A DNA stretch of 35,988 nt from Cellulomonas hominis (lineage in GTDB: Bacteria; Actinomycetota; Actinomycetes; Actinomycetales; Cellulomonadaceae). Position 1 is the first letter of the stretch; each line of letters opens with the position of its first letter. The position numbers and the translations under genes are program-made. The notes beneath the pieces were generated by a model. It was not told where the DNA came from. It searched no databases and was given only the letters and a program-made list of their open reading frames with translations. Shown one piece after another: positions 1-35,988 of this stretch. Location of the stretch: the NCBI RefSeq assembly GCF_005239125.1, contig NZ_SZYE01000016.1, positions 1-35,988 of the forward strand, written 5' to 3'.

Positions 1-142
1 CGAGGGCGGCGAGCGGGCCGCGGTGCCGCGCCCGGCGGACGGGGTCGTCGCCCCGGGCGGCCTGCGAGCGCCGGTGCTCGAGCCGGTGCTCCAGCTCGCG
101 CTCCTGCTGGCGGTACACGACGAGGAACAGGTCGGGGTGCAC
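1..142 (-). CDS. N-terminal fragment of an unidentified protein (runs off left edge)
   Basis: A reading frame enters the window from the left edge on the minus strand. Its start is set by a strong AGGAGG five bases upstream of GTG (140-142). Only the first 47 residues are visible, beginning MHPDLFLVVYRQQERELEHR and rich in Arg, Glu and His. The first 25 residues could form an amphipathic helix. No signal peptide or membrane segment is seen, so it is probably cytoplasmic. I do not recognise the family and give no function. The reading frame has no stop within the window. The upstream 80 bases contain a perfect inverted repeat (222-250) that might belong to its control region. Confidence 0.6.
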   Translation of the reverse strand, partial: MHPDLFLVVYRQQERELEHRLEHRRSQAARGDDPVRRARHRGPLAAL

Positions 143-221
143 GGGAACCTCCTGCACGATCGGGGTGGCGGGTCACGCCACCGGCTGGGTCGCCGCGAGG
201 GAGGCGGTCGCGTCCTCGCGG

Positions 222-250
222 CCCGTGGACCGGGGGTGGTGGTCCACGGG
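222..250. repeat. Perfect 10-bp inverted repeat, 9-nt loop
   Basis: CCCGTGGACC (222-231) is repeated as its exact reverse complement at 241-250. It lies in the 273-bp gap between the left-edge gene and the ligase gene. It is about 80 bp upstream of the left-edge gene start, so it could be an operator, or a weak terminator-like hairpin. There is no T tract on either side. Confidence 0.5.
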
Positions 251-376
251 TCCATCCTCCCGCGCGGGCGCCCCCGCGAGCGCCTGACCTGCGGGTGGAT
301 CACCCGTCCGCGCCGAGTGCGGCCCAGGGGCGAGGGGATGCGGAAGGGACCTCGGTCCCGGGTGCCGGGTGACCCC

Positions 377-400
377 GGCGGGTCCGCACGGACCCCGCCG
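377..400 (-). terminator. Probable terminator hairpin after ligB
   Basis: GGCGGGTCC (377-385) pairs with GGACCCCGCC (390-400 region) around a GCAC loop, with one bulged base. It begins about 15 nt beyond the ligB stop codon on the minus strand. There is no U tract, which is usual for hairpin terminators in high-GC actinobacteria. Confidence 0.5.
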
Positions 401-415
401 CTGCGGACCCGCGCC

Positions 416-1972
416 TCAGCCCGCGGAGCCGCCCGCCGCGGCCAGCGCCCGCACCGTGTCGATCGTGTCCGCCTCCTCGGCCGCCTTGTCCTCGCGGTAC
501 CGCAGCACCCGCGCGAACCGCAGCGCCAGCCCGCCCGGGTACCGGGTCGACCGTTGCACCCCGGCGAACGCGATCTCCACCACCTGCTCCGGCCGCAGCG
601 TCACCGTCCAGCCGTCGTCGGCGACCTCGAGCTCGCGGAACCGCTGCGTCTGCCAGGCGAGCATCTCGTCGGTCATGCCCTTGAACGTCTTGCCGAGCAT
701 GACGAAGCCGCCGTCGCCGTCCCGGGCGCCCAGGTGGATGTTCGACAGCGACCCGACGCGGCGCCCGGAGCCGCGCTCGACGGCCAGCACCACGAGGTCG
801 AGGGTGTGCCGCGGCTTGACCTTGACCCAGGCGCCGCCGCGCCGGCCCGCCTCGTAGGGCGCCGCGGCGTCCTTGACGATCACGCCCTCCTGCCCGGCGG
901 CGACCCAGCCGGCGAACGCCTCCTGCGCGACCTCCGGGTCGGCGGTGACCACGCGCTCGACGGCGTGCTCCGGGGCGATCGCGTCCAGCACCGCCAGCCG
1001 TTCGGTCAGCGGGGCGTCGAGCAGGTCGGTGCCGTCGCGGTGCAGCACGTCGAAGAAGTACGGCCGCAGGGCGGTGGTCGCGGCGAGCTCGGCGTCCCGG
1101 GTGGCGCTGCGCGCCGCGGTCTCCTGGAACGGTCGCGGTCGGCCGTCGGGGCCGAGCGCGAGCGCCTCGCCGTCGAGGACGACGGCGCGGACCGGGAGCG
1201 CCCGGGCGACCTCGACGACCTCCGGGACCCGCGCCGTGATGTCGTCGAGGCTGCGGGTGTAGACGCGCACGTCGTCGCCGTCCCGGTGCACCTGGATGCG
1301 GATGCCGTCGAGCTTCGCGTCCACGACCACCGCTCGGCCGTCGAAGCCGGCGACCGCCGCAGGGACGTCCGGCGCCGACGCGGCGAGCATCGGCCGGACG
1401 GGGCGGCCGACGGTCAGCCCGAAGCCGTCCAGCGCGGCGCGGGCCGCCTCGGGGGTGGGCGCCGCGAGCGCCGCCTCGGCGACGGGCTCGCTCCCGCCGG
1501 CCAGCATCGCCGCGCGCCGGACCGTCGCGACCGGCACGCCGGCCGCCTCGGCGACGGCGTCCAGCAGCAGCGCGTCGAGGGCGCCCTGCCGGACCTCGCC
1601 GGCGACCAGGCCCGCGAGGAACCGCTGCTCGTCGGCCGTGGCGGCCCCGAACAGGTCGGCCGCGAGCGCCGACCGCGCTCCCGCGGACCCCGGCCCGGAC
1701 AGACCGGCCATCCGCTCGAACACCGCGTCCACCGCGAGCACGTCGAGGGTCGGCTCCGCCGCGGGCGGCGGCAGGTCGCGCAGGGACCGCCAGCCCAGGC
1801 CGGTGCGGCGCTGCCGGAGCTCGCCCGCGAGGTACCGCGCGACGACCGGCACCTCGTCCGGGCCGGTGCGCCGGAGCAGGTCGACGAGCAGCGCGCGCTT
1901 GGCGAGGCGCGAGCGGGTCGCGGCCAGGCCCGCGCTGGTGGCGGCGACGTCGGCGAGCAGCACGGTGGTCAT
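416..1972 (-). CDS. ligB: ATP-dependent DNA ligase, LigB type
   Basis: 518 residues, close to the length of Mycobacterium tuberculosis LigB, and recognisably of that family along its whole length. It joins nicked DNA through a covalent enzyme-AMP. Order of parts: N-terminal DNA-binding domain (about 1-190), nucleotidyltransferase domain (about 195-400), OB-fold domain (about 405-515). The adenylated lysine is K220 in DAKLDGIR (motif I). Motif III is VLDGEAL (265-271), motif IV EGVIVKD (362-368), motif V WVKVK (382-386). All key residues are present. The ATG at 1970-1972 has only a weak purine run upstream. It is a cytoplasmic accessory repair ligase; the essential NAD-dependent LigA would be elsewhere. 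It shares direction with the upstream antiporter gene, with 114 bp between them, so it probably has its own promoter. Confidence 0.93.
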
Positions 1973-2086
1973 CCTGCCGCCGACCGCCCGGCGCGCGCAC
2001 GCCGAGAGTCCCGAAGCCGGGGCGGTTCGTTCCGGTCTGTCCGGGGAGTTCTGGACACTCGGCGGCGCCGCCCGGCGGGCGCGCGG

Positions 2087-3667
2087 TCACTCGGGGGAGA
2101 GGGCTCCACGGGTCAGGCGGACCTCCTCGGCGTCGAGCTGCGCCTGGACCTCCCGCAGCACGATGTCGTCGATCGTCCGCTCGTCGCGCAGCCGCACGAC
2201 CGCGGCCCGCTTGTGCGCGAGGACGGCCAGCCGCAGTGCGTCGAAGTCGGCCTCGCGCGGGCGGCCGTCGTCGGGGTGCTCGGCATCCGCCTCGGCCAGC
2301 GCCTCGGCGTGCATCCGGTACTCGGCCTCGAGCTTCGCGACGACCTTGCCGTTCAGCCCGAGCCGCGCGGCCTCGTCGGGCAGCGCCTCCAGGGCCGCGC
2401 GCGTGGCGGCCTTCTCCGCGTGGTGCCGCTCGGTCTCGACGCCGTCGTCGGCGGGCAGCCGCGCCCAGCGCACGACGGCGGGCAGCGTGAGGCCCTGCAC
2501 CAGCAGGGTCGCGAGGATGACGCCGCCGGTGACGAAGACGATCACGTCGCGGCCGGGGAACGGCGCCCCGTCGGCGGTGGTCTCGGGCACGCCGAGCGCC
2601 GCCGCGAGCGACACCGCGCCGCGGAACCCGGCCCACGCCCCGGGCATCCGGTGCCGCCAGGAGACCCGCCGGGCGCGCTGCACGGCGCGGCGGTCGACCG
2701 CGCGGATCAGGTACGGCGTGGTGTGGAACCACAGCAGCCGGGTGCCGATCACGGCGCCGAACGCCGCGGCGGTCCACCCCAGGGCCTCGACGAGCCCGGC
2801 CGAGGACAGGCCGTCGGCGGCCGTGACGAGCTGCATGCCGACCAGCACGAACAGCGCGCCGTTCAGCACGTGGCTGACCACCGCCCAGAACGACTGCGAC
2901 TGCACCCGCGCCGCCGCCGGGATGAGGCGCGGGCCGCTCTGGCTCAGCAGCAGCCCCGCGACCACGACGGCCAGCACGCCGGACGCGTGCACGAGCTCGG
3001 CCAGCAGGAACGCGGCGAACGGGGTCAGCACGCTGACCACGCTCTGCTGGATGGCCTCCTGCATCCGCTCCCGGAGCTGCACCGCGAGCCACCACACCGC
3101 GACCCCCGCGGCCGCGCCACCCAGGTAGGAGATCGCGAACCGCCCCGCGAGGTAGCCGCCGGTGACCGGCTCGACGACGGCGTGCACCGCGATCGCGTAG
3201 ATGACCAGCGCGGTGCCGTCGTTGACCAGGCTCTCCGCGCGCAGGGTGGTGAGGGTCCGGCGCGGCATGCCGCGGGCCACCCCGGCGACGGCGGTGGCGT
3301 CGGTGGGCGCGAGCACGCCGCCGAGGATCCAGGCCGGCCCCCAGTCCATCCCGAGCGCGTGCAGGACCACGGCCACCGCGCCCGCCGTGAGCACCACCAG
3401 CAGCACGCTCACCAGCACGATGACGCGCAGGTTGGCGCGGATCTCGCGCAGCGACGTCGTCAGGCTCTCCCAGTACAGCAGCGCCGGCAGCACGACGAGC
3501 AGCACCATCTCCGGCGGGACGGTGAGCCCGCGGAACGCGGGCAGGAAGCCGAGCGCGAGCCCGAGCACGAGCAGCACCAGGGGCGGTGCGACCCGCCACC
3601 GGCGGCCGAGCGCGGTCCCGGCCAGGATCGCGAGCAGCACGACGACGATCAGCTCGAGCGTGAGCAC
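2087..3667 (-). CDS. CPA1 family Na+/H+ antiporter
   Basis: 526 residues starting at GTG (3665-3667), chosen because AGGAGG stands four bases upstream and the first helix (LTLELIVVVLLAILAGTA) begins at once. The longer frame upstream is proline-rich and non-coding in character. About 12 membrane helices fill residues 1-405. Conserved features of the bacterial CPA1 (NhaP/YjcE-like) antiporters are visible: the Thr-Asp pair in APTDATAVA and the Asn-Asp pair in ESLVNDGTALVIYA, which carry the transported ions in this family. A charged cytoplasmic tail (about residues 410-526, rich in Glu, Arg and His) follows and is the usual regulatory part. It sits in the cytoplasmic membrane and exchanges sodium for protons in pH and salt homeostasis. 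No obvious operon partner; the glycosidase operon ends 103 bp upstream. Confidence 0.9.
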   Translation of the reverse strand: MLTLELIVVVLLAILAGTALGRRWRVAPPLVLLVLGLALGFLPAFRGLTVPPEMVLLVVLPALLYWESLTTSLREIRANLRVIVLVSVLLVVLTAGAVAVVLHALGMDWGPAWILGGVLAPTDATAVAGVARGMPRRTLTTLRAESLVNDGTALVIYAIAVHAVVEPVTGGYLAGRFAISYLGGAAAGVAVWWLAVQLRERMQEAIQQSVVSVLTPFAAFLLAELVHASGVLAVVVAGLLLSQSGPRLIPAAARVQSQSFWAVVSHVLNGALFVLVGMQLVTAADGLSSAGLVEALGWTAAAFGAVIGTRLLWFHTTPYLIRAVDRRAVQRARRVSWRHRMPGAWAGFRGAVSLAAALGVPETTADGAPFPGRDVIVFVTGGVILATLLVQGLTLPAVVRWARLPADDGVETERHHAEKAATRAALEALPDEAARLGLNGKVVAKLEAEYRMHAEALAEADAEHPDDGRPREADFDALRLAVLAHKRAAVVRLRDERTIDDIVLREVQAQLDAEEVRLTRGALSPE

Positions 3668-3770
3668 GGTGCCTCCTGAGGGCGCGGACGGCCGGACGTC
3701 CAGGGGGCGGCCGGGTGGGACGGCACGAGGATGCTCGCGCCGCCCCGGCCCGGCAAGAGGGGGGAGCGGG

Positions 3771-5273
3771 TCAGCCCGCCCCGGCACCCGCCCCGGCGCC
3801 CGCCCCCGCCCCGGCCCCCGCGGGCCTCGCCACCGCGGCCCCGTCCACCGGCGGCAGCACGCCGGTCGTCGCGAGCCGCCGGTACCAGTGCCCCGAGTCC
3901 TTCACGGTGCGGGCCATCGTCGCGTAGTCGACGTGCACGATCCCGAACCGGCGCTCGTACCCGTACGCCCACTCGAAGTTGTCGAGCAGCGACCACGCGA
4001 AGTACCCGCGGACGTCGGCCCCGGCGTCCAGCGCGGCGCCGACCGCGGCCACGTGCGCGTGCAGGTAGGCCACCCGGTCGGCGTCGTGCACGCGGCCGTC
4101 CGGCGCGACGACGTCGGGGTACGCCGCGCCGTTCTCGGTCACGTGCAGCGGCAGGCCCGGCCGGCGGCGGTGCAGGCCGACCAGCAGCTCGGTGAGCCCG
4201 GAGGGGTCGACGACCCAGCCCATCGCGGTCCGCGGGCCCGGCTGGTGGAGCCAGCGGACGCCCTCGACGAGGTTGGCCGGCGGCCGCTCGGCCCCGGACG
4301 GCGAGGCCGCCTGCACGTCGGCCTCGGCGGGCGCGCCCCCGTTCGTCGCGGACGCGTCCGCCCCGACCGTCGCCGTCGTGTAGTAGTTCACCCCGAGCGC
4401 GTCCAGCCGGGTCCGCACCAGGTCCAGGTCGCCGTCGCGCACGAACGACCAGTCGGTCAGGTGCGCCGTCTCGGCGACGACCTCCTCCGGGTAGGCGCCG
4501 TCGAGCAGCGGCCCGAGGAACACCTCGTTCGCCACCCGGTCGAGCCGCGCCTTGGCGGCCCGGTCCTCGGGCGCCGCGGAGGCGGCCCGGTTGACCTGGA
4601 GGTTCAGCGCCACGGAGACCTGCGCCGCGTCGCCCGCCGCGGCCCGCACCGCGCGGGCGCCCAGCCCGTGCGCGAGGTTGAGCGTGTGCACGGCGGCGAG
4701 CGCCCGGGCGGGGTCCTGCACGCCGGGGGCGTGCTCCCCGGAGGCGTGGCCGAGGTAGGCGGTGCACCACGGCTCGTTGAGCGTGGTCCACAGCGCCACC
4801 CGGTCGCCGAGCGCGTCCGCCACCAGGGCCGCGTAGTCGGCGAACCGCCACGCGGTGTCCCGGTGCGGCCAACCGCCGGCGTCCTCCAGCGGCTGCGGCA
4901 GGTCCCAGTGGTAGAGCGTGACGACCGGGTCGACGCCGTGCGCCAGCAGGGTGTCGGTCAGCCGGCGGTAGAAGTCCAGGCCGGCGGGGTTGGCGGGCCC
5001 GCGCCCGGTCGGCTGGACGCGCGGCCAGGCGACGGAGAACCGGTAGGCGCCCAGCCCGAGGTCGGCCATGAGGGCGACGTCGTCCGCGAACCGCCGGTAG
5101 TGGTCGGTGCCGAGGTCGCCGGTGTGCCCGCCGAGCACGGCGCCGGGGCGGCGGGAGAACGTGTCCCAGATCGACGGGCCGCGGCCGTCCGCCCCCACGG
5201 CGCCCTCCACCTGGTAGGCGGCCGTCGCGGCGCCCCAGACGAAGCCGTCCGGGAACCGGCGCGCCGCGGTCAC
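3771..5273 (-). CDS. GH1 beta-glucosidase (family 1 glycoside hydrolase)
   Basis: 500 residues, a single (beta/alpha)8 barrel of usual GH1 length. The start is GTG 5271-5273, whose GTGA overlaps the stop of the upstream beta-mannosidase gene; the protein then opens with the typical [18 protein letters not shown]. The acid/base is E167 in TLNEPW and the nucleophile is E380 in VTENG. The aglycone-site pattern [12 protein letters not shown] (about 428-439) is also present. There is no signal peptide, so it works in the cytoplasm, releasing glucose (or another equatorial beta-linked sugar) from imported oligosaccharides. It is the last gene of the transporter-glycosidase operon and is translationally coupled. 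Odd point: the protein ends in eight Ala-Gly dipeptides encoded by a GC-only tract. GH1 specificity is broad, so beta-galactosidase or beta-mannosidase side activity cannot be excluded. Confidence 0.93.
3774..3821 (-). repeat. 48-nt tract encoding (Ala-Gly)8 tail of the GH1 protein
   Basis: Sixteen codons alternate between GCN and GGN immediately before the stop codon. The DNA is all G and C apart from one base. It encodes a flexible C-terminal tail outside the catalytic barrel. Such tracts are prone to slippage, so the length may vary among strains. Confidence 0.85.
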
Positions 5274-7870
5274 CGGGCCGACCCGAGGTCCGCGCCGCCC
5301 GCGCCCACCCCCGCGCCCACGGGCGCGCCGTCCGCGAGGACCACGCCCGCGAGCGCCACCCCCCGCAGGTCGTTCGCCGACCGCAGCACGGGCGCCGCGG
5401 TCAGGTCGGCGAGGTCCAGCACGGCGTCGGTCGTCACGTGGAACGTCGCCCGCTCGCCGGCGAGCAGGGTGACCAGCGCGTCGTCGACCCGCGCGTCCGG
5501 CGCCAGCCGGTCGGCGTGCAGGGTGACGTCGGCCGCGTAGGACCGGGCGACGACCTCGACCCGGTACCCGCCCGGCTCGCGCGCGGCGGTGGCCCGCACG
5601 GCCGCGGGGTCGAGCCGCAGGTCGACGTCCTCGACGAACGCGCGCGTCGCCCGCCGGTCGCCGTCGGGTGCCGCCAGGGACGCGGCGAGCACCTCGCCCC
5701 CCGCGTCGACCGGGGTCGCGAGGTCGGCCGGGACGGGGACGACCGCCACGGACCGCGGCTCGACCGTCACGGCGAGGCCGGCGGCCGCGGCCGTCACGCC
5801 GCCGAGCGTCTCGCGGCGCACGTGCGCGGTGCCGGCCCAGGGCTCGTCGGTGTCGTTGGTGGCGACGAGCACCAGGCCGCCGTCGCGCTCGGCGAGGAAC
5901 AGGGCCCGCGGCTGCCCGGCCGCGCGCAGCGCGTACCAGAGCGGCTTCGGGCGCTCGGCGGAGTCGACGGCCGCCCAGGACGTGACCGGCCAGCAGTCGT
6001 TGAGCTGCCAGACGACCCAGCCCGCGGTGCGGGGCCACCAGGCGCGGTAGTGCTCGACGGCGTACCGGACCGCGCGGGCCTGGTTGAGCTGGGTCGCCCA
6101 GTGCCAGTCGGCGAAGTCCCGGGGCACGCCGAGGTGCGGCGCCAGGCCGCGGTCGAGCTTGCCGTTGCCGTCCTCGGCCTTCTGGTGCACGAGGAACACG
6201 GGGTCCTCCTGCGGCACGGGCGCGTCGGCGAGCGGCCCGCCGTCGACCGCGTGCACGGACTCGACGAGGGTCCGCCACGCGGGCGGTCCCTGGAAGCCGA
6301 ACTCCGAGCAGAACCGCGGGATCTCCGAGCGGTACGCCGTGTAGTCGACGCGGTTCCACACCTCCCACTGGTGGTGCGTGCCGCGGTCCGGGTCGTTGGG
6401 GTGCACGTCGGCCGGGTCGCGGCGCGGCGTGAAGGGGCTGTTGGTGGCGTACGGGCGGGTCGGGTCGAGCTCCGCCAGCACGGCCGGGAAGAGCTCCTCC
6501 GCGTACCACCGGCCCCAGGTCGCGTCGCCGAGCCGCGCCTTCCAGCCCCAGTCCTCGTGGCCCCAGACGTTCTCGTTGCCGCCGTTCCACAGGACCAGGG
6601 ACGGGTGCGGCATCAGGCGCACGACGTTCTCCCGGGCCTCCGCCTCGATCTCGGAGCGCAGCGGCTCCTCCTCCGGGTAGGCGGCGCAGGCGAGCAGGAA
6701 GTCCTGCCACACCAGCAGGCCGCGCTCGTCGCACAGCGCGTAGAAGTCGTCGGACTCGTAGATCCCGCCGCCCCACACCCGGAGCAGGTTCAGGTGCGCA
6801 CCGGCCGCCTGGTCGAGGCGCCGGGCCAGGCGCTCGCGGGTGATCCGGGTGAGCAGGTGGTCGTCGGGGATCCAGTTCGCGCCCCGCACGGCGACCGGGC
6901 GGCCGTTGACCACCAGCGTGAACCGGGCGCCGTGCTCGTCGTCGGCGGTGTCGAGCGCGACGGACCGGAAGCCGACGCGCCGGTGCCAGGTGTCCAGCGG
7001 GGCGCGGTCGTCCCCGTCGTCCGCCGCCAGCGTGACGTCCAGGTCCGCGAGCGGCTGCTCCCCGTACCCGGCGGGCCACCAGACCGGCGCGTCCGGCACC
7101 GCGAGCGCGACCGCGGCCGACGACGCCCCCGCCGGGACGGTCACCGACGCCGAGGCCCCCAGGACCGCGGCCCGCAGCGTCAGCGGTCCCGCCGGCGCGA
7201 GCCCCGAGCGCTCGACGTCCACGTGCACCGCGACCCGCCCGGTGCCGTCCGGGTCGAGGGTGACCAGCGGCCGGACCCGCGCCAGCCGGGCCACCGACCA
7301 GCGCTCGACCCGCACCGGCTTCCACAGCCCCGCGGTGCGCAGGTCCGGGCCCCAGTCCCAGCCGAACGAGCAGGCCATCTTGCGGACGAAGTTGTACGGC
7401 ACCGGGCTGTACGCCGACGGCCGGTCGCCGAGGACGTCCCGCACCTCGTCGGCGTACGCGGTGGCGGACCGCAGGTCGACGGTCAGGGCGCGCGCGGCCC
7501 CGTCCGCCAGGTCCCGCACGTCGTACCGGGACGACCGGTGCATGTTCGCGCTCGTCCCGAGCACCCGCCCGCCGAGCGCCACGGTGCCGACGGTGTCCAC
7601 GCCGTCCAGCACGAGGTCGACCCGCTCGCCCGCAGCGGCCGGCTCCAGCGTGAGCGCCCGCTCGTACCGCCAGTCGGTGCCGTGGAACCAGCGCACCGAC
7701 TCCTCGTGCGCGTCCAGGTACGGGTCGGGGATCAGGCCGGCGTCGAGCAGGTCGGTGTGCACCGAGCCGGGCACCTCCGCGGCGAGCGGGCCCGCGGCGA
7801 GGACGGCGTCGGGCACGGGTCCGGCGGTGGCGGTGACGGTCCAGCCGTCGGCGAGGGTGTGGTGCTGCAC
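5270..7870 (-). CDS. GH2 beta-mannosidase (Man2A-like)
   Basis: 866 residues, usual for exo-acting GH2 beta-mannosidases. It removes beta-1,4-mannose from the non-reducing end of manno-oligosaccharides. Layout: N-terminal jelly-roll sugar-binding domain (about 1-190, with [18 protein letters not shown]), immunoglobulin-like domain (195-300), barrel (305-620), C-terminal beta domains. The acid/base is E433 in WNGGNEN and the nucleophile is E523 in [11 protein letters not shown]. Their spacing of 90 residues equals that recalled for Cellulomonas fimi Man2A (E429/E519), supporting orthology. No signal peptide, so cytoplasmic. The GTG start (7868-7870) has GGGAG five bases upstream. Its stop overlaps the GH1 start (GTGA). 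The 61-bp gap to the upstream GH42 gene contains a tandem 10-11-bp repeat. Confidence 0.93.
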
Positions 7871-7883
7871 GGGTGCTCCCGGG

Positions 7884-7926
7884 TGTCGCAGGGGTGGCTC
7901 AGGGTGGCGCAGGGATGTCGCAGGCG
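7884..7926. repeat. Four tandem imperfect 10-11-bp repeats between GH42 and GH2 genes
   Basis: Units start at 7884, 7895, 7905 and 7916 and follow TG(T/G)C(G/T)CAGGG. The first and last units share TGTCGCAGG exactly. They fill the only sizeable gap among the glycosidase genes of the operon. The period is close to one DNA helical turn. Function unknown; possibly a protein-binding site or the result of slippage. Confidence 0.6.
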
Positions 7927-7931
7927 GGACG

Positions 7932-9968
7932 TCAGCGCTCGCGGACGACGCGCACGCCGCCCGCCGGCACGGTGGTGACGGGCCCGACCTCCGCGCCGGT
8001 GAGCAGGTCGGTCCCGGACGCGGTGGCCTTGCGGTCCGCGTCGGTGTGGTTCAGCAGGAACAGGTAGGAGGACCCGTCGCCGACGCGGCGGACCGCCTCG
8101 ACGCCGGGGTCGGCCTCGGCGGTGCGGGGCACCCCGGCCTCCTCGACGAGCCGCGCCGCGACGCGGTCGACGGTCTCGCGGGGCAGGGCCGCCCCGACGT
8201 ACCAGGCGGCCCCGCCGGCGGCAGTGCCCCGCCGGGTCACGGCCGGCCCGCCCGCCAGCGAGGACGTGGCGTACCGGACGACCGCCTCCGCGCCGTCGAG
8301 CTCGACCCGCTCGGTCCAGTCCGCGACGTCGGCGCCGTCGTCCAGCCGGACGCGCTCGCCCGCCTGGAGCGGGTAGAACTCGTCGGTCCACGCGCCGAGC
8401 ACGTCCTGCAGCGCCCCCAGCCCGGGCCGGACCCGGCCGGTCGGCTCGCAGACGCCGGACAGGTAGGTGACCAGCAGCGTCCCGCCGCGCTCCGGCACGG
8501 CGCGCAGCCGCTCCGCCTCCGCGTCGGACAGCACCTGCAGCGTCGGCACCAGCACCAGGTCGTAGCCGGCCAGGTCGGTCCCGGGCGGCACGACGTCGCA
8601 CAGCACCTGCCGCTCCCACAGCGCCCGGTGCCAGGTGCGCAGCTCGCGCCCGTACCGCAGTGCCCGGTGCGGGGTCAGCCCGTGCTGCAGGGCCCAGCCG
8701 GCGACGTCGTCGACGACCAGCGCCGCCCGGGCGGGCGCGACCACGGTGCCCTGCACCTCCGCCAGGGCCCGCAGGTCGCGTCCCAGCGCGACGACCTCCC
8801 GCCAGATCCGGGACCGGGTCCCGGAGTGCGGCAGCATCGCCGAGTGGAACTGCTCCGCGCCGGCGGTCGAGGCGCGCCACTGGAAGAACAGCGCGCCGTC
8901 GGAGCCGCGGGCGACGTGGCCGAGGGCGTTGCGGGCGATCTCGCCGGGGTCCTTCGCGCGGTTGCGCTGCTGCCAGGACGGCGCCCCGGTGGAGTGCTCC
9001 ATGAGCAGCCAGGGCCGCCCACCGGACATGCCGCGCATCCGGTCGCCGGCGAACGCGAGGTCGTGCTCGCGGTCGGGGTCGTCGACCAGCGTGTAGTGGT
9101 CGTTCGCCACGAGGTCGGTGTGCGGCGCCCAGGACGCGTAGTCGACCACCTGGGCGCCGGCCCCGACCATCATGTTCGTCGTGACGGGCGCGTCGGAGTG
9201 CCGCTGCAGCACCGCCTTCTCGGCGAGGTAGTGCGCGAGCAGGGCGTCCGAGGAGTACCGCTCGTAGTCCAGGTACAGCCCCGGGTTGGGGGCGCCGTGC
9301 TTCCCGCGCGGCGGCAGGATCTCGTCCCAGGCGCCGAACCGGTGCCCCCACTGCGCGGTGCCCCACGCCGCGTTCACGGCGTCGACGGACCCGTACCGGG
9401 CGCGCAGCCAGTCGCGGAACGCCGCGGCCGACACGTCGCAGTAGCAGCGGGCGTTGCCGCCGCCGAGCTCGTTGCTCACGTGCCACAGCCGCACCGCGGG
9501 GTGCCGGCCGTACCGTCGCGCCAGCGCCTCGACGTACCGCAGCGCGTACCGGCGGAACACCGGGCTGCTGGGGCACCAGGCCAGCCGGCCGCCCGGCGGT
9601 TGCTGGTACAGGTCGGCGTCGTACGGCAGCACCTCGGGGTGCGCGGTGTGCAGCCAGGACGGCGGGGCGGCGGTCGGCGTGGCGAGGTCGATCGCGATGC
9701 CGTGGGCGTGCAGCAGCGCGACCGCGTCGTCGAACCAGCCCCAGTCGAACGCGCCGTCGGCGGTCTCGACCAGGCCCCAGGAGAACACCCCGAGGGTCAC
9801 GAGGTTCACGCCGGCCTCGCGCATCAGGGCGACGTCCTCGTCCCAGACCTCGCGGGGCCACTGCTCGGGGTTGTAGTCCCCGCCGTAGGCGAGGCCGTCG
9901 ACCAGGTGGACCGGAGCCGGCGCGGCGGCGGGCGGCGGCGGAACGACCGCGCTGACGAACTCAGGCAC
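7932..9968 (-). CDS. GH42 beta-galactosidase
   Basis: 678 residues, the usual GH42 length, with an N-terminal barrel (about 22-400), a glutamine-amidotransferase-like trimerisation domain (about 405-615) and a C-terminal beta domain. Family hallmarks: GGDYNPEQWP near residue 29, acid/base E167 in HVSNELGG, nucleophile E324 in LLMEHSTG. It hydrolyses terminal beta-galactosides. No signal peptide, so it acts on imported oligosaccharides. The zinc-binding cysteine cluster of some GH42 enzymes is only partly kept: C132, C175 and C177 are visible but the position expected for the fourth Cys holds Ser180. The GTG start (9966-9968) lies inside the end of the upstream ATPase gene (8-nt overlap), so translation is probably coupled. 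An internal start near residue 22 has no usable codon. Confidence 0.92.
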   Translation of the reverse strand: MPEFVSAVVPPPPAAAPAPVHLVDGLAYGGDYNPEQWPREVWDEDVALMREAGVNLVTLGVFSWGLVETADGAFDWGWFDDAVALLHAHGIAIDLATPTAAPPSWLHTAHPEVLPYDADLYQQPPGGRLAWCPSSPVFRRYALRYVEALARRYGRHPAVRLWHVSNELGGGNARCYCDVSAAAFRDWLRARYGSVDAVNAAWGTAQWGHRFGAWDEILPPRGKHGAPNPGLYLDYERYSSDALLAHYLAEKAVLQRHSDAPVTTNMMVGAGAQVVDYASWAPHTDLVANDHYTLVDDPDREHDLAFAGDRMRGMSGGRPWLLMEHSTGAPSWQQRNRAKDPGEIARNALGHVARGSDGALFFQWRASTAGAEQFHSAMLPHSGTRSRIWREVVALGRDLRALAEVQGTVVAPARAALVVDDVAGWALQHGLTPHRALRYGRELRTWHRALWERQVLCDVVPPGTDLAGYDLVLVPTLQVLSDAEAERLRAVPERGGTLLVTYLSGVCEPTGRVRPGLGALQDVLGAWTDEFYPLQAGERVRLDDGADVADWTERVELDGAEAVVRYATSSLAGGPAVTRRGTAAGGAAWYVGAALPRETVDRVAARLVEEAGVPRTAEADPGVEAVRRVGDGSSYLFLLNHTDADRKATASGTDLLTGAEVGPVTTVPAGGVRVVRER

Positions 9969-10899
9969 CGGCCCGCACCCCGCCCGCGGTCGCGGCGCGC
10001 GCGGCCGCCGCCTCCGCCTCGTCGATCGGCACCCACGCGCCCAGCGTGTGGTCGTAGCAGACGGAGTTGTCGATCCCGTCGCGCGCCACGGCGGTGTCGC
10101 CCTCGCGCCCGACCCTGCCGACCCGGTCCGGGTCGGGCGCGGCCATCGCGAGCAGCTTCGTGTAGTCGTGGTGCGGGTCGAGGATCACGGCGTCCGCCGG
10201 CCCGCGCTCCACGACGCGGCCCCGGTAGAGCACCAGGATCTCGTCGGAGAAGTGCCGCGCGGTCGCCAGGTCGTGCGTGATGTAGAGGACCGCGAGGTTG
10301 TCCTCGCGCTGCAGCCGGCCGAGCAGGTTGAGCACGCCGAGCCGGATCGACACGTCGAGCATCGACACCGGCTCGTCGGCGATCAGCACCTGCGCGCCCG
10401 GGGCGAGCGCCCGGGCGATCGCGACGCGCTGCCGCTGGCCGCCGGACAGCTCGTGCGGGCGGCGCGCGGCCATGTCCTCCGCGGGGTGCAGGTTGACCCG
10501 CTCCAGCATCTCCAGCACCCGGGCGTGGGTGGACGCCGCGTCGTGGGTGCGGCGGTGGATCCGCAGCGGCCGGGCCACGTGGTGCTCGACCGAGTGGAAC
10601 GGGTTCAGGGACGCGAACGGGTCCTGGAACACCATCTGCACGTGCCGCTGGTAGACGGAGCCCATCACGGGCGTCCGGTCGTCCAGCTGCACGTCGATCC
10701 GCCCGGAGGACGGCTTCTCCATCCGGGTGAGCAGCTTCGCGATCGTCGACTTCCCGGAGCCCGACTCGCCGACCAGGGCGACGGTGCGCCGGGGCACCAG
10801 GTCGAACGACACCCGGTCGACCGCGCGCAGCGTGCTGCGGCGCAGGCCGGAGCGCAGGGCGTAGTCCTTGGTCAGGTTGGTGACGTGGACGCTGGTCAT
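9961..10899 (-). CDS. Oligopeptide/oligosaccharide ABC importer ATPase, DppF/OppF type
   Basis: 312 residues with one complete ABC domain: Walker A GESGSGKST (44-52), signature LSGGQ (151-155), Walker B VLIADEP (171-177), switch His209. The C-terminal 60 residues match the extension found in OppD/OppF-type ATPases. It pairs with the neighbouring DppD-type ATPase to drive import through the two DppB/DppC-type permeases. The start ATG (10897-10899) shares one base with the stop of the upstream ATPase gene (TGATG). The two ATPases of a transporter usually form a heterodimer at the cytoplasmic face. The operon's glycosidases argue that the cargo is a sugar oligomer and not a peptide, as for the Thermotoga family-5 systems for cellobiose and mannobiose. 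Cargo is inferred, not seen. Confidence 0.9.
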   Translation of the reverse strand: MTSVHVTNLTKDYALRSGLRRSTLRAVDRVSFDLVPRRTVALVGESGSGKSTIAKLLTRMEKPSSGRIDVQLDDRTPVMGSVYQRHVQMVFQDPFASLNPFHSVEHHVARPLRIHRRTHDAASTHARVLEMLERVNLHPAEDMAARRPHELSGGQRQRVAIARALAPGAQVLIADEPVSMLDVSIRLGVLNLLGRLQREDNLAVLYITHDLATARHFSDEILVLYRGRVVERGPADAVILDPHHDYTKLLAMAAPDPDRVGRVGREGDTAVARDGIDNSVCYDHTLGAWVPIDEAEAAAARAATAGGVRAGA

Positions 10900-11786
10900 C
10901 AGGCCTCCTCGGGGTCGACGCCGTCGCGGATGAACGCGCCGCGCTCGCCGGACAGGCTCGGGAACGACCCGAGCAGGCGGCGGGTGTAGGGGTGCGCGGG
11001 GGAGCGGTGCAGCTGCGCGGCGGTCTCCAGCTCGACGATCTCGCCGGCCAGCATCACCGCGATCCGGTCGCTGATCTCCAGCAGCAGCGGCAGGTCGTGC
11101 GTGATGAACACGACCGCGAAGTCGAGCTCGTCCCGCAGTCGGACGATCTCCCGCAGGATCTCGCGCTGCACCACCACGTCCAGGGCGGTGGTGGGCTCGT
11201 CCATGATCATGATCTGCGGCTCGAGCAGCATCGCCATGGCGATCATCACGCGCTGCCGCATGCCGCCGGACAGCTCGTGCGGGTAGGACCGCAGCCGAGC
11301 GGGGTCGACGCCGACCCGGGTCAGCACCTCGGCCGACCGCTCCCGGCGCCGCGCCCGGGACATCCGGGCGTGCGCCCGCAGGGTGTCGTCGAGCTGCGCG
11401 CCGATCGTGCGGACGGGGTTGAGCGAGTTCATCGCGCCCTGGAACACCATCGACAGCTGGGACCAGCGGAACCGGCGCAGCGGCTCGTCGCCGAGCGCGA
11501 GCAGGTCGATGTCGCCGCCGTCCCGGTCGTGGAACACCACGGAGCCGGACGCGATCCGGGCCGGCGGCTGGTGCAGCCGGTTGATCGCGTACGCCAGCGT
11601 GGTCTTGCCGCAGCCGGACTCCCCGGCGAGGCCGAGGATCTCCCCGCGGCCCAGCTCCAGGCTCGCGTCCTTGACCGCGGTGACGGGCTGCTCGACGTCG
11701 TAGACGACGGTCAGGTCGGTGACGGTGAGCACCGGGCGGCGCGCGGGCGCCGCGGCGTGCGGGACCCGGTCGGTGAGCGTGGTCAT
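10899..11786 (-). CDS. Oligopeptide/oligosaccharide ABC importer ATPase, DppD/OppD type
   Basis: 295 residues. Walker A GESGCGKTT (55-63), signature LSGGM (172-176), Walker B IMIMDEP (192-198), switch His230, and the C-terminal HRSPAHPYTRRLLGSFPSL (about 260-278) typical of OppD/DppD-family ATPases. The LSGGM variant of the signature is common in this subgroup. The start ATG (11784-11786) overlaps the stop of the upstream permease gene by one base (TGATG), which decides it against the much longer open frame that continues upstream in the shadow of the permease genes. Cytoplasmic subunit; partner of the following DppF-type ATPase. Cargo is inferred from the glycosidase context. Confidence 0.9.
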   Translation of the reverse strand: MTTLTDRVPHAAAPARRPVLTVTDLTVVYDVEQPVTAVKDASLELGRGEILGLAGESGCGKTTLAYAINRLHQPPARIASGSVVFHDRDGGDIDLLALGDEPLRRFRWSQLSMVFQGAMNSLNPVRTIGAQLDDTLRAHARMSRARRRERSAEVLTRVGVDPARLRSYPHELSGGMRQRVMIAMAMLLEPQIMIMDEPTTALDVVVQREILREIVRLRDELDFAVVFITHDLPLLLEISDRIAVMLAGEIVELETAAQLHRSPAHPYTRRLLGSFPSLSGERGAFIRDGVDPEEA

Positions 11787-12796
11787 CAGGCGGCCTTCCT
11801 GGCGACGCGGGCGGCCGCCTTCGCGCGACGGCGGGCGGTGCGGGCGTTCTTGAGCCGGGGGTTGATGATCTCGTCGATCGAGAAGTTGACCAGGGACAGG
11901 CCCATGCCGAACAGGGCGATCACGAGCCCCGGTGGGACGAACCACCACCAGGCGCCGAGCGGCAGCGCGAAGCCGTTCTGCGCGTAGAACAGCATCGTGC
12001 CGAGGGTCGAGGCGTTCGATGCGCCGAGGCCGAGGAACGACAGGCCGGCCTCGCCGAGGATCGCCGCGATCACCGCGTACACGAACTGCGAGGCGAGCAC
12101 CGGGAGCAGGTTCGGCAGGATCTCCACGCCGATGACCCGCCACGGCTTCTCGCCCGACAGCCGGGACGCGGCCACGTAGTCGCGCGACCGCACCGACAAC
12201 GTCTGCGCGCGCAGCACCCGGGCGGACGCCGCCCACGACGTCAGGGCGAGCACCACCGCGATCGTCCACAGCCCGCGGCTCTCCCGGGGCACGAAGCCCG
12301 AGATCACGATGACCAACGGCAGGCCCGGGATCACCAGGAACACGTTGGACAGCAGGGAGAACCCCTCGTCCGCCGCGCCGCCCAGGTAGGCGCCGTAGAT
12401 CCCGAAGAACGCCGACAGCAGCGTGGCGAGCACGCCGACCATGAGGCCGATCTGCAGCGAGCCGCGGGTCGCGTAGGCCAGCTGGGCGAGCACGTCCTGG
12501 CCGGTCTGCGTGGTGCCGAGCCAGTGCTCCGCCGACGGCGGGGCCAGGCCGACGTCGCTGATCGCGTCGGGGTCGCCGACCAGGTGCGGCCCGACCACGC
12601 CGAGCAGCACGACTCCGGCGATCAGCACGAGGCCCGTGGCGAGCCACGGGGTCATGGTCGGCAGCAGCATCCGCCACGCGGGGCGGGCCCGGGTCCCCGC
12701 GGGGCGGGGCTCGGGCGTGGTGGTGGTCGGGGTGGTCTCGACGGGCCCGCCGGGCCCCTCGACGGCCACCTGCACGTCCGGTCCGATGTTCGTCAT
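11786..12796 (-). CDS. ABC importer permease, DppC type
   Basis: 336 residues. A poorly conserved N-terminal tail rich in Pro and Thr (1-40) precedes the first helix (about 50-72), then a periplasm-facing loop with HWLGTTQTGQDVLAQL, typical of DppC permeases, and five more helices. The coupling (EAA-like) loop SRDYVAASRLSGEKPWRVIGVEILPN (about 204-229) contacts the ATPases. It ends in a basic cytoplasmic tail rich in Ala, Arg and Lys. Cytoplasmic membrane. ATG at 12794-12796; 12 bp separate it from the stop of the DppB-type gene. It forms a heterodimeric pore with that protein. Confidence 0.9.
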   Translation of the reverse strand: MTNIGPDVQVAVEGPGGPVETTPTTTTPEPRPAGTRARPAWRMLLPTMTPWLATGLVLIAGVVLLGVVGPHLVGDPDAISDVGLAPPSAEHWLGTTQTGQDVLAQLAYATRGSLQIGLMVGVLATLLSAFFGIYGAYLGGAADEGFSLLSNVFLVIPGLPLVIVISGFVPRESRGLWTIAVVLALTSWAASARVLRAQTLSVRSRDYVAASRLSGEKPWRVIGVEILPNLLPVLASQFVYAVIAAILGEAGLSFLGLGASNASTLGTMLFYAQNGFALPLGAWWWFVPPGLVIALFGMGLSLVNFSIDEIINPRLKNARTARRRAKAAARVARKAA

Positions 12797-12808
12797 CGCC
12801 GGCTCCCC

Positions 12809-13798
12809 TCAGCCCTTCGCGCGGGTGCGCGGGTCGATGAGGCCGTACAGCAGGTCGACGACGAGGTTCGCGCCGAGCACGGCCAGGGTGATGAACAGGA
12901 ACACGCCCTGCATGAGGGCGTAGTCGTTGTTGGTGACCGCGGCGAGCAGCCGGGACCCGATGCCGGGGTAGGAGAACACCTGCTCGGTGACGACGGACCC
13001 GGAGACGACGAAGCCGAGGGAGATCGCGAACCCGGCGACGGACGGCAGCACGGCGTTGCGCGCGGCGTAGTTCCGCATGACCTGCCCGTGCGGGAGGCCC
13101 TTGGCGCGCGCGGTGAGCACGTAGTCCTCGGACAGCGTGGACACCATCATGTTGCGCATCCCGAGCAGCCAGCCGCCGATGGAGGCGACCACGATGGTCA
13201 GCGCGGGCACGAAGCCGTACTCGATCGCCGACCCGATGAACTCCGGCGACCAGCCGGGGTCCAGCACGACGTCGTAGCCGCCCTGCGACGGGAACCAGCC
13301 GAGCACCCGGGACAGCAGGTAGACCAGCACGAGCGCGAGCCAGAAGTACGGCACGGCCGCGAGCAGCGTGGTCAGCGGCACGGCCGAGTCCAGCCAGGTG
13401 CCGGGCCGCCAGCCGACGAACGCGCCGAGCAGCACGCCGATGGTCGCGGCGAGCACCGTGGCGATGCCCACCAGCACGACGGTCCACGGCATCGAGGTCC
13501 CGATGACCTCGCTGACCGGGGTGGGGAAGTAGGTGACCGAGACGCCGAGGTCGCCGTGCAGCAGGTTGGACAGGTACGTGCCGTACTGCTGCAGCAGCGA
13601 GTCGGTGGAGTCGCCGCCCAGCAGGGCGGCGTACGCCTCGCGCGTCTCCGGGGTGACGGTCCCGCCGCGCTGCTGCAGCTTGGCCAGCAGGATGTCGACG
13701 GGGTTGCCGGGCAGGAGGCGGGGGATGAGGAAGTTGAGGGTGACGGCGGCCCACAGGGCGACCGCGTAGAAGCCGAGCTTGCGCAGGACGTAGTTCAC
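12809..13798 (-). CDS. ABC importer permease, DppB type
   Basis: 329 residues. It opens with MNYVLRKLGFYAVALWAAVT (first membrane helix) followed by FLIPRLLPGNPVD, the conserved DppB-type opening. Five further helices follow, and the coupling loop is EDYVLTARAKGLPHGQVMRNYAARNAVLP (about 233-261). The start is GTG 13796-13798, preceded at seven bases by GGAAGGG; the open frame upstream is an out-of-frame shadow of the binding-protein gene. The 95-bp gap before it holds a strong hairpin (13840-13887) that may lower expression of this and later genes relative to the binding protein. It pairs with the DppC-type permease in the cytoplasmic membrane. Confidence 0.9.
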   Translation of the reverse strand: MNYVLRKLGFYAVALWAAVTLNFLIPRLLPGNPVDILLAKLQQRGGTVTPETREAYAALLGGDSTDSLLQQYGTYLSNLLHGDLGVSVTYFPTPVSEVIGTSMPWTVVLVGIATVLAATIGVLLGAFVGWRPGTWLDSAVPLTTLLAAVPYFWLALVLVYLLSRVLGWFPSQGGYDVVLDPGWSPEFIGSAIEYGFVPALTIVVASIGGWLLGMRNMMVSTLSEDYVLTARAKGLPHGQVMRNYAARNAVLPSVAGFAISLGFVVSGSVVTEQVFSYPGIGSRLLAAVTNNDYALMQGVFLFITLAVLGANLVVDLLYGLIDPRTRAKG

Positions 13799-13839
13799 GT
13801 CGCGACCCTTCCGACGGCGGGGGAGGTCCGGGGCGGGGC

Positions 13840-13887
13840 CCGGGCCGGGCGGCAGGTGCGGCGGACCGCACGGGCCGCCCGGCCCGG
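13840..13887 (-). terminator. Long intercistronic hairpin between binding-protein and permease genes
   Basis: A 14-bp perfect outer stem (13840-13853 with 13874-13887), a 2x2 internal mismatch, and a 6-bp inner stem GTGCGG/CCGCAC with a 4-nt loop. It starts six bases after the binding-protein stop codon. No U tract follows. It probably acts as a partial terminator or 3'-end stabiliser, giving excess binding protein over the membrane subunits, as seen in other ABC importer operons. Confidence 0.7.
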
Positions 13888-13893
13888 TTCGCC

Positions 13894-15606
13894 TCAGCCG
13901 GCCGCCGGCTCCAGGCGCTTGAAGATCTCCGCGGCGTCGAACGCGGACCACACCGCCGGGAAGGCGTACATGTCGTCCTCGGTCGGCCAGCCGGTGAACC
14001 CGCCGACGTTCCACTCGCTCGTGGTGCCGCCGGTGAGGATCGGGATGTAGGGCATGTCCTCGACGACGGCGGCCTGGATCGTGTCGAAGTGCGGCTGGCG
14101 CGCCTCGGCGTCGTCGAGCGGCATCGTCTTGAGCGCGTCGAGCGCGGCGTCCACGTCCGGGTTCGCGTACCGGGCGTAGTTGTTGCCCGCCGCCTCGCCG
14201 ACCGGGGCGCCCGTCGCCGACGAGAAGAAGTACGTGTACAGGTAGTACGGGTCGGGCGCCGGGCCCTGCCACAGCGAGTCGATCGCGAGCTGGAAGTTGC
14301 CCTGCGTGCGCCGCTCGGTCCACTCGTTCCAGGACGACTGCGCCGTCTGCACGTCGATGCCCGCGGCCTTCGCCTGCTGGGCGATGGTCTGCACCGCGGT
14401 GATGTAGTCGGTCCAGCCGGTGACGACCTCGACCGTCACGGTGAGCCGCTCGCCGTCCTTCGCGTAGATCCCGTCCGCGCCCTTGGCCCAGCCGGCGGCC
14501 TCGAGCACCGCGGCGGCGCCCTCGGGGTCGGCCTTCTCGGGGGCGACCGGCTCCTCGACGTCGGCCGAGATCGTGGCCTCCTGCGTGGAGGTGAGCGCGA
14601 ACGTCGGCGAGATCTCCGACGCGGTCTCCTCGAACGCGAGCTGGTTGAGCTGGGTGCGGTCCATCGCGAGGTACAGCGCGTGCCGCACGGCCGGGTCGGT
14701 CTGCGGGCCGGAGCAGCCGAGCTCCACGCTGGAGCAGGTGGCGAGCACCATCTGGTTCTGCGCGGCGGTCAGGGTGTCGTAGCCGGGGAAGTTCTCGGCG
14801 ACGTTCTGGATGTCCGGCACCGGGCCGGTCTGCCAGTCGATGGTGCCGTTCGCGATGCCGTCGGCGCCCGCGGTGTTGCCGGACAGCGACAGGAACCGGA
14901 TCGTCTTCACGGCCGGCTCGCCGCCCCAGTAGTCCGGGTTCGCGGTGTACGTGAACGCCTGCGGCTTGAAGTCGCCGAGCGTGTAGGCCCCGGTGCCGAC
15001 CGGGTCCTCGATCACGTCGGCCGTCGGGTCGACGTCCGCCCACAGGTGCTCGGGCACGATCGGGACGCCGGACAGCACGTCGGGCCCCTGCACGAACGCG
15101 GGGGCGTCGAACGTGAACGTCACGTGGGTGTCGTCGGTCGCGGTCGCCGTGCCGGCGTAGCCGACGTTGTTGATCGCGGGGGTGCTCGCGAGCAGGTCGT
15201 AGGTGAACACCACGTCGTCCGCGGTGAACGGCTCGCCGTCGGTCCAGGTGACGTCGTCGCGGAGGGTGACCTCCAGCTGGGTGCCGTCGTCGTTCCAGCT
15301 GTACTCGGTGCCGAGCAGCGGGACGGGGTCGGACTCGGCGGCCTTGTTGATGAAGAACAGCTGCTCGTAGATCGCGCCCAGGCCGCCGATCCGGGACGGC
15401 GAGAACGGGTTGAAGTTGACCTGGTAGTCGCCGGACTGGCCCGTGTAGGCGACGAGCGTGGTGCCGTCGCCGGACGCGCCCGTGCTGCCGGACCCGCCGC
15501 TGTCGCCGCCGCTGCACGCGGCGAGCAGGGCGAGGGTCGCGGCGCCCGCGACGAGGGGCACGGCGCGGGCGCGGCGCCGGTGCGTGCGTGCTGACCTGAG
15601 GAACAT
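13894..15606 (-). CDS. Family 5 extracellular solute-binding lipoprotein
   Basis: 570 residues. A lipoprotein signal peptide with Arg-rich n-region and LLAAC places the lipidated Cys at 31, followed by a Gly/Ser linker. The mature part has the marks of SBP family 5 (DppA/OppA): YEQLFFINKAAESDPVPLLGTEYSW, then DVTWTDGEPFTADDVVFTYDLL (about 118-139). It is anchored to the outer face of the membrane and hands its ligand to the DppB/DppC pore. The ATG (15604-15606) has AAAGGA eight bases upstream. It is the first gene of an eight-gene operon ending in three glycosidases and is transcribed from a promoter that contains a ROK-type palindrome. The ligand is therefore probably a manno- or gluco-manno-oligosaccharide; peptides are the default family annotation but fit the context poorly. 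Confidence 0.92.
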   Translation of the reverse strand: MFLRSARTHRRRARAVPLVAGAATLALLAACSGGDSGGSGSTGASGDGTTLVAYTGQSGDYQVNFNPFSPSRIGGLGAIYEQLFFINKAAESDPVPLLGTEYSWNDDGTQLEVTLRDDVTWTDGEPFTADDVVFTYDLLASTPAINNVGYAGTATATDDTHVTFTFDAPAFVQGPDVLSGVPIVPEHLWADVDPTADVIEDPVGTGAYTLGDFKPQAFTYTANPDYWGGEPAVKTIRFLSLSGNTAGADGIANGTIDWQTGPVPDIQNVAENFPGYDTLTAAQNQMVLATCSSVELGCSGPQTDPAVRHALYLAMDRTQLNQLAFEETASEISPTFALTSTQEATISADVEEPVAPEKADPEGAAAVLEAAGWAKGADGIYAKDGERLTVTVEVVTGWTDYITAVQTIAQQAKAAGIDVQTAQSSWNEWTERRTQGNFQLAIDSLWQGPAPDPYYLYTYFFSSATGAPVGEAAGNNYARYANPDVDAALDALKTMPLDDAEARQPHFDTIQAAVVEDMPYIPILTGGTTSEWNVGGFTGWPTEDDMYAFPAVWSAFDAAEIFKRLEPAAG

Positions 15607-15679
15607 CGCTGGTCCTTTCCATCCGTCGCGGCCGACGGTCTGGTCGTGGCCGCGTCGTCGCGGCCCGGGGAAACGCAGG

Positions 15680-15718
15680 CATATCGTTACGTGCTTAAAT
15701 TAAGCATGTCAAGATATG
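15680..15718. promoter_or_regulatory. 39-bp near-palindromic operator between ROK gene and importer operon
   Basis: The dyad centres on base 15699. The core TGCTTAAATTAAGCA (15692-15706) is a perfect 15-bp inverted repeat around one A. Pairing continues outward to ATATC (15681-15685) and GATAT (15713-15717). In all, 16 of 19 symmetric pairs match. It is the most AT-rich spot in this part of a very GC-rich sequence. It probably binds the ROK repressor encoded just to the right. Confidence 0.8.
15684..15712 (-). promoter_or_regulatory. Promoter of the importer-glycosidase operon
   Basis: On the minus strand a consensus TTGACA (-35, plus-strand 15707-15712) is followed after exactly 17 bp by TAACGA (-10, plus-strand 15684-15689). 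The spacer (15690-15706) contains the whole 15-bp core palindrome, so a bound repressor would block RNA polymerase. Expected transcription start near 15677, leaving a leader of about 70 nt. Confidence 0.7.
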
Positions 15719-15720
15719 GT
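15715..15720 (+). promoter_or_regulatory. -10 element for leaderless ROK repressor mRNA
   Basis: TATGGT fits TANNNT and lies six bases before ATG 15727, the spacing expected when transcription starts at the A of the start codon. It lies inside the right arm of the 39-bp dyad, which suggests autoregulation. Confidence 0.5.
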
Positions 15721-15726
15721 CGGGAG

Positions 15727-16974
15727 ATGCGCGCACCCTCCCGTGCCGCGACCGGGGCGCTCGTCCTCGACCTGATCCGCACGCACGGCACGGTCAGCAG
15801 GGTCGAGCTCGCCGACCGGTCGGGCCTCACCGCGGCGACCATCACGCACGTCGTGCGGGACCTCATGGCCGAGGGCCTGGTGCACGAGGTCGGCCGCGTC
15901 ACCGGCGGCGTCGGGTCGCCGCGCCGCCTGCTGGAGCTGGACGCCGGCGCGTGGTTCGCTGTCGGCGTCCAGCTCGACCGGTGCGCCAGCAGCGTCGTGG
16001 TCACCGACTTCGCGGGGCGGCGGGTCGCCTCGACGGGCGTGCGCGGCGTGGGCCGCGGCGCCCCCGACGACACCCTGCCGGTGCTCGCCCGGCACATCGA
16101 CCTGCTGCTCGCCGGCGCCGGCATCCCCCGCGACCGGGTCCTCGGCGTCGGCCTGGTGACGCACGGGCCCCAGGACCGGGCCGCGGGCGCCGTGCTCACC
16201 GGCCAGCCGACGCCGCAGTGGCGCGACTACCCGCTCACCGGGACGCTCGCGCGGCTGCTGGGGCTGCCGGTGCTGCTCGAGAACGACGCGACCGCGGCGG
16301 CCGTGGGGGAGCAGTGGGTCGGCGCCCTCGACGTCGACACCTTCGGCGTGCTCTACATGGCGACGGGCGTCGGCGGCGGGGTGATCGCCGGGTCCGAGGT
16401 GTACCGCGGCGGCACGGCGAACCCGGTCGAGATCGGGCACGTGCCGGTCGACCCCACGGGGCCCGCCTGCGCCTGCGGCAGCCGCGGGTGCGTCGAGGCG
16501 CTCGCGGGCCCGGGCGCGGTGGTCGCCGCCGCGCTGCGCGACCCTGCGCTCGCGGGCCGGCTCGGGCTGGCCGGCGGCGAGGACGCGGTGCTGGCCGACT
16601 TCCAGCGGGTCGCGCGCGCCGCCGTGGCCGGCGACGGGGCGTCCGCGGCGCTGCTGGCGGACTCCGCGCGGCACCTCGGCACCGCGGCCGTGACGCTGAT
16701 GAACCTGTTCGACCTCGATACGGTCGTGCTGGCCGGCCCGGCCTTCGGCGTCGCGGGGCCGCTGTACGTCGCCGGGGTGCAGGAGGTGGTCGACGCGGGT
16801 GCGCTCGCGCGGCTGCTGCGGCCCGTGCGGGTGCGGCTGTCCCGGGACGTCCGGGTGTCCGCGGCGGTGGGCGGGGCGCTGGTGGTGCTCCGGTCGCCGC
16901 TGGGGCGGCCCGGCTCGAACCCCGCGGCCGCGGCGCCCGCGCCGTCGGCGACCGGCGCACCCGTACCCGCCTAG
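15727..16974 (+). CDS. ROK family transcriptional repressor (sugar-responsive)
   Basis: 415 residues from ATG 15727; an in-frame ATG at 15706 would add seven residues but overlaps the operator and has no ribosome-binding site. The N-terminal winged helix-turn-helix (about 10-70) contains VSRVELADRSGLTAATITHVV. The ROK sugar-kinase-like domain follows: ENDATAAAVGEQW (about 184-196), a glycine-rich turn MATGVGGGV, and the full zinc motif CACGSRGCVEAL (about 250-261) after EIGHVPV. The Ala/Pro-rich end is probably disordered. It is expected to bind the 39-bp dyad and release it when a sugar binds, controlling both the divergent importer operon and its own operon with the GH36 gene 38 bp downstream. 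Repressor sign is inferred from operator position. Confidence 0.9.
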   Translation: MRAPSRAATGALVLDLIRTHGTVSRVELADRSGLTAATITHVVRDLMAEGLVHEVGRVTGGVGSPRRLLELDAGAWFAVGVQLDRCASSVVVTDFAGRRVASTGVRGVGRGAPDDTLPVLARHIDLLLAGAGIPRDRVLGVGLVTHGPQDRAAGAVLTGQPTPQWRDYPLTGTLARLLGLPVLLENDATAAAVGEQWVGALDVDTFGVLYMATGVGGGVIAGSEVYRGGTANPVEIGHVPVDPTGPACACGSRGCVEALAGPGAVVAAALRDPALAGRLGLAGGEDAVLADFQRVARAAVAGDGASAALLADSARHLGTAAVTLMNLFDLDTVVLAGPAFGVAGPLYVAGVQEVVDAGALARLLRPVRVRLSRDVRVSAAVGGALVVLRSPLGRPGSNPAAAAPAPSATGAPVPA

Positions 16975-17012
16975 CCCGTCCCGACCCGATCGTCCGACTC
17001 GAAGGAGAGCCT

Positions 17013-19187
17013 GTGACCGCCACGACCCCGACCCCCGCGCCCGACGCCCCGACGTGGACCGTGCTGCGCCGCGACGGCGTGGCCGTCGTCCTGGCGCACC
17101 CCCGCGACGGCCTGCCGCAGGTGCAGCACTGGGGCGCCGACCTGGGGCCGCTGACCGCGGCGGACCTCGTCGCGCTGCGGGTCGCCGCCGACCGGCAGAC
17201 CCCGCCGGGCACCCTCGACGCGGCCGGGCACCCGTCTCTGCTGCCGCAGGAGACCGACGGCTGGCCGGGCCGGCCGGGGCTGCAGCTCGTGCGCGACGGC
17301 GTCCCGCTGAGCCCGCGGTGGTCGGCCGGGCCGCCGGAGGTGGCCCCGGACGGCCACGCGGTCGAGGTGGTCGCCCGCGACGCGGCCGCGGGGCTGGTGC
17401 TGCGCTCGCGGCTGCACCTGGAGCCCGGCGGGCTGCTCGGCGTCGCGCACCGCCTGGAGGTGGCGCCCGCCGCGGCCGCCCCCGTGGAGGTGCACGCCCT
17501 CGAGGCGGCGCTGCCGGTGCCGACCCGGGCGGACGTGCTCACGACGTTCGCCGGCCGGTGGACCCGGGAGAAGGTGCCGGCCACCGGTCCGCTGCCCCGC
17601 GGTTCGCTCGCCCGGCAGACCCGCCGCGGCCGGCCGGGCCACGACCACCCGTGGCTGCTCGCCCTGTCCGCCGCCGCCCCGCGGGACCGGGACGGCGAGG
17701 TCTGGGCGGTGCACCTGGCGTGGCCCGCGGACGCCACCTACCGCACGGACCGGCTGCCGGACCAGCCGACGCTGCTGGGCGCCGGCGAGCTGCTGCGCGC
17801 GGGCGAGGTCGTGCTCGGGCCCGGGGAGTCCTGGGCGGCGCCGACCGCGTGGTTCGCGTGGTCGGGTGCCGGGCTCGACGGCGTGACCGCGCGGTTCCAC
17901 ACCTTCCTGCGCTCCCGGCCCCAGCACCCGCGCACGCCCCGGCCGCTCGTGCTCAACACCTGGGAGGCGGTGTACTTCGACCACGACCCCGCGACCGTGC
18001 TCCGGCTCGCCGAGCGGGCCGCGCGGATCGGGGTCGAGCGGTTCGTGCTCGACGACGGCTGGTTCCTCGCGCGCCGCGACGACACCCGGGGGCTGGGCGA
18101 CTGGGTGGTCGACCGCGCCGTGTGGCCGGACGGGCTCGGGCCGCTCGCCGAGCGGGTGCACGCGCTCGGCATGCAGTTCGGGCTCTGGTTCGAGCCGGAG
18201 ATGGTCAGCCTCGACTCGGACCTCGCCCGGGCGCACCCGGACTGGCTGCTGCACGACCCCGACCGCGTCCCGGACCCCGAGGGGCTGTCGTTCCGGACCC
18301 AGTACGTGCTCGACCTCGCGCGGCCGGAGGCGCGGGCGCACGTGCTCGGGCAGGTGTCCGCCCTGGTCGCCGAGCTCGGGATCGACTTCATCAAGTGGGA
18401 CCACAACCGCGACCTGGTGGACGCCCGGCACGCGGGCCGGCCGGGCGTCGACGCGCAGACCCGGGCCGTGCTCGGGCTGATGGCCGAGCTGAGGGCGCGG
18501 CACCCGGGGCTGGAGATCGAGTCCTGCTCGTCCGGCGGCGCGCGCAGCGACCTCGGGGTCCTGGAGGTCACCGACCGGGTGTGGGCGTCCGACTCCAACG
18601 ACGCCGTCGAGCGGCAGGACATCCAGCGGTGGACCGGGCTGCTGCTGCCGCCCGAGCTCGTCGGCGCGCACGTCGGCCCGCCGACGTCGCACAGCTCGGG
18701 CCGCACCCTCGACCTGTCGTACCGGCTCGCGACGAGCCTGATGGGCTCGGCGGGGTTCGAGTGGGACGTGCTGTCCTGCTCGGACGAGGAGGTCGAGGTG
18801 CTGACGCGGTTCGCGGGCCTGTACCGGGAGCTCCGGCCGCTGATCCACACCGGCACCGCGGTGCACGCGGACGTCCGGGACCCCGCCCTGCGGGTCGTCG
18901 GGGCCGTCGCCCCGGACGGCTCCGCCGGGGTGTGGACGGTCGCGACCGTCGCCGCGCTGGAGGACGCCCGCCCGGAGCCCGTCCGGCTGCACGGGCTGCG
19001 CCCCGACGCCCGGTACCGGGTGCGGGTCCGGGACGAGATCGGGGCCGCCCGGTGGGGGTGGGTGACGCCGCCGTGGCTGGCCGCGGGCGAGGTCACGCTG
19101 CCGGGGCGGGTGCTCGCCGAGGCCGGGCTGCAGCTCCCCGCGCTGTGGCCCGCGCAGGCGCTCGTGCTGCACGCGACCGCGGTCTGA
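17013..19187 (+). CDS. GH36 alpha-galactosidase
   Basis: 724 residues, the usual length of bacterial tetrameric GH36 enzymes. It removes alpha-1,6-galactose from galactomannan or raffinose-type oligosaccharides. Layout: N-terminal beta-supersandwich (about 10-300), barrel (310-640) and C-terminal beta domain. Hallmarks: NTWEAVYF (315-322), VLDDGWF (345-351), LWFEPEMVS, nucleophile D463 in KWDHNRD, CSSGGAR (505-511), and acid/base D527 in WASDSNDA. The start is GTG 17013-17015 with GAAGGAG five bases upstream; the frame continues upstream only as a shadow of the ROK gene. No signal peptide, so cytoplasmic. It forms an operon with the ROK gene and works on cargo of the divergent importer. It is convergent with the LacI-like gene, only nine bases apart. 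Confidence 0.94.
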   Translation: MTATTPTPAPDAPTWTVLRRDGVAVVLAHPRDGLPQVQHWGADLGPLTAADLVALRVAADRQTPPGTLDAAGHPSLLPQETDGWPGRPGLQLVRDGVPLSPRWSAGPPEVAPDGHAVEVVARDAAAGLVLRSRLHLEPGGLLGVAHRLEVAPAAAAPVEVHALEAALPVPTRADVLTTFAGRWTREKVPATGPLPRGSLARQTRRGRPGHDHPWLLALSAAAPRDRDGEVWAVHLAWPADATYRTDRLPDQPTLLGAGELLRAGEVVLGPGESWAAPTAWFAWSGAGLDGVTARFHTFLRSRPQHPRTPRPLVLNTWEAVYFDHDPATVLRLAERAARIGVERFVLDDGWFLARRDDTRGLGDWVVDRAVWPDGLGPLAERVHALGMQFGLWFEPEMVSLDSDLARAHPDWLLHDPDRVPDPEGLSFRTQYVLDLARPEARAHVLGQVSALVAELGIDFIKWDHNRDLVDARHAGRPGVDAQTRAVLGLMAELRARHPGLEIESCSSGGARSDLGVLEVTDRVWASDSNDAVERQDIQRWTGLLLPPELVGAHVGPPTSHSSGRTLDLSYRLATSLMGSAGFEWDVLSCSDEEVEVLTRFAGLYRELRPLIHTGTAVHADVRDPALRVVGAVAPDGSAGVWTVATVAALEDARPEPVRLHGLRPDARYRVRVRDEIGAARWGWVTPPWLAAGEVTLPGRVLAEAGLQLPALWPAQALVLHATAV

Positions 19188-19196
19188 GCTGGTCGG

Positions 19197-20066
19197 TCAG
19201 GCGGGCGGCGGGGCCGTCGAGCCGCGCGGCACCACCCGCACCCCGGGGGTGCGGGTGGTGGCCGGCGGCCCGCCGGCCACCGCCCGCAGCAGCACCTCGG
19301 CGGTCAGGGCGCCCAGCTCGTGCACGTCGCGGCTGACGACGGACAGCGGCGGGTGCGAGATGCGGACGTTCGCCGAGTCGTCCCAGGCCAGCACCGACAG
19401 GTCCTGCGGCACGCGCACGCCGAGCCGCGCCGCCTCGCGCAGCCCGGCCAGCGGCATGAGGTCGTTGTCGTACACGATCGCCGTCGGCGGCTCGGGCAGC
19501 GCGAGCAGCTCGGCGGTGCGCAGCGCGCCGCTCGCCGCCCCGTAGTCGCCCTCCCGGTGCAGCCCGACCACCCCGGCGGCGGCCGCGGCGTCCCGGAACG
19601 CGGCGCCGCGCACCCGCGTGTGCCGGTAGCGCCCGGGCCCGGACACCCAGCCGACCCGGCGGTGGCCGAGGTCGGCGAGGAACGCGACCGCGGTCCGCAT
19701 GGCGCCGTCGTTGTCGTAGTCGACCACCCACCGGCCGTCGCCGGGCTCGCCGCCGAGCAGCACGGACGGCAGCCCGAGGTCCCGGCACGCCTGCTCGCGG
19801 GGGTCGTCGGCCACCAGGTCCGAGATCACGACCGCGTCCACCAGCCCGTCCCGCGCCCACCGGCGGTACGCCACGAGCTCGGCGTCGAGGTCCGGCACGA
19901 CGTGCACGAACACGCTCGCCCCGTGCCTGTCCAGCTCCTCCTCCATGCCCGCCAGCAGGTCCGTGTAGAAGGGCTCGAGCGCGCCGTCGTCGTCGGCCGG
20001 CAGCAGCGCCAGCCCGACCCGGACGCCGCTGCCCGGCCGCCGGTCGGGCGGCGTCGGCGTCGTCAT
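19197..20066 (-). CDS. LacI-type sugar-sensor protein lacking the DNA-binding domain
   Basis: 289 residues. The sequence begins with a short disordered tail (MTTPTPPDRRPGSG) and goes straight into the periplasmic-binding-protein-like sensor domain of LacI/GalR regulators: VRVGLALLPADDDGALEPFY, then LVDAVVISDLVADDP, GHRRVGWVSGP, and the C-terminal VLAWDDSANVRISHPPLSVVSRDVHELG. The usual N-terminal helix-turn-helix and hinge (about 60 residues) are absent. They cannot lie upstream in another frame, because the divergent ROK gene starts only 59 bp away. No signal peptide, so it is a cytoplasmic sugar sensor, not an ABC binding protein. It may be a decayed repressor or may act through a partner such as the divergent ROK protein; both are inference. 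Confidence 0.85.
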   Translation of the reverse strand: MTTPTPPDRRPGSGVRVGLALLPADDDGALEPFYTDLLAGMEEELDRHGASVFVHVVPDLDAELVAYRRWARDGLVDAVVISDLVADDPREQACRDLGLPSVLLGGEPGDGRWVVDYDNDGAMRTAVAFLADLGHRRVGWVSGPGRYRHTRVRGAAFRDAAAAAGVVGLHREGDYGAASGALRTAELLALPEPPTAIVYDNDLMPLAGLREAARLGVRVPQDLSVLAWDDSANVRISHPPLSVVSRDVHELGALTAEVLLRAVAGGPPATTRTPGVRVVPRGSTAPPPA

Positions 20067-20086
20067 GGCCGCAGCATCGCACGCCC

Positions 20087-20113
20087 GGCACGGCGGGGGT
20101 GCGGCGCCGTGCC
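20087..20113. promoter_or_regulatory. 9-bp inverted repeat in the divergent LacI-like/ROK gap
   Basis: GGCACGGCG (20087-20095) and CGCCGTGCC (20105-20113) are perfect reverse complements with a 9-nt spacer. They sit in the middle of the 59-bp gap that must hold both promoters. A plausible operator, but weaker evidence than the AT-rich dyad at 15680 because the background is GC-rich. CATGCT (20113-20118), seven bases before ATG 20126, could be the -10 of a leaderless ROK transcript. Confidence 0.4.
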
Positions 20114-20125
20114 ATGCTGAGCGGC

Positions 20126-21349
20126 ATGGACGGCGTCGAGGTCGGGCAGGGCGCCGGGCGGCGGGGCGGCCGCGCGCCGTCGACCACGCGCTCCCGGGTG
20201 CTCGACCTGGTCCGCACCCGCGGGCCGATCAGCCGCGTCGAGCTCGCCGAGCTCACCGGGCTGACCCAGGCGGCGATCTCGCACGCGGTGCGGGCGCTGC
20301 TCGACCAGGGGCTGCTGCGCGAGAACGGCGCCCGGGAGTGGACCGGCGGGAAGCCGCGGGTGATGCTCACGCTGGACCCGCTGGCGCGGTGCGCCGTCGG
20401 CGTGCAGCTCGGCGCGGACTGGCTGGTCGTCGTGCTCATCGACGCGCGGGGCGCGGTCGTCGCCCGCACGCGGGTGCGCGGCGCGCGCGAGGAGGACCCG
20501 GACGCCGTCGTCATCGGCATCGCGGGGGAGATCGACGTGCTGCTGCGCGCCGCCGGGATCGGCCGGGACCGCGTGGCGGGCGTGGGCCTCGCGGTCCCGG
20601 GCACCCTGGACCTCGACGCGGGCGCGATCACGGTCTCCCGGTCGCTGCACCGGTGGCAGGGCTTCCCCGTGCGCGCCGCGCTCGCCGAGGCCGTCGGCGT
20701 GCCCGTGGTGCTGGACAACGACGCCACCGCCGCGGCCGTCGGGGAGTACTGGGCCGGGCGCACCGCCGGTTCCGTCGCGCACTGCACGCTCTACATGGGC
20801 GCCGGCATCGGCGCCGGCGTGGTGGTCGGGGGCACCGTGCACCGCGGCGCCAGCGGCAACGCCGGCCCGCTCGGCCGGATGCACCTGCACCGCAGCGCGC
20901 ACGACCCCGGCCCGACCCTCGAGGAGCTCGCCGCCCCGCACGCCGTCGCCCGGCGGGCGCGCGAGGCGGTCGCCGCGGGGCGGGCGACGACCGTGCGGCT
21001 CAGCCCGGACGGCGACCCCATCACGGACTTCGGGGCGGTGGCCACGGCCGCGGTGCAGGGCGACCCCCTCGCGCTCGAGCTCGTCGAGGACTCCGCGGAG
21101 TACCTGGCGGACGCGGCGGTGACCGCCGCGAACCTGCTGGACGTGGACTCCGTGGTGCTCGCCGGCCCGGCGTTCAGCACCGCCGGGTCGCTGTACGCGC
21201 AGGTGGTCGAGCGGCGGCTGCGGGCGGAGCTGCACGCGGCCGACCGGCACGGGGTGCGGGTCGCGCTCGCGGCGCACGTCGCGGACGCCGCCGCCGTGGG
21301 CGCCGCGGCGCTGGTGCTGCAGGAGGACCTGGCGCCGCGGCGCGGCTGA
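20126..21349 (+). CDS. ROK family protein with helix-turn-helix, zinc motif absent
   Basis: 407 residues from ATG 20126; in-frame ATG 20114 would add four. The winged helix-turn-helix (about 20-80) contains ISRVELAELTGLTQAAISHAV, nearly the same as in the first ROK repressor. The kinase-like domain keeps VLDNDATAAAVGEYW and the glycine-rich MGAGIGAGVVVGG. The signature that should follow is different: where ROK proteins carry EIGH and CxCGxxGCxE, this one has NAGPLGRMHLHRSAHDPGP with no Cys. It therefore lacks the structural zinc site and the His that helps contact the sugar. It is probably a DNA-binding regulator with an altered or missing sugar response. It diverges from the LacI-like sensor gene. 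Confidence 0.88.
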   Translation: MDGVEVGQGAGRRGGRAPSTTRSRVLDLVRTRGPISRVELAELTGLTQAAISHAVRALLDQGLLRENGAREWTGGKPRVMLTLDPLARCAVGVQLGADWLVVVLIDARGAVVARTRVRGAREEDPDAVVIGIAGEIDVLLRAAGIGRDRVAGVGLAVPGTLDLDAGAITVSRSLHRWQGFPVRAALAEAVGVPVVLDNDATAAAVGEYWAGRTAGSVAHCTLYMGAGIGAGVVVGGTVHRGASGNAGPLGRMHLHRSAHDPGPTLEELAAPHAVARRAREAVAAGRATTVRLSPDGDPITDFGAVATAAVQGDPLALELVEDSAEYLADAAVTAANLLDVDSVVLAGPAFSTAGSLYAQVVERRLRAELHAADRHGVRVALAAHVADAAAVGAAALVLQEDLAPRRG

Positions 21350-21352
21350 CGC

Positions 21353-21368
21353 GCCGGGTGCGCCCGGC
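21353..21368. terminator. Hairpin in the convergent gap after the second ROK gene
   Basis: GCCGGG (21353-21358) pairs with CCCGGC (21363-21368) around TGCG. It lies four bases after the ROK stop and before the stop of the convergent membrane-protein gene, so it could serve both directions. Short and without a U tract. Confidence 0.45.
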
Positions 21369-21416
21369 CCGGGCGTGCCCGTGCCGGCTTGGCTCGCGCC
21401 GCGCGCGCGGGGGCGC

Positions 21417-22871
21417 TCAGCGGCGGCGGGCCAGCTGCTCCAGGCTCACCGCGTCGACCAGCAGCCCCTCGTCCCGGCGCACCCACCGGGCCCCGGTGGC
21501 CCGGTGCTCGGCCGGGGTGGCGAAGCGGTAGCCGTACAGCCGTGCCCGGACCCATCGCGGGCGCTCCCCGTCGAACGGGTCGCGGGCCAGCAGCCGCAGC
21601 GTCGGGCGGTCGGCCTCCAGCAGCCGCGCCAGGAACGGCACGAACCAGCGCAGCTGCGCCGCCGAGCCGAGCGCCAGGAACCACATCAGCCAGTCGAGCC
21701 GCAGGTGGTACGGCGCGAACTGCCGCGGCAGCCGCCGCACGTCGCCGGGCTTGCCGCGGAACCCGTACTCGAGCCACGTGGCGTCAGCGGGGTCGTCGTC
21801 CCGGGTGCCCTCCACGACCACCTCGGTGCGCCGCCGGGTGATCGTGCCGAACGCCCCGTAGGCGTTGACCAGGTGGAACGGGTTGAACGAGGCGTTCATC
21901 CGCTGGTTCCGGGACACCAGGTTCCGCGCCGGCCAGAAGGACAGCACCACGCACAGCGCGGTGACCGCGAGCACCACGACGACGAACCACAGGGGCGCGG
22001 CGGCGGCGGGCGCGCCCGCGCGGACCTCGATCCCGACGAGCCCGAGCACCGCCGCCCACGAGCGGTCGTCGACCGCGGACGCCGCCAGCACGATCGTCAG
22101 CCAGTTCAGCCACGCGAAGTTGCCGGACAGCACCAGCCAGAGCTGCGTGACGATCATGACGCCCGCCGCGGTGCCCGCCACCGGGCCGGGGACCAGCAGC
22201 CCGAACGGCACGACGAGCTGTGCGACGTGATTCGCGGCCACCTCGACCCGGTGCAGCGGGCGGGGGAGCAGGTGGAACAGCCGGCTCGCGGGGCCGGGCA
22301 TCGGCTGCGTCTCGTGGTGGTAGTACAGCGCCGTCAGGTCGCGCCACGCCGGGTCGCCGCGCCACTTGATCAGGCCCGCGCCCAGCTCCAGGCGGAGCAC
22401 CAGCCACCAGAGCAGCGCGAGGACGGTCCACGGCGGGGCGACGTCGTCCGAGCCCAGGAACGCCACGAGGAACCCCGCCTCCAGCAGCAGCGACTCCCAG
22501 CCGAACCCGTAGAACGTCTGCCCGACGTTCACGACCGACAGGTACAGCACCCAGAGCACCCCGAACGCGAGCAGCGGCAGCCACGGCGGCCCCTGCTGCG
22601 GCAGCCCGGCGACCAGCGCCACCGCGACGCCGAGCCCCGCCCAGCCGACGACCACGAGCAGCCGGTCGGAGTACCACCGGGCGAACAGGCTCGGGGCGGC
22701 GCGGAACGGGACCCGCTCGGTGAACGCGGGCACGGGGAGCAGACCGTGCTCGCCGAGCAGCGGGCGGAACTGGCGCAGCACGTTCACGAACGCGAGGACG
22801 TACACCGCGGCCACCCCGCGCTGCGCCACCTCCCGGGCGATCGTGTACCCCTCCGCCCCGAACCACCCCAC
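21417..22871 (-). CDS. Lipase maturation factor family membrane protein
   Basis: 484 residues from GTG 22869-22871, chosen because the protein then opens with MGWFGAEGYTIAREVAQRGVAAVYVLAF, the usual start of this family; a GGGGG run lies about seven bases upstream. The open frame continues to 23138 through low-complexity GC sequence unlikely to be coding. About eight hydrophobic segments fill residues 15-330. Family landmarks include NVGQTFYGFGWESLLLEAGFL, LRLELGAGLIKWRGDPAWRDLTALYYHHETQPMP, and a C-terminal domain with YGFRGKPGDVRRLPRQFAPYHLRLDWLMWF. The animal homologue LMF1 helps lipases fold in the endoplasmic reticulum. The bacterial role is unknown. No operon partner; the divergent PadR gene is 250 bp away. 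Confidence 0.88.
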   Translation of the reverse strand: MGWFGAEGYTIAREVAQRGVAAVYVLAFVNVLRQFRPLLGEHGLLPVPAFTERVPFRAAPSLFARWYSDRLLVVVGWAGLGVAVALVAGLPQQGPPWLPLLAFGVLWVLYLSVVNVGQTFYGFGWESLLLEAGFLVAFLGSDDVAPPWTVLALLWWLVLRLELGAGLIKWRGDPAWRDLTALYYHHETQPMPGPASRLFHLLPRPLHRVEVAANHVAQLVVPFGLLVPGPVAGTAAGVMIVTQLWLVLSGNFAWLNWLTIVLAASAVDDRSWAAVLGLVGIEVRAGAPAAAAPLWFVVVVLAVTALCVVLSFWPARNLVSRNQRMNASFNPFHLVNAYGAFGTITRRRTEVVVEGTRDDDPADATWLEYGFRGKPGDVRRLPRQFAPYHLRLDWLMWFLALGSAAQLRWFVPFLARLLEADRPTLRLLARDPFDGERPRWVRARLYGYRFATPAEHRATGARWVRRDEGLLVDAVSLEQLARRR

Positions 22872-22880
22872 GCCGCACCC

Positions 22881-22952
22881 CCGCTCCCGCGCCCGCGCTC
22901 CCGCGCTCCCGCGCGCCGCCGCGCCGCGCCGCGCCGCGCCGCCGCCGCGCTC
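22881..22952. repeat. Low-complexity CGC/CTC/GCCGC tract
   Basis: Repeated CCGCGCTC units run into repeated GCCGC units with almost no A or T. Codon-like structure is absent. It lies just upstream of the LMF-like gene start and is probably slippage-generated. Confidence 0.6.
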
Positions 22953-22961
22953 CAGCGTCGC

Positions 22962-23078
22962 CCGCCCTGCCTCCGCGCGCACCTCCGCGCGCCGGGCGCT
23001 CGCCGAGTCTCCATCTCCGGACTGCGCGCCGACGCGAACCGGCAGGCCGGTCTCGCAGAGTCGGCGGAGGCAGGGCGG
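22962..23078. repeat. 117-bp segment bounded by 15-bp perfect inverted repeats
   Basis: CCGCCCTGCCTCCGC (22962-22976) recurs as its exact reverse complement at 23064-23078, 87 bp apart, between the LMF-like and PadR genes. Within it is a second, imperfect pair (CGCCGAGTCT at 23001 with AGAGTCGGCG at 23057, one mismatch). No clear target-site duplication is seen. It could be a small MITE-like element or a shared regulatory structure. Confidence 0.5.
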
Positions 23079-23103
23079 AGCGGGGTTCACAATCGGGCAG
23101 TAG

Positions 23104-23113
23104 CGATATATCG
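23104..23113. promoter_or_regulatory. CGATATATCG palindrome, probable PadR operator
   Basis: A perfect 10-bp AT-rich palindrome eight bases before the PadR start codon, in an otherwise very GC-rich stretch. TATATC within it could be the -10 of a leaderless transcript. PadR regulators commonly repress their own promoter through short AT-rich palindromes. Confidence 0.6.
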
Positions 23114-23121
23114 TTAGCGTC

Positions 23122-23868
23122 ATGCGATACAACGACACACATGATGAGTTCGAGAGCGAGGGCCGCGGCGAGCGGTCCGGTCACGGCCCGCAGGGGTCGC
23201 ACGAGGGGCACCGCGGGCACGGGCACGGGCACGGGTTCGGCGGCCGCGGGCCGCGCGGGTTCGGACCGGGAGCGGGGTTGGGCCCCGGCGGCGGGTTCGG
23301 CCCGGGCGGGCCCGGTGGGTTCGGGCCCGGCGGACCGGGTGGGTTCGGCCCCGGCGGGTTCGGGGGGCGGCGCGGCCGGCGACCGCGCGGGGACGTCCGC
23401 AACGCCATCCTGCTGCTGCTCGCCGAGCAGCCGATGCACGGCTACCAGCTGATGGAGGCCATCGCCGAGCGCAGCGACGGCCGGTGGCGCCCGAGCCCCG
23501 GCGCCGTCTACCCCACGCTGAACCTCCTGGAGGACGAGGGCGTCGTGACGCTCACCGCGTCCGCCGGCCGCAAGCTCGCGACCCTGACGGAGGAGGGGCG
23601 TGCCCTGGTCGAGCGGGACTCGGCGTCCTGGCCCGACCCGTTCGCGACCGGCGACGCCGAGCAGGGCGTGGACCTGCGCGCCGAGGTCGGCCCGCTGCTC
23701 GAGGCCGTCCGGGCCGTCGGGCGCGGCGGCACCGAGGCGCAGCGGGTGCGCGCGGGCGAGATCCTCGCCGAGGCGCGCCGCTCGGTGTACCGGGTGCTCG
23801 CGGGCGACGACCCGGCCGCGCGGCCGGACGCCGGCGCCCCCGCCGACCCGGAGGGCCCGGCCGCCTGA
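23122..23868 (+). CDS. PadR family transcriptional regulator with Gly/His-rich head
   Basis: 248 residues. Residues 1-90 are low complexity: a charged start, a His-rich run (HEGHRGHGHGHG, about 27-38) and GFGPGGPG repeats (58-80). The PadR winged helix follows (about 92-165): RNAILLLLAEQPMHGYQLMEAIAERSDGRW, then SPGAVYPTLNLLEDEGVV and a wing with ASAGRKLATLTEEGRAL. The C-terminal 70 residues form the usual dimerisation helices. The ATG at 23122 has no ribosome-binding site, so the mRNA is probably leaderless. It likely represses itself through the palindrome at 23104, and perhaps the divergent LMF-like gene. The His-rich head may bind metal, which is inference. It is convergent with the VOC gene. 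Confidence 0.9.
   Translation: MRYNDTHDEFESEGRGERSGHGPQGSHEGHRGHGHGHGFGGRGPRGFGPGAGLGPGGGFGPGGPGGFGPGGPGGFGPGGFGGRRGRRPRGDVRNAILLLLAEQPMHGYQLMEAIAERSDGRWRPSPGAVYPTLNLLEDEGVVTLTASAGRKLATLTEEGRALVERDSASWPDPFATGDAEQGVDLRAEVGPLLEAVRAVGRGGTEAQRVRAGEILAEARRSVYRVLAGDDPAARPDAGAPADPEGPAA
23293..23358 (+). repeat. 24-bp tandem repeats encoding GFGPGGPG
   Basis: Two full in-frame units (23293-23316 and 23317-23340) and a partial third (23341-23358) lie inside the PadR gene. The unit encodes GFGPGGPG. Copy number may vary among strains without changing the frame. Confidence 0.8.
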
Positions 23869-23892
23869 CGGCGCGCCCGCGGACCGGGGTCG

Positions 23893-24273
23893 TCAGGGCC
23901 AGACGTGCGCCTCCTCGGCGAAGTCCGCGGGGTTGCTGTGCACCGGGATCACGCACAGCAGGTGGCCGCCGGGCACCCGGAGGGTCCGGCAGTCGAGCCA
24001 GCCGCCGACCTCGACCGCCCCGAGGTCGAGCAGCCGCGCCGTCTCGGCCGCGACGTCGTCCGTCTCCATGTCGAGGTGGTAGCGGGCGGGCCCGCCGATC
24101 GACTGCACGGCCGCCACGAGCCCGGGGATCGGGTCCTCCAGGTGCGTGAACTGCTCCTCGTCGGGCACCGACCACGAGGCCACGCCGGTGGCGGCGGACC
24201 AGAACCGGGCGGAGGCGGCGGCCTCGGCGTGCGGTGCGTCGATGAGCAGGGTCGAGATCCGGCTGCGGTGCAC
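23893..24273 (-). CDS. VOC (glyoxalase-like) family protein
   Basis: 126 residues starting at GTG 24271-24273. AGGAGG stands six bases before it, while the in-frame ATG at 24277-24279 abuts that motif directly and is too close. The product then begins MHRSRISTLLIDAP, a familiar opening for this actinobacterial group. One VOC module of paired beta-alpha-beta-beta-beta units is visible: ASARFWSAATG (about 16-26), ARYHLDMETDD (about 65-75), LGAVEVGGWLDCRTLRVPGGHLLCVIPV. Members bind metals and act as lyases, dioxygenases or antibiotic-binding proteins, so the substrate is not predicted. Cytoplasmic, single gene. It is convergent with PadR (24 bp). Confidence 0.85.
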   Translation of the reverse strand: MHRSRISTLLIDAPHAEAAASARFWSAATGVASWSVPDEEQFTHLEDPIPGLVAAVQSIGGPARYHLDMETDDVAAETARLLDLGAVEVGGWLDCRTLRVPGGHLLCVIPVHSNPADFAEEAHVWP

Positions 24274-24332
24274 GGGCATCCTCCTCGATGTCCCGACGGA
24301 CGGTAGCGCCACGGGAGCGCATCCACCAGGGT

Positions 24333-24346
24333 CCCGGGGCCCCGGG
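24333..24346 (-). terminator. CCCGGGG/CCCCGGG palindrome after the DUF1275 gene
   Basis: A perfect 14-bp GC palindrome four bases beyond the stop of the DUF1275 gene on the minus strand. It is probably a terminator, and it also marks the upstream boundary of the VOC gene. Confidence 0.45.
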
Positions 24347-24350
24347 GAGG

Positions 24351-25187
24351 TCAGTCCCCGTCGGCGCCGACCCCCGCGGGCACGGCGTCGCGCGCCGACG
24401 GAGCCGCCGGCGCGGACGCCCGTCCGGCAGCCGTGCTCGTGCGCCGGGTGTGCGTCTCGATCGCCGCCAGCACCACCGCGAGCACCCCGGCCGCGACGAG
24501 CGTCGCTCGGGTGCCGAGCGCGTCGGGACCGCTCGCCAGCGCGCCGATCCCGGCGCCGGCGGCGAACGCGAGCACGATCGCGGACAGCCGCAGGGCGACC
24601 CTCCGCTGCGTGCGGTCGTAGCCGCTCAGCCACTCGTACGCGGCGGTCACGAGGGTGCGTAGGTTCCCGGTCGTCATCGTCGTGCTGTAGCTGGTGTCCC
24701 GGACCAGCCGGAACGTGGTGACCTGCAGCGCGGCGACGAACGCCACCGCCGTGGTCGTCGCAAGGGCGGGCACGGACGTCGGGAGTGCGGCGACGGCGAC
24801 CAGTGTGCCGATCTCGGCGAGCAGCACGATGCGCGTCGGGTCCTCCAGGCCGGGTAGCCGGCGGTGCGCGGCCAGCCACTCGGCGACGACCAGGCCGAGC
24901 ACGAACGCGCCGATGATCGGCAGGTACCCGGCGGCCTGCGCCCACTGGCCCCGCGCCGCGTGGATGGCGACGAACACCACGTTGCCGGTCTGGGCGTTGG
25001 CGAACACGCCGCCGTGCGCGACGAAGGTGTAGGCGTCGAGGAACCCGCCGACGACGGCGAGCGCCGCGCCGGTCGCGGGGTGCTCGGGGCGGGTGCGGAC
25101 CCTCACGGCTCGCGCCGTCCGGGAGGCGTGGTGCGGGTCGGTCGCGGCCGGGTGCTCACGGACCCCAGTGTCCCCCAGTCGTCCCAT
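24351..25187 (-). CDS. DUF1275 (YoaK-like) membrane protein
   Basis: 278 residues if begun at ATG 25185-25187; GTG 25104-25106 would give 251 and leaves room for a promoter, so the start is uncertain. About six membrane helices. Family marks: VVGGFLDAYTFVAHGGVFANAQTGNVVF near the first helix, FVLGLVVAEWLA, and the mid-protein VTTFRLVRDTSYSTTMTTGNLRTL. The function of DUF1275 proteins is not established. A Pro/Ala-rich cytoplasmic tail ends the protein. A small inverted repeat, GTCCCA(7)TGGGAC at 25181-25199, overlaps the upstream ATG. Same direction as the ArsR/SRPBCC pair but separated from it by a strong terminator. Confidence 0.8.
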   Translation of the reverse strand: MGRLGDTGVREHPAATDPHHASRTARAVRVRTRPEHPATGAALAVVGGFLDAYTFVAHGGVFANAQTGNVVFVAIHAARGQWAQAAGYLPIIGAFVLGLVVAEWLAAHRRLPGLEDPTRIVLLAEIGTLVAVAALPTSVPALATTTAVAFVAALQVTTFRLVRDTSYSTTMTTGNLRTLVTAAYEWLSGYDRTQRRVALRLSAIVLAFAAGAGIGALASGPDALGTRATLVAAGVLAVVLAAIETHTRRTSTAAGRASAPAAPSARDAVPAGVGADGD

Positions 25188-25202
25188 GACTTGTGGGACC
25201 GA

Positions 25203-25233
25203 GGACCCGGCGACACACGGCGTCGCCGGGTCC
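25203..25233 (-). terminator. Strong terminator hairpin after the SRPBCC gene
   Basis: GGACCCGGCGAC (25203-25214) pairs perfectly over 12 bp with 25222-25233 around a 7-nt loop. It lies about 30 nt past the SRPBCC stop on the minus strand. Confidence 0.7.
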
Positions 25234-25261
25234 GGTGCCCGGCCGCGGCCGACCCGCGGGC

Positions 25262-25747
25262 TCAGCCCTCCGCGAGCAGCGCCGGGATCTGCCCGACCGC
25301 CTCGCGCATGCCCTCCTCCATGCCCATCGCGATCACCTGGGCCATGGCCTCGGCGTCCGGGAACCGCGTGGTGATGGTCATGCGCGTCCCGCCGTCGACG
25401 GGCGTGAGCTCGGTGCGCATCACGGCGGCCGGCATGGCGTCGTCCGGGTTGCCGTCGGCGTCGGAGAACCCGTCCTGGATCTCGATCGTGCGCGGCGGGT
25501 CGACCGCGAGCACGCGCCACCAGCCGTGCGCCCGCGTCCCGTCCGGGCCGGTCATGTAGTACCGCGACTCGGCGCCGGGCGTGAGGTCGTGGGCGGGGAA
25601 CGTCGCCGGCCACTCCGGGGGTCCCCACCACCGGGAGAGCTGCTCGCCCTCGGACCACAGCCGCCAGACCCGCTCGGGCGGGGCGTCGAGCTCGGTCACC
25701 ACGGTGAGCGTCAGCGCGTCGGTGTCCTTGATGGTGTCCACTGGCAT
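25262..25747 (-). CDS. SRPBCC (AHSA1-like) family protein
   Basis: 161 residues from ATG 25745-25747, preferred because AAGGGG lies seven bases upstream. An alternative ATG at 25763-25765 overlaps the ArsR stop (ATGA) and would add six residues. The START-like fold is recognised by VVTELDAPPERVWRLWSEGEQLSRWWGPPEWP (about 16-47), a central HGWWRVLAVDPPRTIEIQDGF, and GTRMTITTRFPDAEAMAQVIAMGMEEGM before the last helix. Such proteins bind hydrophobic ligands in a deep cavity. Pairs of this type with an upstream ArsR regulator are common in actinobacteria, but the ligand is unknown. Cytoplasmic; cotranscribed with the ArsR gene and ended by a strong hairpin. Confidence 0.88.
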   Translation of the reverse strand: MPVDTIKDTDALTLTVVTELDAPPERVWRLWSEGEQLSRWWGPPEWPATFPAHDLTPGAESRYYMTGPDGTRAHGWWRVLAVDPPRTIEIQDGFSDADGNPDDAMPAAVMRTELTPVDGGTRMTITTRFPDAEAMAQVIAMGMEEGMREAVGQIPALLAEG

Positions 25748-25761
25748 GAGTCGTCCCCTTG

Positions 25762-26094
25762 TCATCCGTCGGCGAGGATCTCCGCGATGCGGTCGATGCG
25801 GCCGCGCCAGATCTCCTCGTACCGGTCGAGCAGCCGTGCGGCTGCCCGGATGGTCGCGACGTCGGCGTGGACGACCTGCTCGCGGCCGTGCCGCTGCTTG
25901 GTCACGAGGTGCGCGCGCTCGAGCACCGCCACGTGCTTCTGCACGGCGGCGAAGCTCATCTCGTAGGAACGCGCGAGGGCGGTCACCGACGCCTCCCGGC
26001 GCAGCACCCGCGTGACGATGTCGCGCCGGGTCGCGTCGGCCAGCGCGGCGAACACCCGGTCCACCTCGTCGGGGTCGAGCTGACGTACAACCAT
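25762..26094 (-). CDS. ArsR family transcriptional regulator
   Basis: 110 residues from ATG 26092-26094; the open frame further upstream is non-coding in character. The winged helix-turn-helix fills the protein: DEVDRVFAALADATRRDIVTRVL (about 9-31), recognition region VTALARSYEMSFAAVQKHVAVLERAHLV (about 37-64), wing KQRHGREQVVHAD. There are no Cys residues, so it is not a thiol metal sensor of the classical ArsR kind. The start codon lies at the centre of a 24-bp palindrome, and TAACGT (plus-strand 26103-26108) eight bases upstream fits a -10, so the mRNA looks leaderless and autorepressed. It controls itself and the SRPBCC gene that follows. Confidence 0.9.
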   Translation of the reverse strand: MVVRQLDPDEVDRVFAALADATRRDIVTRVLRREASVTALARSYEMSFAAVQKHVAVLERAHLVTKQRHGREQVVHADVATIRAAARLLDRYEEIWRGRIDRIAEILADG

Positions 26095-26106
26095 GTGGTT
26101 GTACGT
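26083..26106. promoter_or_regulatory. 24-bp palindromic operator over the ArsR start codon
   Basis: ACGTACAACCA (26083-26093) and TGGTTGTACGT (26096-26106) are perfect 11-bp arms around TG. ACAACCA/TGGTTGT arms are typical of operators of ArsR regulators paired with SRPBCC genes. The right arm overlaps the minus-strand -10 TAACGT (26103-26108). Confidence 0.8.
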
Positions 26107-26170
26107 TACGCGGGTGTGGCGCAGATCACAACCGCGTCCCTGCGACGGTCGGCCGGGTCGTGAGCCGGTC

Positions 26171-26378
26171 GCTCGAGTCGGGACAGACCGCCGCATTCCG
26201 GACTCGCTGGACGCGTGGCGCAGGTGCGCCGAAAAGGGCGCAAGTGGGGACAGATCGTCACGCGCGCGACGCTCCGAGCAGGTGGATTCGGTCACAGATG
26301 CCTCGAATCGGGACACGTGGTGCAATTGCGCAGAAACGAGCCCGGTCTCAGATCGACGTCGCACCTCGAGGTCGGGAC
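26171..26378. repeat. Degenerate repeats in a 400-bp non-coding gap
   Basis: Bases 26095-26492 hold no convincing gene. TCGARTCGGGACA-like motifs recur with GGGAC at 26180, 26247, 26310 and 26374, at intervals of 67, 63 and 64 bp. A second pair, CGTGGYGCANNTGCGC followed by GAAA, occurs at 26214 and 26316, each containing a small dyad. The gap also looks less GC-rich than its surroundings. It may be a decayed repeat array, a regulatory region or an RNA; nothing decides this. Confidence 0.5.
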
Positions 26379-26425
26379 GACTTCGGCCTACTTCTCGCAA
26401 CGGCCTGCGCTCAGCAAATGCGCGC

Positions 26426-26434
26426 TGCTAGCGT
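26426..26434 (+). promoter_or_regulatory. Extended -10 promoter of the I36 inhibitor gene
   Basis: TGCTAGCGT matches the extended form TGN-TANNNT. Transcription would start near 26441, giving a leader of about 50 nt with AGGAAGAG ahead of the ATG. No clear -35 is present, as is common with extended -10 promoters. Confidence 0.5.
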
Positions 26435-26492
26435 CCGGATCGTGGGGGCATCCAGTCCGGGGATCGACGGACGACGGCGAAGGAAGAGATTC

Positions 26493-26948
26493 ATGACTCA
26501 CGCACGTCCACTTCTGAGGAAGGTGCTGCGGGTGGCTGCCGCAGTGTTCATCGCGCTGGTGGGGTCGGTCGGCCTCGCAGGTGCCGCCTCGGCGGCCGCG
26601 GGCGACTGCCCGTCCACGTACGCCTGCATCTGGCGTGATGCGAACTACGTGACGGGTCATTCCGGGACCGCGCACGTGAAGTTCCACTCGTGCCACCACG
26701 ACTTCCGGCTGTCCACCTACGCGGGCACGACGATCAACGCGAACGACAGCGCGTCGTCGGTCTCGAACCGCGGGACGGTTTCCTCCGCCTCGTTCTACCT
26801 GGACACCCTGTACGCGGGCCCTTCCTTCACGCTCGCCAAGGGTACGGGGGACGGCAACCTCAGCGACTCGTCAGGAAATGCCCCCGGGGGTTTCAACGAC
26901 AAGCTCAGCTCGGCCAAGTTCGTGTCGTTCGGAGCGGCCTGCCGGTAA
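26493..26948 (+). CDS. Secreted peptidase inhibitor family I36 protein
   Basis: 151 residues from ATG 26493 with AGGA eight bases upstream. A Sec signal peptide (about 1-35) has a Lys/Arg start, a hydrophobic core AAAVFIALVGSVGLAG and Ala-X-Ala sites. The mature domain begins GDCPSTYACIWRDANYVTG and has the Cys-Pro, Trp and Tyr pattern of the I36 family (Streptomyces metalloproteinase inhibitor, crystallin-like fold). Cysteines are at 39, 45, 67 and 150, enough for two disulfides. It should be released outside the cell and may inhibit thermolysin-like proteases; many I36 relatives have no tested activity. Codon use is less GC-biased than its neighbours to the left. It heads a cluster with a lipoprotein and a MacAB-like exporter, separated by a hairpin. 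Confidence 0.85.
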   Translation: MTHARPLLRKVLRVAAAVFIALVGSVGLAGAASAAAGDCPSTYACIWRDANYVTGHSGTAHVKFHSCHHDFRLSTYAGTTINANDSASSVSNRGTVSSASFYLDTLYAGPSFTLAKGTGDGNLSDSSGNAPGGFNDKLSSAKFVSFGAACR

Positions 26949-26957
26949 TTTGTCACC

Positions 26958-26991
26958 GCGCCGCGGGGTGCCGTTCGGCGCCCCGCGGCGC
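26958..26991 (+). terminator. Hairpin between I36 and lipoprotein genes
   Basis: GCGCCGCGGGG (26958-26968) pairs perfectly over 11 bp with 26981-26991, and the inner bases extend the stem to about 16 pairs. It begins nine bases after the I36 stop. No U tract follows. It may end most transcripts of the inhibitor gene while some read on into the lipoprotein gene, whose AGGAG follows at 26997. Confidence 0.65.
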
Positions 26992-27007
26992 CTGATAGGA
27001 GTGCTGA

Positions 27008-27913
27008 ATGAGCGTGCCACGACCACTGGTCCATCCCGCCGTCGCCGTGCTCGTCGCGGCCGGCCTGACGGGGTGCTCCGCGAGCGGCCCCGATGCGGCG
27101 CACGAGCCGAGCGTTCTCGTCGAGAAGAACCGCCTGATGTGGGTGATGCCGCTCGACGCCTACATGGTGGCGGAGCAGCTCGACACGGCGGTCGACGTCT
27201 TCATCGAGCCGTGCATGCAGGAGCGCGGGTTCGCGTACCGGCGTCCGCCCGTCGACGTGACGAAGCGGTCCGAGACCGTGTCGGTGAGCGGGCGGAACCT
27301 GTTCAACGTCGAGGTGGCGAGGCAGTGGGGATACGGCGGGGCGCCCGACCCGAACGCCGACGTGCTGCGGGCGGATGCGGCGGAGTCGGTGCACTGGTCG
27401 GCGGAGCAGACGGACCGGTACGAGGACTGCCTGGGACGTGCTCGGGAGCAGTTCCCCGCGCAGCGGATCAACAACGTCGTCACGAGCCTGTCGTTCTCCG
27501 CCTGGAGCGGAGCCAAGAACGCCCCGGAGGTCCTCGACGCGGCTGAGCGGTGGGTGCAGTGCATGCAGCCGCTCGGGTTCTCCGACCTTCCGGACGGCCC
27601 GAACGCCGACGGGGGCGGGACGCCCACGCCGGCGATGACGGAGGCGTATACCGGAGTCCCGTACAACGCGACCTTCGACGGTGCGGCCCCCGAGCAGACG
27701 GCTGAGCAGAAGGCCGAGGAGATCCGCATCGCGACCTTCGACGCCGAGTGCCAGGAGAGCACGGGATACGCCCAGGCGCTGTACGACGCGGAGTGGGATC
27801 GCCAGGTCTCCGTCGTCCGCGAGAACGAGGACACCCTGACCCGTCTGCTCGATGAGAAGGCGGCGTACGAGGAGAAGGCCGACAGGGTCCTGCGTGAGGC
27901 CGGGTCGGGTTGA
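27008..27913 (+). CDS. Lipoprotein of unknown function with repeated Cys-x5-Gly-Phe motifs
   Basis: 301 residues from ATG 27008 with AGGAG six bases upstream. The signal peptide ends in AGLTGC, so Cys23 is lipidated and the protein sits on the outer face of the membrane. I do not recognise a named domain. Four further Cys occur at 69, 141, 185 and 248; three lie in a similar motif: CMQERGF (69-75), CMQPLGF (185-191), CQESTGY (248-254). This suggests internal duplication and possibly disulfide pairing. The C-terminal 35 residues are charged and likely coiled coil (ENEDTLTRLLDEKAAYEEKA). The stop overlaps the start of the next gene by one base (TGATG), so it is probably a partner of the MacAB-like exporter encoded downstream. 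Confidence 0.82.
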   Translation: MSVPRPLVHPAVAVLVAAGLTGCSASGPDAAHEPSVLVEKNRLMWVMPLDAYMVAEQLDTAVDVFIEPCMQERGFAYRRPPVDVTKRSETVSVSGRNLFNVEVARQWGYGGAPDPNADVLRADAAESVHWSAEQTDRYEDCLGRAREQFPAQRINNVVTSLSFSAWSGAKNAPEVLDAAERWVQCMQPLGFSDLPDGPNADGGGTPTPAMTEAYTGVPYNATFDGAAPEQTAEQKAEEIRIATFDAECQESTGYAQALYDAEWDRQVSVVRENEDTLTRLLDEKAAYEEKADRVLREAGSG

Positions 27914-29142
27914 TGCGGGCTCGACGCATCGTCACCGCACTCGTGGTGCTCGGCACGCTCGTCGGTGGGCTCGTCGGCGGGTGGCTCGCCGCCGAGAAGC
28001 TGCAGTCCCCGGCGCAGGTCGCGGCCCGCGCAGCCCCACCCGAGCCGTCCGACGTCGTGGCCACGGTGACCGTCGGCGAGCTCACGGAGCAGGTCACGGC
28101 CCGCTCCGAGATCACCCGCGAGTCGGCGAGCACCGTCGAGGTGGCGCTGGCCGGCGCCGAGCAGAGCGTCGTCACCGCCACCGGTGTGCCCCCCGGGTCG
28201 GAGATCAGCGCAGGCGGCGTCGCCCTCGAGGTGAACGGCCGTCCGGTGATCGCGACGACGGGTGCGTTCCCGTACTACCGGGACATGGCCGAGGGGGACA
28301 CGGGGCCGGACGTCGAGCAGCTGCAACGGTTCCTGATGAGCTGCGGGTACCGGACCGGTGGCGTCGGGCAGTTCGGCCCGCAGACCGCAGGGGCTGTGCG
28401 TCAGCTCTACCGGGCGATCGGTCATGAGGTCGTGACGCGCGAGGCGCCCGCGACGACGCCCGAGCCACAGGGTGGCGCACCCGCGGCGACGGACGATCCC
28501 GCGTCCGGTGCGGTCCCGGCGGGTGGCTCCGTCGAGCCGGCGTCGGGTGACGGCGCAGCGGCGTCGGCGGCCGCCCCGCGGGTGGTCGTGGTCCCCCGTA
28601 GTGAGCTCGTCGTGCTCGCGGCCCTCCCGGTCGTCGCCGGTGAGCTGCCTGCGGTGGGCACGGTGCTGACCGCCGAGAACGCCGTCCTCACCGTCGGTCA
28701 GGGGCGGGTCGTCGCCCGGGCGAAGATCGCCGTGACGGTCCTGCCCGTGCTCGCCGAGGGGATGCCGGTCGTCCTCACCGGTGCGGACGGGACCACGCTG
28801 GAGGGCACGCTGGGGCCGATCCCCGCCGCCGCCGGGGCCGGGGACGCCGCGTCGGCCGAGGTCGCGGTCCCGGTCGTCACCGAGGCGATCGACGAGGCGT
28901 GGCTGGACGCGAACGTGCTGACCGTCATCACCGTGACGGCCGTCGCCGATCAGGCTCTCCGGGTCCCGTCGCGCGCGGTCGTCCCGCGCGCGGACGGCTC
29001 GTCCGTCGTCCAGCGCCGCGCCGCGGACGGGTCCTTCGAGGAGATCGCGGTGCACGAGCTCGGCCGGCTGGGTGGGACCAGCGCCGTCGAGCCGGCCGCG
29101 ACGGGCGGGCTGTCCGAGGGGGACGAGGTGAAGGTGGAGTGA
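27913..29142 (+). CDS. Peptidoglycan-binding membrane-fusion (adaptor) protein
   Basis: 409 residues. Start ATG 27913 overlaps the lipoprotein stop (TGATG). A single N-terminal membrane anchor (about 5-27) leaves the rest outside. A PG_binding_1 domain is seen at about 126-170 (EGDTGPDVEQLQRFLMSCGYRTGGVGQFGPQTAGAVRQLY). An Ala/Pro/Gly-rich linker (175-225) follows, then beta-rich segments like the barrel of HlyD/MacA adaptors (RSELVVLAALPVVAGELPAVGTVL, then VPSRAVVPRADGSSVV and GLSEGDEVKV at the end). In Gram-negatives MacA links MacB to TolC; here, with no outer membrane, the PG-binding module would tie the exporter to the cell wall. Overlaps the exporter gene by four bases (GTGA). Confidence 0.87.
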   Translation: MRARRIVTALVVLGTLVGGLVGGWLAAEKLQSPAQVAARAAPPEPSDVVATVTVGELTEQVTARSEITRESASTVEVALAGAEQSVVTATGVPPGSEISAGGVALEVNGRPVIATTGAFPYYRDMAEGDTGPDVEQLQRFLMSCGYRTGGVGQFGPQTAGAVRQLYRAIGHEVVTREAPATTPEPQGGAPAATDDPASGAVPAGGSVEPASGDGAAASAAAPRVVVVPRSELVVLAALPVVAGELPAVGTVLTAENAVLTVGQGRVVARAKIAVTVLPVLAEGMPVVLTGADGTTLEGTLGPIPAAAGAGDAASAEVAVPVVTEAIDEAWLDANVLTVITVTAVADQALRVPSRAVVPRADGSSVVQRRAADGSFEEIAVHELGRLGGTSAVEPAATGGLSEGDEVKVE

Positions 29143-31076
29143 CCAGGCTCAGCCTGGTCGGCGTCACGAAGACCTACCCCGGCGCGCAGCCCGTGCACGC
29201 GTTGCGCGGCGTCGACCTCGTCATCGGCGCGGGCGAGTTCGTCGTGATCGAGGGCCCGTCGGGCAGCGGGAAGTCGACGTTGCTGAACGTGCTCGCGCTG
29301 CTCGACACCCCCTCGGGCGGGCAGTACCTGATCGACGGCCGCGACACCGCCGAGCTGGACGAGCGCGAACGGGCCCGCGTGCGGGGCGAGGCTTTCGGGT
29401 TCGTCTTCCAGGGCTTCCACCTGATGGACCGCCGCACCGTGCTGGACAACGTCGAGCTCGGCATGTTCTACGCGGGCCTGCCCGCGGACGAGCGCCGGCG
29501 CCGCGCCCTCGTCGCGCTGGACCGCGTCGGCCTCGCGGACACGGCGCACCGCCGCGCGAACGAGCTGTCCGGCGGCCAGCGCCAGCGGGTCGCGATCGCA
29601 CGGGCGCTCTCCGTCGGCTCGGCAGTCATCGTGGCCGACGAGCCGACCGGGAACCTGGACACGGAGACCAGCGGGACCGTCCTCGCCCTGCTGCACGAGC
29701 TGAACGACGCCGGCGCCACGGTCATCCTCGTCACGCACTCGGCCGAGATCGCGGCCGGGGCGCCGCGTCGCCTGCTGGTACGGGACGGCCGGATCGTCGC
29801 CGGTCCTCCCGAGATCGCTCGGGATGCGGGCGAGGGCGAGGAGCGCGCCGCTGCACCGGCCGCCGCCGACGCACCTCCGCGGCGTCCACGGCCCTCCCCG
29901 TTCGCGATCGTCCGCGACGCGGCCGCCTCGGTCACGTCCCGGTGGGGGCGCACGGCGACGCTCGCCGCCTCGGTCGCCGTCGGTGTCGCGCTGGCGCTCA
30001 CGACGATCGGTCTGTCCGAGTCCGCCCAGGCCCAGGTGTCCGACCGGTTCGACGCCCAGCTCAACCGTGCCGTCACCCTCGCACGCGCCGTGCCGGACCC
30101 GGAGGCCGGCGCCCCCGTGGTGGTCGACGGCACGACGGGTGGGGTGTCGCCGGAGGCGGTCGCGACGCTCGGGTCGGTGCCGGGCGTGGACGCCGGGGCG
30201 CTGCTCACGCGCCACGACCCGGTCTGGGTCGCGCTCCCCGGTGGTCGCTCCCCGGTGGCCGACGCGTTCCTGATGGGGGCGACCCGGGACATCGTGCCTG
30301 CCGCCGAGCTGGACGTGCGGTGGGCCGGCGACGTGCCGGTCGCGCTCGGCGAGGACGAGGTCCTGCTCGGGCGCGTCGTGAGCACGGAGGTCGGCCTCGG
30401 CCCGCTGAGCGCGCGGCCCCAGGTGCTGCTGGAGGGACGCCCGTTCGTGGTGCGCGGGATCGTCGAGGGCGGCGCCCGCGTCACCGACGTCGGGCAGGCG
30501 GTCATCACGACGGTGGACGTCGCGGCGACCCTGCGCACGCCGAACGCCGACGAGGTCTACCTCCTCACCGCCGCCGGCGCGGCGGGGCAGGTCGCGAGCC
30601 AGGCTCCGCTCCTCCTCCGGCCCCAGGCCCCGGAGACGTTCACCGTGAGCATCCCGCCGGACCCCGCGACCCTGCGGGGGCAGGTGGAGGGCGACGTCCG
30701 CACCGTCCTCCTCGTGCTGACCGGCGTCGCGGTCCTCGCATCGGTGGTCTCCCTGACCAGCGCGATGACGATGTCCGTGCTCGAGCGCTCCCGGGAGTTC
30801 GGCATGCGGCGTGCCATCGGGGCCCGGGCCCACCAGATCAGCGGTCTCGTCATGAGCGAGGCCGCGCTCGTCGGCGCGTTGGGTGGGGTCGTGGGGGCGG
30901 CGACGGGCGTCGTCGCCCTGCTGGTGATCACGATCGCCAGACGGTGGACGCCCGTCCTCGATCTCGGCAACGTCCCCCTCGCCGTCGCGGGAGGGATCGC
31001 CGTCGGCGTCGTCGGCGGCGTCGCCGCATCCGTCCGTGCCCGGCGGATCCAGCCGAGCGACGCGCTCCGCAGCTGA
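29139..31076 (+). CDS. MacB-like ABC exporter, fused ATPase and permease
   Basis: 645 residues, nearly the length recalled for E. coli MacB. The ATPase is at 1-225: Walker A GPSGSGKST (39-47), signature LSGGQ (143-147), Walker B VIVADEP (163-169), switch His200. After a Pro/Ala linker comes the first membrane helix (about 280-303), an extracytoplasmic MacB-type domain (305-510), and three FtsX-type helices at the C-terminus, with the MSVLERSREFGMRRAIGARAHQI coupling loop. Start GTG 29139 is set by the GTGA overlap with the adaptor gene. MacB proteins pump by mechanotransmission and move peptides, toxins or envelope components rather than small ions. It forms an operon with the lipoprotein and the adaptor. 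Substrate unknown. Confidence 0.9.
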   Translation: MTRLSLVGVTKTYPGAQPVHALRGVDLVIGAGEFVVIEGPSGSGKSTLLNVLALLDTPSGGQYLIDGRDTAELDERERARVRGEAFGFVFQGFHLMDRRTVLDNVELGMFYAGLPADERRRRALVALDRVGLADTAHRRANELSGGQRQRVAIARALSVGSAVIVADEPTGNLDTETSGTVLALLHELNDAGATVILVTHSAEIAAGAPRRLLVRDGRIVAGPPEIARDAGEGEERAAAPAAADAPPRRPRPSPFAIVRDAAASVTSRWGRTATLAASVAVGVALALTTIGLSESAQAQVSDRFDAQLNRAVTLARAVPDPEAGAPVVVDGTTGGVSPEAVATLGSVPGVDAGALLTRHDPVWVALPGGRSPVADAFLMGATRDIVPAAELDVRWAGDVPVALGEDEVLLGRVVSTEVGLGPLSARPQVLLEGRPFVVRGIVEGGARVTDVGQAVITTVDVAATLRTPNADEVYLLTAAGAAGQVASQAPLLLRPQAPETFTVSIPPDPATLRGQVEGDVRTVLLVLTGVAVLASVVSLTSAMTMSVLERSREFGMRRAIGARAHQISGLVMSEAALVGALGGVVGAATGVVALLVITIARRWTPVLDLGNVPLAVAGGIAVGVVGGVAASVRARRIQPSDALRS

Positions 31077-31078
31077 AA

Positions 31079-31103
31079 GGGTGCGCCCGCTCGGGCGGGC
31101 ACC
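31079..31103 (+). terminator. Hairpin after the MacB-like gene
   Basis: GCCCGC and GCGGGC pair around TCGG, with GGT/ACC extending the stem past a 2-nt bulge. It begins three bases after the stop codon and probably ends the exporter operon. Confidence 0.55.
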
Positions 31104-31157
31104 TCTGATCCCGCGATCACGACCCGGTGCGGCCGCGGGCAGGGCAGACTGGCCCGC

Positions 31158-31544
31158 ATGATCGCCGCCGGACTCGTCCTCTCCGCCCTCGCGGCCCTGG
31201 TGCACGTCTACATCTTCACGCTCGAGTCCGTGTCCTGGACCTCGCCCCGGACCCGTGCGGTGTTCGGCACGACGCCGGAGGAGGCCGAGGCCACGCGGGA
31301 GCTCGCGTTCAACCAGGGCTTCTACAACCTGTTCCTCGCGGTGGTCGCGGCGGCCGGCGTCATCGCCACGGCGACCGGGGCGACCTCGGTCGGGGCCGCG
31401 CTGGTGCTCGCGGGCACCGGGTCGATGCTCGCCGCGGCGCTGGTGCTGGTGCTCTCCTCGCCGGACAAGGCGCGGGCGGCCGTGTCGCAGGGCACGTTCC
31501 CGCTGCTCGCGGTGGTCGCGACGCTGATCGGCCTGCTGGCCTGA
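31158..31544 (+). CDS. DUF1304 family small membrane protein
   Basis: 128 residues with four hydrophobic segments (about 2-20, 56-72, 77-97, 108-128). The opening MIAAGLVLSALAALVHVYIFTLESVSW and the RAVFGTTPEEAEATRELAFNQGFYNLFLA segment are diagnostic of DUF1304. It lies in the cytoplasmic membrane; function unknown. The ATG at 31158 has only a weak purine run upstream. It stands alone, convergent with the ABC-2 permease gene ten bases away. Confidence 0.85.
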   Translation: MIAAGLVLSALAALVHVYIFTLESVSWTSPRTRAVFGTTPEEAEATRELAFNQGFYNLFLAVVAAAGVIATATGATSVGAALVLAGTGSMLAAALVLVLSSPDKARAAVSQGTFPLLAVVATLIGLLA

Positions 31545-31554
31545 GCGGCCCGGC

Positions 31555-32445
31555 CTAGGACGTCACGTCCGCCGTGGTGAACCGGGCCCACGCGAGCGCC
31601 CCGAACACCGCGACCCACGCCGCCTGCACCGCCAGCCCGGACCCGACCACGCCCCAGTCGACCTGCACCCGCAGGAACTCGGCGAAGTCGAACCAGTGGT
31701 GCGTGAGCAGCCCCGGGTGGATCGCCGAGAGCTGCGGCAGCGAGTCGAGGACGGTCGACACGACGGCGACGACGACGGTCGCGGCCATCGCACCGACCGG
31801 CACCTCGGTGAGCGTCGAGAAGAACAGCCCGACGGCGACCAGCCCGGTCAGCGACAGCCCGACGTAGGCGACGATCCCGGCGACACGCAGCACGCCCTCG
31901 CCGACGGGCACGGTGCTCCCGGACAGCAGCACCACGTCGTGCACGCCGAAGAACGCGGCACCGACGAGCAGCCCGGTCACGGCGACCGCGAGCACCGCCG
32001 CCGCCGCGAAGGTCAGCGCGGCGAGCGCCTTGACCGCGAGCAGCCGGCCACGGGGCACGGGGACGACGAGCAGGTAGCGCAGGGTGCCGGCGGACGCCTC
32101 GCCCGCGACCGCGTCGCCGGACGCGATGCCGATGCACAGCGGCAGCAGGAACGGCAGGCACAGGAACAGCGCGGCGACGACCAGGAACAGGCCGTTGCCG
32201 GTCACCTGCGCCAGGAACGCCGGGCCCTGGCCGGACAGCGCGCTGTCCCGGGTGACCAGCAGCACCGTCCCGATCACCACCGGCACGAGGGCGAGCCCGG
32301 CGAGCAGCACGAGGTTCCGCCGGCGACCGAGCACCAGGCGCAGCTCGGACCGCAGCAGCCGGGCGAACGCGACGGGGGCGGGCGCGGCGAGCGGCGCCGC
32401 CGCGGGAGAGCCGCCGGGACCGTCCAGCAGCTCAGCGCGCGACAT
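31555..32445 (-). CDS. ABC-2 type exporter permease
   Basis: 296 residues. A Pro/Ala-rich cytoplasmic start precedes six membrane helices typical of ABC-2 permeases: LRSELRLVLGRRRNLVLLAGLALVPVVIGTVLL (first), then SGDAVAGEASAGTLRYLLVVPVPRGRLLAVKALA, a loop pattern common in the CcmB/YhaP-like group, and four more helices. The ATG (32443-32445) lies 14 bases inside the end of the ATPase gene, so the two are translationally coupled. Forms a homodimeric pore in the cytoplasmic membrane. Substrate not predictable; relatives export bacitracin, lantibiotics or lipids. Confidence 0.88.
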   Translation of the reverse strand: MSRAELLDGPGGSPAAAPLAAPAPVAFARLLRSELRLVLGRRRNLVLLAGLALVPVVIGTVLLVTRDSALSGQGPAFLAQVTGNGLFLVVAALFLCLPFLLPLCIGIASGDAVAGEASAGTLRYLLVVPVPRGRLLAVKALAALTFAAAAVLAVAVTGLLVGAAFFGVHDVVLLSGSTVPVGEGVLRVAGIVAYVGLSLTGLVAVGLFFSTLTEVPVGAMAATVVVAVVSTVLDSLPQLSAIHPGLLTHHWFDFAEFLRVQVDWGVVGSGLAVQAAWVAVFGALAWARFTTADVTS

Positions 32446-33418
32446 CGAAGCCCTCCCCGGTCAGCTCGACGAACACCTGCTCCAGGCTCGGCCGGTCGAC
32501 GGCCAGGCCCACCAGGTCGACGCCGGCGTGCACCAGCGCGGCCGAGACCTTCTCCGGCGGCGTCGGCCCGAGCGCCGCGGTGAGCCGGGCCGTGCCCGCA
32601 CCGCCCGGCAGCGCCCGCCCGTCGCGCGCCACCTCGGCGAGCCCGAGCCCGCGGAGCACCTCGGCCGCCGCGTCGGCCTGCCCGGACCGGGTCGTCACGG
32701 CGAGGCGCGCGCCCTCGCGGTCGGTCAGCGCCGCGCGCTCGCCCTGCAGCAGCAGCCGCCCGCGGCTCATGATCCCGACGTGGCTGCACACCTGCTCGAT
32801 CTCGGCCAGCAGTTGGGAGGACACCAGGACGGTCGCGCCGCCGTCGGCGAGCTCGCGGACGAGGTGCCGCACCTCGCGGGTGCCCTGCGGGTCGAGACCG
32901 TTCGTCGGCTCGTCCAGCACGAGCAGGTCGCGCGGCTGCAGCAGCGCGGCCGCCAGGCCGAGCCGCTGCTTCATGCCCAGCGAGTACTGCCGGTACGGCT
33001 TGGTCGCCGCCGCGCCCAGACCCACCCGGTCCAGCGCCGCGTCCGCGCGCCGGCGGCTGGTGCGCGGGTCCGCGGTGGCGTCCCCGGCGTCGAGCCGCGC
33101 GAGGTTCGCCCGGCCGGTGAGGTACGGGTGGAAGGCCGGTCCCTCGACGAGGGCGCCGACCCGGGGCAGCACCCGCGCGGCGTCCTCGGGCATCGCGGAC
33201 CCGAGCAGCCACGCGCGCCCGGCGGTCGGCCGGGCGAGGCCGAGCAGCATCCGGATGGTGGTCGTCTTGCCGGAGCCGTTCGGGCCCAGGAACCCGTACA
33301 CCGCGCCGCGGGGCACGGCCAGGTCCAGGCCGTCGACGGCGACCTGGCCGGACCGGAACCGCTTCGTCAGGCCGGCGGTCCGGACGGCCAGGTCGCCGTC
33401 GTGGTGCGCCTCGCTCAT
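32432..33418 (-). CDS. ABC exporter ATPase (BcrA/NatA-like)
   Basis: 328 residues. Walker A GPNGSGKTT (45-53), signature SLGMKQR (146-152), Walker B LLVLDEP (165-171). The usual switch histidine in the SSHL motif is replaced: the sequence reads VSSQLLAEIEQV with Gln202. The C-terminal 110 residues form the accessory domain common in drug-resistance ATPases. Start ATG 33416-33418 overlaps the LolA-like stop as ATGA. Cytoplasmic partner of the ABC-2 permease. The altered switch residue may slow hydrolysis, but such variants occur in functional members of this group, so I do not call it inactive. Confidence 0.88.
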   Translation of the reverse strand: MSEAHHDGDLAVRTAGLTKRFRSGQVAVDGLDLAVPRGAVYGFLGPNGSGKTTTIRMLLGLARPTAGRAWLLGSAMPEDAARVLPRVGALVEGPAFHPYLTGRANLARLDAGDATADPRTSRRRADAALDRVGLGAAATKPYRQYSLGMKQRLGLAAALLQPRDLLVLDEPTNGLDPQGTREVRHLVRELADGGATVLVSSQLLAEIEQVCSHVGIMSRGRLLLQGERAALTDREGARLAVTTRSGQADAAAEVLRGLGLAEVARDGRALPGGAGTARLTAALGPTPPEKVSAALVHAGVDLVGLAVDRPSLEQVFVELTGEGFDVAR

Positions 33419-34647
33419 GCCGCGGCGCGGAGTGCGTCCGCCGGCACGGCGCCGACCAGCACCCGGCCGTCGTCCGTGATCAGCACCGACAGCAGGGTCG
33501 AGCTGAGCAGCCGGCCCTCGGGGACCGCGGTGGTGAGCTGGTCGTAGAGGGCGGTGGTGTCGAGCGAGGGGCGACCGGGGTTGCCCTCGGCGTCGCTGGG
33601 CACGAACTGATGCACCAGGTCCTGCGCCTCCTCCGAGCCGAGGACCCGCTCCGCACCGGGCACGGTGGCGAGGGACGCGGCGTCGCCGCCGACCAGACCC
33701 GCGACGTCGACGTCGCTCAGCGTGACGACCGTCGACCACCCGGAGCCGGCGACCGCGACGCCGTCCGGCAGCGCGGGCGCGCCGGGCTGGGCGCCGTCCG
33801 GCAGGTCCGGCGTGTCGGGCAGCGGCACGACGACCTCGTCGGTGGTGGCCCCGGCCGGCGCGGAGAACGCCAGCACGGAGTCGTCGGGAGCGGTGAACGC
33901 CACGTCGGTGAACCCGACCTCGAGCGAGGGGGCCGCGTCGTCGGCCGTCGACCAGGTCTGCACCCGCAGGGGCTGCGCGGTGGCGGCGTCCACCGCGACC
34001 ACGACCCGGGAGACCAGGGTGCCGTCGTCCGTGGGGCTGACCACGAGCTGGTAGGCGTCGCGCCCGGCGACCGTGGTGGGGCTGTCGACCGTGACGTCCG
34101 CGTCCCGCTCGGCGAGCGCCAGCACCTGGGCCGCCGCGGCCTCGGGGGTCGGCAGGTCGGCGCCCGGGGCGGTGGCCCGGTCGGCGAGCGCCTGGTACCG
34201 GGCGACGTCCGCGGGGTCGAGCGTGTAGTGCGTGACGGCGTCGTCGGTCGACGAGTAGGTCCACGCCTGCGCGCCGTCGTGCACGACCGAGTACTCCGAG
34301 GTCGCCCCGAGCAGCGAGACGCGGGACCGCTCGGCGCCGTCGGACCACAGCCGCAGCGTGGACGAGCCGCCGAGCAGGTTGAGCGGGTCGGCGCCGGTCA
34401 TCTCCGCGGGCAGCTCGGGCAGCCCCAGGCGCGCGGTGTAGACGACGGTGCCCTGCACCGGCGTCGGCCCGGCCTCGGCGACCCGGCTCAGCAGGTCCTG
34501 CGCGCTGACCTGGGGGAGGTCGGCGTCGCCCGGCGAGGCGAGCGCCGGGACGCCGACCGCGGCGGCCACCGCCACGGCGACGACCCCGGGCACGGCCCAG
34601 CGGGCGCGGGGGGAGAGGGTGCGGCGGGGGCGCTCGGTGTCGGCCAT
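33415..34647 (-). CDS. LolA-like exported protein of an ABC-2 exporter operon
   Basis: 410 residues from ATG 34645-34647 (alternative ATG 34663-34665 adds six). One N-terminal membrane anchor or signal peptide (WAVPGVVAVAVAAAVGVPALA, about 17-37) puts the rest outside. The domain that follows, with VSAQDLLSRVAEAGPTPVQGTVVYTARLGLPEL and repeated beta-strand patterns (TLRLWSDGAERSRVSLLGATSEYSVVHDGAQAWTYSS), matches LolA/RseB-like half-barrels that bind acyl chains or lipoproteins. It contains no Cys lipobox. In actinobacteria such proteins often sit beside ABC-2 exporters. The ATGA overlap with the ATPase gene shows coupling. It may pass a hydrophobic substrate to or from the exporter; that is inference. 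Confidence 0.82.
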   Translation of the reverse strand: MADTERPRRTLSPRARWAVPGVVAVAVAAAVGVPALASPGDADLPQVSAQDLLSRVAEAGPTPVQGTVVYTARLGLPELPAEMTGADPLNLLGGSSTLRLWSDGAERSRVSLLGATSEYSVVHDGAQAWTYSSTDDAVTHYTLDPADVARYQALADRATAPGADLPTPEAAAAQVLALAERDADVTVDSPTTVAGRDAYQLVVSPTDDGTLVSRVVVAVDAATAQPLRVQTWSTADDAAPSLEVGFTDVAFTAPDDSVLAFSAPAGATTDEVVVPLPDTPDLPDGAQPGAPALPDGVAVAGSGWSTVVTLSDVDVAGLVGGDAASLATVPGAERVLGSEEAQDLVHQFVPSDAEGNPGRPSLDTTALYDQLTTAVPEGRLLSSTLLSVLITDDGRVLVGAVPADALRAAA

Positions 34648-34666
34648 GCGTCCACTGTGCGCCACC

Positions 34667-34686
34667 GGCGCTGAGGCGGCGCTGAG
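34667..34686. promoter_or_regulatory. Direct repeat GGCGCTGAG, 11-bp spacing: likely response-regulator site
   Basis: GGCGCTGAG occurs at 34667-34675 and 34678-34686, exactly 11 bp apart, in the 95-bp gap between the LolA-like operon and the response-regulator gene. Tandem half-sites one helical turn apart are the usual target of OmpR/PhoB-family dimers. The position suits control of either promoter. Confidence 0.6.
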
Positions 34687-34742
34687 AACGCCGGCCCCGC
34701 GCGCGGGCCGCCCCGCGCCGCGCGCAGTGCGATGCTGCGGGG

Positions 34743-35396
34743 GTGCGGGTGCTGGTGGTGGACGACGAGCGCGGGCTGGTGGACGCCCTGCGCCGCGGGC
34801 TGACGGCCGAGGGGTTCGCGGTCGACGTGGCGTACGACGGCGCCGAGGGCCTGCGCCTGGCCACCGACCGGGACTTCGACGCGATCGTGCTCGACGTCAT
34901 GCTGCCGCGGCGCAACGGCTACGACGTGGTCACCGACCTGCGCGCCGCCGGCGTCACCACGCCGGTGCTGCTGCTGAGCGCGAAGGACGGCGAGCACGAC
35001 GTCGCGGACGGCCTGGACGTCGGCGCGGACGACTACCTGACCAAGCCGTTCTCCTTCGTCGTGCTGGTCGCCCGGATCCGCGCGCTGCTGCGCCGGCCGT
35101 CGCAGGTGCGGCCCGCGGTGCTGGTCGTCGGCGACCTGGTGCTCGACCCGGCCGCGCGCGCGGTGACCCGGGCCGGCGCGCCCGTCGAGCTGACGGCCCG
35201 CGAGCTGGCGCTGCTCGAGTACCTGATGCGGCACGCGGACCGGGTCGTCGGCAAGGTCGAGCTGCGCGACCACGTCTGGGACGGCCCGGGCGAGGACGGC
35301 AACGTGGTCGAGGTGTACGTCGGTTACCTGCGGCGCAAGCTCGGCCGCGACGCGATCGCCACGGTGCGGGGCGCGGGCTACCGGGTCGCGGGGTGA
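34743..35396 (+). CDS. OmpR/PhoB family response regulator
   Basis: 217 residues from GTG 34743. Receiver domain 1-118: acidic pair D7/D8, phosphorylated D51 in IVLDVMLP, S79, and K101 in DYLTKPF. The winged-helix effector domain (about 125-216) has LTARELALLEYLMRHADRVVGKVEL and a recognition helix in NVVEVYVGYLRRKLG, ending GAGYRV. No ribosome-binding site is visible and GATGCT lies six bases upstream, so the mRNA may be leaderless. Its stop overlaps the kinase start (GTGA). It is divergent from the LolA-like/ABC-2 operon and probably controls it and itself through the direct repeat at 34667. Confidence 0.93.
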   Translation: MRVLVVDDERGLVDALRRGLTAEGFAVDVAYDGAEGLRLATDRDFDAIVLDVMLPRRNGYDVVTDLRAAGVTTPVLLLSAKDGEHDVADGLDVGADDYLTKPFSFVVLVARIRALLRRPSQVRPAVLVVGDLVLDPAARAVTRAGAPVELTARELALLEYLMRHADRVVGKVELRDHVWDGPGEDGNVVEVYVGYLRRKLGRDAIATVRGAGYRVAG

Positions 35397-35988
35397 GCGC
35401 ACCGCCGCCGCGGCGCGCCCGGTGGTCGCTGCGCGCGCGGCTGACCGTGCTCACCGCGGGGCTGCTGTGCGCGGCGCTGGTGGTCGGGGCCGTGGTCCTG
35501 AGCACGGTGCTGTCCCGCGGGCGGGTGGCCGCGCTCGACGACGTGGTGCGGGCGCGGGCCGAGACGGTGGCCGCGCTGGTGGCCGGCGACCAGGTCCCCG
35601 ACGCGCTGCCGGTGGCCGAGCCGGGGGAGATCGTCCAGGTGCTCGACGGCGACGGCCGGGTCGTGGCCACGTCGCCGACCGCCAGCCGGACGCTGCCCGT
35701 GCTGGGCGGCGAGGCCCTGGCGGACCTGCGGGCGCGCGCGGCGGACGCGCCCGGCCGGGCCGTGGTCGGCGGGACCGGCGCGTCGGCCTACGACCCGGCG
35801 GCGCGCGTGGCGGTCGCCGCGCCCGCCGGCGGCCCGGACGGCAGCGTGGTCGTCGCCACGGTGCCGGTCGCCGAGGTCGAGGGGCTGGTGCGCGCGCTGC
35901 GCCTGGCGCTCGCGGGCGTGGTGCCGGCGCTGACGGCGCTGTTCGCGGCCGCCATCTGGGTGGCGCTCGACCGGCCGCAGCGCCCGCC
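35393..35988 (+). CDS. Sensor histidine kinase, N-terminal part (runs off right edge)
   Basis: The first 198 residues are visible, starting MSAPPPRRARWSLRARLTVL at GTG 35393, which overlaps the response-regulator stop as GTGA. Two membrane helices (about 16-40 and 168-192) enclose an extracytoplasmic sensor region of about 125 residues rich in Ala, Val and Asp, with IVQVLDGDGRVVATSP and a Gly/Asp stretch near 145. The frame ends at the start of a probable HAMP linker (ALDRPQRP). The catalytic part lies beyond the window. It should phosphorylate the adjacent response regulator; the signal is unknown. Confidence 0.88.
   Translation, partial: MSAPPPRRARWSLRARLTVLTAGLLCAALVVGAVVLSTVLSRGRVAALDDVVRARAETVAALVAGDQVPDALPVAEPGEIVQVLDGDGRVVATSPTASRTLPVLGGEALADLRARAADAPGRAVVGGTGASAYDPAARVAVAAPAGGPDGSVVVATVPVAEVEGLVRALRLALAGVVPALTALFAAAIWVALDRPQRP

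Follow-up and report, generated by a model that had tools for sequence, protein, structure and literature searches.

A 39-bp dyad in the DNA stretch analysed here (the window; 35,988 nucleotides of Cellulomonas hominis contig NZ_SZYE01000016.1) contains a 15-bp core that is probably the operator at which the neighbouring ROK regulator acts; it would lie in the spacer of two interlocked divergent promoters and allow repression in both directions. A single-site bidirectional switch operated by ROK had been claimed in a first-pass annotation of this DNA, and it is supported by the observations described below, namely the sequence of the site, its conservation, its register relative to the ROK gene, the order of the surrounding genes and the co-variation of the core with the helix-turn-helix (HTH) of the regulator.

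Genes flanking the site

The ROK gene, which encodes the proposed repressor, occupies 15727–16974 on the plus strand, and its product has a ROK domain (PF00480; E-value 5.3e-37, 128.4 bits vs. a cut-off of 22.9) and an N-terminal winged HTH at residues 12–53 (Pfam HTH_24, 1.7e-05; MarR, 2e-05). Inspection of its translation by eye finds EIGH and H..CACGSRGC, which we take to be zinc and sugar-binding motifs. A GH36 α-galactosidase-type gene follows on the same strand (16971–19187, start approximate, stop TGA; Pfam Melibiase 1.2e-109). The minus-strand operon on the other side of the site begins with a solute-binding lipoprotein gene (13894–15606; SBP_bac_5, 1.5e-67) and continues with two ABC permease genes (12809–13816, start approximate, and 11786–12796), ABC ATPase genes of the OppD (10899–11786) and OppF/DppF (9961–10899) types, and genes for GH42 (7932–9968), beta-mannosidase-like GH2 (5270–7870) and GH1 (3771–5261, start approximate) enzymes. 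This importer belongs to the Opp/Dpp type and has a family-5 solute-binding protein, and the combination of GH36, GH2, GH42 and GH1 would fit plant oligosaccharides that carry galactose and mannose.

Two further genes lie beyond GH36. One encodes a LacI-type sensor of 289 amino acids (Peripla_BP_3; 19197–20066, minus strand) in which Pfam reports no HTH, and the other a second ROK protein, ROK2 (20126–21349, plus strand), which is 44% identical to the first, is conserved in the cluster and by eye is without the Cys-rich zinc motif. GH36, the LacI-type gene and ROK2 are present in all eight loci from named genomes that extend that far, Kineosporia included, with the LacI-type gene between the other two.

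The dyad and its expected frequency

The dyad (15680–15718, no strand) pairs 16 of 19 positions about a centre at 15699, and its core, TGCTTAAATTAAGCA (15692–15706, no strand), is perfect in all 7 pairs; these are the same dyad and core, at the same positions, that had been described before. The conserved heart of the core is TAAATT (15696–15701). Chance expectations were estimated from 30 first-order simulations of the window. It contains 16 perfect odd dyads of 7 pairs vs. a simulated mean of 12.1, and the perfect 15-bp core is by itself nothing special. Dyads with at least 16 of 19 pairs number three in the window (centres 15699, 19245 and 19269) vs. an expected 0.27; all three are odd, no even dyad of this quality is found in the window, and the second and third lie within coding sequence, at its 3′ end. 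On its own statistics the dyad is only mildly unusual. Since the core does not exceed expectation, the case was rested on conservation instead. A genome search with the core, proposed in the first-pass annotation, found it, with up to three mismatches allowed, a single time in the window and a single time in the whole 4.2-Mb genome of this strain, and a wider regulon in this genome was therefore rejected.

Conservation of the site

We searched 221 family genomes, of which 23 have an orthologous ROK (E ≤ 1e-100). Upstream of the orthologue, 21 of the 23 have the site in an unchanged register; one of the others (G214, locus L040) has a degenerate site beside the orthologue, and no site was found upstream of the orthologue in the other (G213, L039). 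Three Kineosporia also carry the site with the same gene order, so the site is conserved upstream of orthologous operons, and a lack of such conservation would have counted against the proposal. Of thirteen loci taken from named genomes, the three from Kineosporia provide additional sites; eight duplicate genus contigs, and the remaining two are distant. The 25 sites considered below leave out L039 (no site), L041–L047 and L050 (repeats) and L052 and L053 (23% identity), and include L040, which lacks GTCAA and was anchored by hand on AGTAAAG; the counts are non-independent, in that eight loci are near-identical. Gene order was compared by alignment in 11 named loci: all 11 share one order of the solute-binding protein, the two permeases and the two ATPases, GH42 is present in 9 and GH2 in 10 (one contig stops before GH2).

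Alignment of the 22 distinct 60-bp sites displays three conserved blocks separated by variable linkers: a left box ATTCTTGCC (ATCGTTACG in the window), a core TAAATT(T/A)A and a right box GTCAAGATA. The outer arms of the dyad coincide with the two boxes and look promoter-like rather than operator-like, and the operator proper would be the ~8–14 bp that are conserved between them. The pattern TAAATTWAGNNNGTCAA, allowing one mismatch, is found in 18 of the 221 genomes, of which 16 are among the 23 with an orthologue and 2 among the 198 without (the match counted for G196 is on the other strand of the same site), and the reversed control gave no match in the same 221. Genomes with an orthologue that lack the pattern are G072, G136, G143, G144, G211 and G214, which have other cores, and G213, which has no site. 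The pattern matches in G083 and G091 were not counted as support, since the ROK that adjoins them is only ~29% identical. A search of the open-licence literature turned up no description of this operator in Cellulomonas.

Two candidate promoters in the same DNA

Read on the minus strand, the right box supplies the transporter operon with a candidate −35, TTGACA (15707–15712), that matches the consensus at 6 of 6 positions and whose GTCAA (as read in the right box) is conserved. The left box supplies the −10. The first-pass annotation had paired TTGACA with TAACGA (15684–15689) across a 17-bp gap (15690–15706) that contains the core; the −35 and the location of the core in the spacer stand, but AACGAT (15683–15688) with 18-bp spacing corresponds better to the conservation and is preferred, because its A2 and T6 (columns −25 and −21) are each conserved in 21 of the 22 distinct sites. 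AACGAT matches TATAAT at three positions and TAACGA matches it at two, and relatives have AAGAAT in place of AACGAT. The conserved blocks thus read TTGACN, 18 bp, AANNAT on this strand, a combination that occurs at this single place in the strain's own genome and so is not a common promoter type there.

The plus strand of the same DNA reads TTRC.., 17 bp, CAAGAT, a second candidate promoter that would serve ROK. Its −10, CAAGAT (15710–15715), overlaps the opposite −35, and its −35, TTACGT (15687–15692), overlaps the opposite −10; the latter is weak here (2/6), and several relatives have TTGCCN at this position. Within CAAGAT, alignment column +3 is A in 22 of 22 distinct sites, and column +7, a key place, is T in 15 and lacks it in 7. 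The ROK −10 had previously been taken to be TATGGT (15715–15720, plus strand), which would leave ROK leaderless here and whose final T (column +12) is shared by only 5 of the 22 distinct sites. The ROK ATG at 15727 follows CAAGAT by 11 nt and TATGGT by 6 nt, and with this 11-nt gap TATGGT stays an alternative, although it is rivalled by the conserved columns of CAAGAT, which may be the −10 instead. With either candidate −10 the putative ROK promoter overlaps the dyad. In L011 and L014 the ROK start is fixed by an in-frame stop at 7 nt past CAAGAT, and in L012 the ATG is 6 nt past it, spacings that would be as for a leaderless gene, while L015 and L038 have a ribosome site directly after the right box and a ROK start 20-odd nt after that box. 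Overall, the right box and the ROK start are separated by 11 to ~25 nt or less in 13 of the 25 loci (the window included), so little that the ROK promoter should overlap the site; in about half of the loci the start is 30–120 nt distant, and there the ROK promoter could lie elsewhere. Overlap of the operator with both promoters fits sequence and conservation on the operon side, and on the ROK side fits the start position in 13 of 25 loci.

Variation of the core and a ROK paralogue

The cores vary among relatives: CTTAAATTAAG in the strain's own clade (centre −9), CTAAATTTAG (centre −8.5), TTAATTAA and others, so that relatives rebuild the dyad with different letters at two centres. All 18 loci with a TAAATT core have ATIT in the recognition helix of ROK, and 6 of the 7 loci with other cores do not (Fisher 4e-5, for loci that share ancestry). 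Those same six (L015, L034, L036, L037, L038 and L040) are the 6 of the 22 distinct sites with no good dyad at the expected centre.

A ROK paralogue, ~47% identical, keeps the outer frame ATTCTT-N19-GTCAAC with the core AAGTGAACAAAGTTA or similar. We inspected the neighbourhood at 16 paralogue loci, and the frame is present in 12 and absent from L020, L025, L027 and L030. The gene facing the paralogue is by eye family-1 binding protein-like, and the solute-binding protein of the window gave no match to it at 1e-8. In this paralogue group the right box reads GTCAACG and offers no CAAGAT-like −10, and ~110 nt separate it from the start of ROK. Among 81 genus genomes ATTCTT-N19-GTCAAC occurs in 33, at 37 places, one of which (G008) has an unrelated core, and its reversed control matches once (G038). 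The version ending in GTCAAG occurs in 4 of the 81, every one at the ROK locus, and was accordingly rejected as a generic promoter. G028 and G048 each have two ATTCTT-N19-GTCAAC frames, ~5.6 kb apart in one neighbourhood and with different cores.

The paralogue comparison sets apart an outer frame that stays constant and a core that changes. Because the core follows the recognition helix and the paralogue keeps the frame around another core, the best interpretation makes the core the operator for ROK and assigns the boxes chiefly to promoters. With less confidence, at somewhat under even chances, we suggest that the ATTCTT-N19-GTCAA frame travels with the ROKs of Cellulomonas and its relatives as two fully interlocked promoters around one spacer, into which different cores are exchanged as the recognition helix changes, and which face different transporter genes.

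The proposed switch and its alternatives

The proposed steps are binding, promoter use, repression, response to an effector and polymerase competition. The right box would act as the −35 (TTGAC) of the transporter-glycosidase operon and, on the opposite strand, as the −10 (CAAGAT) of ROK-GH36; the left box would be the −10 of the operon and, on the opposite strand, the −35 of ROK. With a ROK dimer bound to the core, polymerase would be blocked both ways and the operon and ROK itself repressed, until an imported sugar or its breakdown product released the dimer. As polymerase could be seated in one orientation only, the stronger operon promoter (TTGACA, 6/6) should then limit ROK synthesis after release. 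Most likely one protein switches off both sides via this site.

Could the operator overlap the transporter promoter alone, with ROK using another promoter and its autoregulation incidental or absent? The long ROK leaders of L010, L032–L037, L048, L049 and L051 would allow this, as would the distant start and missing −10 of the paralogue, but the starts in 13 of 25 loci are too near the right box to leave room for a separate promoter downstream, the in-frame stops pin the close starts in L011 and L014, and we consider this arrangement unlikely. About equally unlikely is that the outer boxes are part of an extended ROK recognition sequence and not promoter elements. They are pseudo-symmetric about the core and common to two ROK lineages that face different transporters, and the uniqueness of TTGACN-18-AANNAT in the strain's own genome gives room for boxes within a ROK-specific signal. 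However, some promoter is required for the operon, the right box has the sequence of a consensus −35, A2 and T6 of a −10 are retained in the left box at a legal spacing, and a different recognition helix goes with a different core but not with different boxes.

It is more doubtful still that another regulator, such as ROK2 or the LacI-type protein, binds the operator and the adjacent ROK acts elsewhere: both genes are in the same cluster and conserved with it, but the core type tracks the helix of the adjacent ROK, and the LacI-type protein is the one in which Pfam finds no HTH (above). A chance dyad in an AT-rich intergenic region would agree with the roughly expected frequency of perfect 15-bp dyads, but it is contradicted by conservation across genera, by the distribution of the pattern and the conserved blocks, and by the rebuilding of the dyad at centres −9 and −8.5 with different letters, and can be given very little weight.

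Relation to known systems

This kind of switch is already familiar, and it is this well-conserved example that is new; the interlocked frame with exchangeable cores may be the novel part, though we hold this only tentatively. In Bifidobacterium it is common for a ROK regulator to control a local regulon (PMC4746261). The protein described here, with its HTH, ROK domain and local regulon and a gene that adjoins genes of sugar import and hydrolysis, is like those and like the autoregulated ROK sugar repressors Mlc, NagC and XylR; it differs from them in its operator sequence and in the proposed position of that operator in a shared spacer. A study of E. coli bidirectional promoters (PMC12825309) describes one shared −10, starts typically 10, 18 or 23 bp apart, and repression by AcrR in both directions. 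The present site resembles these in its pseudo-symmetric DNA, which polymerase may bind either way, and in its one proposed repressor. It is unlike them in that either −10 would overlap the −35 of the other direction, with start sites that would be ~46–51 bp apart. In the promoters of Warman et al. one −10 is used in both directions, and the candidate −10s here are separate (15683–15688 vs. 15710–15715 or 15715–15720). The Pc/Pr promoters of pLS20 likewise are overlapping divergent core promoters of a regulator and its target, but they depend on several sites, with two operators and looping of the DNA (PMC4207663), and here there is one site.

If the frame is read correctly, repressor and polymerase orientation would compete for one 30-bp stretch, and point mutations could separate polymerase competition at the interlocked promoters from one-site repression. 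The pair of regulator and operator is compact, and natural variants of core and recognition helix could inform ROK specificity in high-G+C bacteria.

The two other long dyads of the window (19226–19288) pair 16 of 19 positions about 19245 and 18 of 19 about 19269; they are within the 3′ end of the LacI-type gene, close to where the convergent GH36 gene stops, and are perhaps a terminator.
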